From: Lentzea tibetensis
GTDB lineage: Bacteria > Actinomycetota > Actinomycetes > Mycobacteriales > Pseudonocardiaceae
Assembly: GCF_007845675.1 (NCBI RefSeq)
Contig: NZ_VOBR01000030.1
Span: forward strand, 1-64,000
Direction of reading: 5' to 3'
DNA length: 64,000 nucleotides
The notes beneath the pieces were generated by a model, which saw only the letters and a program-made list of their open reading frames with translations, was not told the origin of the DNA and did no database searches. A program made the position numbers and the translations under genes. This document shows, in pieces, positions 1 through 64,000 of the stretch. Each line of letters opens with the position of its first letter. Positions within the stretch are counted from its first letter, which is position 1.

Positions 1-185
1 AGATCCAGCAGGCGATCACCGAGGTGTTCGATCTGCGTCCGGCTGCGATCATCCGCGACCTCGACCTGTTGCGTCCGATCTACGCGCCGACCGCCGCGTA
101 CGGCCACTTCGGCCGCACCGACGTCGCGCTGCCGTGGGAGTCGACGGACCGCGCCGAGGCGCTGAAGGCCGCCGCGGGCGCCTGA
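1..185 (+). CDS. metK: S-adenosylmethionine synthetase, C-terminal end (partial)
   Basis: The window opens inside this gene. Reading from base 3 gives 60 residues and a TGA stop. They include [19 protein letters not shown] and TAAYGHFGR, followed by a D-x-x-LPWE-x-TDRAE tail; this is the C-terminal signature of MetK, which makes S-adenosylmethionine from methionine and ATP in the cytosol. The 5' part lies outside the window, so length and start cannot be judged. A strong hairpin terminator follows about 18 bp after the stop. MetK upstream of priA, def and fmt is a common actinobacterial order, which fits the housekeeping genes seen further along. Confidence 0.93.
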
Positions 186-201
186 GAAGTTCCTTCGCCG
201 A

Positions 202-232
202 GGGGCCCGCCCGTTCACGGGTGGGCCCTTTT
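202..232. terminator. Hairpin terminator between metK and the TIR gene
   Basis: An 11-bp stem (203-213 with 218-228, one G-T pair) and a 4-base loop are followed by TTTT on the plus strand. It sits between two convergent stop codons (183-185 and 238-240), so it can end metK and may also serve the minus-strand gene. Confidence 0.8.
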
Positions 233-237
233 CGGTG

Positions 238-1647
238 TCAGCCGGTGTGCGCCAGCAGGTCTCGCACCACGGCCGCGACCTCCCGCGGTGTTCGCGCGGT
301 GACCTGAGGGAGCTCGCGCGCGTCCGGCGGCACGATGTCCGAACCGTCGAGGTTGATGATCCACAGCCTCGTTCGGCCCGCGCGGTGGCGCTGCAGGGCG
401 AGGTCCAGCTCGTCGTAGCAGAAGCGGCTGGCCGCGTACGACCGGCTCCACAGCGCGATGAACAGGTCCGACCTGAGCACCGCGTCCTCGATCGCCGCCT
501 CCACCATGCGCGCCGACGAGATCTCCTGGTCGCCGTACAGGACCTGGATGCCCGCGGCGGACAGGTGGCGATCCATCGGTCGCGTGAAATCGGCGTCCAC
601 CGCGGCCCGGCTGACGAAGGCCACTCCGGGGCGGCCCTGTGGTCCGTCGATCCGGCGCACCCGTGCGGTCACCATCTCGTTCGCGATGATCATCGCGTCG
701 TCCACCGCGTTCTTGTCGGTGAGCCTGCTGGTGTCCAGCCACGGGTGGACGCCCTGCCAGTCCCGCCTGCGGAACGCGCGTTCCGCCGCACCGCCGAGGA
801 AGGCGAACGGCACGATCGGCAGCTGTCGCGCTTCCGCGAGGTGCAGGATCGTGCTGGCCGTCTTGTCGGGTTTCCCGCCCACCGCCAGCACCGCGTCGGC
901 GTGTTGCAACGCCATCAGCTGGCACAGCACCCAGGCCTGTCCGAACGACTCCCGGTCGTCGGTCTCCGGACCGGGGTAGTACCAGTTCCTGATCCGCGCG
1001 GCCGCGGTCGGCCCGAGCAGCTCGCGGAGCTGGTCGGACTGGGCGTCCACGGCGGGGTGGACGGGCCGGTGCATGTGCACCGTCCCGCCCGCGCCGGACT
1101 CGAGATATCCCATGAGCGCGTGGAAGTCCGCGGTGTCGGGGAACGGGCTGCACACGACCAGGTCCACCCCGGCCCTGGCCACGGCGGCGCCGAGTCGCCT
1201 GCTGAACTGCTGCAGCTCCGCTTCCTCGAGCGACGGGTACGTCGTCTCACCGGTCACGCCGCCGAGCACGAACGCCGACCGCAGCCTGCCGGCCGGGACC
1301 GCCGCGACCGGCTCGTCGGAGGCTTCTCCGCCGTCCGCCTTGTCCCACAGCCGCTTGAGCTTCGCGACCTCGACCGCCGGGTCGCGAGGCGGTGTGCTCC
1401 ACTCGGCCAGCACCTCGACCACCGGTGCCAAGGTGGTCCACTTCGGCAGGCCGACGCCGCGCAGCATCTGTGCGACCTTCTGGTGGCTCACCGTGCCGTC
1501 GAACCGGTCGTCGTCGTTCACCCGGTCCGAGATCTGCTGCAGGCTGCGCGCTCCCGCGGCGCGGTAGAGCTGGTGGAGTGCCTCGGTCAGGTCCCGCAAC
1601 GAACCGGGTGGCAGCACCTCTGGACCCGGCAGGTCAACACCGCGCAT
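238..1647 (-). CDS. HTH-SLOG-TIR domain protein, putative NAD-consuming defence effector
   Basis: 469 aa from the ATG at 1647; a TTG at 1740 would add 31 residues. The ATG is preferred because the helix-turn-helix type domain (about residues 15-80, with LQQISDRV and VSHQKVAQMLRG) then begins close to the N-terminus, as in related actinobacterial proteins. Residues about 120-295 look like a Rossmann-type SLOG/STALD domain (AFVLGG near the start, DAVLAVGGKPDKT later). Residues about 340-465 form a TIR domain: GVAFVSRAAVD, then DLFIALWSRSY and SRFCYDELDLAL, with the probable catalytic Glu near residue 413. In known families SLOG/STALD binds nucleotide-derived signals and TIR cleaves NAD+. No transmembrane segment is visible. 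A cyclase-fold gene lies divergently 158 bp away. Function in phage defence is inference. Confidence 0.75.
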   Translation of the reverse strand: MRGVDLPGPEVLPPGSLRDLTEALHQLYRAAGARSLQQISDRVNDDDRFDGTVSHQKVAQMLRGVGLPKWTTLAPVVEVLAEWSTPPRDPAVEVAKLKRLWDKADGGEASDEPVAAVPAGRLRSAFVLGGVTGETTYPSLEEAELQQFSRRLGAAVARAGVDLVVCSPFPDTADFHALMGYLESGAGGTVHMHRPVHPAVDAQSDQLRELLGPTAAARIRNWYYPGPETDDRESFGQAWVLCQLMALQHADAVLAVGGKPDKTASTILHLAEARQLPIVPFAFLGGAAERAFRRRDWQGVHPWLDTSRLTDKNAVDDAMIIANEMVTARVRRIDGPQGRPGVAFVSRAAVDADFTRPMDRHLSAAGIQVLYGDQEISSARMVEAAIEDAVLRSDLFIALWSRSYAASRFCYDELDLALQRHRAGRTRLWIINLDGSDIVPPDARELPQVTARTPREVAAVVRDLLAHTG

Positions 1648-1805
1648 CTCACCGTCCGACACGTCGAGGAACGTCAACTTCCGCGCGGATCTTACGCCTG
1701 CGGGGTGGTGAGTTCCGTCAACTTCGAGGTGTTGCGTCAACTAGCGATAACGCGCTCTGAGCTGGCCACACGCTTGGTGGAGACCCGACGACGAACGGAG
1801 TTGCC
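1648..1805. promoter_or_regulatory. Divergent promoter region, TIR gene / cyclase-like gene
   Basis: A 158-bp spacer between divergent starts. On the minus strand TAAGAT (1689-1694) is a fair -10 element about 40 bp before the ATG at 1647. TTGACG lies upstream, but at 21 bp, which is long for a -35. Before the plus-strand gene, GGAG (1797-1800) precedes the GTG at 1806. No clear plus-strand promoter was recognised. Confidence 0.35.
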
Positions 1806-2405
1806 GTGCACGTCTCCACGGAAGTTCAGCGGCCCGCGGTGCGCCTGTGCACGGCCGCGGATGTCGAGCGCTACAGCCGGTTCACCGATCTCCAGGCGTC
1901 TCGTGCGCAGGAGCGGTTCACCTCCGCGCTGAGGAAGGCACGCGTCAACGCGGGGCTGGCCGAGTCGGAGGTCGACCTGCAGGCGTCGGGCGACGGCGAG
2001 TTCGCGGTGCTGCCGCCCGGCATCGACGAGACCGAGGTCATCCCGCGCTTCGTGGCGGAGCTGACCATCGCCCTGCGGGAGGTCAACGCCGACCTGAGCG
2101 ACCACGCCCGGCTCCGGCTGAGGGTGGCGATGCACCGGGGGCTGCTCGCTCCCGGCGTGTGCGGGTGGGTCGGCACGTCCGCGATCGCGGTGCACCGGCT
2201 GCTGGACTCCCCGGCGGCGCGCAGCGCGCTGGCCGAGCACCCGGACGCGGACTTCGCGCTCATCGTCGGCGACACCCTGTACCGCGATGTGATCGCCCAC
2301 GGGCATCGCGGGCTCTCGGCCGGCTCGTTCCGCGAGGTGGTCGTCGAGATCCCGGCGAAGCGCTTCAGCGAGGTCGCCTGGGTCCACCTGGGGCGGAGCT
2401 GGTGA
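1806..2405 (+). CDS. Class III nucleotidyl-cyclase-fold protein
   Basis: 199 aa from a GTG with GGAG five bases upstream. The fold is suggested by CTAADVERYS near the N-terminus and LQASGDGEFAVLP in the middle. D19 and D63 sit where class III cyclases place their two metal-binding aspartates. The residue four before D63, which selects the base in adenylate (Lys) and guanylate (Glu) cyclases, is Q59. The middle part (HARLRLRVAMHRGLL, then GWVGTSAIAVHRLLDS) fits soluble actinobacterial cyclase-like proteins. There is no membrane segment or second domain, so it is a stand-alone catalytic-type domain. It is divergent from the HTH-SLOG-TIR gene, suggesting it makes or senses a nucleotide signal for that protein. 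Activity and product are unknown; it could also be a catalytically dead regulator. Confidence 0.6.
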   Translation: MHVSTEVQRPAVRLCTAADVERYSRFTDLQASRAQERFTSALRKARVNAGLAESEVDLQASGDGEFAVLPPGIDETEVIPRFVAELTIALREVNADLSDHARLRLRVAMHRGLLAPGVCGWVGTSAIAVHRLLDSPAARSALAEHPDADFALIVGDTLYRDVIAHGHRGLSAGSFREVVVEIPAKRFSEVAWVHLGRSW

Positions 2406-2412
2406 GCAGGGC

Positions 2413-2447
2413 GAACGATCCCGGTCTGATCGAGACCGGGATCGTTC
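2413..2447. terminator. Perfect 15-bp hairpin after the cyclase-like gene
   Basis: 2413-2427 pairs exactly with 2433-2447 around a 5-base loop, 7 bases after the stop at 2405. There is no T-run, so it may be a rho-independent terminator of the T-less kind common in actinomycetes, or an mRNA-stabilising stem. Confidence 0.6.
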
Positions 2448-2495
2448 ATACTCCCGTCGGTTTCGCGTCACATCCGGGAACTACAAACTGCAGGC

Positions 2496-4460
2496 ATGTC
2501 CCTGACTCGTCGCGGCTTCATGGCCGCTGCCGTCGCCACCGCGGCGGGTTCGCTGCTCCCTCCCTCGGTGTACGCGGCCCTCGCGCGCACACCGAGGCCC
2601 GGCGGGTTGAGAGCGATCAAGCACGTCGTGCTGCTGATGCAGGAGAACCGGTCGTTCGACCACTACTACGGTTCGCTGCGCGGCGTGCGGGGCTTCGGTG
2701 ACCGCAACGCGCTGCCCGGCGTGTTCGAGCAGTCCGGCGTGCTGCCGTTCCCGGTCAGGGAGGCCGCGTCCGGACGGGACGTCCAGTACATCGGGGACCT
2801 CGACCACAGCTGGAACGGCGGCCACAGCGCGCTGCGCAACGGCTGGAACGACAACTGGGTCCCGGCGAAGTCGGCCGCGACGATGACGTTCTACGACCGG
2901 CGCGACATCCCGTTCCACTACGAGCTCGCCGACACGTTCACGATCTGCGACGCCTACCACTGCTCGGTGCCGTCCTCGACGTCCCCGAACCGGAACTACT
3001 GGGTCAGCGCGTACACCGGGTTCGAGCCGAACGGCAGCAGGGCCACCGGCAACGCGGCCTACGACGAGGACCGCCACGCCGGCTACACCTGGACGACCTA
3101 CCCGGAACGGCTGGAGCAGGCCGGTGTGCCGTGGCGGGTGTACCAGGAGTGGGACAACTTCCAGGACAACAACCTCGAGTTCTACGTGCGGTTCAAGGAG
3201 ATCGCGCGCAAGGTGCTGCCGCCGGGGTTCAGGTCGCTGGACAAGCTCTACGGCACGGGTGACCCCGCGCTGATCGCCAAGATCGACCTCAGCAAGCTGA
3301 CGCCGGCCGAGAAGCGCTTGTACGACCGGGGTTTGCACCGCGTGGCGCCGAAGACGCTCGGCCAGGCGTTCCGCGACGACGTGCGCACCGGCAGGCTGCC
3401 CGCGGTCTCCTACCTCGTACCGTCCTCTGTGGACTCCGAGCACCCCGGCGCGTCGTCGCCCGCGGCCAGCGCGTCGATCACCTACCAGGTGCTGGACGCG
3501 CTCGCGTCCTCGCCGGAGGTGTGGGAGTCGACGGCGTTGTTCATCACCTACGACGAGAACGACGGGTTCTTCGACCACGTGCCGCCACCGCGTCCCGGTG
3601 CGGGCGTCACCGACGAGTACGTGGGGGACCGGCCGCTCGGGCTGGGCACGCGGGTGCCGATGACGGTGGTGTCGCCGTGGACCGTCGGCGGGTACGTGTG
3701 CTCGCAGGTGTTCGACCACACGTCGATGACGCGGTTCCTGGAGCGCTGGCTGGACGTCCGCGAGCCGAACATCAGCACCTGGCGCCGGACCGTGTGCGGT
3801 GACCTGACCTCCGCGTTCGACTTCGACCGGCGCCGCACGTGGCCGGACGTCGGCGAGCCCGCGCCCGTCCCACCCGCCTCGCCCCGGTGGCGGCCGGCGC
3901 CGCCCGCGTCGCAGGCGATGCCCGAGCAGGAGGCCGGACGGCGCCGGGCGCGGCCGTTGCCCTACCAGCCTGACGCCCAGGCGGTGGTCGGCGCTGGTGC
4001 GGTGCAGCTGGAACTGTCCAACACCGGCAAGGAGTCCGCGCACTTCGCGTTGTACCCGTACGCCAAGGAGTTCGCCGATCCGGTGCACTTCGACGTGGGC
4101 CGTTCGGTGGAGCACAGGGTGCCGGTCGCCGGTGCTTACGACCTGCTTTTGCTGGGCCCCAACGGTTTCCGGCGCGAGTTCGCCGGTGCCGTCGGTGGTG
4201 AGGCGCAGGTGTCGTCGTCCGTGCGCGGGTACAGCCGGGTGCTGACGCTGACCTTGTCGAACACGGGTGACCGGACGCTGACGTTCCTGATCGGGCGCAA
4301 GCGTTACGCGGTGAAGGCCGGACGCCGGCTGGTCCTGCCGCGGCTCACCGCCATGAACTCCGGCTGGTACGACCTGACCGTCACGGTCGCCGAGGAACCG
4401 GGGTTCCGGCGCCGGTTGTCCGGGCACATCGAGGACGGCAAGGAGTCGATCTCGGGTTAA
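2496..4460 (+). CDS. plcN: Tat-exported phosphocholine-type phospholipase C
   Basis: 654 aa. The N-terminus has a twin-arginine signal (LTRRGFMAAAV, arginines 5 and 6, then an Ala-rich stretch), so the protein should cross the membrane folded. HVVLLMQENRSFDHYYG (about residues 45-61) is the hallmark of the bacterial phosphatidylcholine-hydrolysing phospholipase C/acid phosphatase family in the alkaline phosphatase superfamily. FITYDENDGFFDHV in the middle is the second metal-ligand region. The last roughly 180 residues look like the two repeated C-terminal domains typical of this family. It would release phosphocholine and diacylglycerol from lipids outside the cell, for phosphate or choline supply. 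Substrate preference (PC versus other phospholipids) cannot be read from sequence. It stands alone, with unrelated neighbours. Confidence 0.9.
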   Translation: MSLTRRGFMAAAVATAAGSLLPPSVYAALARTPRPGGLRAIKHVVLLMQENRSFDHYYGSLRGVRGFGDRNALPGVFEQSGVLPFPVREAASGRDVQYIGDLDHSWNGGHSALRNGWNDNWVPAKSAATMTFYDRRDIPFHYELADTFTICDAYHCSVPSSTSPNRNYWVSAYTGFEPNGSRATGNAAYDEDRHAGYTWTTYPERLEQAGVPWRVYQEWDNFQDNNLEFYVRFKEIARKVLPPGFRSLDKLYGTGDPALIAKIDLSKLTPAEKRLYDRGLHRVAPKTLGQAFRDDVRTGRLPAVSYLVPSSVDSEHPGASSPAASASITYQVLDALASSPEVWESTALFITYDENDGFFDHVPPPRPGAGVTDEYVGDRPLGLGTRVPMTVVSPWTVGGYVCSQVFDHTSMTRFLERWLDVREPNISTWRRTVCGDLTSAFDFDRRRTWPDVGEPAPVPPASPRWRPAPPASQAMPEQEAGRRRARPLPYQPDAQAVVGAGAVQLELSNTGKESAHFALYPYAKEFADPVHFDVGRSVEHRVPVAGAYDLLLLGPNGFRREFAGAVGGEAQVSSSVRGYSRVLTLTLSNTGDRTLTFLIGRKRYAVKAGRRLVLPRLTAMNSGWYDLTVTVAEEPGFRRRLSGHIEDGKESISG

Positions 4461-4490
4461 CCGGCTTCACTCTCCGGCTAAGTTGGGCGG

Positions 4491-5834
4491 GTGGAGCTGG
4501 CGAGCGGCGAGTGGGTCGACTTCGAGGGTGACGTCGTGTCGGCGTCGCTGATACGCGACCTGCTGGTGGACTCGGACCAGCTCGACCCGCGCGGGGTGCG
4601 GGTGCGCAACGCGCGGATCGACGGTCAGCTCGACCTGTGCGACGTGGACACCAAACGGCCGCTGGCGCTGCGGGACTGCGTCGCCGAGGCACCGTTGCTG
4701 CTGGACCGCGCGCACCTGTCCGCGCTCGACCTCACCGGGCTCGTCGCGCCCGCGGTGAGCGCGCCGTGGCTCAAGGTCGACCACTACCTGTACCTGACGA
4801 ACGCCCAGCTCAACGGTGGCGCGGACGACTGGGCCGTCGACCTGGGCGAGGCGTGCATCGGCAGCCACCTCAGCATGTCCGGCGCGCAGCTGCTCAGCGA
4901 CACCGAGTTCTCGCTGAACGCCCACAAGCTGCGGACCGGCAGCCAGGTCTACCTCGCCGGGGTGCACGCCGTCGGGACGGTGCGGTTCGACGGCGCGCGG
5001 CTCGGCGGAAACCTCCGCTGCGACGGTGCCGTGCTGACGGCCGATGGCGCGGCGTTCCTCGGCGTCGACATGCACGTCGAGGACAACGTGTTCTTCCACA
5101 ACGGTTTCCGCGCGCGGTCGGAGAACTACATCGCCGTGCGCATCCGCGGCTCCCGGATCGGCGGCCAGCTCGTGCTGGGCGGGCGCGCGACGGGGCTGAC
5201 CGCGCTGGACGTCAAGCACGTGCGGGTCGGCATGGAGGTGTTCGTGCCCGCCGACTTCGCTGAGGGGCTGGTCGACCTGGACGGCCTCACCTACAGCGGG
5301 CTGCCGCGCGAGTCGGGTCTCGACGAGTGGCTGGAGCTGCTCGCCGAGAAGACCCCGCGGTACGCCAGCCAGCCGTACCTCCAGCTCGCCGCGGCGCACC
5401 AGGCCGCGGGGCACGAGCGCGACGTCCGGCGGATTCGCGTTGCCCAGCAACGGGATCTGCTGCGCCGGGGTCGGCTGAGCCGGTCCGGCAGGCTGTGGCA
5501 CCGGGTCAGCGGCGCGACCGTCGGGTTCGGCTACCGGCCCGCGACAGCACTGCTGTGGCTGCTGGCGGTGCTGGCGCTGTCCGTGGGGCTGATGGTCGGG
5601 GTGGCCGGGCCGGGTGGCGCGGTGCGCTGTTCGACGGTCGAGCAGATCGGGCACGCGCTGAGCTCCGCCACACCGCTGGTGAAGCCCGATCCAGCACAAC
5701 GCTGCCAGGTCGCCACGACCACGGGACTGGGTCAGTTCGTGGTCGTGACGACCTGGGTGCTCCAGCTGCTGGCGTGGGCGTTCGCGACGTTGTTCGTCGC
5801 GGGCTTCACCGGGCTGGTGCGCAAGAACGCTTAG
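4491..5834 (+). CDS. Beta-helix membrane protein of unknown function
   Basis: 447 aa from a GTG preceded by GGGCGG. Residues about 25-290 carry loose repeats of the form L-x-G-x-L-x-L and A-x-I-x-G-x-L (for example ARIDGQLDLCD, ACIGSHLSMSGAQL, ARLGGNLRCDGAVL), which suggests a right-handed beta-helix or pentapeptide-like solenoid. Near the C-terminus are two strong hydrophobic segments (ATALLWLLAVLALSVGLMVG and VVTTWVLQLLAWAFATLFVAG), so the solenoid is probably anchored in the membrane. Actinomycete homologues are often labelled 'membrane-associated oxidoreductase', but no cofactor site is visible and I do not adopt that name. Its stop overlaps the convergent peptidase gene by 4 bp. Confidence 0.7.
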   Translation: MELASGEWVDFEGDVVSASLIRDLLVDSDQLDPRGVRVRNARIDGQLDLCDVDTKRPLALRDCVAEAPLLLDRAHLSALDLTGLVAPAVSAPWLKVDHYLYLTNAQLNGGADDWAVDLGEACIGSHLSMSGAQLLSDTEFSLNAHKLRTGSQVYLAGVHAVGTVRFDGARLGGNLRCDGAVLTADGAAFLGVDMHVEDNVFFHNGFRARSENYIAVRIRGSRIGGQLVLGGRATGLTALDVKHVRVGMEVFVPADFAEGLVDLDGLTYSGLPRESGLDEWLELLAEKTPRYASQPYLQLAAAHQAAGHERDVRRIRVAQQRDLLRRGRLSRSGRLWHRVSGATVGFGYRPATALLWLLAVLALSVGLMVGVAGPGGAVRCSTVEQIGHALSSATPLVKPDPAQRCQVATTTGLGQFVVVTTWVLQLLAWAFATLFVAGFTGLVRKNA

Positions 5835-7312
5835 GCGAAGGGCTTCTTGTCGATGCCGCACGTCTTCTGCCGGGGCAGGACGCCCGTGAACAGGTAGTCG
5901 CGCTTGGCCTTCTCCGCGCACGCGCTGTGCACGAACATCGTCGAGTGGCCGGAGCCCTCGACGGTCAGGAAGCCCGTCCTGGCCAGCTCGGCCGCGCCGT
6001 CCTTGGCCCCGTGCAACGGGGTTGAGGGATCGAAGCGGCTGTTGATGAACAGGATCGGCGCGGACGTGACGCGGTTCCACGGACCGGTGTAGCGGTCGGT
6101 GTCACGGCCCTGCCAGAACGCGCAGCCCATCATGTCGAACACCGCGAGGCGACCGAAGTCGGGAACGCGCTCGTCCTCGCTCTTGCCGTACTTCGAGTAC
6201 ACCCCGGTGTCGAGCGGGAAGTTGCTGTCCGCGCACTGGATCGCGTTGAACGCCTCGGTGCGGTTGGCGATGTAGCCCGCCGTGCGCGGCGTGGCGGGCG
6301 CCTCGTGCAGTGCCTGCAGCGTCTTCGCGGTCTCCTGCCAGGTCTCCGGCTGGGAGAGCGCGCCGTTGGCCGTGCCGATCAGCGCCACGTAGTCGAACGT
6401 GCCCTCGGGGATGGTGATCGGGCCCGCCTTCGCCTTGGCGACGAGGTTGCGCCACTTCACCTTCAGGTCGCCACCCGCGAACGCGCAGTGCGCGCCGGGC
6501 TCGGCGCACTGGGTGAGGAACTGGTCGAACGTCTCCGCGATGCCCCGCGGCACGTCCTGGCGGGTGTCGAGCGGCACCGTTGTGCCCTGGTCGCCGTGGC
6601 CGGTCGCGTTGCCGATGAAGTCGAGCGCGCCGTCGAACGCCATCGCCCGAACCTTGTTCGGGAACAGGTTGGCGTAGATCGCGCCGAGGTGCGTGCCGTA
6701 GGAGATGCCGTGGTAGGTCAGCTTCTGGTCGCCGACCGCCTTGCGCAGCTGGTCCAGGTCACGCGCGGTGTTCGCGGTGGACGTGTGGTCGAGCAGGGTG
6801 CCCGCCTCGTCCTTGCACCGCTGGGCGAACTCCTTGTACTTGGCGTAGAAGGCTGGCTCGTCCTGCGCGGTGGCCGGGAACTCGGGGATCGAGTTGAGGA
6901 AGGTCTGCTGCTCCTCCTCGGTGTCGAAGCAGTTGACAGGTGCGCTGCGGCCGATGCCGCGCGGGTCCCACGACACGAGGTCGAAGCGCTCGCGCAGTTC
7001 GGGTGAGAAGAGCCACGTCCAGCTCGCGCGCTGGCGCAGCCGGTCGACGCCGGACGAGCCGGGGCCGCCGAAGTTCACGAACAGCGACCCGATCCGCTTG
7101 CTCGGGTTCGTGGCGCGCAGCTTGATCACCGCGAGGTCGATCTTGGTGCCGGCCGGCTGGTCGTAGTCGAGCGGGACCTTGGCGGTCGCGCACTCGAAGC
7201 CGTCCTGACAGTCCGCCCAGGTCAGGGCGGTGGCTTCGTCGGCACGCGCGACCGTGCTGATGCTGGCGAGGATGGCCCCGGTCAGCACAGCGGTCAGGAA
7301 TTTCCGATTCAT
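5831..7312 (-). CDS. Secreted alpha/beta-hydrolase, tripeptidyl-aminopeptidase family (S33)
   Basis: 493 aa from the ATG at 7312, with a GGGGGT ribosome site just upstream; this start gives a clean Sec signal peptide (MNRKFLTAVLTGAILASIS, cleavage near ARA-DE). The nucleophile elbow GISYGTHLG, the FNSRFDPSTP-type aspartate region (here INSRFDPSTPLHG) and the SGHSTMF histidine complete the Ser-Asp-His triad. VNFGGPGSSG (residues about 70-80) forms the oxyanion region. The C-terminal part matches the TAP-like domain of Streptomyces tripeptidyl aminopeptidases. It probably trims peptides outside the cell, though some relatives hydrolyse small esters. It is convergent with the gene before it and divergent from priA. 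Confidence 0.85.
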   Translation of the reverse strand: MNRKFLTAVLTGAILASISTVARADEATALTWADCQDGFECATAKVPLDYDQPAGTKIDLAVIKLRATNPSKRIGSLFVNFGGPGSSGVDRLRQRASWTWLFSPELRERFDLVSWDPRGIGRSAPVNCFDTEEEQQTFLNSIPEFPATAQDEPAFYAKYKEFAQRCKDEAGTLLDHTSTANTARDLDQLRKAVGDQKLTYHGISYGTHLGAIYANLFPNKVRAMAFDGALDFIGNATGHGDQGTTVPLDTRQDVPRGIAETFDQFLTQCAEPGAHCAFAGGDLKVKWRNLVAKAKAGPITIPEGTFDYVALIGTANGALSQPETWQETAKTLQALHEAPATPRTAGYIANRTEAFNAIQCADSNFPLDTGVYSKYGKSEDERVPDFGRLAVFDMMGCAFWQGRDTDRYTGPWNRVTSAPILFINSRFDPSTPLHGAKDGAAELARTGFLTVEGSGHSTMFVHSACAEKAKRDYLFTGVLPRQKTCGIDKKPFA

Positions 7313-7404
7313 GTAACCCCCATGTTTGTCCTTTACACGATCCTGCCACCTGATCGGTTGCCCTGTTCCCGGAACTGTCGGTGCCGTCTGGTAGACCAAC
7401 TCGC

Positions 7405-9390
7405 ATGGCGAACAAGGCGACGAGTCGGCGCGGGGAACGGGTCCCCGCCGCCGTGCTGCCGGTCGCCAGGATCGTGGTGGACGTGCCGCTGGCGCACCTC
7501 GACCGGCCGTTCGACTACCAGGTTCCGTCCGAACTGGACTCCACCGCCGTGCCGGGTGCGCGGGTGCGCGTGCGGTTCGCCGGGCAGCTGGTGGACGGGT
7601 TCCTGCTGGAGCGCGCCGAGACGTCGGACTACGGCAAGAAGCTGGCGTACATCGAGAAGGTCGTGTCACCCGAACCGGTGCTTTCGCCGGAGATCGCCTC
7701 GGTGGCGCGGGCGGTGGCCGACCGGTACGCGGGCAGCATGATCGACGTGCTGCGGCTCGCGGTCCCGCCCCGGCACGCGCGCGCGGAGTCGGCGGCCATG
7801 GACGGCGAATGGGTCGCGCCCTCGGTGCCCGACTCGTCCGGGTGGTCGCGCTATCCGCGTGGCGCGTCGTATCTGGAGGCGTTGCGGACGGGGCGGCCCG
7901 CGCACGCCGTGTGGCAGGCGTTGCCCGCCGAGGACTGGCCCGCGCGGCTCGCCGAGGTGGCCGCCGTGGTCGCGTCGACGGGCAAGGGCGTCGTGATCGT
8001 CGTGCCCGATCACCGAGACCTCGCGCGGCTCGGTGCGGCGTGCGCGGCCCTGATCGACGGTGTCGTCACGCTTTCGGCTGATCTTGGTCCGTCGGAGCGG
8101 TACAAGCGGTGGCTCGCGGTGCGGCGCGGCGTGTCGCGCGTGGTGATCGGCACGCGCGCGACGGCGTTCGCGCCGGTGCACGACCCCGGCCTGCTGGTGG
8201 TGTGGGACGACGGCGACGACCTGCACACCGAGCAGCGCTCGCCGTACCCGAACGTGCGAGACGTGCTGGCGCTGCGCGCGCACTCGTCCGGCGCGGCCCT
8301 GCTGGTCGGCGGCTTCGCGCGCACCGCGGAGGCCCAGCTGCTCGTCGAGTCCGGCTGGGCGCACGAGATCGTCGCGTCGCGCGAGGTGCTGCGCTCGGTC
8401 GCGCCACGCGTGGTGTCGGTCGGCGACAACGACTGGCAGGAGGTGAAGGACCCGGCCGCGCGGTCCGCCCGCCTGCCGTCGATCGCCTTCGAGGCCGCGC
8501 GCGCCGCCCTGCAGGACTCGCCGGTGCTGATCCAGGTGCCGCGCCGCGGCTACGTGCCCGCGCTGGCCTGCGGCCAGTGCCGCGCGCCCGCACGCTGCCG
8601 CCGCTGCGCGGGCCCGCTCGCGTTGCCCGGCGGGGTCGAGGACGGTGCGCCGAAGCCGGCGCACTGCCGGTGGTGCGGGGTGTCCGAGGCCGGTTTCCGT
8701 TGCCAGGCCTGCGGTTCACGCCGCCTGCGCGGCCAGATCATCGGTGCCCGCCGCACGGCGGAGGAGCTCGGCCGCGCGTTCCCCGGTTTCCCGGTGCGCA
8801 CGTCCGGCGCGGACGAGGTGCTGACGTCGGTGCCGTCGAAGCCGGCCTTGGTGGTGGCGACGCCCGGCGCCGAGCCGGTCGCCCTCGAGGGCTACGGCGC
8901 CGTGCTCCTGCTGGACGGCTGGGCGCTGCTCGGCCGCGCCGACCTGCGCGCGGCCGAGGAGACCCTGCGCCGCTGGATGACCGCCGCCGCACTGGTGCGT
9001 CCGGGCAACGGCCGAGTCGTCGTGATCGCGGACTCGTCACTGGCCCCGGTGCAGGCACTGGTCCGCTGGGACCCGGTGTGGCACGCGAGCACCGAACTCG
9101 CCGCCCGCACCGAACTCGGCTTCCCGCCCGCAGTGCGCATGGCGACCATCGACGGCGCCCCGGACGCGCTGAACGCCCTGCTCGACGAGCTGCGCCTACC
9201 GCCGACCGGGGAGATTCTCGGGCCGGTGCCGTTGGGGGAGGATGAGCAGAAGGAGCGCGCGTTGGTGCGCGTGGCTCGGGCCGAGGGGCGGGCGTTGGCT
9301 GCTGTTCTGGCTGAGGCTCAGGCTGTGCGGACGGCGCGCAAGGAGCAGGAGTTGGTGCGGATCAAGTTGGATCCGCTTGAGGTTTTGTAG
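7405..9390 (+). CDS. priA: Primosomal protein N' (PriA), helicase-inactive actinobacterial type
   Basis: 661 aa from the ATG at 7405; a GTG at 7381 would add 8 residues. The N-terminal DNA-binding domain is typical (RIVVDVPLAHLDRPFDYQVP). The zinc-binding cysteines are present in two clusters: CGQCRAPARCRRC and, later, CRWCG with CQACG. The ATPase core is degenerate. Where PriA normally has a Walker A GKT motif there is ASTGKGVVIVVPD without the lysine-threonine pair in context, and the DEAH box position reads WDDGDD. This loss is known for actinobacterial PriA, which is thought to act in replication restart as a scaffold rather than a helicase. The protein ends VRIKLDPLEVL. In many actinomycetes priA sits close to def and fmt; here about 25 kb separates them. 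Confidence 0.92.
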   Translation: MANKATSRRGERVPAAVLPVARIVVDVPLAHLDRPFDYQVPSELDSTAVPGARVRVRFAGQLVDGFLLERAETSDYGKKLAYIEKVVSPEPVLSPEIASVARAVADRYAGSMIDVLRLAVPPRHARAESAAMDGEWVAPSVPDSSGWSRYPRGASYLEALRTGRPAHAVWQALPAEDWPARLAEVAAVVASTGKGVVIVVPDHRDLARLGAACAALIDGVVTLSADLGPSERYKRWLAVRRGVSRVVIGTRATAFAPVHDPGLLVVWDDGDDLHTEQRSPYPNVRDVLALRAHSSGAALLVGGFARTAEAQLLVESGWAHEIVASREVLRSVAPRVVSVGDNDWQEVKDPAARSARLPSIAFEAARAALQDSPVLIQVPRRGYVPALACGQCRAPARCRRCAGPLALPGGVEDGAPKPAHCRWCGVSEAGFRCQACGSRRLRGQIIGARRTAEELGRAFPGFPVRTSGADEVLTSVPSKPALVVATPGAEPVALEGYGAVLLLDGWALLGRADLRAAEETLRRWMTAAALVRPGNGRVVVIADSSLAPVQALVRWDPVWHASTELAARTELGFPPAVRMATIDGAPDALNALLDELRLPPTGEILGPVPLGEDEQKERALVRVARAEGRALAAVLAEAQAVRTARKEQELVRIKLDPLEVL

Positions 9391-9417
9391 CGGGCGTGTG
9401 CTGGGTGAGGCGCCTGT

Positions 9418-9640
9418 TGGGGCTGGGCTCCATGCCTGCTGGTCGTTGGGGTTCGCCTTGGCTGCCGGTTCCGTCGGGGCTGGGTTCTTTGCGTACTGCC
9501 CGTTGGGGCATGGCTTCTGCCGGTTTTTCTTGGGGCTGGGTTCTTTGCGTATTGCCCGTTGGGGCTTGGTCTCTGCCGGACTTTCTTGGGGCTGGGTTCT
9601 TTGCCTGGCTGCCGGTTTCGTGTGGGCTGGGTTCTGATGG
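9418..9640. repeat. Degenerate 56-57-bp tandem repeats
   Basis: The core TGGGGCTGGGTTCTTTGCG begins near 9531 and recurs at roughly 56-bp spacing (TGGGTTCTTT at 9481, 9537 and 9593), with a more diverged copy starting near 9418. The two central units are nearly identical. Confidence 0.7.
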
Positions 9641-9693
9641 TTGCTGCGGCTGTGGTGTTTCGGTGTCGTGGGTTGGGTCGCGCCTTCGGCGCA

Positions 9694-9836
9694 GCGATTG
9701 GGCCTTGACTTGAGACCTCATGGGCCCTGTGTTTGATCCCGCTGGGCGGCGTGGTGGGGCCGGCTCCGCCGGCAGGAAGAGCACCTGCCGGCCCGATAGG
9801 GGTACCACGCCGCACCCCAAGTCAAGGCCCAATCGC
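9694..9836. repeat. Large palindromic element with nested inverted repeats
   Basis: The outer arms are an exact 18-bp inverted repeat (9694-9711 and 9819-9836). A second pair of 10-bp arms lies inside (9746-9755 and 9804-9813) and a central 9-bp stem (9768-9776 with 9784-9792) closes on a 7-base loop. The nested symmetry resembles a non-autonomous miniature element or a strong cruciform; no transposase is present. Confidence 0.75.
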
Positions 9837-9888
9837 CAGGTGCCCACCACCCCGCACACTGCGGACACGCACACTCCTTGCCTGATCA

Positions 9889-10044
9889 CACCGACCCACC
9901 TGCCGTCGTGCTCGCCTTCCGCAGTCGCACAGACCCGCTTGCCGTTGTGCTCGCCTTCCGCAATCGCACAGACCCGCTTGCCGTTGTGCTCGCCTTCCGT
10001 AGGTGCGCCGACCCGCTTGCCGTCATGCCCGCCTTCCGTAGACA
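9889..10044. repeat. Four tandem 39-bp repeats
   Basis: Units begin at 9889, 9928, 9967 and 10006 with no spacers between them. Units 2 and 3 are almost identical, and units 1 and 4 are more diverged. The length is a multiple of three (13 codons), so any frame through them repeats. Confidence 0.85.
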
Positions 10045-10158
10045 CGCCCGTAGGCCTGGCGCAGCCGCAGTGGCACCTGAGGCCTGCTCACCTAAGCGGG
10101 CGCGGGCCGCGCTTGAGGCAGGAGTGCGCAGCAAGTTGGGTCCCCTGGAGGTGTTGTG

Positions 10159-11961
10159 ATGCGCCCATTTCGCGGTACAAGGGGGACCATGCTGCTGCTG
10201 CGAACTGTTGCCGCTGTCGTGTCCGTCCTGCTGGTCGCGCCTCCCGCTGGAGCCGCGCCCGCTGCTCCACCGCGGGTACCGGAGGCGGTGGGCTGGGGAG
10301 GCGCGGTGTCGAGTGTCGACCCGGACGCCTCGCAGATCGGGATCGACGTGTTGCGGCGTGGTGGCAACGCGGTTGACGCGGCGGTGGCCACGGCTGCCGC
10401 GCTGGGCGTTACCGACCCGTTCTCGGCTGGGATCGGTGGTGGCGGGTTCTTCGTGCACTACGACGCCAAGTCGAGACGCGTGTCCACAATCGACGGACGG
10501 GAGACAGCGCCCGCGTCGGCCACCGACAAGTTGTTCGTGGAGAACGGGGTGCCGTTGCCGTTCGACCAGGCGATGACCAGTGGGCTGTCCGTCGGCGTGC
10601 CCGGTACGCCGCGCACGTGGCAGCAGGCGTTGCGGCGCTGGGGGACTTACTCGCTGCGGGACGCGTTGCGGCCGGCCGAGGAGCTGGCGCGGCGGGGGTT
10701 CGTGGTGGACTCGACGTTCAACGCGCAGGTCAGTAGCAATGCGGCCCGGTTCGCGGACTTCACGTCTACCAGTGCGCTGTACCTGCCGAACGGTGTGCCG
10801 CCGGCCGTGGGCAGCACGTTCCGCAACCCGGACCTGGCGAACACCTACCGCGAGCTGGGGCGTGACCTCGGCTCGTTGTACGGCGGCGCGGTCGGTCGTG
10901 ACCTGGTGCGCACCGTGCAGCAGCCGCCCGTCACGCCCGGCTCCACGCGCAACGTCCGCGCAGGCAAGCTGACTGTCTCGGACCTCGCGAAGTACACGGC
11001 GCCGTTCCGGGCGCCCACGTTCACGACCTACCGCGGGTTGGACGTGTACGGCATGGCGCCGCCGTCGTCCGGTGGTACGACCGTGGGGGAGGCGCTGAAC
11101 ATCCTGGAGAGCTACGACCTGGCGAAGCTCTCCGAGCCCGAGTACCTGCACCGCTTCATCGAGGCGACGAAGCTGTCGTTCGCCGACCGCAACCGCTGGG
11201 TCGGTGACCCGTCGTTCTACGACGCGCCGACCCGACAGTTGCTGTCGCAGCGCTTCGCCGACTCGCGCTCGTGCCTGATCAAGCCGAACGCGGTGCTCCC
11301 GGCGCCCGCGGCTCCCGGCGATCCGCGCAACCCCGCCCCGTGCGTCAGCGAGGGTGTCGCCGCGCCGACGCCGCAGGACGCCGAGCGCACCACCCACCTG
11401 ACGGTCGCCGACCGCTGGGGCAACGTGGTCGCCTACACGCTGACCATCGAGGCCGAAGGTGGCAGCGGCATGGTCGTGCCCGGTCGCGGCTTCCTGCTGA
11501 ACAACGAGTTGACCGACTTCAACTTCGTCCCGATCACGCCCGGCGTCCCCGACCCGAACCTGCCGGGTCCGTCGAAGCGGCCCCGGTCCTCGATGTCGCC
11601 CACGATCGTCCTCGACGACCACGGGCGCGTGGTGCTGGCCGTCGGCTCGCCGGGTGGCGCCACCATCATCACGACCGTCACCCAGGTGCTGACCAGTCGC
11701 CTGGACCGCAAGGCTCGCCTGGTCGACGCCATCGCGAGCCCGCGCGCCTCCCAGCGCAACAGCGCCACCACCCCGGCCGAGGCCGCCTTCATCGCCTCAC
11801 CGGCGGCGGACGCGCTCAGGGCGATCGGTCACCGCTTCAGCACGAACGCCGACATCGGTGCGGTCACCGCCATCGAACCGGCCGGCCGCGGCCAGTGGCG
11901 CGCGGCAGCCGAACCCGCGCGCCGCGGCGGAGGTGCGGCCCGAGTGGTCCACCCCGGCTGA
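10159..11961 (+). CDS. ggt: Secreted gamma-glutamyltransferase
   Basis: 600 aa. The ATG at 10159 is chosen because GGAGGTG (10147-10153) lies at good distance and the resulting N-terminus is a Sec signal peptide (basic start, then LLLRTVAAVVSVLLVAPPAGA). An internal ATG at 10189, preceded by AAGGGGGA, is an alternative. The mature enzyme shows the family order: RRGGNAVDAAVATAAALGV, GIGGGGFFVHYD, DGRETAPASA, then the autoprocessing and catalytic threonine at TTHLTVAD, and GSPGGATI near the end. The proenzyme cleaves itself before that threonine into two subunits and hydrolyses or transfers gamma-glutamyl groups, for example from glutathione analogues, outside the cytoplasm. It is convergent with the LAL regulator; a link to the neighbouring biosynthetic island is possible but not shown. 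Confidence 0.92.
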   Translation: MRPFRGTRGTMLLLRTVAAVVSVLLVAPPAGAAPAAPPRVPEAVGWGGAVSSVDPDASQIGIDVLRRGGNAVDAAVATAAALGVTDPFSAGIGGGGFFVHYDAKSRRVSTIDGRETAPASATDKLFVENGVPLPFDQAMTSGLSVGVPGTPRTWQQALRRWGTYSLRDALRPAEELARRGFVVDSTFNAQVSSNAARFADFTSTSALYLPNGVPPAVGSTFRNPDLANTYRELGRDLGSLYGGAVGRDLVRTVQQPPVTPGSTRNVRAGKLTVSDLAKYTAPFRAPTFTTYRGLDVYGMAPPSSGGTTVGEALNILESYDLAKLSEPEYLHRFIEATKLSFADRNRWVGDPSFYDAPTRQLLSQRFADSRSCLIKPNAVLPAPAAPGDPRNPAPCVSEGVAAPTPQDAERTTHLTVADRWGNVVAYTLTIEAEGGSGMVVPGRGFLLNNELTDFNFVPITPGVPDPNLPGPSKRPRSSMSPTIVLDDHGRVVLAVGSPGGATIITTVTQVLTSRLDRKARLVDAIASPRASQRNSATTPAEAAFIASPAADALRAIGHRFSTNADIGAVTAIEPAGRGQWRAAAEPARRGGGAARVVHPG

Positions 11962-11970
11962 ACACCTCGC

Positions 11971-12000
11971 CCGCGAGCCCGTGTCAGAGCGGGCTCGCGG
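11971..12000. terminator. Hairpin between convergent ggt and LAL regulator
   Basis: A perfect 10-bp stem (11971-11980 with 11991-12000) and a 10-base loop lie 10 bases after the ggt stop. The right arm overlaps the last codons of the minus-strand regulator. There is no T-run; it could work in either direction. Confidence 0.55.
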
Positions 12001-14896
12001 CGTACGTGCTGAGCGCCTCGCGATCGGGCGTGCCGGTCTTCGCGATCAAGCTCGCCACGTGCTTCTCCACCGTCCGCGGCGAGATGTGCAACCGGGTCGC
12101 GATGGCCTTGTTGCCCATCCGCTCGGCCAGCAGCACGAACACCTCGTACTCGCGTGCGGTGACACCGGAGGCGCGCAGCGGGGCGGGCACCTGCTCGGTG
12201 CCCGAACGCCGTTGCTGCACGGGCACGCCGACCTGGCGCAGCAGGCCGCGGCAAGCGCTCGCGACCGCGCCCACCTGGGCCTGGTGGAAGTGCTCCTCGG
12301 CGGCGCGCAGCCACGCCACCGGCGAGCCCCAGCCGTCGGAGTGGGCGGCGGACGCGATCAGCCGCAGGCCGAGGTACCGGGCCATCGGGTACGAGGACGC
12401 GACCTCCTGGGCCGCCGCGACCGCCGCGTCGGCCTCGGTGAGCCTGCCGTCGCGGCCCAGCAGCACGGCGTGCGCCAGCAGGGCGAAGTGCCGGTTCCAG
12501 CGCATCCCGCTCGGCGAGGAGGCGACGATCTCCTCGTGGTGCGGCCAACCGGCCCGCCCGGCGAGCACGCTCAGCAGCAGGTGCAAGCCGTGCCGCCCGG
12601 ACAGGTGGAACGTCGTGGGGTTCTCCGCCTCGTACGACAGCGCCTTGGCCAGCTCGCTCTCCGCGAGGTCGCGGTTCTCCTCCAGCAGCGCGCAGAACGC
12701 CCTTGCGAGACCGAAGCACAGCGGCAGCTCCGGCAGGCCGCCGCGCGCGCCCGCGAGGAACGCGGTGACCGCCTCCTCCATCTCGTGCCGCTTCCCCTGG
12801 TGCGCCGCCCACGCCGCCTTGGTCATCAGCAGGTACCGGGTCAGCCCGCCCAGCTGCAGGCGGTTGGTCGCCTCGAGACAGGCGTCGATCTGCTGACCAG
12901 CCAGCACGTAGTCGCCGCACAGCACGGACTGCAACGCGACGATCGCGTCCACGTTGTACGCCACGGTGATCGCGCCGACCCGCAACGCCTCCTCGTGTGC
13001 GCGTTCCAGGCCGGTCGTGGTGCCGTTGCGCAGCCAGTCGTTGCCCGCGACCCGCACCAGCGCGTAGATCCGCTGGATCGGCAGGTTGTGCTCCTCGGCG
13101 AGCTGGCGGGCGCGGTCGAAGCAGCGGTTCGCCTCGTCGAGGTCCTGCTCGCGGGCGATCACGCCGAGCAGCTGCCACGCCTCGCAGCACACGACCGGCA
13201 GTCCGGCGCGATCGGCGGCGTCGGCGGCCCGCCGGGCGAGCACGCCTGCTGAGGCGATCCGGTCGGGGGACGGGGTGTTCAGCGCGAGGAACGCGGAGAT
13301 CACGTCCACCTCGGCCGTGTGCTCCTCGCCCGCGTCGGGACCGAGCAGGGTGCGCGCGGTGCTGATCTGCGTGCTGCCGTCGGTCCAGCGGCCGGCGAGA
13401 TACGCGACGCGCGCGAGCCGGGTGTGCAGCGCCGCGCGGCGGAAGCGGTCCAGGCCCGCGGTGCTCAGCTCCGTCAGCGTGTCGGCGAGCTGGAACGCCC
13501 GCTCGAACTGGCCCGCCTCGGACAGCGCGGGCAGCAGCGACTCCAGCACGTCCGCGCGCACGTCGACGTCCACCTGCGACGCCAGCAGCCGGTTCGCGCG
13601 GTCGAGCAGGCTGACCGCGGACCCGGCCGCGCCGCTGCCGAGCGCACGCCGTCCAGCCTCAGCCAGCAGCGCTCCGCCCGAAGCGGTCTCGCCCGCGTCG
13701 AGCCGCAACGACGCGACCAGCGGGCACCAGTCGCCGGGCAGGCCGGGGTGCAGCGCCTCGATCGCGTCGGCGGTGCGCCGCGACAGCGAGGCGCGGTCGG
13801 CGGGGTTGAGCTGGGTGAGCAACGCGTCCGCGGTGAGCGGGTGGCGGAACGCGTACCAGTCCGGCGCCGGCTCGTCCGGGGTGACGAGCTGGGCGGCCAC
13901 GCCCGCGTGCAGGTGGCTCAGCAGGCTGCGGTCGTCGGCGCCGGTGACCCGCTGCACGACCGACAGGGAGAACCGGTGGCCCAGCACGGCGGCGACCGAC
14001 AGCAGCTCACGGCCTTCCGGACCGAGGCGGTCGGTGCGGTGCGCGATGCTGCGCACGAGCGACTCGGGCACCTCGACCCGCAGCTGGCCCAGCACGTGCC
14101 AGCCGCCGGCGCCGGGCACGAGCAGGCCGCCGGACACCATGCCGTGCAACAGTTCCTCGACGACGAACGGGTTGCCCGCGCTGTCGTGCCACAGCCGGTC
14201 GGTGACCTCGTCCGGCATGTCCTGCGACTCGAGGCACGCCGCCGCCATGCGGCTGACCTGGTTGCGGTCCAACGGTTTCAGCGACAGCAGCAGTCCGGCG
14301 TCGCGGCGCGCGGCCAGCCGCACCACCTCGAGCGCGTTGCCCGGCTCGTCCCGGATCGTGGCGAGCACCATCACCGGCTGGTAGTCCAGGTTGTCGACCA
14401 GGTACTCGATGACGGCGAGCGTCTCGGCGTCCGCGTCGTGCAGGTCCTCGAGGATCATCACGCACGGGTTCTTGCGGCCGACGACGGACAGCAGCCGCAG
14501 CACGGCCTCCGCGAGCACGACGAGCGAGTCACCTGCCTGGCGGTGGTCGCTCCACTCGGGAATCAGCCTGCCCAGCACCGGTTTGTACGGGCCGAGCTCC
14601 GCGTCGTCCGGCGGCTCACCACCGCGGAACAACGACAGCAACGCCTCGGCGATCGGCCGGAACGGCACCATCGGCCCGATCGTGGTGCCGCGGCCCCGCA
14701 GCACCCGCATGCCCTCGTCGAACGCCCGGCCCGCGACCAGGCGGGCGAGCCGGGACTTCCCGATCCCGGCCTCGCCCACGAGGAAGACCGCCCGCCCGTG
14801 CCCGTGCCTGGCGTCCTCCAGAGCCCGCTCGAGCTGAATGACTTCCTTGTCACGGCCGATGACGACCGGCGCGCGGGTCTGCATGAGCAGCAACAT
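11984..14896 (-). CDS. LuxR-family ATP-binding regulator (LAL type)
   Basis: 970 aa from the ATG at 14896. The N-terminal AAA domain has a Walker A GEAGIGKSRLARL (about residues 42-54) and a Walker B VMILEDLHDADAE. A long middle region of helical repeats follows, as in other large ATP-binding LuxR regulators. The C-terminal HTH (GVTAREYEVFVLLAERM, then NKAIATRLHISPRTVEKHV) binds DNA. Such LAL proteins usually activate nearby antibiotic clusters. It lies 53 bp downstream of, and in the same direction as, the LanM and peptide genes, so it may be co-transcribed with them, and is the only pathway-type regulator in the island. Its ligand is unknown. Confidence 0.88.
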   Translation of the reverse strand: MLLLMQTRAPVVIGRDKEVIQLERALEDARHGHGRAVFLVGEAGIGKSRLARLVAGRAFDEGMRVLRGRGTTIGPMVPFRPIAEALLSLFRGGEPPDDAELGPYKPVLGRLIPEWSDHRQAGDSLVVLAEAVLRLLSVVGRKNPCVMILEDLHDADAETLAVIEYLVDNLDYQPVMVLATIRDEPGNALEVVRLAARRDAGLLLSLKPLDRNQVSRMAAACLESQDMPDEVTDRLWHDSAGNPFVVEELLHGMVSGGLLVPGAGGWHVLGQLRVEVPESLVRSIAHRTDRLGPEGRELLSVAAVLGHRFSLSVVQRVTGADDRSLLSHLHAGVAAQLVTPDEPAPDWYAFRHPLTADALLTQLNPADRASLSRRTADAIEALHPGLPGDWCPLVASLRLDAGETASGGALLAEAGRRALGSGAAGSAVSLLDRANRLLASQVDVDVRADVLESLLPALSEAGQFERAFQLADTLTELSTAGLDRFRRAALHTRLARVAYLAGRWTDGSTQISTARTLLGPDAGEEHTAEVDVISAFLALNTPSPDRIASAGVLARRAADAADRAGLPVVCCEAWQLLGVIAREQDLDEANRCFDRARQLAEEHNLPIQRIYALVRVAGNDWLRNGTTTGLERAHEEALRVGAITVAYNVDAIVALQSVLCGDYVLAGQQIDACLEATNRLQLGGLTRYLLMTKAAWAAHQGKRHEMEEAVTAFLAGARGGLPELPLCFGLARAFCALLEENRDLAESELAKALSYEAENPTTFHLSGRHGLHLLLSVLAGRAGWPHHEEIVASSPSGMRWNRHFALLAHAVLLGRDGRLTEADAAVAAAQEVASSYPMARYLGLRLIASAAHSDGWGSPVAWLRAAEEHFHQAQVGAVASACRGLLRQVGVPVQQRRSGTEQVPAPLRASGVTAREYEVFVLLAERMGNKAIATRLHISPRTVEKHVASLIAKTGTPDREALSTYAASPL

Positions 14897-14949
14897 TAGT
14901 CACCGAACTACTACGGGCGAATCGGCTGCTCAGCGGCAGTCGTTGCGTG

Positions 14950-15144
14950 CTATTGCTCGATCGACACCGTGGTGAAGGTGAAGGTGCCCGCGACGGAGTA
15001 GAACGCGCCCGCGGCGAGCGTGAGACCGGCCAGTGCGCGGACTCTCGCGCTGGCACGGGACTTCGGAGCCAGCGCCATCTCCCCGGCGGGGTGCTCGGCC
15101 GACTCGATGTCGAACTCGGCGTCCTGGTGCTCGGCGTTGTTCAT
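14950..15144 (-). CDS. Candidate LanM substrate peptide lacking cysteine
   Basis: 64 aa. The ATG is only 5 nt after the LanM stop, and GAGGGG inside the lanM 3' end is its ribosome site, so translation is probably coupled. Residues 1-25 are acidic and leader-like (MNNAEHQDAEFDIESAEHPA). A basic stretch (PKSRASARVR) follows, then a hydrophobic part, and the end is rich in Thr/Ser (YSVAGTFTFTTVSIEQ). Position and size fit a class II lanthipeptide precursor, but there is no Cys at all, so lanthionine rings cannot form within it. LanM might only dehydrate its Ser/Thr, or the peptide may be a small membrane protein unrelated to LanM, because residues 36-58 could span a membrane. Longer upstream starts would overlap lanM and lack a better ribosome site. 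Confidence 0.65.
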   Translation of the reverse strand: MNNAEHQDAEFDIESAEHPAGEMALAPKSRASARVRALAGLTLAAGAFYSVAGTFTFTTVSIEQ

Positions 15145-15149
15145 CTGAA

Positions 15150-17732
15150 TTACCCCTCGTTGTTCTCGTTGTGGTGTGGAGCGGAAAGCAGGAGCACGGA
15201 CGGCACCCGCTCGGCGAAACCGAGGCGGAGAAGTCCGTATCCGATACCGGCGAGGCCGGTGAGAAGTCCCGGTGACGCTACGGCGCCCGGCGTTCCGCAC
15301 CGCGCGCCGTACTCGTCCAGCGCGCCGAGCAACAGGCCCGCGCGGCGTGTCACCGCAGCCTGCGCGTCCTCGTCACCGCGGTCGGCGAGCGCGGCCAGCG
15401 CCTCGGTCACGCCCAGCTCGCCGTGGCAGAGACTCATGTCCCGCAACGGTTCCCGCTCGACGAGGTGCCGTTCCAGTCCGGGCGCGCCCGCCAGCACCAG
15501 GCCGGCGAGGCCCGAGCACCAGCTGACGTCGTCCACCGGCACGGCAGCGGAGGCGGGACGCCCCAGCGCCCAGTCGACCCCGGCCGCGCCGCGCGCGAAA
15601 CCCGTGCCGGACACCGGCATCGTGGCGAGCTGGTCGGTGTAGCGGCACACCAGCTTCTCGGCCGACGGCAGCCCGGTCTCGGCGTGCACGGAGATCATCG
15701 CGGCGAGCGCGCCCGCGGTGCCGTCGACGACGTCGAACGCGTCGCTGTCGGGCATCAGCGCGAGCGCCGCGTCGACGAGCAACGGGTCGCTGCCCAGCAG
15801 GGTGGTCATCCGGGACAGCGCGTAGGTGATGCCGCCGAGCCCGTGGAACCCGCCGTTGCCGACCGCCGCGGCCATCTCCGGCTCGGCCGCGAACGCCTGC
15901 AGCAGCCGGGGGATCGTGCTCGTGGTGCGGTGCGCGGCGTCGAGATACCTCGCGGCACCCGTCAGCGCGCCGAGCTGTGCGAGGAACAACGCGACGCCGG
16001 TGTAGCCGTTGGACAGGCCCGCGCCCATCGGCAGCACGGCCCAGTGCCGGTCGTCGACCAGCTCGAGCCCCACCCAGTTCATCCGTTCGCCGTCGATGGC
16101 GGCGCGGGCGAGGATCTGGTCCGCGATGCCGCACGCGGCGGCCAGCAGGCGCTGCGCGTCCGGCGCGGTCGGGGTGACCTGGCCGGACAGCGGCTCACCG
16201 CCGCGGTGCTCGACCGGCTTCGGCCTGCTCGCCAGCGCGGCGCTGATCAGCCACTGCTGGTCGTGCCGGTCGACCTCGCCCAGCGCGGCGATCTTGCGCT
16301 CCACCGCGTCGAGCCCGCTGCACGGCAGGAGATCCGGGAGTCGTTCGCCGGACGCGGTCCACAGGTCGGCGGATCCGGGGCGCGAGCACACCAGCGGCAC
16401 GTCGCCGGCCCAGAGGTCGCCGATCTCGTGCGGCACCAGCGCCCGCAGCAGCTCGTCGTCCTGCGACTCGGCCCACAGCAGGTCCAGCGCGAGGTCGCGG
16501 TCGAGCGGGTCGCGCAGCACGTCCGGGTGCGTCGACTCGTCCAGCAGCCGCGCGTAGAGCTGCGTCGGCCTGGCGACGAACCGGATCTCGTCGTCCGCGC
16601 ACTCCCGCACCAGCGCGAGCAGTTCCTCGCGGTGCCCGACGATCGCGTCGTACCCGGCGTGGAACCCGGCCGACAGCGCGGCCTGGTACTCGGCCGGCTC
16701 GGCCTCGTGGTCGCCGATCCGGGGGCGGTTGCTCGCACCGGCGGCGGAGGCGGGCGTGCGGATCAGCCGCATCCGGTCGGTGCCGGGATCGGCCCAGCCG
16801 ACGGCGTCGACCGGCAGCGTCGCGCCGCGGTCGCCGCCGAGGCCGGAGATGTCCGCGATCCCGTTGTCCCCCAGCATCATCTGCGGCAGCAGCGCGGTGC
16901 GGTGCACCGAGCTCGCCAGCGCCAGCGCGGCCGGGTCGTCGCCGACGACGAGCGTCGGGTGGAACAGCGTCTCCACGTCGATCAGCACCGGCTGATCGCC
17001 GCACGCGATCAGGTTCTCGAAGTGCATGTCCGTGCCGTCGACCGCGTAGAGCAACGCCAGCAGCGCGCCCAGCCGGTGGTAGAACGCGCCGACCTCGGTG
17101 ACGTCCGCGCACGGCGCCTGCTCGGCGAACTCGAGCCACCCGTACCCGTCGCGCGGCACCAGGGCCACCGTGCGCAGGGCGATCGACGTCCGCGCGCTCA
17201 GCCAGCCGAGCTGGGCGTTGAAGTGCGCGTGCAGGTCGATCGGGCGCGGCCGGTAGACGACCCGGCGGCCGTCGGCGAACCGCAGCGTCGTGACCGAGCG
17301 GCCGCGCCGGTGCGCGTCACCCTTGCCGGTCTCGACGGCGACGAGTGAGCCGGGATCCACGCCGTCCAGCAGCGTCGCGACGATCTCCGCGCGGTCCTCG
17401 GCGAACCGCCGCAGCAGCTCCTGGTGCGCCTCGACGGCCTGCCGCACCGCTTGGTACAGCAGCCGGGCGAGCACCGGGTAGCGGGTGAGCAGGCCCGAGA
17501 GGTCGAGCGTCCGGGTGAAGTACGTGAACCGCTCGCTCGGCGTCGCGCCCTCGAGCAGACCCTGACGACGGGCGAGGTTGAGCTCCAGCACCAGCGTGCG
17601 CGCGGCCATCCGGACCAGCCGCCTGGCCAGCTGGGTGTCCGCGCCGTGGCTCAGTCCGTCCGCGGGGAGCAGCGGGCGCAACGCGAACGCGAAGGCCGCC
17701 ATCCACGTCTCATCGGCTGCTGCTCTGGTCAC
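15150..17732 (-). CDS. lanM: Class II lanthipeptide synthetase (LanM)
   Basis: 860 aa from a GTG, somewhat shorter than most LanM proteins. The N-terminal two thirds are the kinase-like dehydratase domain: GTDMHFENLIACGD (D near residue 234, H 236, N 239) followed by LIDVETLFHP supply the phosphorylation and elimination residues. The C-terminal third is the LanC-like cyclase with all three zinc ligands in SWCSGLAGL (near 738) and LCHGELG (near 770), plus the NGGFHGLGG-type turns. These enzymes phosphorylate and dehydrate Ser/Thr in a precursor and then add Cys thiols. The active sites look intact, which makes the cysteine-free peptide directly downstream puzzling. It is divergent from the glutamate mutase/NRPS operon. 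The N-terminus may be misplaced, since no clear ribosome site precedes this GTG. Confidence 0.9.
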   Translation of the reverse strand: MTRAAADETWMAAFAFALRPLLPADGLSHGADTQLARRLVRMAARTLVLELNLARRQGLLEGATPSERFTYFTRTLDLSGLLTRYPVLARLLYQAVRQAVEAHQELLRRFAEDRAEIVATLLDGVDPGSLVAVETGKGDAHRRGRSVTTLRFADGRRVVYRPRPIDLHAHFNAQLGWLSARTSIALRTVALVPRDGYGWLEFAEQAPCADVTEVGAFYHRLGALLALLYAVDGTDMHFENLIACGDQPVLIDVETLFHPTLVVGDDPAALALASSVHRTALLPQMMLGDNGIADISGLGGDRGATLPVDAVGWADPGTDRMRLIRTPASAAGASNRPRIGDHEAEPAEYQAALSAGFHAGYDAIVGHREELLALVRECADDEIRFVARPTQLYARLLDESTHPDVLRDPLDRDLALDLLWAESQDDELLRALVPHEIGDLWAGDVPLVCSRPGSADLWTASGERLPDLLPCSGLDAVERKIAALGEVDRHDQQWLISAALASRPKPVEHRGGEPLSGQVTPTAPDAQRLLAAACGIADQILARAAIDGERMNWVGLELVDDRHWAVLPMGAGLSNGYTGVALFLAQLGALTGAARYLDAAHRTTSTIPRLLQAFAAEPEMAAAVGNGGFHGLGGITYALSRMTTLLGSDPLLVDAALALMPDSDAFDVVDGTAGALAAMISVHAETGLPSAEKLVCRYTDQLATMPVSGTGFARGAAGVDWALGRPASAAVPVDDVSWCSGLAGLVLAGAPGLERHLVEREPLRDMSLCHGELGVTEALAALADRGDEDAQAAVTRRAGLLLGALDEYGARCGTPGAVASPGLLTGLAGIGYGLLRLGFAERVPSVLLLSAPHHNENNEG

Positions 17733-17868
17733 GAGAGGAACTTTTCACGGGTGACCCCCTACCCACATGGGGGCATCGCCCCCACATTCCCGCGTGCCCC
17801 CGTCGCGGCGAATTTGGGTGGGTCGTCCCCATGCGGGCGCCCCATCCGGCACCGGAGTGTTCCGGTCC
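17733..17868. promoter_or_regulatory. Divergent control region, lanM / glutamate mutase-NRPS operon
   Basis: 136 bp between divergent starts that must carry promoters for both arms of the island. A GC-rich dyad, TGGGGGC (17768-17774) and GCCCCCA (17778-17784), sits near the middle and could be an operator or a small hairpin. I could not identify convincing -35/-10 pairs. Confidence 0.4.
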
Positions 17869-18291
17869 ATGGAGCTTGCGAGAAAACGCCTGAGCGTGGT
17901 GCTCAGCAGCGTCGCATCCGATTCCCACACGTGGAATCTCGTGTACCTGCAGCTGGTGCTGGAGGAACAGGGGCACGACGTGGTCAACCTCGGTGCGTGC
18001 GTCCCCGACGACCTGCTCGTCGCGGAGTGCCTCCGGTGCGACCCGGACCTGGTCGTGCTCAGCAGCGTCAACGGCCACGGCAGCCAGGACGGCGAACGCG
18101 TCGTCCGCAGGCTGCGCGCCTGCCCCGAGCTCGCCGGCACCCCGGTCGTGATCGGCGGCAAGCTCGGCGTCGACGGCGACGGACGGCACACCGGGAACCT
18201 GCTCCGCGCGGGGTTCGACGCCGTGTTCTCCGACGACGTCGACGCGTTCCGCGCCTTCGTGGACGGACTCCTGGTGCGGGTCGCGGCATGA
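17869..18291 (+). CDS. mutS: Glutamate mutase (methylaspartate mutase) S subunit, B12-binding
   Basis: 140 aa from the ATG at 17869 (CCGGAG upstream). It is a single cobalamin-binding Rossmann domain: SVASDSHTWNLVYLQLVLEE at the N-terminus, VVLSSVNGHGSQDG in the middle and VVIGGKLGVDGD near the end. The usual D-x-H-x-x-G lower-ligand motif reads D18-S-H20-T-W-N23, so aspartate and histidine are present but the glycine is not. With the E subunit it forms adenosylcobalamin-dependent glutamate mutase, which rearranges L-glutamate to 3-methylaspartate. Such mutases supply methylaspartate in several actinomycete pathways (friulimicin, vicenistatin). It starts an operon in which each gene overlaps the next by 4 nt as far as the first NRPS. 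Confidence 0.88.
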   Translation: MELARKRLSVVLSSVASDSHTWNLVYLQLVLEEQGHDVVNLGACVPDDLLVAECLRCDPDLVVLSSVNGHGSQDGERVVRRLRACPELAGTPVVIGGKLGVDGDGRHTGNLLRAGFDAVFSDDVDAFRAFVDGLLVRVAA

Positions 18292-20480
18292 CGGGCTTCG
18301 GGGGGTTCGTGGCCCGCGCACACGCTGCGGGGCAGTTGGTCGTGCAGCCGCGCATGGGGTTCAGCGACCCCGGCCGGATGCGCGGCGGCCTGATCGCCAC
18401 CAAGCTCGCCGACGCGACCACGGTCGGCACGCTCACGCTGGACAGCTACACCAGGGTCGGCGCGAACGACGAGGCCCGGCGGGCGCTCGCCGAAGGAGCG
18501 GCGCTCAACGGCTACCCGATCGTCGCGCACGACGCCGCGACCACCGCGTCGGTCGTGGAAGGACTGCGCGGCCAGGACTTCCCGGTGCAGATCCGGCACG
18601 GGTCCGCGTGTCCCGAACACATCGTGGACGCGCTGGTGCGGACCGGGTTCGACGCCACCGAAGGCGGCCCGGTGTCGTACTGCCTGCCGTACAGCCGGCT
18701 GCCGCTGCGCGAGTCGGTGCGCAACTGGGAACGCGCGTGCCAGCGGCTCGCGGCGGTGCCCGGCTCGCATCTGGAGACGTTCGGCGGCTGCATGATGGGC
18801 CAGCTGTGCCCGCCGAGCCTGCTGGTCGCGATCAGCGTGCTGGAGGGGTTGTTCTTCGCCCAGCACGGGATGCGCGGCATCTCGCTGAGCTACGCCCAGC
18901 AGACCGACCTCGCCCAGGACACCGACGCGATGTTCGCGCTGCGCAGGCTCGGCGAGGAGTTCTTCGCCGGCCTGGACTGGCACATCGTCGTCTACGCCTA
19001 CATGGGCGTGTACCCGAAGACGCCGCACGGCGCGCTGAACCTGCTCGCCCAGGCGGCGCGGCTCGCCGTGCGCACCGGCGGGGCGCGGCTGATCGTCAAG
19101 ACGGTCGCCGAGGCCTACCGGATCCCGACCGTCGCCGAGAACGTCGAGGCACTGGAGCACGCCGCGAGTGCGGCCGCGCTGACCAGCGCACTGCCCGTCG
19201 GGGACGGCGGCGAGGTCTACCGCGAGGCCCGCGCGCTGATCGACGCCGTGCTGAACCTCTCCGACGACCTCGGCCGGGCGTTCGTCCAGGCCTTCGCGCT
19301 CGGCTACCTCGACGTTCCCTACTGCCTGCACCCGGACAACGCGGGCCGCGCCCGCGGTCACGTCGACGCCTCAGGGCGGCTCGCGTGGACGTCCGTCGGT
19401 GCGATGCCCATCCCCGGCGCCACCGGGCGCTCGGCGGGCATCACCTCGTCGTCACTGCTCACCGCTCTGTCCCACGTGGAGCGGACCTTCGATTGGAGTC
19501 CCATGGAAACCCCTCCGTCGCCCCAGCAGCACCTCGCGTCGCCGGTCACGAAGACGGTCATGCGCATCCAGGACACCGCGTTGACCGCGGCCAGGGAGTA
19601 CCTGCGCGACAACGGTTTCGTCGAGTTGCTCCCGGCGATCATCGGCCCGGTCACCGACCCCGGCGTGCGCGGCTCCAAGCAGGTCGACGTCGACTACTAC
19701 GGCCACAAGTACAAGCTGATGACCAGCGCGATCCTCTACAAGCAGGCGTCGTTGCTCGGCTTCGACAAGCTGTTCTACATCGCGCCGAACGTGCGGCTGG
19801 AGCCGCCGGAGACCGCGTCGACCGCGCGGCACCTGGCCGAGTTCCACCAGCTCGACGTGGAGATCTCCGGTGCTTCACGCGAAGACGCCATGCAGGTCGT
19901 CGAGGACCTGGTCCGCGTGATGGTGCAGCGGGTCGTCACGACGATGCCCGCCGAGCTGGAGCAGCTGGGCCGCGACGCGGACGCGTTCAAGGACCTGCTC
20001 GTGTCGGCGTTCGACCGCAGAACGCACGCGTCCGCCGTCGCGGACCTGCTGGAGATCGGCCACCCGCAGAGCGCGGACGCCGAGATCGACTGGCAGGGCG
20101 AGGAGATCCTGTCCCGCAAGTCGTCGCGGCCGTTCTTCGTGACCGACTACCCGAAGGGCTGCCGTGGGTTCTACGACCGGGAGAACCGCGACGTCCCCGG
20201 CATGCTGCGCAACTTCGACCTGATCGCGCCCGAGGGCTACGGCGAGCTGTGCAGCGGCAGCGAGCGCGAGTTCGAGTACGCGAAGATCGTCGCCCGGATG
20301 CGCGAGACGGGGGAGAACCCGGCCAAGTACGGCTGGTACCTGCAGATGGTGCGCGAGGGCATCCCGGACAGCGCCGGGTTCGGCATCGGCATCCAGCGGT
20401 TCATCCGGTACGTCGCCGGGCTCGACTCGGTGTGGCAGGCCAGCGCGTACCCGAAGATCCCCGGTCAGGTGTCGGCGTGA
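18288..20480 (+). CDS. Fusion: glutamate mutase E subunit + AsnRS-like asparagine synthetase domain
   Basis: 730 aa from an ATG overlapping the mutS stop. Residues 1 to about 400 are the catalytic E subunit of glutamate mutase (QPRMGFSDPGRMRGGL, QIRHGSACPEHIVDAL, ETFGGCMMGQLCPPSLLVA). Without a stop the frame runs into residues about 406-730, a class IIb aminoacyl-tRNA-synthetase catalytic core: motif 2 is VRLEPPE with RHLAEF (R503, E505) and motif 3 is GFGIGIQRF (R704). There is no anticodon-binding OB domain, as in the archaeal AsnRS-related asparagine synthetase that amidates aspartate through an aspartyl-adenylate. I infer that it turns glutamate into 3-methylaspartate and then 3-methylasparagine. 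An ATG at 19503 with TTGGAG upstream could also give the second half as a separate protein. tRNA charging is an alternative role. Confidence 0.85.
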   Translation: MTGFGGFVARAHAAGQLVVQPRMGFSDPGRMRGGLIATKLADATTVGTLTLDSYTRVGANDEARRALAEGAALNGYPIVAHDAATTASVVEGLRGQDFPVQIRHGSACPEHIVDALVRTGFDATEGGPVSYCLPYSRLPLRESVRNWERACQRLAAVPGSHLETFGGCMMGQLCPPSLLVAISVLEGLFFAQHGMRGISLSYAQQTDLAQDTDAMFALRRLGEEFFAGLDWHIVVYAYMGVYPKTPHGALNLLAQAARLAVRTGGARLIVKTVAEAYRIPTVAENVEALEHAASAAALTSALPVGDGGEVYREARALIDAVLNLSDDLGRAFVQAFALGYLDVPYCLHPDNAGRARGHVDASGRLAWTSVGAMPIPGATGRSAGITSSSLLTALSHVERTFDWSPMETPPSPQQHLASPVTKTVMRIQDTALTAAREYLRDNGFVELLPAIIGPVTDPGVRGSKQVDVDYYGHKYKLMTSAILYKQASLLGFDKLFYIAPNVRLEPPETASTARHLAEFHQLDVEISGASREDAMQVVEDLVRVMVQRVVTTMPAELEQLGRDADAFKDLLVSAFDRRTHASAVADLLEIGHPQSADAEIDWQGEEILSRKSSRPFFVTDYPKGCRGFYDRENRDVPGMLRNFDLIAPEGYGELCSGSEREFEYAKIVARMRETGENPAKYGWYLQMVREGIPDSAGFGIGIQRFIRYVAGLDSVWQASAYPKIPGQVSA

Positions 20481-21697
20481 AAGCCTCCGGATTCCCCGAG
20501 GACGCGGTGCGCCTGCGCGCCCGCACCGGTGCGGCGGCCGCGTTCCCCTCGACCTCCTCGTACGGCCAGGAGCTGTTCGGCGCGACCGGCGCGGCCGGTG
20601 ACGCGATCGACGAGCTGCGCCTGGTGCCGCCGGTGTTCGTGCCGGAGCGGCTGGAGAAGCTGATCGACCTGGCCCGCGAGCCGCTCTACTCCGACGTCGA
20701 CCTGATGACGGACATCGGCGGGTTCAGCTCGACGCTGCCGGTCTACCTGTCCGCGTTCGGCTCGACCCAGGTGGCCAACTCCTCGCTGGGTGTGGACGCG
20801 TCGCGGCAGGCCGCGTTGCTGGGGATTCCCATGGTGATCGGCGAGAACATCGTGCCGGTCAACGGGTACGCCTCCGATCGCGGACTGCTGGATCGCATCC
20901 AGGCGTACGCATCGCACGTGCCCGACGGGTTCGGCGGCGTCGCGATCCAGCAGAGCACCGAGGACGCGGACGCCGAGGTGTGGAACCTCGTCTACAGCCA
21001 CCCGTCCGCGCAGCCGCTGCTCGACACGGGGCGGCTGGCGTTCGAGCTGAAGGTCGGCCAGGGCGCGAAGCCCGGACTCGGCGGCATGACCGTGCTCGCG
21101 CCGGAAGCGGCGGAACGGGTGGCCGAGCAGTTCTCGCTCGACCCGCTGTGGGGCGACCGCGTGCTGCGCTCCAGCTCGCCCGGCACGTTCACCGACGAGA
21201 TCCTGCGGCAGCAGATCCGGTTGATGCGCAACAACTTCCCGCGCGCCCGGATCTGGGTGAAGCTCCCACCCGCGCGGGACGTCTCCGAAGCCGTGCGGGT
21301 GGCCTGGCTGGCCGGCGCGGACGCGGTGACCGTCGACGGCGCCGAGGGCGGCACCGGGTGGGCGCCGACGAGCTTCCTCGACCACGTCGGGCTGCCGCTC
21401 GCGGAGTGCCTGCGGCGCATCGGTCCCGTCGAGGACTGCCTGCTGGTCACCGGCCGGATGTGGGAGGGCACGCGCGCGGTCAAGTGCCTCGCGCTCGGCG
21501 CCCGCGCCGTCGGTCTCGGCCGGGCCGCGCTGCTCGCGGTGGACACCGACCCCGCGTCGGGTCTCCTGCGGCTGGCAGAGTGCCTGGCACTCGAGATGCG
21601 GTTGCTCATCAGCGCATTGGGCAAGTACTCGCCGGACGCCGTGTCCGCCGACGACGTGTGGCCGTCGACCGCGCAGAAGGTCGAGGTCCTCCGATGA
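20477..21697 (+). CDS. GltB-like FMN-domain protein lacking Fe-S ligands
   Basis: 406 aa from a GTG overlapping the previous stop by 4 nt. It matches the FMN-binding synthase domain of glutamate synthase: LKVGQGAKPGLGGM, VTVDGAEGGTGWAPTSFLDH and ALGARAVGLGRAALLA are the phosphate- and flavin-binding strands of that barrel. The cysteine-rich loop that normally follows and holds the 3Fe-4S cluster is absent; the sequence continues DTDPASGLLRLAECLALEM. There is also no glutaminase domain. In true GOGAT this domain reduces 2-iminoglutarate to glutamate. Here, beside a glutamate mutase and an asparagine-synthetase-like domain, it may supply glutamate, handle an imino/amino intermediate, or perform a different FMN redox step. 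The reaction is not determinable from sequence. Confidence 0.8.
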   Translation: MKASGFPEDAVRLRARTGAAAAFPSTSSYGQELFGATGAAGDAIDELRLVPPVFVPERLEKLIDLAREPLYSDVDLMTDIGGFSSTLPVYLSAFGSTQVANSSLGVDASRQAALLGIPMVIGENIVPVNGYASDRGLLDRIQAYASHVPDGFGGVAIQQSTEDADAEVWNLVYSHPSAQPLLDTGRLAFELKVGQGAKPGLGGMTVLAPEAAERVAEQFSLDPLWGDRVLRSSSPGTFTDEILRQQIRLMRNNFPRARIWVKLPPARDVSEAVRVAWLAGADAVTVDGAEGGTGWAPTSFLDHVGLPLAECLRRIGPVEDCLLVTGRMWEGTRAVKCLALGARAVGLGRAALLAVDTDPASGLLRLAECLALEMRLLISALGKYSPDAVSADDVWPSTAQKVEVLR

Positions 21698-22956
21698 CGG
21701 CGACGCTGGAAGCCCCGGCGCGGAGATCGCTGTGGTTCCACCGCGACTTCCGGCTGCTGTGGATGGGCGAGACGATCAGCAAGGTCGGCGGCGCCGTCAC
21801 GGGTGTCGCGGTCTCGCTGGTCGCGGTGGACGTGCTGAACGCGAGCAGCCTCGAGATGGGCGTGCTGCGCGCGATGTCGTGGCTGCCGTGGCTGCTCATC
21901 GGGCTGCCCGCGGGAGCGTGGATCGACCGCGTGCGGCGCAAGCCGGTGATGATCTGGGTCGACGTCGTGTCGATGGCGCTGTTCCTGACCGTGCCGATCG
22001 CCGCGTGGCTCGGCGCGCTGACCATGACGCAGCTGCTGGTGGTCACGCTGGTCGCCGGTGTGGGACAGGTGTTCTTCAGCGCGGCGTACGGCGCGTACCT
22101 GCCCACGCTGGTGCACAAGGACGATCTGCCCGAGGGCAACGCGAAGCTGGCGGGCACCGAGCAGGTCGCGATGGTCGCCGGTCCCGGACTCGGCGGCGTG
22201 ATCGCCCAGCTGCTCGGCCCGGTGACGGCGTTGCTGAGCCAGGCCGTCGGGTTCCTGGTGTCGGCGCTGTGCCTGCGCCAGATCCGCACCGAGGAACCGG
22301 CACCCGAGCGGTCCGAGCAACCGAACCTGCGCCGCGACATCGCCGACGGCTGGCGCTACATCGTGCGCGACCCGTACCTGCGGGTGCTCGCGGCGTGCAG
22401 CGCGGTCGACAACCTGACGCTCAGCGGCGCGCAGGCGTTGCTCGTGCTGTTCCTGGTCCGCGACGTCGGGCAGGACGCGGGCGCCGTCGGCCTGCTGATC
22501 GGCGCGGACGCGCTGGGCGGCGTGCTGGGCGCGTTGATCGCCACCCGGATCGTGAAGCGGCTCGGCACTGGACGCGCGCTGCTGGCGTCGTCCCTGCTCG
22601 CCACGCCGTTCGGACTGCTGATCCCGTTGACGGACAGCGGGATCGGCCTCGGGTTCTTCGTGGCCGGGCTGCTGATCCCGTCCATCGGCATCGTCGTGAC
22701 CAACGTCGTCGTCAACGGCTTCCGCCAGGCTTACGTGCCGTCGCACCTGCAGGGCCGGGTGTTCACCAGCTCCCGGTTCGTCGCGTTCGGGGTGATCCCG
22801 ATCGGCGCGCTGCTCGGCGGCTGGCTCGGTGACGCGATCGGCATCCGCGACGCGCTGTGGGTGCTGCTGTTCGCCGCCGCACTCGGCAAGTTGCTCCGCC
22901 TGGCCGGCCCTTTCCGCACCACGAAAGACCTTCCGACTGAACCGAGGACGTCATGA
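21694..22956 (+). CDS. MFS transporter, probable product exporter
   Basis: 420 aa from an ATG overlapping the previous stop (ATGA). About 11-12 hydrophobic segments are visible, in two halves joined by a charged loop ([23 protein letters not shown]). [13 protein letters not shown], between the second and third segments, is the major-facilitator signature loop. The layout is that of the drug-efflux group of the MFS (DHA3/enterobactin-exporter-like). Its place between precursor-supply genes and the NRPS genes in one coupled operon argues for export of the peptide product and self-protection. The substrate itself cannot be read from the sequence. Confidence 0.88.
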
Positions 22957-23168
22957 CCAACCCCTTCGAGAACACCGAGACCCCGTACGTCGTCCTCGTG
23001 AACGACGAGAACCAGCACTCGCTGTGGCCCGCCGCGATCACCGTGCCCGCGGGATGGCGCGCGGTGCACGGCCCGGACACCAGGTCGGCGTGCATCGAGC
23101 ACGTCGAGGCCAACTGGACGGACCTGCGGCCCGCGTCGCTGGTCGCGAGCATGAAGGAGTCGGTGTGA
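22953..23168 (+). CDS. MbtH-like NRPS accessory protein
   Basis: 71 aa, the normal family length, from an ATG that overlaps the MFS stop. The hallmark residues are present: NPFENTE at the start, [28 protein letters not shown][16 protein letters not shown]. MbtH proteins bind adenylation domains and keep them soluble and active. Its stop overlaps the first NRPS start by 4 nt, consistent with matched production of the two partners. Confidence 0.96.
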
Positions 23169-26100
23169 TCCCCCTGTCCTTCGCCCAGCGCAGACTCTGG
23201 TTCCTCGGCGAGCTGGGGGAGAGCGCCGCGTACAACGTGCCGTTCTCCGTGCGTCTCAAGGGAAGCCTGAACCGCGAGGCGCTGCGTGCCGCGCTCACCG
23301 ACGTCGTCAACCGGCACGAGGCGCTGCGCACCGTGTTCCCGGTCGTGGACGGCGAGCCCCACCAGGAGATCCGTCCACACGCGACACCCGAGCTGACCTT
23401 CGTCACCTGCACCGAGTCCGACCTGCCCGCCGCGCTCACCAGAGCCAACGGCCACGTCTTCGACCTCGCCGAGGACCTGCTGATCCGGGCGTGGCTGTTC
23501 CAGCTCCGGCCGGACGAGCACGTGCTGCTCGTGGTGGTGCACCACATCGCGAGCGACGGCTGGTCGATGGGCCCGTTCCTGCGCGATCTCGGCATCGGCT
23601 ACGAGTCGCGCTGCGCGGGCCGTGCGCCGGTGTGGGAGCCGCTGCCCGTCGAGTACGCGGACTACACGCTGTGGCAGCAGGACCTGCTCGGCGACGCGGA
23701 CGACCCGGCGAGCCTGCTGGCGCAGCAGCTGAAGTACTGGACCGGCGCGCTCGACGGCATCCCCGCGGAGCTGGTGCTGCCGACCGACCGGCCCCGTCCG
23801 GCCGCACCGAGCGGGCGCGGTGACATCCTCGGGTTCGAGATCGACGGCGACCTGCACCGGGCGTTGACCGATCTGGCGCGCGACACGAACACGACGCTGT
23901 TCATGGTGCTGCAGGCCGCGATCGCGACGCTGCTGTCGAAGCTGGGCGCGGGCGACGACGTGCCGGTCGGCTCGGTCGTCGCCGGCCGCACCGACGACGC
24001 GCTCGACGAGCTGGTCGGGTTCTTCGTCAACACCGTGGTGCTGCGCGGCGACCTGTCCGGCAACCCGAGCTTCCGCACCCTGCTCGACCGAGTCCGTGAG
24101 GCCGGACTCGCCGCGTACGCGCATCAGGAGGTGCCGTTCGAACGGGTCGTCGAGGCCGTGAACCCCGCCCGCTCGCTGGCCAGGCACCCGCTGTTCCAGG
24201 TGATGCTGGTGCTGCAGAACAACAGCAAGGCCGAGCTGGCGTTCCCCGGACTGGACGTCTCGCCGGTCGTGGTGCGCACCGGCTCGTGCAAGTTCGACCT
24301 GATGTTCGGGTTCGAGGAGGCGGACTCCGGCATCGGCGGCGCGATCGAGTACGCCACGGACCTGTTCGACCGCAGCACGATCCAGCGGCTCGGTGAGCGG
24401 CTGGTGCGGGTGCTGACCCAGGTCACCGCGAACCCGGACGCGCCGATCGGCGCGGTGGACGTGCTCGCCGAGACCGAACGGCAGGTGGTGTTCGAACGCA
24501 CCGCCACGGCCGTCGAGATCCCGGACCGCTGCCTGCACGAGCTGTTCGAGGACCAGGTCGTGCGCACGCCCGACGCGACGGCGGTCGTCTTCGAGGGCAC
24601 CGAGATCAGCTACGCCGAGCTGGACGGCGCCGCCAACCAGCTCGCCAGGCACCTGGCACGTCGCGGGGTCGTGCCGGGTGACCTGGTGGGCATCCACCTC
24701 GATCGGGGCCACGAGCTGGTCGCCGCGCTGCTCGCCGTCCTCAAGGCGGGCGCGGGCTACACGATGCTGGATCCCAAGTTCCCGGCCGAGCGGATCGCGA
24801 GCGCCGTCGCGGACTCCGGTGTCTCACTGGTGATCGACCGCGCGTGGCTCGAGTCCGAAGGCGACCTGATCTCCGCCCAGCGGCTGGACGCGCTGGAGCT
24901 GCCGGTGCACCCGGCGACGACCGCGTGCGTCATGTTCACCTCCGGCTCGACCGGCCGCCCGAAGGGGGTGGCGACGTCGCACCGCGGCCTGGCGGGCACC
25001 TACCTCGGGCAGAGCTACTTCGGGCCGGGTGAGGTGTTCCTGCAGTGCTCGCCGGTGTCGTGGGACGCCTTCGCGCTGGAGGTGTTCGGGCCGCTGCTGT
25101 TCGGCGGACTGCTGGTGGTGCAGCCCGGTCAGAACCCGGAACCGCGGGTGATGGCGGCGCTGGTGGCCAAGCACGACGTGACCGCGCTGCAGATGTCCGC
25201 GAGCCTGTTCAACTTCATGCTCGACGAGCACCCGGACGTGTTCAAGATCGTGCGCACGGCCATGACCGGTGGCGAGGCGGCGTCCGTGCCGCACGTCGCG
25301 CGGGCGTTGCGCGACTTCCCCGGCCTGCGGGTGATCAACGGCTACGGACCGGCCGAGAGCATGGGCTTCACCACGGTCTTCGACGTCCACGAGGCGACCG
25401 GCACGTCGATCCCCATCGGCACGCCGATCGCGAACAAGAAGGCGTACGTGCTCGACGGCGCGCTGGGGCTCGTGCCGGACGGCGTGGTCGGCGAGCTGTA
25501 CGTCGGCGGGATCGGACTGGCGCACGGGTACATCAGCCGCCCCGGCCTGACGGCGGAACGGTTCGTCGCGTCGCCTTTCGGTGACGGCGAAAGGCTTTAC
25601 CGCACGGGCGACCTGGTTCGCTGGCTGCCTTCCGGGCAGCTGGACTACGTCGGCCGCATCGACGACCAGGTGAAGGTGCGCGGGTTCCGGGTCGAGCCGG
25701 GCGAGGTCGAGTCCGCGCTGATGAGCCACCCCGGCGTGACGCAGGCCGCGGTGCTCGTGCGCGACGGGCTGCTCGTCGCCTACACCGTGGGCGGTGGCGA
25801 GGACCTGCGTGACCACGTCGGCAGGGTGCTGCCGGAGCACATGGTCCCGTCCGCCTTCGTGTCACTCGACGCGCTTCCCATGACGCCCAACGGGAAGCTC
25901 GACAAGCGGGCGCTGCCCGCGCCGACGTTCGTCGCCCGCGGCCGCGACCCGCGCACGCCGCAGGAGTCCATCCTCTGCGGACTGTTCGGCGAGGTGCTCG
26001 GCGTCGACCGGGTCGGCATCGACGACGGGTTCTTCGAGCTGGGCGGCCACTCGCTGCTCGCGACGCGCCTGGTGAGCCGGGTGCGGTCGGCGTTCGGCGT

Positions 26101-26212
26101 GGAGCTGTCCATCAGGGACGTGTTCGAGGCGCCCACACCCGCCGGACTGGCCGAGCGGGTCGGCCGGGCGGGCAAGGCGCGGCCGGCACTGGTTCGCAGG
26201 GCGAGGGGGTAG
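23165..26212 (+). CDS. NRPS module 1: C-A-T
   Basis: 1015 aa from a GTG overlapping the MbtH stop. The condensation domain covers residues 1-440 ([13 protein letters not shown]; active HHIASDGW). The adenylation domain runs from about 455 to 890 ([37 protein letters not shown]) and the thiolation domain carries [11 protein letters not shown] with the phosphopantetheine serine near 963. My reading of the ten specificity residues is D-A-L-Q-M-G-G-G-F-K; I know no confident match. There is no loading module and no epimerase. An N-terminal C domain in the first protein means that the first residue is acylated by an external donor (for example acyl-CoA) or that a substrate comes from another synthetase. 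No acyl-CoA ligase or other donor enzyme is visible in the window. Confidence 0.93.
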
Positions 26213-26217
26213 TCGAA

Positions 26218-32696
<6,479 letters not shown>

Positions 32697-32718
<22 letters not shown>

Positions 32719-33794
32719 ATCACCTCGTTCGCGGAGTTCACCAGCTTGATCATCGCGCCCGCCGGGGGATTCGCGGCGGGCGCGAACCGGTGCTGGAGCG
32801 CGAAGCTGCCGAGCGTGATCGGCAGCGGTGGTGCCAGCACGGTGCCACCGCCCAGGTCCAGCTCGACCTTCGTCCCGGCCGGTGCGAGCCCGGCGATGGT
32901 GAAGGTGCCGGTGCCGGCGACCCAGCCGCGGTGCAGCACCTCGACGCCGCTCGCCGCGGGGTTTCGGGCGATGGTCCCGGTGAGAGCTCCCGACCCCGCG
33001 TCGTCGACCTCGCAGACACCCCAGTCGCCCTTGCCGTTGCGGGCGAGCAGCACACCGGGGACGCCGGTCATCGCGCCGGCCTGCCAGTCGTTCTCGAAGC
33101 CCGGCGCCGCGCGCTTCGGGATCGCGTTGTCGAGGCAGCGGTCCAGGAGGTTGGCCGAGTGGGCCGTCGACGCGTCGTTCGAGTAGCTGTCCTGCGGTGT
33201 GCCGCGCACCGGGATGTCGCCGAAGGTCAGCTGCACCTGGTGACCGTCGAACTCCATGGTCAGCGTGGAGTTCTCCGGCTTGGTCGGGTCGGCGTCCACC
33301 AGGAAGAGGTCCAGCGTGATCACCGTCGGCGGCGACCAGTCCGCGCGCGGTGCCGCGGGGTCGTGCTGGTGGGCGGTCATCGAACGGGCCTGCACCGGCG
33401 GGCGGCCGACGACGAGTCCGCTCGGTGTGCGAACGGCCGTGGCGCCGGCCGCGTCGAACGCGGTCACCCTCGTGCGGGTGAGCTCGCACAGCCGGCCGTC
33501 GATGCCCACCAGCACCTTCCTGGCCCGCAGCTCGAGGGTGTTCACGACGCTCCACCGGTCGTCGCGCAACGCCTCGCGGCAGCGCGCGAGGTCCGCCGAC
33601 ACCGCGGCGAAGGGGGCGGGCTCGTGCTGCTGGGTGGACTGGGTGAGGAACACGCCACCCGTGATGACCAGCGCCGCGGCGGCGGCCGCGCCCATCCACG
33701 CCCGGCCGCGTGGACGTGCGCGGGTGATCGTGGGCCGCATCCGCTCCTTGATCTCGGGCGGCAGCTGGCGGCGGGGTGGTAGCTCGATGTTCAT
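32697..33794 (-). CDS. Membrane protein encoded with an ECF sigma factor, possible anti-sigma factor
   Basis: 365 aa from the ATG at 33794, which overlaps the sigma factor stop (ATGA). Residues 1-33 are cytoplasmic and basic, then one transmembrane segment ([15 protein letters not shown]) leads to a long extracellular part with no recognised domain. That part contains four cysteines (C-x-E type positions such as ARCREAL, GRLCELT, LDRCLDN, WGVCEVD) that could form disulfides. The arrangement, sigma gene then single-span partner, is typical for sigma/anti-sigma pairs, although the short N-terminus lacks a clear zinc anti-sigma motif. It overlaps the NRPS 3' end. A role in responding to envelope conditions is inference. 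Confidence 0.65.
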
Positions 33795-34426
33795 GACTGG
33801 CCCTCGATGAGGTTGCGCAGGCGGGCACGGGCACGGGAGATGCGGGCGCGGACGCTCACCTCGGCGACGCCGAGCACCTCGGCGGCCGATGCGATCGGCA
33901 GCTCGCCCAGCAGCACCAGTTCGACGGCTTCGCGTTCGGCGCGGGGGAGGAGTTCGACCGCGTCGAGCACCTCGCGCAGGCGGCGCTCGCCGTCGACCGA
34001 CGACGCGACCTGGTCGGCGTGGTCGCGCTCGGTCGTCTCCGGCGGCACGCGGTGCAGCAGCCGCTGGAAGCGCGACGACCTGCGGAACTCCGAGCGCGCC
34101 AGGTTCGCCGCGACGGTGAACAGCCACGGCAGCGCGCTGTCGTGCACCAGCCGGATCTCGTGGCGGCGCCGCCAGGCCGTGAGGAACGTGGTGGACGTCA
34201 GGTCCTCGGCCGTCGACCAGGACGCGGTCAGCCGGTAAGCGTGGTTCCACACCGCCTCGGCGTAGCGGTCGTACAGCTCCGCGAACGCCGCCTCGTCGCC
34301 GCACTCCCACAGCGCGGCGTCCGTTGGTCGGTCAACCACCCCGGCCGCCCCTCGCCAGCGTTCCCGCATCAGCCTCATGACCGAGTGTGTCCACCCATCG
34401 GCCAGGTGTTGCACCGCGATCTTCAT
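33791..34426 (-). CDS. ECF-type RNA polymerase sigma factor
   Basis: 211 aa from the ATG at 34426. Region 2 is seen in DEAAFAELYDRYAEAVWNHAYRLT and SWSTAEDLTSTTFLTAWRR, with the WLFTVAANLARSEFRR strand after it. Region 4 ends the protein (LLPRAEREAVELVLLGELP, then AAEVLGVAEVSVRARISRARARLR). No extra C-terminal domain is present. It directs RNA polymerase to a small regulon, probably including its own operon, and is co-transcribed with the membrane protein downstream. A later ATG (34378) is an alternative start. Whether it controls the adjacent NRPS operon is unknown, because no matching promoter pair could be identified. Confidence 0.9.
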   Translation of the reverse strand: MKIAVQHLADGWTHSVMRLMRERWRGAAGVVDRPTDAALWECGDEAAFAELYDRYAEAVWNHAYRLTASWSTAEDLTSTTFLTAWRRRHEIRLVHDSALPWLFTVAANLARSEFRRSSRFQRLLHRVPPETTERDHADQVASSVDGERRLREVLDAVELLPRAEREAVELVLLGELPIASAAEVLGVAEVSVRARISRARARLRNLIEGQS

Positions 34427-34521
34427 ACCAGGGGCCGACCCGAGATGTGTACTCCAAGTGGACGTGCGCTGACCTGCGGTCGGGGCATCGTGGAGCTGTC
34501 ACGAGGGAACAGGAGCCCACC

Positions 34522-34671
34522 ATGGTCGCCAGCACGATCCACGCACCCGTCGCCGTCCCGGCCGTCGTCTTCACCGTGCTGAAAGCGCTCGCCACGGCCG
34601 CCCGGTTCGCCGGCCACTTCGCCGTCGCGCTGCTGGGCGTGATCTTCCTGGGAAGCGGCACCGAGCACTGA
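34522..34671 (+). CDS. Small hydrophobic protein (49 aa), unknown
   Basis: 49 aa, with AGGAG six bases before the ATG. A proline and valine-rich stretch (HAPVAVPAVVFTVLKAL) is followed by a second hydrophobic helix (HFAVALLGVIFLG), so it could be a small membrane protein with two short helices. Nothing similar is known to me. It lies between the divergent sigma factor gene and def, 49 bp before def, and could be in the leader of the def operon. The evidence is codon bias and a good ribosome site only. Confidence 0.5.
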   Translation: MVASTIHAPVAVPAVVFTVLKALATAARFAGHFAVALLGVIFLGSGTEH

Positions 34672-34720
34672 GGCTCCTCCTCGTAGACTGGCCGCCAGTC
34701 CACCCCGAGGAGTAGTGCGC

Positions 34721-35269
34721 GTGACCGTTCAACCCATCCGACTGTTCGGCGACCCGGTGCTGCGCACCGCCGCCGTCGAGGTCACCGACTTCGACGCCGA
34801 GCTGCGCACCCTGGTGAAGGACCTCTGGGAGACGATGCGCGACGCCGGTGGTGCCGGTCTCGCCGCGCCGCAGCTCGGTGTGGGACTGCGCGTGTTCACC
34901 TACCACTGCGACGGTTTCGCCGGTCACCTCGTGAACCCGACGTTCGACGTCGTGGGCGAGGAGTTCCAGGACGGGCCCGAGGGGTGCCTGTCGATTCCAG
35001 GGATGTCGTGGGACTGCCGCCGCCACCTGCACGTCGTGGCCAAGGGCTGGAACATGCACGGCGACCCGGTCGAGGTCGAGGGCAGCGATCTGCTGGCCCG
35101 GTGCATCCAGCACGAGACGGACCACCTCGACGGCGTGCTGTTCCTCGACCGGCTCGACGCCGAGACGCGCAAGGACGCCATGAAGGCCATTCGGCAGGCG
35201 GAGTGGTTCGACGGTACCGTTCCCACGCTCAAGCAGAGCCCCCACCCACTCTTCGGCAGGGCAAACTGA
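34721..35269 (+). CDS. def: Peptide deformylase
   Basis: 182 aa from the GTG at 34721, because GAGGAG (34707-34712) lies 8 nt upstream; the GTG at 34715 is too close to it. The three family motifs are in order: [20 protein letters not shown] and [12 protein letters not shown] (metal ligands Cys, His, His and the catalytic Glu). It removes the formyl group from nascent proteins in the cytosol. It is followed after one base by fmt, the enzyme that adds the formyl group to initiator tRNA, so both arms of the formylation cycle are expressed together. The C-terminal extension ([13 protein letters not shown]) is usual for the actinobacterial enzymes. Confidence 0.96.
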
Positions 35270-35270
35270 C

Positions 35271-36194
35271 ATGCGACTGGTGTTCGCCGGTACGCCCGAG
35301 GTCGCGTTGCCCTCGTTGCGTGCCTTCATCTCCTCATCGCGGCACGAGGTCGTCGCGGTCGTGACGCGGCCCGACGCGCCGTCCGGTCGCGGTCGCAGGC
35401 TGGAGCGCTCACCCGTCGCCGCGCTCGCTGACGAGCACGGCATCGAGGTGCTGACGCCCGCGAAGGCAGGGGAACCCGAGTTCCTGGACCGGTTGAAGGC
35501 GCTGGAGCCCGACCTGTGCCCGGTCGTGGCGTACGGGAACCTGCTGCCGCAGCGGACTTTGGACGTGCCGAAGCACGGCTGGGTGAACCTCCACTTCTCG
35601 GTGCTGCCCGCGTGGCGCGGTGCCGCGCCGGTGCAGGCCGCGGTGCGCAACGGCGACGACGTGACCGGCGCGTCGACGTTCCGCATCGTCAAGGAGCTCG
35701 ACGCGGGCCCGGTGTTCGGCGTGGTGACCGAGACCGTCCGGCCGCGTGACACGTCCGGCGACCTGTTGGAGCGCCTGGCTTCCTCCGGTGCGTCCCTGCT
35801 GCTGTCCACTGTGGACGGAATCGAGGACGGCACCGTGCGCGCCGTCGAGCAGCCCGCGGACGGCGTCACCTACGCGGCGAAGATCGCGGTCGAGGACGCC
35901 CGGCTCGACTTCAGCCTGTCCGCCGTCGTGCTGGACCGGCTGGCGCGTGCCGTGACCCCCGAACCCGGCGCGTGGGCGACGTTCCGCGGCGAGCGGCTGA
36001 AGCTGGGCCCGGTCACCCCGGTGGACGGCGATTTGCCGCCGGGGGAGATCGTGGTGGAACGTAAGCGGGTGCTGGTCGGTACCGCGACGTCCGCGGTCGC
36101 GCTGGGTGAGGTTCAGGCCCAGGGCAAGAAGCGGATGGCGGCGACCGACTGGGCGCGCGGCACGCGCATCGAAGCGGGGGAGCGGATCTCATGA
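35271..36194 (+). CDS. fmt: Methionyl-tRNA formyltransferase
   Basis: 307 aa, the normal length. [19 protein letters not shown] starts the Rossmann formyltransferase domain. [21 protein letters not shown] carries the active-site region (Asn, His and the conserved S-x-LP-x-x-RG-AAP). Asp in LDAGPVF is the third catalytic residue. The C-terminal domain that grips the tRNA runs from about residue 205. It transfers a formyl group from 10-formyl-tetrahydrofolate to Met-tRNAfMet. The ATG lies 1 nt after the def stop, and the stop overlaps rsmB (ATGA). Confidence 0.96.
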
Positions 36195-37645
36195 CTGGTG
36201 AACGGAACCACTCGAGCCATTCGCGAGGAGCCTCGAAGCCGTCCCGCCCGCGCAAGCCTGCCCCGCCGCGCCGCCGGACCGGCCCGTCCCGGCCGCCGGT
36301 CGAGGACCCGGCGCGCACGGCCGCGCTGGACACGCTGCGCGCCGTGCGCCAGCGCGACGCCTACGCGAACCTGGTGCTGCCGCAGCTGCTGCGCGAACGC
36401 CGGATCAGCGGCCGGGACGCGGCGCTCGCCACCGAGCTCGCCTACGGTGCCTCGCGCGCGCAGGGCCTGCTGGACACCGTGATCGAGGCGTGCTCGGACC
36501 GGCCCCTGTCCGAAGTGGACGGGTCGGTGCTCGACGCGCTGCGTCTGGGCGCTTACCAGCTGTTGCGCACGCGCATCCCCGCGCACGCCGCCGTCGCGTC
36601 CACTGTGGATCTCGTGCGCGGTGAGGCGGGCTCGGGTGCCGCGGGCTTCGTGAACGCGGTGCTGCGGCGCATCACCCAGCAGGACGAGGCGGGGTGGGTC
36701 GACGAGCTCGCCCCCGACCCGGACGAAGACCCGATCGGCTACCTCGCGCTGGCCAACGCCCACCCGCGCTGGATCGCGCAGGCGTTCGCCGAGGCGCTCG
36801 GCAGCCGCGAGGAGCCGCTCAAGCTGGCACTCGAGGCGGACGACGCGCGGCCGGCCGTGCACCTGGTCGCCAGGCCGGGCGAGGTCAGCTCGGACGAGCT
36901 GGCCGCCATGACCGGCGGCGACGTCGCCCCCTACTCGCCTTACGGCGTGCACCTCGAGGCCGGTGCGGGCGACCCCGGCGACCTCGACCCGGTGCGCGAA
37001 CGCCTCGCAACGGTGCAGGACGAGGGCAGTCAGCTGTGCGCGCTCGCACTGACCAGGGCGCCGCTGGAGGGCACTGACCAGCGCTGGCTGGACCTGTGCG
37101 CGGGGCCGGGCGGCAAGGCGGTGCTGCTCGCCGCGCTCGTCGGCCTCGAAGGTGGCGAACTGGACGCCGTCGAGAAGGCACCGCACCGCGCCGAGCTCGT
37201 GCGCAAGATCACCAGCGGGCTGCCGGTGAACGTGCATGTCGGCGACGGGCGCGAGTCCGGGCTCGAGCACGGGACGTACGACCGCGTGCTGGTCGACGCG
37301 CCGTGCACCGGGCTCGGTGCGTTGCGCAGGCGGCCGGAGGCGCGGTGGCGGCGGCAGCCGTCGGACGTCGGGCAGCTCACCAAGCTGCAGCGCGAGCTGC
37401 TGACCGAGGCGCTGCTGCTCGTGCGGCCCGGCGGGGTCGTCGGGTACGTCGTGTGCTCGCCGCACCTGTCCGAGACGGTCGCCATCGTCGGCGATGTCGC
37501 GCGGCGGACCGGCGCCGAGGTGCTGGACGCGCGCGAGCTGTTCCCCGGCGTGCCGCAGCTCGGCGACGGGCCGCACGTGCAGCTGTGGCCGCACCTGCAC
37601 GGCACGGACGCGATGTTCTGCGCGGTGCTCCGCCGGGTGCCGTGA
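36191..37645 (+). CDS. rsmB: 16S rRNA (cytosine-967-C5)-methyltransferase
   Basis: 484 aa. A long basic N-terminal tail (residues 1-45, rich in Arg/Pro/Ser) is typical of actinobacterial members. The NusB-like domain follows (residues about 48-190) and then the methyltransferase: [15 protein letters not shown] binds S-adenosylmethionine, [15 protein letters not shown] holds one conserved cysteine and [15 protein letters not shown] the catalytic cysteine. It methylates C967 of 16S rRNA. It overlaps fmt at its start and the flavoprotein gene at its end, all in one operon. Confidence 0.95.
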
Positions 37646-38130
37646 TCCTCGGCTTGGTGGCGTCCGCGGGCGGTGGCGTCGAGCAGTGGTTTCGCACCGG
37701 CCTGGTGGAGCCCGCGATCCAGCGCGGCTGGCAACCGGCGATCACGTTCACGCCGACCGTCGCGCGGTGGTTCGAGCCGGAGCTGGCAGCGTTGCAGGCG
37801 TTGACCGACCTGCCGGTCCGGTGGCTGCCCCGGCTGCCGTCCGAGCCCAAGCCGTACCCGATGCCGGACGCGTTCATCTTCGCGCCCGCCACCGCGAACT
37901 CGATCGCGAAGCTGGCGCTCGGCATCGCGGACAACCAGGCGCTGACGGCACTGGGCGAGGCGCTCGGCACCGTGCCGATGGTGATCCGGCCGCAGGCCAA
38001 CGACGCGCAGCGCGGCCACCCGGCGTGGGCGGGCCACGTCGAGACGCTGCGCCGGGCCGGTGCGGTCATAGCCGAACCAGAGTCCCCGGAACGGCTGATC
38101 GACTACCTGGAGGCCGCGGTCGCACGCTGA
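37642..38130 (+). CDS. Flavoprotein of the phosphopantothenoylcysteine decarboxylase family
   Basis: 162 aa from a GTG overlapping the rsmB stop (GTGA). The fold is the HFCD flavoprotein type: [15 protein letters not shown] at the start, ITFTPTVARWF, and AFIFAPATANSIAKLALGIADN, where the PATANSIAK stretch binds FMN in CoaC/Dfp and lantibiotic decarboxylases. It is shorter than most and lacks the CoaB half. The second-half motif G-x-x-P-M-V-I-R-P is present but no clear catalytic PXMNxxMW motif is seen. It is therefore not the CoA pathway enzyme itself; a peptide-cysteine decarboxylase-like or unrelated FMN role is possible. It sits at the end of the formylation/rRNA operon in many actinomycetes. 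Confidence 0.75.
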   Translation: MILGLVASAGGGVEQWFRTGLVEPAIQRGWQPAITFTPTVARWFEPELAALQALTDLPVRWLPRLPSEPKPYPMPDAFIFAPATANSIAKLALGIADNQALTALGEALGTVPMVIRPQANDAQRGHPAWAGHVETLRRAGAVIAEPESPERLIDYLEAAVAR

Positions 38131-38134
38131 GTGC

Positions 38135-38911
38135 ATGGACCGCAATCGCATCAGCGGGCACCTGTGGGGGAACGCGGTCCAAGCGCAGGAGATCCACGGT
38201 GACGTTACGTTCAACGTCAAACACCGTTGGTGGCTGACCGCTCTGGCGGTGGTCATCGCGGTCGGCGCGGCCACCGTCGCCGGGTACTTCCTGAACCGCG
38301 GCACCGCGGGCGTGCCCGTCGCGGGACCACCGGCGCCGAAGCTGGTGAGCAAGGCCGCGTACTACGGGTGCGGTTGGCAGTACCACGATGGTGATCCGGC
38401 CAAGGCCGACGTGGCGCGCGTCGCGGCCGGCAAGGACCCCACCCTGGTGTTCCAGCAGTCCAGCCTGCTGACGTTCGACCTCTACGTGCAGAACCCGAGC
38501 GCGCAGGAGATCCTGCTGACGGACCTGAAGGTGGAGACCGTCCGGCGCGGCGACGTGCCCACCACGGGGTTCATGGCCAACTCCGGTCTCTGCGGCAGCG
38601 CGCTGGAGCCGCGGTACTTCGAGGCGGACGTGCTGAAGGAGCAGGTCACACCGAAGCAGGGGGAGGACGGCTCACCCGCGGTCGACTTCCCGTTCAAGGT
38701 CAGCGCGGGCGATCCCGAGCTGCTCCGGACGCACTTCGCCGACGTCACGGGCCTGGTGGAGTTCGTGGTCGTGCTGGCGATCGTGGTCGAGGGTCGCGAC
38801 TACGAAATCCGCCTCGACAACGGCGGGCAGCACTACAAGGTGATCGGGCCCACCACCCTGCCCCGGTACCAGGTGAACGACGAGGCCGACCGGCTGCTTC
38901 CCGACGGCTGA
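38135..38911 (+). CDS. Single-span membrane protein with an N-terminal VQA-type motif, unknown
   Basis: 258 aa. Residues 1-27 read [21 protein letters not shown] in part, a short pattern (GN-x-VQA-x-x-IHGDV) that recurs at the termini of many actinobacterial signalling and conflict-system proteins. One transmembrane helix follows ([21 protein letters not shown]) and then an extracellular domain of about 190 residues of beta character with four cysteines or fewer. The function is unknown. It lies between the flavoprotein gene (5 bp) and rpe and could be in the same transcript, but nothing links it to their chemistry. Confidence 0.6.
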
Positions 38912-38928
38912 GCCTAAACTCACCAGTC

Positions 38929-39609
38929 GTGGTCCACGCTCCGATGATCGCCCCCAGCATCCTGTCCGCCGACTTCGCGAACCTCGCGGCCGAGCTCGCG
39001 GCCGTGCCGTCCGCGGACTGGATCCACGTCGACGTCATGGACAACCACTTCGTGCCGAACCTGACGCTCGGCCTGCCCGTGGTGAAGTCGCTGCTGAAGG
39101 TCACCGACATCCCGCTGGACTGCCACCTCATGATCGCCGACCCGGACCGCTGGGCGATCGGGTACGCCGAGGCGGGCGCGTACAACGTCACGGTGCACGT
39201 CGAGGCCGCCGCCGACCCGGTCATGCTGGCCAAGAACCTCCACGCCGCGGGCGCGAAGGCGGGCCTGTCCGTCAAGCCGGGCACCCCGCTCGAACCGCAC
39301 CTCGAGACGCTCAAGCACTACGACACGCTGCTCGTCATGAGCGTCGAGCCGGGCTTCGGCGGGCAGTCGTTCATGGCGGAGGTGCTGGACAAGGTCCGCA
39401 CCGCGCGCAACCTGGTCGACACCGGCCACCTCAAGCTCGTCGTCGAGATCGACGGCGGCATCAACGCCGAGACCATCGAGCAGGCCGCCGAGGCAGGCGT
39501 CGACTGCTTCGTCGCGGGCTCGGCCGTCTACGACACCACCGACCCCGGCAAGGCGGTCGAGGCGCTGCGGCTCAAGGCTGCCGAACACAGGGTGGACGAG
39601 GCGAGGTGA
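38929..39609 (+). CDS. rpe: Ribulose-phosphate 3-epimerase
   Basis: 226 aa from the GTG at 38929; an ATG at 38944 is the alternative. The TIM barrel shows all metal and acid residues: [25 protein letters not shown] (His and Asp), LDCHLMI (His) and VEIDGGIN (second Asp), with the phosphate loop FVAGSAVY. It interconverts ribulose 5-phosphate and xylulose 5-phosphate. Ribulose 5-phosphate is also the substrate of RibBA, encoded two genes on, which explains the tight linkage; its stop overlaps the ribD start (GTGA). Confidence 0.96.
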
Positions 39610-40631
39610 CGCCGGAGGACGCGATGGCGCTCGCCATCGCGGAGAGCGAACGGGTCCGCGGCACGACGAGCCCCAACCCGCCGGTCGGCTGCGTGATACT
39701 CGACGCCACCGGCAAGCCCGTCGGGTTCGGCGCCACCCAGCCGCCCGGCGGCAAGCACGCGGAGAAGATGGCGCTGCACGACGCGGGCGACCGCGCGCAC
39801 GGCGGCACCGCCTACGTCACGCTCGAACCCTGCTCGCACTGGGGTCGCACGCCGCCCTGCACGGACGCGTTGCTCGAAGCGGGCGTCAAGCGCGTCGTCT
39901 ACGCCGTGTCGGACCCGAATCCGCAGGCAGCGGGTGGTGCGGAGATCCTCCGCAAGGCGGGTCTCGACGTCGAGGTAGGCGTGCTCGCCGAGGCGGTCGG
40001 CAAGGGCCCGCTGCGCGCGTGGCTGCACTACGCGCGCACCGGCCGCCCGCACGTGACCTGGAAGTACGCGGCCAGCCTCGACGGCAGGGTGGCGGCGAAG
40101 GACGGCACGAGCCGCTGGATCAGCTCCGAGGCGTCGAGGCGCGAGGTCCACGACCTGCGCACCAAGATCGACGCCATCGTGGTGGGCACCGGAACCGTCC
40201 GCGCGGACGACCCGGCGCTGACCGCGCGGGACGCGGACGGAATGCCGTTGGCGCGCCAGCCGTTGCCCGTGATCGTGGGCACGAGCGAAATCCCTCCGGC
40301 GGCCAAGTTGAAAACGACCGCATTGCACCTCAGAACGCGGGATCCTGACGTGGTGCTGAGTGAGCTCGCCGGACGCGGCGTCGTCGACGTGCTGCTGGAA
40401 GGCGGCCCGACGCTGGCAGGCGCGTTCCTCGAACGAGGACGGATCGACCGCGTCGTGGCCTACGTGGCGCCCGTGCTGCTGGGCGCGGGCCCCGAGGCGC
40501 TGAAGGACGCGGGCGTGTCAACCATCACGGATGCTGTCCGGCTGGACGTCGAAGAAGTCACCATGAGCGGTGCCGATATGCGGATCAGCGCGGTTCCGCA
40601 AAGGAGGAATGGTGTTCACCGGGATCGTTGA
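39606..40631 (+). CDS. ribD: Bifunctional riboflavin deaminase/reductase
   Basis: 341 aa from a GTG overlapping rpe. The N-terminal deaminase has the zinc motifs HAEKMAL (His and catalytic Glu) and [11 protein letters not shown] (two Cys). The C-terminal reductase is recognised by [41 protein letters not shown] and [16 protein letters not shown], the NADPH-binding strand. It carries out the second and third steps of riboflavin synthesis on the pyrimidine formed from GTP. Its 3' end overlaps the ribE start by 20 nt. Confidence 0.96.
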
Positions 40632-41237
40632 GGAACTCGGCCGGGTCGTGGAAGTGACCGACCTGCCGGACGCCGCACGCGTCACCATCGCGGGCCCGCT
40701 CGTCACGAGCGACGCCAAGCACGGCGACTCGATCGCGGTGAACGGCGTGTGCCTCACCGTCGTCGACGTGGTCGACGGCGCGTTCACCGCGGACGTGATG
40801 CGCGAGACGCTCACCCGCAGCAGCCTGAACAAGATCGCCGAGGGCGACCGCGTCAACCTGGAGCGGGCCGCCGCGCTGGGCCAGCGCATCGGCGGGCACA
40901 TCGTGCAGGGCCACGTCGACGGCACGGGAACCGTGCTGGCGCGCGAGAAGGCCGAGCACTGGGAGATGGTCCACATCGGACTCCCGCCCACCCTCGCGCG
41001 GTACGTCGTCGAGAAGGGCTCCATCACGGTCGACGGCGTGTCGCTGACCGTGGTGCACATCGACATCGACCAGTTCTCGGTGAGCCTCATCCCGACCACG
41101 CTGGAGCTGACGACGCTCGGCCAGCGCAAGCCGGGTGACCACGTGAACCTCGAGGTCGACGTGCTCGCGAAGTACGTCGAGCGGCTCGCCGCACCGCACC
41201 TGCGCGACAATGCTGGAAACGCCGCCGAGGAGACCCC

Positions 41238-41241
<4 letters not shown>
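40612..41241 (+). CDS. ribE: Riboflavin synthase alpha subunit
   Basis: 209 aa. The GTG at 40612 is chosen: AAGGAGG (40601-40607) ends 4 nt before it, and this gives the classic [10 protein letters not shown] start. The ATG at 40609 is only 1 nt from that site. Two lumazine-binding repeats are visible, each with a conserved GD or TGxxxG core ([14 protein letters not shown] with NGVCLTVV; then [13 protein letters not shown] with [12 protein letters not shown]). It dismutates two 6,7-dimethyl-8-ribityllumazine molecules to riboflavin. The overlap with ribD and with ribBA suggests translational coupling. Confidence 0.95.
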
Positions 41242-43494
<2,253 letters not shown>

Positions 43495-43918
43495 CGGCTT
43501 CGTCGCGTCGAACAGGCCCGTCACGAACAGGACCGCGGCGCTGATGCCGATGCCGACGACGATCGCCAGCACGATCGCCTCGCCGATGGTGTCGGTGCCG
43601 GTGGCCTGTGCGATCAGGGCGGTCGCGAGCGTGGCGACGAAGCACGTGGCGAGCGGCACGGCGTAGACGGCCGGGCCCGTGCCGCCGCCCGAGGCGCCGT
43701 CCCAGCCCATGGCCTTCTGCCACGCCTTGCCGAACGCGAACTCGGCGTACCAGAGCCCGCCGAGACCGAAGTAGACGATGCCGGCGACGATGACGGCGAA
43801 CCAGTTGAGGTCGCCGAGTAGGCTGAAGCTCATAGCTCCTCCAGCTTGATCGGGTGCCTGGGAATCGCGATGTGGAGCACGGTCGTTACCGCCGTGCGAC
43901 GAGAGGGGACCGCGTCCG

Positions 43919-44533
43919 GTGAAGGAAGCGGTGTGGAGTCTGGTCGGTCTGATCGGCGGCTTCGCGTTGTCGACGATCTGGTGGTACGCGGTCTCCCACG
44001 TGTGGGCACCGCGCCTGGGGTTCAGCGACAAGATCAGCGTGCTGCCGGACGCCACGTCCCGGTCCACCTACCGGGTCAAGGTGATGAACACCGGCAAGCG
44101 CGGCGTGATCGACCTGTCGGTGGACACCAGGATCTGCTATCCGGGTGTGTCGGTGTATCCGGGGCTGGACGTCCCGACCATCATGTTCCCGCTCCGCGTG
44201 CCGGTGCCGAACGCGAAGGCGATGAGGCTCGGCCCCGGCGAGGCGTGGTTCTTCCGGCTGCGCATGGACGAGCTGCTGGAGCCGGACAACAGTGACACCA
44301 AGGCGATCCTGGCGACCCTGTACCCGGTGGAGGCGCAGCGGCAGGGCCTGACGTTCGAGGCGATGCTCAAGCGGAGCGAGGGCGCGTACCTCCAGTTGCG
44401 CGTGCTCTGCTACGACCAGTGGAGCGGCGCGCGGAAGTACTACGAGTCGCAGCCCTACAAGATCACCGACATCGTGCACGGCAGGTTCGACGGACTCGAG
44501 GTCGTGCCGTTCAGCGCTGACGCCGGCTCATGA
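43919..44533 (+). CDS. Membrane-anchored protein of unknown function
   Basis: 204 aa from a GTG with GAGAGGGG upstream. One N-terminal transmembrane helix (VGLIGGFALSTIWWYAVSHVW) anchors an about 170-residue domain rich in beta strands (STYRVKVMNTGKRGVIDLSV, YLQLRVLCYDQWSGARKYY). No catalytic motif is evident and I do not recognise the family. Its end overlaps the convergent methyltransferase gene by 23 bp. Confidence 0.65.
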   Translation: MKEAVWSLVGLIGGFALSTIWWYAVSHVWAPRLGFSDKISVLPDATSRSTYRVKVMNTGKRGVIDLSVDTRICYPGVSVYPGLDVPTIMFPLRVPVPNAKAMRLGPGEAWFFRLRMDELLEPDNSDTKAILATLYPVEAQRQGLTFEAMLKRSEGAYLQLRVLCYDQWSGARKYYESQPYKITDIVHGRFDGLEVVPFSADAGS

Positions 44534-45089
44534 GGAACGCGGCGAACCCGTTGGCGGGCCTCGGGAGCCGCTCGATCGTCCAGTCGGCACCGAACAGCTC
44601 GGTCTCCTCACCCGGCTTCAGTCCGGGGAACCGGGCGCCCTTGCGGCGCCACCACGGGATCTCGTCGTAGAAGCACCACAGCAAGAAGCGTGAATTCTCG
44701 TGCGACAGCCGCAGGATCGTCCGCGCCATGGCTTCGCGTTGCGGGCCCCTGAGATCGTCCAGCACGCCGTAGTCGACGAGCAGGTCGAACGTGCCGTCGA
44801 CGCCGGGAATCTGGTCGGCCGTGAGGTCGCCCTCGAGGAACCGCGCCGGCAGGTCCTTGGCCTTCCGGCGCGCCTTCTCCAGTCCGACGGGGGAGAAGTC
44901 GACACCCGTCACCTCGAATCCGCGCTGTGCCAGGAAGATGGCGTTCGCACCGCTGCCGCAACCCAGGTCGATGGCGCGGCCGGGTTCGAGCACGTGCCTC
45001 GTGACGAGGTCGACGAGCTCTTCGCGAGGCCCGCTCTCCCACGGTGCCCAGGTGCGGTACATGAAGTTGTAAGCACGACGGCCGACCAT
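44511..45089 (-). CDS. SAM-dependent methyltransferase (class I)
   Basis: 192 aa from the ATG at 45089 (MVGRRAYNFMYRTW); a longer frame begins at 45137. Motif I is AIDLGCGSGANAIFLA, followed by the acidic strand end VTGVDFSP, and FDLLVDYGVLDDL is the motif II/III region. The C-terminal part (CFYDEIPWWRRKGARFPGL) presumably shapes the substrate pocket. The substrate is unknown; relatives act on small molecules or thiols. A fragment of a second copy of its 5' end lies at 45827-45865. Confidence 0.8.
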   Translation of the reverse strand: MVGRRAYNFMYRTWAPWESGPREELVDLVTRHVLEPGRAIDLGCGSGANAIFLAQRGFEVTGVDFSPVGLEKARRKAKDLPARFLEGDLTADQIPGVDGTFDLLVDYGVLDDLRGPQREAMARTILRLSHENSRFLLWCFYDEIPWWRRKGARFPGLKPGEETELFGADWTIERLPRPANGFAAFLMSRRQR

Positions 45090-45111
45090 GTTCCGACCGT
45101 ACGCTTCCGGT

Positions 45112-45807
45112 GTGGCCGTGTTCACCCTGATGACCAAGTACCCGTTCGAGTTCGACTACGACTGCGAGCCCGCCACGCTCATGCGGCTCGCCGAGTGGGT
45201 GCGGCAGTACCGCGGCCAGGAGCTCGTGTGGAGGCCTGAGCACTACGAGGGTGTCGGGTTCCGGCTCGGCGACGGGACGTGGTCGGCGCTGGAGGAGTGT
45301 TGGGGGAGCGCCCAGCACATGGCACGCAACTGCGCGGCCGTCGCCGACCGCCTCGAGGCGGGACGTGTCGGGTTGCTGGGGGCCTTCATGAGCGGAACCT
45401 GCTACGTGGCCTTCGTGCCCGAGCGGCAGGTGGTCCGGACGACCAAGCTGATTCCTGCCTTCATGGACGAGAAGCCGCCCAGCGACATTGTCATGCCTCA
45501 TGTCTCCGGCGGCGTGCCACGGACGCCTGAGGACATCGATGCCCTCCACGCATGGGCGGCGGCGCACGTGGACGACAGGCCGAGTCGCCTGCCTTCACTG
45601 CCGCTGGGCGAGCTCGTGGAGAACCTGCGCACCGAGTCCGAGACGGCGTTCGTGGTGGCCGAGATCGATTCGCGGGTGCAGGCGGAGATCAACCGGGTGC
45701 TCAGGAAGATGACCGTGGACGTGCCGTGGGACCCGGACACGCCACGGCCGCTCGGTTACCCGGAGGATTTGGAGTGGCCGCCCACCGGGGTGAACGGCCA
45801 TTCCTGA
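45112..45807 (+). CDS. Unknown protein, paralogue 1 of a pair
   Basis: 231 aa from the GTG at 45112, chosen because the resulting MAVFTLMTKYP matches the start of the paralogue at 46517. Shared blocks with that protein include QYRGQELVW, HMARNCAAVADRLE and AEIDSRVQAEINRVL. The central part has a possible Gly-Cys-Tyr strand (SGTCYVAFVP). No signal, membrane segment or known motif was seen. It is divergent from the methyltransferase gene by 22 bp. The family appears to be actinobacterial and uncharacterised. Confidence 0.65.
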   Translation: MAVFTLMTKYPFEFDYDCEPATLMRLAEWVRQYRGQELVWRPEHYEGVGFRLGDGTWSALEECWGSAQHMARNCAAVADRLEAGRVGLLGAFMSGTCYVAFVPERQVVRTTKLIPAFMDEKPPSDIVMPHVSGGVPRTPEDIDALHAWAAAHVDDRPSRLPSLPLGELVENLRTESETAFVVAEIDSRVQAEINRVLRKMTVDVPWDPDTPRPLGYPEDLEWPPTGVNGHS

Positions 45808-45826
45808 ATGTCCGCTGACCAGCTGC

Positions 45827-45865
45827 GGTGCGGTACATCAGGTCGTACGCGAGACGGCCGACCAC
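45827..45865 (-). pseudogene. Remnant of a second methyltransferase 5' end
   Basis: These 39 bases match 45051-45089, the first codons of the methyltransferase, with 7 differences. Translated on the minus strand they give VVGRLAYDLMYRT against MVGRRAYNFMYRT. The frame leads nowhere useful, so this is a scar of a duplicated segment. Confidence 0.6.
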
Positions 45866-45869
45866 GGCG

Positions 45870-46466
45870 TCACCTCCCGGACAGCTGGTCGGCGAGGCGC
45901 TCGGCGTCCTCGCGGGAGAAGTCGCCGGAGATCTCCGTGACACCGTTGAGGATGGGCGCCTGGATCGTGGGCGCCGACAGGACCTTGGTGCGCAGGACGA
46001 TCGCGACCTGCTCCTGGACGTGCGTCGAGGTGTACTCGCCCCACGTGCTGGTGCCCTCAGCGGTGAACGTCAGCCGCAGCACCCAGCCGTTGGAGTCGTT
46101 GTTCTGGGCGGCCTCGGCCTTGCTGATCGCGTCGCCGTCGAAGATGACTGAACCGAGCACGTACTTGTAGTCGCCCTTCGCGTCACACGTGACCAGCGGC
46201 AGCTCGTGATCGTCGAGGCCGGTCAGCGGGTCGGGCTTCGCGCAGTCGAGCGCTTCGGCGGCCTGCTTCTGCTGGTCGGGATCGCGACTCTGCCGGGAGA
46301 CGTTGGCCTCGGAGCCGGCCGCGGCAGGCAGCGGTTCGCCGAGCACCGGGCGGAACACGAACTCCGCCAGGGCGCTTTCCGCAGCCGGCTGGGCATCGCC
46401 CGTGATCGCGGTCGTGCACCCGGCCAGCGCGAGAGCGGCGACGGCGAGCAGAACGCGTGACACCAC
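45870..46466 (-). CDS. Lipoprotein with a SecD P1-head-like domain
   Basis: 198 aa from a GTG (46466 or 46463). The signal peptide ends in a lipobox, ALALAGC, so the protein is lipid-anchored outside the membrane. The C-terminal 95 residues resemble the periplasmic P1 head of SecD: VLRLTFTAEGTSTW, QVAIVLRTKVLSAPTIQAPI and TEISGDFSREDAERLADQL. The transmembrane parts of SecD are missing, so it cannot act as SecD itself. Possible roles are modulation of Sec export or an independent chaperone-like function. It sits between the two paralogous unknown genes, inside a duplicated neighbourhood. Confidence 0.7.
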   Translation of the reverse strand: MVSRVLLAVAALALAGCTTAITGDAQPAAESALAEFVFRPVLGEPLPAAAGSEANVSRQSRDPDQQKQAAEALDCAKPDPLTGLDDHELPLVTCDAKGDYKYVLGSVIFDGDAISKAEAAQNNDSNGWVLRLTFTAEGTSTWGEYTSTHVQEQVAIVLRTKVLSAPTIQAPILNGVTEISGDFSREDAERLADQLSGR

Positions 46467-46516
46467 GCGAGCGTACCCGCGGGTCTCTCGTTCCCGTGCG
46501 TCCGTAGGGTTCCGCC

Positions 46517-47122
46517 ATGGCGGTCTTCACCCTGACCACGCAGGACCCGCTGGACCCGTGGCCGGAGGATCCACCGGCCTCGCTCATGCCGCTGGCGGAC
46601 TGGCTGGCGCAGTACCGGGGCCAGGAGCTGGTGTGGCTTCCCCGGCACCACGACGGCATCGGCGTCCGGCTCGGCCACGGGACCGCCGCGTACCGGAACG
46701 AGGCCTTCGGACCCGCCGGCCACCTGGCGCGCAACTGCGAGGCGCTGGCGGATCGGCTGGAGCAGGGGAACGTGGGGATCCTGCTCGCCGATCTCTGGGG
46801 CGAGTGCGCCTACTACGTCCTCGAGCCGGCGGGTGACGTGGTCCGGGGTGGCCTGCTGCGGGAGAAGCCGCGGTACGGCATGGTTCCCTACAGCCCGAAC
46901 ACGTTCTCCACGCCGCCGGAGGATGTCGCTGAGGTGCACGCGTGGGCTGCGGCACGTGTTGACGACGTGTCCGAGGTGTTGCCCGCGGTGCCGCGGGAGG
47001 AGCTCATCGCGGACCTGCGCGTCGAAGCGGTCATCGCCCAGCAGGTGGCGGAGATCGATCGGCGGGTGAACGAGGAGATCAACCGCGTGCTGCTGAAGAT
47101 GAGCGAAGGGCCCGCCCGCTGA
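46517..47122 (+). CDS. Unknown protein, paralogue 2 of a pair
   Basis: 201 aa from an ATG. It shares with the protein at 45112 the start MAVFTL, the block QYRGQELVWLPRHHDGIGVRL in outline, HLARNCEALADRLEQGNVGIL, VHAWAAARVDD and the terminal AEIDRRVNEEINRVLLKM. It is shorter at the C-terminus. No localisation signal or catalytic motif was found. It is convergent with acnA, with a hairpin between them. Confidence 0.65.
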   Translation: MAVFTLTTQDPLDPWPEDPPASLMPLADWLAQYRGQELVWLPRHHDGIGVRLGHGTAAYRNEAFGPAGHLARNCEALADRLEQGNVGILLADLWGECAYYVLEPAGDVVRGGLLREKPRYGMVPYSPNTFSTPPEDVAEVHAWAAARVDDVSEVLPAVPREELIADLRVEAVIAQQVAEIDRRVNEEINRVLLKMSEGPAR

Positions 47123-47136
47123 ACGCGGACGGGCCC
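47108..47136. terminator. Hairpin between paralogue 2 and acnA
   Basis: GGGCCCG (47108-47114) pairs with CGGGCCC (47130-47136), with a smaller inner stem (CCGC/GCGG). The structure spans the stop codon at 47120-47122 and lies 17 bp from the acnA stop, so it could serve both convergent genes. Confidence 0.5.
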
Positions 47137-47152
47137 CTCACGAACACAACGA

Positions 47153-49960
<2,808 letters not shown>

Positions 49961-50060
49961 GTGCAACTCCATTGGTGACAGCGCAGGTGGTCAGTTCGGG
50001 GTAACAGGAGCGAGTCTTCTACACGCGTTCACCGCCTGCAGCGTCGCCCTCTCGCCTCAA

Positions 50061-50090
50061 ACAGTACGCGTGTCCTGTATTCCGTTTCAA
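50061..50090 (-). promoter_or_regulatory. acnA promoter
   Basis: On the minus strand TTGAAA (-35, 50085-50090) and TACTGT (-10, 50061-50066) are separated by 18 bp, which implies a leader of roughly 95 nt. A short dyad CAACC-AA-GGTTG (50088-50099) overlaps the -35 and could bind a regulator. Confidence 0.6.
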
Positions 50091-50106
50091 CCAAGGTTGG
50101 CCTAAG

Positions 50107-51522
50107 TCACCGCGCCCAGTCCGGGTACGTCAGCGAAGATCGTTGCAGACCGATCCAGCGGCGCTTCGTGAACTCGTCGAGATCGACGTCGTCGGCGTCC
50201 GTCGGGCGCGGGCCCGCGTCGTTGACGTGCACGTTCTTGCTGTCCACCTGTTGCGCGAACGCGAGTCCCCTCGCGAGATCGCCGGTGTGGACCGCGTTGA
50301 CCAGCGCCTGGCACCTGTTCACGAGCGCCAGCGCCTCCTCCTCGCTGTCGACCACGGTCACCGGCGCGACCGGCCCGAAGATCTCCTCGGTGAACGCGGG
50401 CATCTCCGGTGTCACGTCGGCCAGCACGGTCGGCTGGTAGAACAGTCCGTCGTGGGTCGCGCCGGTGACCACGCGGGCGCCCATCTCGATCGACGGCTGC
50501 ACGATCCGGTCGTGCACGCGGTGCAGCTGCTCGGCGCTGATCAACGGCCCGAGGTGCACGCCGGGCCGGGTCGGGTCGCCGACCACGATCTGCCGCGCGC
50601 GCCGGGTCAGCGCCTCCAGGTACGGCTCCAGCACCGCCCGGTGCACGATGTGCCGCGACGCGGTGATGCAGGTCTGGCCCTGGAAGTCGAACGACGTCCA
50701 CGCGCCGCACGTCGCCGCGGCCTCCACGTCGGCGTCGTCCAGCACCGCGAACGCGTTGTCGCCGCCCAGTTCCAGGCACGTCCGGCGCAGGTCGCGCGCC
50801 GCGATCCCGGCCACCCGCACGCCGATCTCGTTCGAGCCGGTGAAGTGCACCAGTGCGACGTCCGGGTGCGCGGCGAGCGGCTCGCCCGCGTCCGGGCCGT
50901 CACCGGTGACGACGTTGAACACGCCCGGTGGGATGCCCGCCTCGTGGCAGACCTCGGCGAGCAGCTGCCCGCCCGCGATCGGCGTCAGCTCGGCCGGCTT
51001 GAGCACCACGGCGTTGCCGACGGCCAGTGCGGGCGCCATCGCGCGCATCGCCAGCACCAGCGGGAAGTTCCACGGCGTGATCACGCCGACGACGCCGAGC
51101 GGGATCCGTTCGAGCAGCGTCAGCTTGCCGGGCTTCGGCGAGGGCTGGATCTCGCCGCGAGCGAGCTGCGCCTGCGCGGCGGACACGTTCAGCCGGGAGA
51201 GCGCGGCCCCGACCTCACCGCGCGCCTTCGCCTCCACGCCGCCGGTCTCGCGCATCAGGTGGTGCACGAAGTCGTCGGCGCGGTTCTCGATCACGCGGGC
51301 GATCTTGCGCACCGCCGCCGCGCGCTCGGCCGGAAGCAGAGCTGCCCAACCTTTCTGCGCGTTGACAGAACTGGCGACAGCAAGACGTACGTCCTTCTCG
51401 TTTCCCAGCGCGTACTCGCCGATCACGGCATTAGTGGCCTTCTCCTGGACAGGAGCAGTGGCGCCACTCGCCGGTACCACGAAATCGCCGTCGATGTAAT
51501 GCCTGCCGTTCGATATGCGCAT
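50107..51522 (-). CDS. NAD(P)-dependent aldehyde dehydrogenase
   Basis: 471 aa from the ATG at 51522; a TTG start at 51543 would add 7 residues. The fold is standard: ITPWNFPLVLAMRAMAPALA and NAVVLKPAELTP bind the cofactor, FTGSNEIG is the glycine turn, LELGGDNAF contains the general base Glu and GQTCITASR the catalytic Cys. The sequence LELGG-x-NAF-x-VLDDADV places it near benzaldehyde/vanillin-type dehydrogenases, so an aromatic or medium aliphatic aldehyde is likely. It is divergent from the first sugar-binding protein gene, whose operator and promoter lie in the shared 93-bp spacer. Confidence 0.9.
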   Translation of the reverse strand: MRISNGRHYIDGDFVVPASGATAPVQEKATNAVIGEYALGNEKDVRLAVASSVNAQKGWAALLPAERAAAVRKIARVIENRADDFVHHLMRETGGVEAKARGEVGAALSRLNVSAAQAQLARGEIQPSPKPGKLTLLERIPLGVVGVITPWNFPLVLAMRAMAPALAVGNAVVLKPAELTPIAGGQLLAEVCHEAGIPPGVFNVVTGDGPDAGEPLAAHPDVALVHFTGSNEIGVRVAGIAARDLRRTCLELGGDNAFAVLDDADVEAAATCGAWTSFDFQGQTCITASRHIVHRAVLEPYLEALTRRARQIVVGDPTRPGVHLGPLISAEQLHRVHDRIVQPSIEMGARVVTGATHDGLFYQPTVLADVTPEMPAFTEEIFGPVAPVTVVDSEEEALALVNRCQALVNAVHTGDLARGLAFAQQVDSKNVHVNDAGPRPTDADDVDLDEFTKRRWIGLQRSSLTYPDWAR

Positions 51523-51536
51523 CTCGGATCCCGATC

Positions 51537-51566
51537 TTGACAAGCTTCTGGGCCCAGGAGTAGGAC
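51537..51566 (+). promoter_or_regulatory. Promoter of binding-protein gene 1
   Basis: TTGACA (51537-51542), an 18-bp spacer and TAGGAC (51561-51566). The same arrangement is repeated before the second binding-protein gene (TTGACA, 18 bp, TAGGAA), which strengthens the call although the -10 is not canonical. Confidence 0.65.
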
Positions 51567-51583
51567 CTTCGTGTCCTGTGCAT

Positions 51584-51597
51584 GGTAAGCGCTTACC
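51584..51597. promoter_or_regulatory. LacI-type operator 1
   Basis: A perfect 14-bp palindrome, GGTAAGCGCTTACC, with the central CG typical of LacI/GalR-family sites. It begins 23 bp after the start of the -10, where a bound repressor would block transcription. No LacI-family regulator gene is in the window. Confidence 0.75.
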
Positions 51598-51615
51598 TGG
51601 TGATTCGGGGATTCA

Positions 51616-52851
51616 GTGAATCTTTGGACCGGCAAAATGCGAGTGATGCTCGTCAGCGTGCTGTTCGCGATCTCCGCGTGCAGTAACGGGGCATCATCCA
51701 GTGATGGGACGACTCTGACCTGGTGGGATTACTTCGGCTACTCGCCGGCTTCTGATCAGGCAGTGAACACGCTCATCACCCGGTATCAAGACGCACACCC
51801 CGGTGTCCAGATCAAACGCACTCCCATCGGATTCGCGGACTTTCACGCGAAGATCGTTCAGGCCGCGGCGTCGGGTACGTTCCCGGACATCGCGGTGATC
51901 GACACCCCGGACGTGCCGCTGCTCGCGAGCCAGAACGCCATCGGCGATCTGACCTGGCGCTTCGCGAGCTGGCCCGACAAGGACAAGTATCTGGAACACG
52001 TCCGCGACGGGGTGAAGTACCAGGAGAAGTTCTACGGCGTCCCGCTGCGCAGCAACACGACCGCGCTGATCTACAACGCCGACCACTTCGCCCAGGCGAA
52101 CATCTCCGCGCCCCCGAAGACGTGGGCCGAGCTGCGCACCGCCGCCAAGTCGCTGACGAGCGCCGACCACTCCGGTCTGTGCTTCGCGGCGGCGGCGAAC
52201 GAGCAGCTGACGTTCAACTTCCTCCCCCTGATGTGGCAGGCGGGAGGTGACCTCCGCACCGTAGGCGACGCGCCGTCGGTCGAGGCGCTGAAGTTCGTGA
52301 ACGCGCTGGTCAACGAGGACAAGAGCGTGCCGAGGTCAGTGCTTCAGTGGGGTCATTCCGACGTGGAGAAGGAGTTCGCCGCAGGGCACTGCTCGATGAT
52401 GGTCAACGGTCCGTGGACGCTGCCTTCAGTGGAGAAGGCCGGGTTCGCGTGGGCCGCGGCACCGCTGCCCGCCGGCGCGAAGGGACCGGCGTCGCCGCTC
52501 GGCGGCGAGGCGTGGGTGGTCGGCGCGAAGTCGAAGAACACCGACGCCGCGTGGCAGCTGCTCACGTGGCTCGCCGACCCGAAGAACAGCGCCAAGGAGA
52601 TCGGCGGCGGGCTCGGGTCCATCCCGAACCGCGACGACACGCTGAAAGACCCCGCGTGGAAGTGGAACAACGCGGTGGAGGCGTTCGCCGAACAGATGCC
52701 GTCCGCGCGGGCCCGCAGCGTTTACGGGCCCAAGTACCCGCAGATGTCGGAGGCGATCTGGACCATGGCGCAGCAGGTCATGACCGGTGAAAGAGATCCG
52801 CAGCAGGCCGCCGACGCGGCCAAGGCCAAAATCCAGCCTCTCCTGGGCTAG
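51616..52851 (+). CDS. Sugar ABC transporter binding lipoprotein 1
   Basis: 411 aa from a GTG with GGGG five bases upstream; an ATG at 51637 is possible. The signal peptide ends in the lipobox AISAC, so it is a membrane-anchored extracellular binding protein. TLTWWDYFGYSP, GTFPDIAVIDTPD and FAAGHCSMMVNGPWTLP place it in the carbohydrate-uptake class 1 family (MalE-like). It is a close paralogue of the next gene, sharing most of its blocks. The sugar is unknown. It has its own promoter and operator and lies before the permease operon, but a 156-bp gap with a second promoter separates them. Confidence 0.9.
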   Translation: MNLWTGKMRVMLVSVLFAISACSNGASSSDGTTLTWWDYFGYSPASDQAVNTLITRYQDAHPGVQIKRTPIGFADFHAKIVQAAASGTFPDIAVIDTPDVPLLASQNAIGDLTWRFASWPDKDKYLEHVRDGVKYQEKFYGVPLRSNTTALIYNADHFAQANISAPPKTWAELRTAAKSLTSADHSGLCFAAAANEQLTFNFLPLMWQAGGDLRTVGDAPSVEALKFVNALVNEDKSVPRSVLQWGHSDVEKEFAAGHCSMMVNGPWTLPSVEKAGFAWAAAPLPAGAKGPASPLGGEAWVVGAKSKNTDAAWQLLTWLADPKNSAKEIGGGLGSIPNRDDTLKDPAWKWNNAVEAFAEQMPSARARSVYGPKYPQMSEAIWTMAQQVMTGERDPQQAADAAKAKIQPLLG

Positions 52852-53007
52852 TAGTTGCACTTTCAATAGTTAGCTCGGCTCCAATCCCGCTGCTCCGTTC
52901 GTGTCCAAACTTGACATGGCTTGTTCCATTCGAGTAGGAATCGACGGGCAAGTTGGGGAAAGCGCTTGCCAGGCTTCATTTATCGCGCCGCCGCCGAGGC
53001 TGTTGGG
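52852..53007. promoter_or_regulatory. Spacer with promoter and operator 2
   Basis: 156 bp holding TTGACA (52911-52916), an 18-bp spacer and TAGGAA (52935-52940), then GGAAAGCGCTTGCC (52957-52970), an imperfect LacI-type palindrome 22 bp from the start of the -10. Architecture and motifs copy those before binding-protein gene 1. Confidence 0.7.
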
Positions 53008-54276
53008 ATGGGTATGCTCAAATCCAGGAAAGCTTTCAGGGTGTTCTCGTTAGGCATGGCCGCGGTACTCGCGGCCGCCGGTTGTTCGAGCGGAACGGCA
53101 GAAGAGAGAGAGCCCGCCGCGCAGAACGTGACCGTGACCTGGTGGGACTACTTCGGCTACTCGCCTGGTTCGAACAAGGCGGTGGAAGCGCTGATCACGC
53201 GATACCAGGAGGCGCACCCGAACGTTCAGATCAACAGAACCGCGATCCCGTTTCCCGAGTTCCACACCAAGATCGTCGAATCGGTCTCAGCGGGGACCTT
53301 TCCGGACATCGCGGTGATCGACACCCCGGACGTGCCGCTGCTGGCCAGCCAGGGCGCGCTCGCCGACCTGACGGGGCGCTACAAGGGGTGGAGCAAGAGC
53401 AACCAGTTCCTCGAACCGGTGCTCGAGAGCGTCAACCACGACGACAAGCTGTACGGGGTCCCGCTGCGCAGCAACACGACCGCGCTGATCTACAACAAGG
53501 ACCTGTTCGGCAAGGCCGGGATCGCGGGCCCGCCGGCGACGTGGGCCGACCTGCGGGCCAACGCGAAGGCGCTCACCAAGGACGGCGCGTCCGGACTGTG
53601 CTTCGCGGCTGGTCCCAACGAGTCGACCACGTTCAACGTGCTGCCGTTCGTGTGGATGGCGGGCGGTGACGTCACGGCGATCAACGACAAGCCCGCGGTC
53701 GAGGCGCTGACCTACGTGCACGACCTGTTCAACGTGGACAAGAGCGTGCCGGAGGCGGCGCTGCGCTGGACGCACTCCGACGTCGAGAAGGAGTTCGTCG
53801 CCGGTCGCTGCGCGATGATGATCAACGGCCCGTGGGTGCTGCCCGGCATGCAGAAGGCGACCTTCCAGTGGGGCACCGCGCCGCTGGCCGCGGGCAGCAA
53901 GGGCGTCGTGTCGCCGCTCGGCGGTGAGGCGTGGGTCGTCGGCGCGAAGAGCAACAACGCCGACGTCGCGTGGGACGTGCTGACCTGGCTCGCCGAGTCG
54001 CGCAACAGCGCGCACGAGTTCGGCAGCGGGCTCGGCTCCATCCCGAACCGCAACGACACGCTCAACGACCCGGTGTGGAAGTGGGGTCCCGGTGTCGGCG
54101 CGTTCATCAGCGAGATGCTGTCGACCCGGTCGCGCAGCCAGTACGGACCCAAGTACGCCAGGGTGTCGGAGGCGATCTGGACCATGACGCACCAGGTGGT
54201 GAAGAAGGAGAAGAAGCCACAGGCCGCGGCCAACGACGCGCAGGCGACGATCAGACCGCTGCTGCCGTCGAGCTGA
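53008..54276 (+). CDS. Sugar ABC transporter binding lipoprotein 2
   Basis: 422 aa from the ATG at 53008 (GAGG eight bases upstream); an ATG at 53014 is also possible. The lipobox is AAAGC after a hydrophobic stretch. It shares with its paralogue TWWDYFGYSP, FPDIAVIDTPDVPLLASQ, YGVPLRSNTTALIYN, SDVEKEF and GGEAWVVGAKS. It is the proximal binding protein of the operon, because its stop overlaps the MalF-type permease ATG by one base. Two binding proteins for one permease pair would broaden the substrate range, or one may act only as a sensor or scavenger. Confidence 0.92.
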   Translation: MGMLKSRKAFRVFSLGMAAVLAAAGCSSGTAEEREPAAQNVTVTWWDYFGYSPGSNKAVEALITRYQEAHPNVQINRTAIPFPEFHTKIVESVSAGTFPDIAVIDTPDVPLLASQGALADLTGRYKGWSKSNQFLEPVLESVNHDDKLYGVPLRSNTTALIYNKDLFGKAGIAGPPATWADLRANAKALTKDGASGLCFAAGPNESTTFNVLPFVWMAGGDVTAINDKPAVEALTYVHDLFNVDKSVPEAALRWTHSDVEKEFVAGRCAMMINGPWVLPGMQKATFQWGTAPLAAGSKGVVSPLGGEAWVVGAKSNNADVAWDVLTWLAESRNSAHEFGSGLGSIPNRNDTLNDPVWKWGPGVGAFISEMLSTRSRSQYGPKYARVSEAIWTMTHQVVKKEKKPQAAANDAQATIRPLLPSS

Positions 54277-55127
54277 TGCGCAGGCTGACTCCGTATCTGT
54301 TCGTACTGCCCGCGGTGCTCTTCCTCGGAGCGCTGCTGGTCTACCCGGTCGTGCTCAACGTGCTGATGTCCTTCCAGGACGTGAGCGCGGGGAACCTGCT
54401 CGGCGGCGCCGAGTGGATCGGGTTCGAGAACTACCGCGCGGCCTTCGCCGATGAGGTCTTCGTCGACGCGGCGTGGCACTCGGTGACCTACGCCGCGGTG
54501 TCGGTGGTCGTGCAGCTCGTGGCCGGGACGGGACTGGCGCTGTTCTACGCCCAGTCCTTTCCCGGCGCACGGGCGCTGCGCTCGCTGTACATGATCGCGT
54601 ACGCGATTCCCGTCGTGGTGTCGGCGGAGCTGTTCCGCTGGCTGCTCGACGGGCGCTCGGGTTTCGTGAACTGGGTGCTCGGCACGCGTGACGTGTTCTG
54701 GCTCGCCGACACCTCCCTCGCGCTGCCCGCGGTGATCGGAATCCAGGTGTGGCTGGGCGTGCCGTTCGTGCTGGTGTCGCTGACGGCCGGGCTGGTGGCG
54801 ATCCCCCGTGAGTTCGGTGAGGCCGCGCTGATCGACGGCGCGTCGGCGTGGCAGCGGTTCCGGTGGGTCACCTGGCCGCTGCTGCGCCCCGTCGTCGCCG
54901 CCACGGCCGTGCTGTCGACGATCTTCACCTTGAAGAGCTTCGACCTGGTGTGGATCGCGACGCAGGGCGGTCCGGCAGGCGCGTCCGAGATCCTGCCGAC
55001 GCTGGCCTACCGGCTGGTGTTCACGTCGTTCCTGTTCGGCAAGGGCGCGGCGATCATGAACGTGATCTTCGCCGTGCTCTTCGTGCTGTCGCTGCTGTAC
55101 CTGCGCACCGACCGGAGGACGTCGTGA
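54276..55127 (+). CDS. Sugar ABC transporter permease, MalF type
   Basis: 283 aa, six transmembrane segments (PYLFVLPAVLFLGALLVYPVV first). The cytoplasmic EAA loop that contacts the ATPase is EFGEAALIDGASAWQRFRWVTWPLLRP in outline. Together with the next gene it forms the channel. No ATPase of the MalK/MsiK type follows; in actinomycetes a shared MsiK encoded elsewhere usually powers such importers. Confidence 0.92.
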   Translation: MRRLTPYLFVLPAVLFLGALLVYPVVLNVLMSFQDVSAGNLLGGAEWIGFENYRAAFADEVFVDAAWHSVTYAAVSVVVQLVAGTGLALFYAQSFPGARALRSLYMIAYAIPVVVSAELFRWLLDGRSGFVNWVLGTRDVFWLADTSLALPAVIGIQVWLGVPFVLVSLTAGLVAIPREFGEAALIDGASAWQRFRWVTWPLLRPVVAATAVLSTIFTLKSFDLVWIATQGGPAGASEILPTLAYRLVFTSFLFGKGAAIMNVIFAVLFVLSLLYLRTDRRTS

Positions 55128-55924
55128 AGCGGGTCATCGGCGTCGTGCTCGTGCTGGTCTACCTGTTCCCGGTGTACTGGATGGTCTCCGCGTCGTTCAA
55201 GACGCCCGCCGAGCTCGCGTCCGTGCGGCTGGTCCCGAGTTCCCTGTCGCTCGACACGTGGACCGCGCGGATCTTCGACGACCCGCGCGTGCTGCGGTAC
55301 GTGTTGAACAGCGTGATCGTCGCGTCCGGGACCATGGTGCTCACGCTGGTGCTCGGCATTCCGGCCGCGTACGCACTGGCCCGGCTTCCGTTGCGCGGCA
55401 AGCCGGTGCTGATGCTGATGATGCTGTCCAGCCTCATGTTCCCGGCGATCATGCTGGCCACGCCGCTGTTCGTGGTGTTCAGCAGGCTCGGGCTGACCGA
55501 CAGCTACCTCGGTCTGATCCTGGCCGACACAACGCTCGCCCTGCCTTACTCGATCGTGCTACTTCGACCGGCGTTCGCCGCCGTACCGCGGGACTACAGC
55601 GAGGCCGCGCTGATCGACGGCTGCTCACCGTTCGGTGTGTTCGCCCGGATCATCGTGCCGCTGGTGATGCCGGGCATCGCGACCGTGGCGGTGCTGGCGT
55701 TCCTGTGGGGCTGGGGCGACCTGGTGTTCGCGCTGACGCTCGCGACCGAGGACTCGATGCGGCCGGTGACCACCGGCCTGTGGGGCTTCTTCGGTGCCAC
55801 GACCAGCGACTGGGCGGGCGCGATGGCGTTCTCGACCGTCGCGATGCTGCCCCCGCTGGTGGTGTTCCTGTTGACCCAGCGGCTGGTGGTCAGCGGTGTC
55901 GCGGCGGGAGGCACCAAGGGGTAG
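55124..55924 (+). CDS. Sugar ABC transporter permease, MalG type
   Basis: 266 aa from a GTG overlapping the MalF-type stop (GTGA). Six hydrophobic segments and the EAA loop (YSEAALIDGCSPFGVFARII in outline) are present. The N-terminal segment VLVLVYLFPVYWMVSASFKTPAE is the usual MalG beginning. It ends the importer operon, since the following ABC genes belong to an exporter family. Confidence 0.92.
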   Translation: MKRVIGVVLVLVYLFPVYWMVSASFKTPAELASVRLVPSSLSLDTWTARIFDDPRVLRYVLNSVIVASGTMVLTLVLGIPAAYALARLPLRGKPVLMLMMLSSLMFPAIMLATPLFVVFSRLGLTDSYLGLILADTTLALPYSIVLLRPAFAAVPRDYSEAALIDGCSPFGVFARIIVPLVMPGIATVAVLAFLWGWGDLVFALTLATEDSMRPVTTGLWGFFGATTSDWAGAMAFSTVAMLPPLVVFLLTQRLVVSGVAAGGTKG

Positions 55925-55937
55925 GTACCTTGGATTC

Positions 55938-56651
55938 GTGCGGTTGCTGGGGGTCGGTAAGAGGTACGGGCGCGGACCGTGGGTGCTGCGTGATCTCAGC
56001 TTGGACGTGTCCGGGCTCGTGGTGCTGACCGGCGGCAACGGGTCGGGCAAGTCCACGCTGCTGCGGATCGTCGCCGGGGTGACGTGTCCGACCGAGGGGC
56101 GTGTCGTGGACCGTCCCGCCTCGGTGGGGTACGTGCCCGAGCGGTTCCCATCGGATGTGCGGATGTCCGTGCGGGACTACCTCCGGCACATGTCCGCGAT
56201 TCGCGGGGCGTCCGGCGAGGTGCTGGAGCGGCTCGGGTTCCGCGGGTCGATGACCGCGCCCATGGCGACGCTGTCCAAGGGCAACACGCAGAAGGTCGCG
56301 CTGGCACAGGCTTTCGCGGCCACGGACCTGCTGGTGCTGGACGAGCCGTTCTCCGGTCTGGACACCGCCGCGTCGGTGGCGCTCGTCGAGATGCTCGCGG
56401 AACGGACGGCCGTGGTCGCGGACCACGAGGGGCACCTGCCGTCCGCGCAGGTCGTGTCGCTGTCGGGCGCGCACGTGACGATCGAGTTCAGCCGGGCGTC
56501 CGGATTGGGTGAACTGTCCGATCTGGACGGTGTGCGGTCGGTGGAACCGCGGGGGACGGGAGCACGGGTGCTGGTGGAGCCCGCGCACAGCGACACGGTA
56601 CTCGCCGAGGCGTTGCGGCTGGGCTGCTCGGTCCGGAGCGTGCGGTCGTGA
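55938..56651 (+). CDS. ABC transporter ATPase, ABC-2 exporter type
   Basis: 237 aa from the GTG at 55938; no good ribosome site is seen, and a longer frame from 55896 overlaps the permease gene. Walker A is GGNGSGKSTLL, the signature reads LSKGNTQKVALAQAF and Walker B LLVLDEPFSGLD. The D-loop is intact, and the H-loop lies in VVADHEGH. The variant signature (LSKGNTQK) and the small size fit ATPases that pair with ABC-2 membrane proteins, not the sugar importer upstream. It overlaps the next gene by 4 nt. Confidence 0.88.
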   Translation: MRLLGVGKRYGRGPWVLRDLSLDVSGLVVLTGGNGSGKSTLLRIVAGVTCPTEGRVVDRPASVGYVPERFPSDVRMSVRDYLRHMSAIRGASGEVLERLGFRGSMTAPMATLSKGNTQKVALAQAFAATDLLVLDEPFSGLDTAASVALVEMLAERTAVVADHEGHLPSAQVVSLSGAHVTIEFSRASGLGELSDLDGVRSVEPRGTGARVLVEPAHSDTVLAEALRLGCSVRSVRS

Positions 56652-57289
56652 CGGCGCTGGTGCGGTACCTCGCCGCCGATGTCCTGCGCGGGCAGCGTTT
56701 TCTCGCGCCACTGTTGGTGTACTGCGGTGTGCTCGGGATGCTCTTCTTCGACGACCCAGGGCCCGCGTTGCAGGCCTACGCCGGGTCGTGCGCGCTGATC
56801 TACCCGATCACGGCGTGGCTGGCGGTGGTGATCGCGACGTCCGAGGACCAGGCACGGCGCGAGATCACCGTCGTCACCGCGGGCGGCTGGCGGCCGGTGC
56901 TGGGCGCGGTGGCCGTGTTGTCCGCCCTGTTCACGGTCGTGCTGGCCGTGATGGCGACTTTGCTGCCGGTGCTGACGAACACGCGCCCGTACCAGGTCTC
57001 CTGGGTGCTCGCGGGGTTCGCGGCGCACGTCGTGTGCGGGTTCCTGGGCACGGGAGTCGGGTTGCTCTTCGCACGGCCGGTGCTGCGGTCGATCGGGCAC
57101 ACCGTGCTCGCCGTGTTCGGCGTCGTGGTGCTGACGTACCCGCTGGGCCCGCGCTCGCCGCTGGGCTGGGTGCTCGACATGTTCGGCGCGGACCGGGTGA
57201 GCACCGCGCTGGTGTGGTCGGGCCTCGCCTCGGTGGTGCTGGTCGTCGCCGCGGTGCTGCTGGGCCTGCGCGCCACCCGGCGGACGTGA
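56648..57289 (+). CDS. ABC-2-type membrane protein
   Basis: 213 aa from a GTG overlapping the ATPase stop. About six hydrophobic segments are visible (FLAPLLVYCGVLGMLFF, SCALIYPITAWLAVVIA, VLGAVAVLSALFTVVLAVM, and three more). It is the membrane partner of the ATPase; together they probably export or remove a hydrophobic compound or peptide. Its stop overlaps the start of the AfsR-type regulator (TGATG), so all three genes form one unit. Confidence 0.8.
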   Translation: MTALVRYLAADVLRGQRFLAPLLVYCGVLGMLFFDDPGPALQAYAGSCALIYPITAWLAVVIATSEDQARREITVVTAGGWRPVLGAVAVLSALFTVVLAVMATLLPVLTNTRPYQVSWVLAGFAAHVVCGFLGTGVGLLFARPVLRSIGHTVLAVFGVVVLTYPLGPRSPLGWVLDMFGADRVSTALVWSGLASVVLVVAAVLLGLRATRRT

Positions 57290-60021
57290 TGCGGATCGGG
57301 CTGCTCGGCCCGCTCGTCGTGGAGACCGACGACGGCGAACCCGTTGACGTGCGCGGGAAACGCCTGCGGTGGCTGCTGATCCGGCTCGCGATGAAGCCGG
57401 GTGTCGTGGTGCCCGCCGACCACCTGATCGCGGACCTGTGGGGCGACGAGCCGCCGGTGGACGGCGCCGCCGCGCTGCAGTCCGCGGTGTCGCGGCTGCG
57501 CAGGGCGCTGCCGGAGCCGGTGATCGTGTCGAAGCACCCCGGCTACTACCTGGACGTGCCGCCGGAGCACGTCGACGTGCGGCGGTTCGAACGGACGCTG
57601 GACCCGGCGCTGTGGCGCGGCGAGCCGTTCGAGGACGCGCCGTTCGCCGAACGTGCCGCCGCGCGCTTGAAGGAGGTGCGGTGCGACATGCTCGGCCTCG
57701 AGCAGTTCGCCACCGAGAACCCGCTGCGCGAGGATCTCCAGGCGCGGCTCATGCTCGCGCTGCACGCGTCCGGCAGGCGGTCGGACGCGCTCGCGGTGTA
57801 CGAGCGGACGCGAGTGGTGCTGGCCGAGGAGCTCGGCGTCTCGCCCGGAGCCGAGCTGGCCGAGGCGCACCTGACCGTGCTGCGCACCGAACCCGAGCGC
57901 CGCAGGGGAAACCTGCCGGCACCGGTGAGCTCGCTGGTCGGCAGGGCGGACGACCTCGCGCGGATCGCCGCGCTGCTGGCCGAGCACCGGCTGGTCACGC
58001 TGACCGGGTTCGGCGGCGTCGGCAAGACGCGGCTGGCCGTGACGCACGCGCGGTCGTGCGAGGAGGCGTGGCTGGTCGAGCTGGACTCCGCGGCCGACCC
58101 GCTGTCCGCGCTGGACGCCGCGCTCGGGCCGAACCCGCTCGCGGCGGACCCGTTCGCGCGCCTCGGGTCGTGCCTGGTGGTGCTGGACAACTGCGAGCAC
58201 GTGGTGGAGTCGGCCGCCGCGCTGTGCGCACGGCTGCTGGCTGCAGCACCGGGCGTGCGGGTGCTCGCGACGAGCCGCGAACCGCTCGGCATCCCCGGCG
58301 AGGTCGTGCACCCGGTGGCGCCACTGGACTCCGCGCACGCCGTCGAGCTGTTCTCCGCACGGGTCGGTCGCCCGGTGCGGGGTGCCGAGCGGCTGTGCCG
58401 CGAGCTCGACGGGATCCCGCTGGCGCTGGAGCTCGCCGCGGCACGGGCGCGGACGCTGACGGTCGCCGAGCTGACCTCCCGGCTGGACAGCAGGTTGCAG
58501 CTGCTCGACCGCGGCGTGCGCACCGGCCCCGCGCGGCACCGGACGCTGCGCGCCGTCGTCGACTGGAGCTGGGACCTGCTGCCGGACGACGAGCGGTCGC
58601 TGCTGAGCAGGCTGTCGGTGTTCGCCGGTGGTGCCACCGCCGAGGCCGTCACCGTCGTCACCGGCGCGGACGACCTGTGGAGCACCGTCGACCTGCTGTC
58701 CGCGCTGGTGGACAAGTCGCTGGTCGTCCGGTCCGGCGACCGGTACCGGCTGCTGGCGACCGTCCGCGAGTACGCGTCCGAACGGCTGACCGATCAGCAC
58801 GTGCGCTTCGCTCACGCCGTGTACTACAGCTCGCTGGCCGCACGCCTGGAACCGGTGCTGCGCACGGCGGACCAGCTCGCCGCACTGTCCACTTCGGAGA
58901 CCGAGCGCGGCAACCTCGACGCCGCACTGGACTTCCTGGTCTCCGGTGGGCACTTCGCGTTCGCGGCTCGCCTGATCGCTTCTCGCGCGTGGCACTGGCT
59001 GGTGATGACCAGACGGTTCGACGAGCTGCGGCGGTGGGCGTCGCTGGTGCCGGACGACCCGCTGTGCACCGCGCTCGCGAACCTGGGTGAGCCCGCGGCC
59101 CGTCCCGCGCTGCTGCGGTTGTGGGACACCGAGACGCCCACCGCGCTCTGCGCGATGCTGCTGACCAACGGGCAGGTGTGGGGTCAGCAGGAAGTGGCGT
59201 CCCGGCTGTGGGACCTGTCGTTCCGCATGGACGACGGCACCGACCGGTGGAACGCGGGCTTCGCCGCGTTGCTGCGCGGCGTGATCGCCGGTGAGTTCAG
59301 CGCCGGTTCCGCGCACTACGCCGAGGAGATGTACGAGGACGCGCTGCTGGAGTTCCAGGCCGTCGGCGACCGCTGGGCGATCGTGTACGCCCTGTCCTGC
59401 CTGGCGATGGTGCTCACCAACCGCGGCGCGTTCGCCGACGCTCTGTCCGCTCTGGAACAGGCGGGGTCGATCGCCGCGGAGCTGGGCGACGTGCTGGTAC
59501 CGATGTCACTGCTGGTGCAGACGGCGCGGCTGCGCGCCCGCACCGGCGACCTGGCGGGCGCCCGCGCGGACCTGGACCGCGCGGGTCCGCCCTTCGACGC
59601 GCTGGAACGGGCCCGCATCGCGCAGGCCCGCGCCGACATCGCCTACTTCTCCGGTGACCTCACCGCGGCCGCGATGCTGTACCGCGCCGCACTGGCGGTC
59701 GACGTTCACGTTGCCGCACACCAGTTCCGCGCCACCCTCCACACCGGACTCGCGCTCGCGCTGACCCGGCTCGGCGACCTGGACACCGCCCGCGCCGAGC
59801 ACAGCACCGCGCTGGAGGTCGTGTCCGCGTCGGCCGACGGCCCCGCTCGTGCGCTCGTGTGGGAGGGCTACGCGGACTGGCTCGGCGCCACCGGCGACCT
59901 GCCGGGTGCGCTGGCCGCGTTGCGGAAGGCCGAGTCGCTTCGTGGTGCGAACTTGAGCAGCGACCCGGCGGTGGTCGCGTTGCGCGGCCGGTGTGAGGCG
60001 GAAGTAGTCGCTGATCGCTGA
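57289..60021 (+). CDS. AfsR/SARP-type regulator with NTPase and repeat domains
   Basis: 910 aa. The N-terminus has an OmpR-like winged helix (MRIGLLGPLVVETDDG, RLRWLLIRLAMKPGVVV, ALQSAVSRLRRALP) followed by the bacterial transcriptional activation domain (ENPLREDLQARLMLALHASG, ALAVYERTRVVLAEELG). An NB-ARC-like NTPase comes next (LTGFGGVGKTRLAV, LVVLDNCEHV, GIPLALELAAARA), then TPR-type repeats. Such proteins activate secondary-metabolite or transport genes. It is translationally linked to the ABC exporter. The last about 19 residues are encoded by a segment that duplicates, antisense, the 3' end of the neighbouring monooxygenase gene, so the C-terminus has probably been replaced. Confidence 0.9.
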   Translation: MRIGLLGPLVVETDDGEPVDVRGKRLRWLLIRLAMKPGVVVPADHLIADLWGDEPPVDGAAALQSAVSRLRRALPEPVIVSKHPGYYLDVPPEHVDVRRFERTLDPALWRGEPFEDAPFAERAAARLKEVRCDMLGLEQFATENPLREDLQARLMLALHASGRRSDALAVYERTRVVLAEELGVSPGAELAEAHLTVLRTEPERRRGNLPAPVSSLVGRADDLARIAALLAEHRLVTLTGFGGVGKTRLAVTHARSCEEAWLVELDSAADPLSALDAALGPNPLAADPFARLGSCLVVLDNCEHVVESAAALCARLLAAAPGVRVLATSREPLGIPGEVVHPVAPLDSAHAVELFSARVGRPVRGAERLCRELDGIPLALELAAARARTLTVAELTSRLDSRLQLLDRGVRTGPARHRTLRAVVDWSWDLLPDDERSLLSRLSVFAGGATAEAVTVVTGADDLWSTVDLLSALVDKSLVVRSGDRYRLLATVREYASERLTDQHVRFAHAVYYSSLAARLEPVLRTADQLAALSTSETERGNLDAALDFLVSGGHFAFAARLIASRAWHWLVMTRRFDELRRWASLVPDDPLCTALANLGEPAARPALLRLWDTETPTALCAMLLTNGQVWGQQEVASRLWDLSFRMDDGTDRWNAGFAALLRGVIAGEFSAGSAHYAEEMYEDALLEFQAVGDRWAIVYALSCLAMVLTNRGAFADALSALEQAGSIAAELGDVLVPMSLLVQTARLRARTGDLAGARADLDRAGPPFDALERARIAQARADIAYFSGDLTAAAMLYRAALAVDVHVAAHQFRATLHTGLALALTRLGDLDTARAEHSTALEVVSASADGPARALVWEGYADWLGATGDLPGALAALRKAESLRGANLSSDPAVVALRGRCEAEVVADR

Positions 60022-60230
60022 CCGGCCGGTCGTGGCGCTGTGTCGGTCGGGTCGGACGAGCATCGGGTTGTCGCGTGTCGTGGTGGACGGGGCCGCGTGG
60101 CTACGCGGCGCGATCCCGAACGGTGACCCGGCGGTGGTCGTGTTGCGCGGCCGGTGTGAGGCGGAAGTAGTCGTCGATGGCTGACCGGCCGATCGCGGCG
60201 ACGTACCCGTCGGGCCGCACGAGCACCGGG
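59962..60230. repeat. Direct duplication across convergent gene ends
   Basis: About 76 bp from 59962 recur from 60125 (offset 163) with roughly six differences, and weaker similarity continues for another 30 bp. Copy 1 forms the end of the AfsR-type gene and copy 2 the end of the minus-strand monooxygenase gene. The 60022-60100 spacer between the two stops holds only this duplicated material and unique filler. Confidence 0.8.
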
Positions 60231-61396
60231 CCGTCCGCGCGTTCGAGTGTGGTGAAGTGCGTGCCGCGCAACAGGTCGAAGACGCGGCCCTGCTCGACGA
60301 GCCCGTCCGGCATCCGGTCGCCCACCTGCAGTCCGGGCGCGTCGGGGTCGTCGCGGTAGCTGAGACTCAGCTGCAGGGTGTCCTCGTCGCGCTCGAACCT
60401 CCCGCTGGTGTGCAACCTCGTGGTGATGCCGAGCATGGACTCGGCGACCGGCTTGCGCTCGGACTCGTAGGTGTCGAGCAGCGCGTCGATGCCGAGCTTC
60501 CAGCCGAGGTTGTAGGCGTCCTGGATGCCGGTGTTCATGCCCTGCCCGCCCGCGGGGGAGTGCACGTGCGCGGCGTCCCCGGCGAGGAACACCCGGCCCA
60601 CCCGGAACCGGTCCACCATGCGGATGTTGACCCGGTACAGCGAGCTCCACGTGACCTCGGTGATCTCGACGTCGTCGCGGTACCTGCCGATGATCGCCCG
60701 GAAGTGCTCCAGCGTCGGCTCGCCGTCGCCGGTCGCCTGGAACTGGTAGAGGTCGGTCGCGGGCAAGGGGCACAGCCCGACGAACCCGGTCTGGTCACCC
60801 CAGCCGTGCCAGTACTCGCGGTCCAGGCCGGTCGCCCGCACGTCGCCGACGAGCAGGCGCTGGTCCTCCCACGTCTCGCCGAGGAAGCCGACGCCGAGGT
60901 GCTTGCGCACGAAGCTCTTCCCGCCGTCGCAGCCGACGAGGTAGCGCGCGCTGACGGTCTCACCGTTGCCGAGCGTGGCGGTGACGTGCTCGTCGTCCTG
61001 GTGGAAACCCGTGAGCGCGGTGCCGAACTCGACCGCGCCGCCGAGCCGGTCGCGCAGGATCTGCTCGACCCGGAACTGGGGGATGATCAACGTGCTCGCG
61101 TACGGCCGGTCCGGTGTGGGATGGCGGCCCTCGTGCATGTCCAGCTCACGCAGGACCTCGCGGTCCCGGTAGTGGCGCATCCGCACGTGGAACCGGCCGT
61201 TCGCGAGGATCTCGTCGATGAGGCCGAGGTCGTCGAAGACCTCCATGCTGCGCGGCTGCAGTCCCTTGCCGCGCGACCCGTGGAACGGTCCCGGCGCCGC
61301 GTCGACGATGCGGAACGGCACGCCCCTGCGGGCGAGGTCGACGGCCAGCGTGAGCCCGGTCGGCCCCGCCCCGATGATCAGTACCTGCGTGTCCAT
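60101..61396 (-). CDS. FAD-dependent aromatic monooxygenase (PHBH type)
   Basis: 431 aa from the ATG at 61396; the longer start at 61462 lies inside the terminator of the upstream gene. VLIIGAGPTGLTLAVDLARRG binds FAD, GCDGGKSFVRK is the DG motif and FLAGDAAHVHSPAGGQGMN the GD motif, in the order of class A flavin monooxygenases. GVPFRIVDAAPGPFHGSRGKG continues the FAD site. The C-terminal thioredoxin-like region (residues 380-431) is shortened, ending LVRPDGYVAAIG and a basic tail. It would hydroxylate a phenolic or polyketide substrate with NAD(P)H and O2. It may serve a pathway with the AfsR-type gene, but no such cluster is seen here. Confidence 0.88.
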   Translation of the reverse strand: MDTQVLIIGAGPTGLTLAVDLARRGVPFRIVDAAPGPFHGSRGKGLQPRSMEVFDDLGLIDEILANGRFHVRMRHYRDREVLRELDMHEGRHPTPDRPYASTLIIPQFRVEQILRDRLGGAVEFGTALTGFHQDDEHVTATLGNGETVSARYLVGCDGGKSFVRKHLGVGFLGETWEDQRLLVGDVRATGLDREYWHGWGDQTGFVGLCPLPATDLYQFQATGDGEPTLEHFRAIIGRYRDDVEITEVTWSSLYRVNIRMVDRFRVGRVFLAGDAAHVHSPAGGQGMNTGIQDAYNLGWKLGIDALLDTYESERKPVAESMLGITTRLHTSGRFERDEDTLQLSLSYRDDPDAPGLQVGDRMPDGLVEQGRVFDLLRGTHFTTLERADGPVLVRPDGYVAAIGRSAIDDYFRLTPAAQHDHRRVTVRDRAA

Positions 61397-61464
61397 GGGC
61401 CGAGCCTGACCGGCCGCGCTGTCACGCCCCTGCTGCGCCGCTGTCACGAGCTGTCCCGACATGC

Positions 61465-61499
61465 GAAAGGGCGCTCCCCGTGACGGGAAGCGCCCTTCA
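61465..61499 (-). terminator. Terminator of the Pro/Gln-rich membrane protein gene
   Basis: On the minus strand AAGGGCGCTTCCC pairs with GGGAGCGCCCTT around a 6-base loop and is followed by TTTCG. It begins about 15 nt after the stop at 61514. It also blocks read-through toward the monooxygenase gene. Confidence 0.75.
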
Positions 61500-61513
61500 G
61501 CAGTGCGGTGTCG

Positions 61514-63073
61514 CTACTTCATGACCTTCAGCAGCTCGTCCACGTCCTTCGGGTCGAGCCCGCGGAACAGGGTGAGCGCCAGCTCGTAGTACGTGCGGAT
61601 CGGGCTGACGTACCACTTGCCGTCGACCTCGGTGGCCACGACGCCGACGCCGTCCTTCATGACCTGGCCCGCGATGCGGCCGATCACGTCCACAGCGGCG
61701 GCCGGGATGTCCTTGCCGCCCTGCTGCTGAACGAGCTCGGTGATCTCGTTGGCGCACAGCTTCTGCGACTTGCCCTCGGCCTCGACGGTGTAGCAGTCGC
61801 CGGAGCGCGAGATGTCGAACTTGGAGCCCTCGGCCTCGATCGTCAGCTTCTTGATCGTGGCCTGCTTGCCGCCGGTGACGTCCTTGACGTCGGTCTCCAG
61901 CGCGATCAGCTTCGCGCCCGTCGCGGGCACCTTGCCGACCTGCTCCAGGATCACCGGGCCCGCCGCCTGCAGCACGCCCATCTCGTCCGGCGGCAGCAGT
62001 GCGATGACCTTCTCGATGTTGCCCTCGAGCGACGCCTCGACGATCTGCTTCGCGGCGTCACCGGCGGAAGCCGCACCGGCGGGCGCGATGCCCTGCGCCG
62101 GCCACTTGAGGTTCTCCTCCTCCAGCGCGATGTTCGCGACGGTGTAGAAGGCGCTCGGGTACCACTCGCCGTCGACGTTGATCGTCGCGATGCCGATCGG
62201 CTTGCCGCGCTTCTTGACCTCGGCGGTGATGTCGAGGGTCTCGGTCTGCGGGCCGGTCTCCAGCTTCGCGCCCAGCGCCTGGACGATCTTGTCCGTCAGC
62301 GGGATCTTCTTGGCGTCCGACGTGACCGTGATCTTGCCCTCGGTCAGCTTGTTGATCGTGAGCTTGTCGTTGATCTTCTCGGCGGCGGCCTCGTCGAACT
62401 TGATGCCCTCGCTCTTGAACTCGACGCCGCTGACCTTGTTCGGGTCGGCGTCGGCCTTGAGGATCTCGAGGCGCTTGGCCTCCTTGACGACGGCCTCGGT
62501 GTAGTCCTTGGAGAGGCTGGCCTCCGCGGGCGCCAGGCCGCTCATCACGCCGATGATGTCGCCGGAGCCGAGCGAGGTGATCAGCTTCTCGGCGGCGAGC
62601 TTCGGGGTGTCCTGGCCCGACGCCGCGGTCGTGCCGGACCTGATCACGGCGAAGTAGGTCACCGCGCCGCCGACGAGGAGCAGCACCGCGACGAGCGCGG
62701 TGATCACCAGGCCGGTGCGCTTCTTCTTCGGCGGCTCACCACCCGCGTAGCCGATGGGGCCCTGGCCGTAGGGCGGCTGGCCGCCGTACTGGTCGCCACC
62801 CCACTGCGGCTGCTGGCCCTGCTGCGGGTAACCAGGCTGCTGGCCCTGCTGCGGGAAGCCCTGCGGGCCGGTCTGCGGGTAACCCGGCTGCTGCGGGTAT
62901 CCCTGCTGCGGCTGCGGGCCGGTCTGGGGGTAGCCGCCCTGCTGCGGCTGCGGGCCCGTCTGCGGGTAGCCGCCGGGCTGCTGGGGGTAGCCGCCCTGCT
63001 GAGGATGTCCCCCCTGCTGGTACGGGTCGTTCTGGGGCTGCCACTGGCCGCCGCCACCACCTGGGTAACTCAC
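61514..63073 (-). CDS. Membrane protein with a Pro/Gln/Gly-rich N-terminus
   Basis: 519 aa from a GTG with AGGAGGAGG upstream. Residues 1-112 are low-complexity repeats of the type [12 protein letters not shown] and QQPGYPQ, likely disordered and cytoplasmic. After PPKKKRTG a single transmembrane helix ([20 protein letters not shown]) leads to an extracellular part of about 380 residues. That part holds two similar halves, each with a helix-strand pattern and a WY-containing strand ([11 protein letters not shown] and [14 protein letters not shown]), suggesting a duplicated NTF2-like or DUF4878-type fold. One pair of cysteines (GDCYT, QKLCAN) may form a disulfide. The function is unknown; the layout recalls actinobacterial cell-envelope proteins. 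It overlaps the upstream gene by 4 nt. Confidence 0.75.
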
Positions 63074-63510
63074 GGTCCTCCTCCTGGAGTACTCATCGCC
63101 GAGCGAGTTTTCGCGGTGAGCACCGTGATCGCCCCCACGATCGCTAGTACGGCACCACTGAGCGTCACTGCTGGTCCGGTCGTGTTGATCCCGATCAGCT
63201 GCCCCTCATCGCCCCCTTGGACGACGGCAAGTGCCGCCACCGTTCCCGTGATGGTGCCAAAAATTAGTCCGAGGCACGCGGCGAATCGGCGAAAACGGAC
63301 CATCCACAGGGCGACTGCCAACACCGCCAACGGGGTGATTCCCACCCAGACCAGCGTGACTACCTGCCCAGGACCCGTGTCCAACCCGGCGAAATCACGG
63401 AGCGAGAGCACCTCGTAACTGTCCCGGTTGACGTTGCCGGACCTCAGCCACGGCAAGAAGGTTCCGGTGACTCCAGTGATCAAGCCCACGCCCGCTAGGG
63501 CCCCACCCAT
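63070..63510 (-). CDS. Four-helix membrane protein, unknown
   Basis: 146 aa from the ATG at 63510 (GTG at 63522 is an alternative). Four hydrophobic segments are visible: [60 protein letters not shown] and [21 protein letters not shown] short extracellular loop after the first helix contains [14 protein letters not shown]. No motif is known to me. Its stop overlaps the start of the Pro/Gln-rich protein gene (GTGA), so the two are probably co-translated, and it is divergent from the sirtuin gene by 29 bp. Confidence 0.7.
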
Positions 63511-63539
63511 CCGTGTACGCACGGGGTTAGTTTGTACGG

Positions 63540-64000
63540 ATGGTGTCGGAAGCGTGCGAGGTGGCACGGACGTTGGTCGCGTCCGCCCACCGGATCACGG
63601 TCCTGACCGGCGCCGGGGTGTCCACCGACTCGGGGATCCCGGACTTCAGGGGACACCGCGGCGGTACCGAGGTGTGGACGAACGACGCCGACACCGGCCC
63701 CGAGTTCGGCCTCCAGGCGTACCTGGCCGATCCCGAGGTGCGCAGGCTCGCGTGGCAGACCCGTCTGCACCATCCGATGTGGACCGCCCGGCCGAACGCC
63801 GCGCACAAGGCGCTGGTCGAGCTGGAACGGTCGGGCAGGCTGCGGACGGTCGTCACGCAGAACATCGACGGACTGCACCAGCGCGCCGGATCGGACCCGC
63901 ACCGCGTGCTGGAGCTGCACGGCACGCTGCTCACGACGATCTGCCTCCAGTGCGGCACGACCGGACCGATGAAAGACGCGTTGAGGCGCGTCGCGGAAGG
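63540..64000 (+). CDS. cobB: NAD-dependent protein deacylase (sirtuin), 5' part
   Basis: The gene runs off the window; 153 codons are visible from the ATG at 63540. The sirtuin motifs are clear: TVLTGAGVSTDSGIPDFRG binds NAD, VVTQNIDGLHQRAG is the core, LELHGTL contains the catalytic His and C-LQ-C begins the zinc site. It removes acyl groups from lysines using NAD. No ribosome site precedes the ATG. TAGTTT (63528-63533) lies 6 bp upstream, so the mRNA may be leaderless. The divergent neighbour starts at 63510. Confidence 0.93.
   Translation, partial: MVSEACEVARTLVASAHRITVLTGAGVSTDSGIPDFRGHRGGTEVWTNDADTGPEFGLQAYLADPEVRRLAWQTRLHHPMWTARPNAAHKALVELERSGRLRTVVTQNIDGLHQRAGSDPHRVLELHGTLLTTICLQCGTTGPMKDALRRVAE

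Follow-up and report, generated by a model that had tools for sequence, protein, structure and literature searches.

A fused mutE-asnA gene in an NRPS cluster of Lentzea tibetensis, part of a conserved actinomycete cassette that probably makes 3-methylasparagine

Within the window, the whole stretch of 64,000 nt that we analysed, a fused mutE-asnA gene lies in a biosynthetic cluster that is an island in its genome. The priA-fmt distance is 3.8-9.3 kb in 12 of 12 same-genus genomes but 25.9 kb here, and positions 11,967-34,274 found no match in five aligned same-genus genomes at 1e-10. The genes run in the order mutS, mutE-asnA, GLTS, MFS exporter, MbtH gene and two NRPS genes. From mutS to NRPS 1, each overlaps the next by 4 nt, so they look like one tight operon; a promoter and terminator scan gave no lead. 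The features are as follows.

17869..18291, plus strand: mutS, cobalamin-binding subunit (exact start unsure); PF02310 B12-binding; 4-nt overlap with mutE
18288..20480, plus strand: fused mutE-asnA; open frame, Pfam PF06368 and PF00152, NCBIfam NF005052 above cut-off
18306..19415, plus strand: MutE (glutamate mutase E) domain, aa 7-376; PF06368, PDB 6h9e/1cb7 glutamate mutase
19495..19505, plus strand: candidate separate AsnA start, with GGAG at 19495-19498 and an in-frame ATG at 19503-19505
19533..20471, plus strand: AsnA-type (AspRS/AsnRS-like class II) synthetase domain, aa 416-728; NF005052, PDB 1x54 and 3p8t
20477..21697, plus strand: GLTS, FMN glutamate-synthase-like protein, 406 aa; PF01645, E 3.1e-21; 4-nt overlap with the fused gene
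21694..22956, plus strand: MFS exporter; PF05977/PF07690
22953..23168, plus strand: MbtH-like protein; PF03621, E 7.4e-27
23165..26212, plus strand: NRPS 1, C-A-T, A-domain code DALQMGGGF; Pfam domains, cassette-linked A-domain subfamily
26218..32718, plus strand: NRPS 2, C-A-T-C-A-T-TE, codes DALWMGGVF and DLTKVGEVG; Pfam domains, motif order

Translation of the window gives a single stop-free frame of 730 aa at 18288-20480 (plus strand). Pfam places PF00152 (tRNA-synt_2; aa 416-723, E 4.5e-51) as the only domain of its C-terminal half and reports no anticodon-binding domain in the fused protein. The initial annotation had described an uninterrupted frame joining a mutase E subunit to a class II synthetase core that lacks an anticodon-binding domain, and translation and Pfam confirm both points. 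It had also set a search for the same architecture as a check, and the two-domain frame proved open in seven other loci (L036, L037, L038, L052, L053, L104 and L119), which rules out a product of chance or frameshift. The nearest fused relative is Umezawaea tangerina, at 80% identity over 686 columns. A sequencing or assembly error as the source of the fused frame is hardly credible given these seven loci, nearest relative included, though some are likewise drafts or MAGs. In its favour, the genome is a draft of 105 contigs, and in one other genome (G014, locus L033) mutE and asnA are in frame and only one TAA separates them; a single base could thus decide between fused and separate genes.

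The MutE half covers positions 10-398 of the 441 in the PF06368 profile (E 1.5e-80), which assigns the domain, but its 158 bits fall short of the 390-bit cut-off of the NCBIfam equivalog TIGR01503. We compared it with a clostridial GlmE sequence, in which we take R66, R100, R149, E171, Y177, Y181, K326 and E330 to be substrate and cofactor residues. In the alignment, the counterparts of the last seven are R56, R103, E125, Y131, Y135, K271 and E275; R22 corresponds to R66 by its PRxG motif only, as it lies outside the GlmE alignment. Conservation among homologues is nearly complete (R22, R56, R103, E125 and Y131 in 88 of 88, Y135 in 87 of 88, K271 and E275 in 87 of 87). The earlier description of a “complete” mutase E holds in that the domain has the full length of the biosynthetic type found in actinomycetes. 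Still, it needs qualifying, both by the TIGR01503 score and by an N-terminus ~40 residues shorter than that of the 483-aa GlmE. The partner subunit MutS carries DSHTWN, in contrast to the DxHxxG motif of MutS subunits; the form D[AS]H[TS]WN occurs in 76 of 80 homologues, and MutS scores below its NCBI cut-offs (46 vs 136 and 51 vs 110 bits). Glutamate mutase GlmES and VinH/VinI of vicenistatin biosynthesis are likewise built from MutS and MutE subunits, with catalytic residues identical to those here, but here MutE is fused to a synthetase. This comparison supports a predicted activity of the MutE half as a glutamate (methylaspartate) mutase E subunit. In the vicenistatin case, one review reports that disruption of vinI abolished the compound and that 3-methylaspartate supply depended on VinI (PMC11284099).

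The C-terminal half scored 447 bits against a cut-off of 368 for NF005052, “asparagine synthetase A” (aa 418-728). By contrast, the two AsnRS equivalogs gave 190 and 162 bits against cut-offs of 414 and 343, and AspRS models likewise fell far under their own. PDB matches were AsnRS 1x54 and the archaeal asparagine synthetase 3p8t. K485 aligns with a Lys in 3p8t and 1nnh but with a Glu in AsnRS 1x54, and a Lys at this position has a carboxylate-binding role. Across the loci with an asnA-type gene, K485 is Lys in 62 of 62, R503 and E505 of motif 2 are invariant (62/62), and so are R660 and R704 of motif 3 (61/61); together, this conservation fits an aspartate-like substrate. An AsnRS identity is ruled out by the equivalog scores, the missing anticodon-binding domain and the K485 pattern. 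The earlier label of an “AsnRS-type asparagine synthetase” is thus strengthened by the NF005052 score and the aspartate-type Lys, an identity drawn from comparative evidence. Archaeal asparagine synthetase A (PDB 3p8t, 1nnh), itself related to AsnRS, is likewise a class II core alone with the aspartate-type lysine and the motif 2 and 3 residues. However, the domain here belongs to a cassette of secondary metabolism, where it is joined to MutE or encoded close by, has an FMN partner and probably takes a 3-methyl substrate. One paper summarises AS-A as an AspRS-like, ammonia-dependent enzyme (PMC9437257).

Alternatively, the synthetase half could charge a carrier protein or tRNA with (methyl)aspartate, in the manner of SerRS homologues that charge carrier proteins, instead of amidating it. 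Acylation of carrier proteins by class II synthetase homologues has a precedent (Mocibob 2010, as mentioned in PMC2922099). However, the genes predicted between 17 and 33 kb include no free-standing carrier, the anticodon-binding domain is absent and asparagine synthetase A is the best-scoring model, which makes such loading very unlikely.

Our comparison comprised 90 loci, the window plus 89 others (18 + 71), all selected by likeness to this protein. The 71 were found when 84,980 species genomes were pattern-scanned with this one protein, an approach that reaches close relatives only. With two candidates scored in each of 397 genomes of the order, 105 genomes gave a match to the 730-aa protein at 1e-20, though many of these matches are distant synthetases only, at ~30% identity. 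An asnA-type gene was present in 62 of the 90 loci, or 58 distinct places once those fetched twice (L039, L046, L048, L050) are subtracted. It is separate from mutE in 54 of the 62 and fused in eight; among the 54, asnA and mutE lie apart in six (L039, L040, L105, L107, L109, L110), and two (L043, L049) have no mutE in the stretch examined. asnA is part of a conserved actinomycete cassette of mutS, mutE, asnA and an FMN “glutamate synthase-like” gene. Plasmid cassettes of Streptomyces sp. NBC_00829 and ITFR-16 share the four genes and their order with our locus, except that mutE and asnA are separate there and overlap by 4 nt; RefSeq annotates the genes as “methylaspartate mutase”, “asparagine synthetase A” and “glutamate synthase-related protein”. 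In the other 28 loci, mutE occurs but asnA does not, nor did we see GLTS in the stretches examined. A large gene lies near 13 of them (a PKS in the one scanned) and a PLP-decarboxylase-type gene near 20, as would be expected for vicenistatin-type starter units.

Literature searches of incomplete coverage returned no description of the cassette or the fusion among the matches listed; papers with “asparaginyl-tRNA synthetase” that we checked among those matches mention it, in the text available, solely as an inhibitor target. The cassette is thus conserved, auto-annotated and undescribed as far as searched. The initial annotation had known of no described fusion like this, but the standing of the fusion as the main novelty is weakened by the predominance of separate asnA genes, by the recurrence of the fusion and by the existing RefSeq names. 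The idea of a unique invention is rejected, as the fused frame recurs in other lineages.

On a tree of 56 rows, built from joined MutE and AsnA columns with six rows dropped, the fused state changes six times, at least five of which are forced by starred branches. The groups are the window with Umezawaea, L036 with L037, and L052, L038, L104 and L119 singly. Gain and loss of the fusion look the same on this tree, though the fused frame would most simply arise by loss of the mutE stop. In 17 of 42 unfused adjacent pairs, an asnA start bearing a Shine-Dalgarno (SD)-like site overlaps the mutE stop by 4 nt, and in 6 of 42 no SD-bearing asnA start was found. We scored as SD-like any GGAG, GAGG or AGGA within 16 nt upstream of an ATG. 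By this measure, all eight fused genes have such a site at the closest ATG upstream of the AsnA domain (8-32 codons from it); in the window, the GGAG ends 4 nt upstream of the in-frame ATG at 19503. Other internal ATGs bear one at background rates of 5-12% (31/616 in unfused mutE, 34/296 in unfused asnA and 6/108 in fused genes outside the junction), whereas 42 of 54 unfused asnA genes, our positive control, have at least one start candidate with a site. At these background rates, finding it in six of six lineages has a probability of ~2e-6 to 2e-8. The earlier proposal that an internal ATG may yield both fused and separate forms is supported by this recurrence, and the gene probably yields two proteins, the MutE-AsnA fusion and a free AsnA.

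The SD test is, however, a 4-base match, and a remnant left by a young fusion would look alike. This bears on another explanation, that the fusion is a stop-loss event of no functional meaning, with one form mattering and the junction ATG a leftover. Linkers that vary in length and sequence, separate genes in most relatives and the scattering of the fusion on the tree all agree with it. Yet the junction ATG and its site are kept in eight of eight genes at six places in the tree, despite diverged linkers, and we consider a meaningless fusion unlikely. Several fusions at distinct tree places, each with an internal start, offer a system for studying how coupled genes become fused proteins.

The gene downstream of the fusion, GLTS, resembles the FMN domain of glutamate synthase only (PDB). 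It shares QGAKPG and GGTGxxP with GltB but, in contrast to that enzyme's FMN domain, stands alone without a glutaminase part. With neither the glutaminase domain nor the Fe-S cysteines, it does not qualify as a glutamate synthase. Its 59 homologues have 1-7 Cys, and C311 is the sole invariant Cys column in 28 homologues. The AlphaFold model is good (mean pLDDT 82.2, pTM 0.84), apart from lower confidence at 196-204 and 230-237. This third partner, paired with asnA, was missed by the initial annotation. GLTS was called in 59 of 62 cassette loci; of the remaining three, L065 and L115 carry partial or broken copies, and in L049 the gene is on the opposite strand at a distance of ~7 kb. Genome-wide, with four candidates scored per genome, it occurs in 21 of the 397 order genomes, and all 21 carry an asnA-type gene, seen in 19 with the 730-aa query and in two more by a further search. 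One of them, the one-contig genome G295, carries asnA, GLTS and A-domains of the DALQ type, and scoring of all 17 candidates found no mutE in it. GLTS therefore goes with the amidation rather than the mutase, and the pair can do without a methylated substrate. Among the roles that GLTS may have, we prefer ammonia supply from glutamate, at less than even odds; action on the product is the rival. In practice, asnA with its FMN partner can serve as a marker cassette for finding such clusters.

The NRPS genes bear on where the product would go. Among the A-domain codes, we take DALWMGGVF to be Val-like and DLTKVGEVG to be Asn-like; by the same assumption, DALQMGGGF is not the Asn code, which the third module carries. 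The core of the DALQMGGGF A-domain was searched at 1e-40 in the 397 genomes (at most 11 candidates scored per genome) and matched in eight, each of which is among the 21 cassette genomes (hypergeometric 1.4e-11, kinship uncorrected). Its Gln is kept in 13 of the 14 A-domain matches, the window's own included. Among 33 cassette loci with an NRPS-type gene, 13 show the DALQ type and 20 do not, though locus ends truncate many of the NRPS genes. The type is absent from all 19 non-cassette loci that have a gene of the same cluster, a weak control, since most of those genes are stand-alone ligases. Because this A-domain subfamily co-occurs with the cassette, the Val-like pocket with Gln in NRPS 1 is the likeliest loader of the cassette product and would fit 3-methylasparagine; loading by the third, Asn-like A-domain is possible. 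The code DALQMGGGF is a further aid for finding such clusters. The proposed product residue has a precedent in omnipeptin, a bacterial NRPS depsipeptide of soil-metagenome origin that carries beta-methyl-asparagine; the 2019 report presents this residue as novel, to its authors' knowledge, among bacterial NRPS products (PMC6710260). Streptomyces lipopeptides have likewise been assigned a MeAsn residue, with the methyl position not given in the excerpt available (PMC10172682).

Taken together, we favour, as the probable reading of these comparisons, a building-block cassette of an NRPS cluster that makes 3-methylasparagine, with a fused MutE-AsnA and a free AsnA. MutS and MutE with adenosylcobalamin would rearrange L-glutamate to 3-methylaspartate. 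The AsnA-type domain would then use ATP to activate the side-chain carboxylate, and ammonia would amidate it to 3-methylasparagine, most likely loaded by the first NRPS module. Comparative evidence supports this order of steps, as initially proposed, as the likely one; the direct hand-over that the initial annotation read from it is at most a possibility. The FMN partner would most likely serve the amidation, perhaps by releasing ammonia from glutamate. With mutE and asnA in one frame, here and in several lineages, the mRNA would give the fusion, while free AsnA would come from a retained start, preceded by a ribosome site, close to where asnA usually begins, so that the fusion may extend translational coupling. 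If so, the cassette provides a testable genetic route to 3-methylasparagine.

Several observations sit less easily with this proposal. Plain Asn would scarcely call for a cassette of its own, yet G295 keeps the pair without mutE. DALQMGGGF differs from the Asn code, and the third module could do the loading; most cassette loci with an NRPS gene do not show the DALQ type there; and the start-site test has the limit given above. Moreover, an Amycolatopsis cassette sits among other genes, with lysine N-oxygenase-, MetRS- and cupin-type neighbours, which indicates that cassette use differs between clusters. These neighbours, the 21-of-21 association of GLTS with asnA, the persistence of pair and A-domain type in G295 and the unusual code would all suit a different product: AsnA and GLTS might make something other than a plain amide, for example an amide further oxidised by the flavoprotein or an adenylate joined to a nitrogen nucleophile other than ammonia, to be loaded by the DALQ-type A-domain. 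However, the NF005052 score lies well over its equivalog cut-off, no further gene family common to all cassettes was seen and GLTS could just supply ammonia, leaving such a product rather unlikely.

Beyond 3-methylasparagine supply as we favour it, AsnA and GLTS could form a new two-component nitrogen-transfer system. The flavoprotein would run the glutamate synthase half-reaction backwards and feed nitrogen to the acyl-adenylate, or further transform the product; mutE-asnA would, through recurrent fusion, be a dual-start gene for both the two-enzyme protein and free AsnA, and the DALQ-type code a new NRPS specificity for the resulting residue. We offer this combination as speculative and, on present comparisons, unlikely. 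Within the DALQ type, both A-domains of G295 have Ala before Y(G/S)P where the other twelve matches have Gly. Another G295 A-domain beside asnA also has Ala at that position, so this substitution, a weak hint at best, may be lineage-specific.

The cassette, made up of mutS, the fused mutE-asnA gene, and GLTS (an FMN glutamate-synthase-like gene), lies within an island that was missing in all five of the same-genus relatives that were aligned. LanM and a possible precursor of 64 aa sit inside this same island:

11967-34274: island of about 22 kb, between the gamma-glutamyltranspeptidase gene and the fmt locus
15150-17702, minus strand: LanM (TIGR03897, 672 bits vs. a cut-off of 304)
14950-15144, minus strand: possible precursor, a small gene beside LanM encoding 64 aa without Cys

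When locus genes were compared, the cassettes at three other loci (L053, L056, and L058) were likewise flanked by LanM and a small gene without Cys, together with a regulator of the AAA-LuxR type, and because of this shared flanking, these genes may be part of the NRPS cluster. NRPS1, the first NRPS gene downstream of the cassette (23165-26212), begins with a condensation domain, yet none of the island's called genes was seen to encode an upstream module or a starter ligase for it. The window MutS (17869-18291) carries DSHTWN, and D[AS]H[TS]WN was found in 76 of 80 MutS homologues, standing in place of the usual DxHxxG.

The genes around the cassette genes were also compared in other genomes. 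At L043 (3117-5760), whose genome lacks mutE, and at the fused locus L104, asnA/GLTS was accompanied by a PLP decarboxylase-like gene and a pre-ATP-grasp gene. In Amycolatopsis, at L076 (539-21784) and loci like it, lysine N-oxygenase-like, MetRS-like, and cupin genes surround the cassette, along with ATP-grasp ligases and a DAO-type oxidoreductase. The first three are of types known from N-N bond formation, and a hydrazine-type peptide is a possible product of these Amycolatopsis loci. PMC2922099 reports a strict association of lysine N-oxygenase-like, MetRS-like, and cupin genes.
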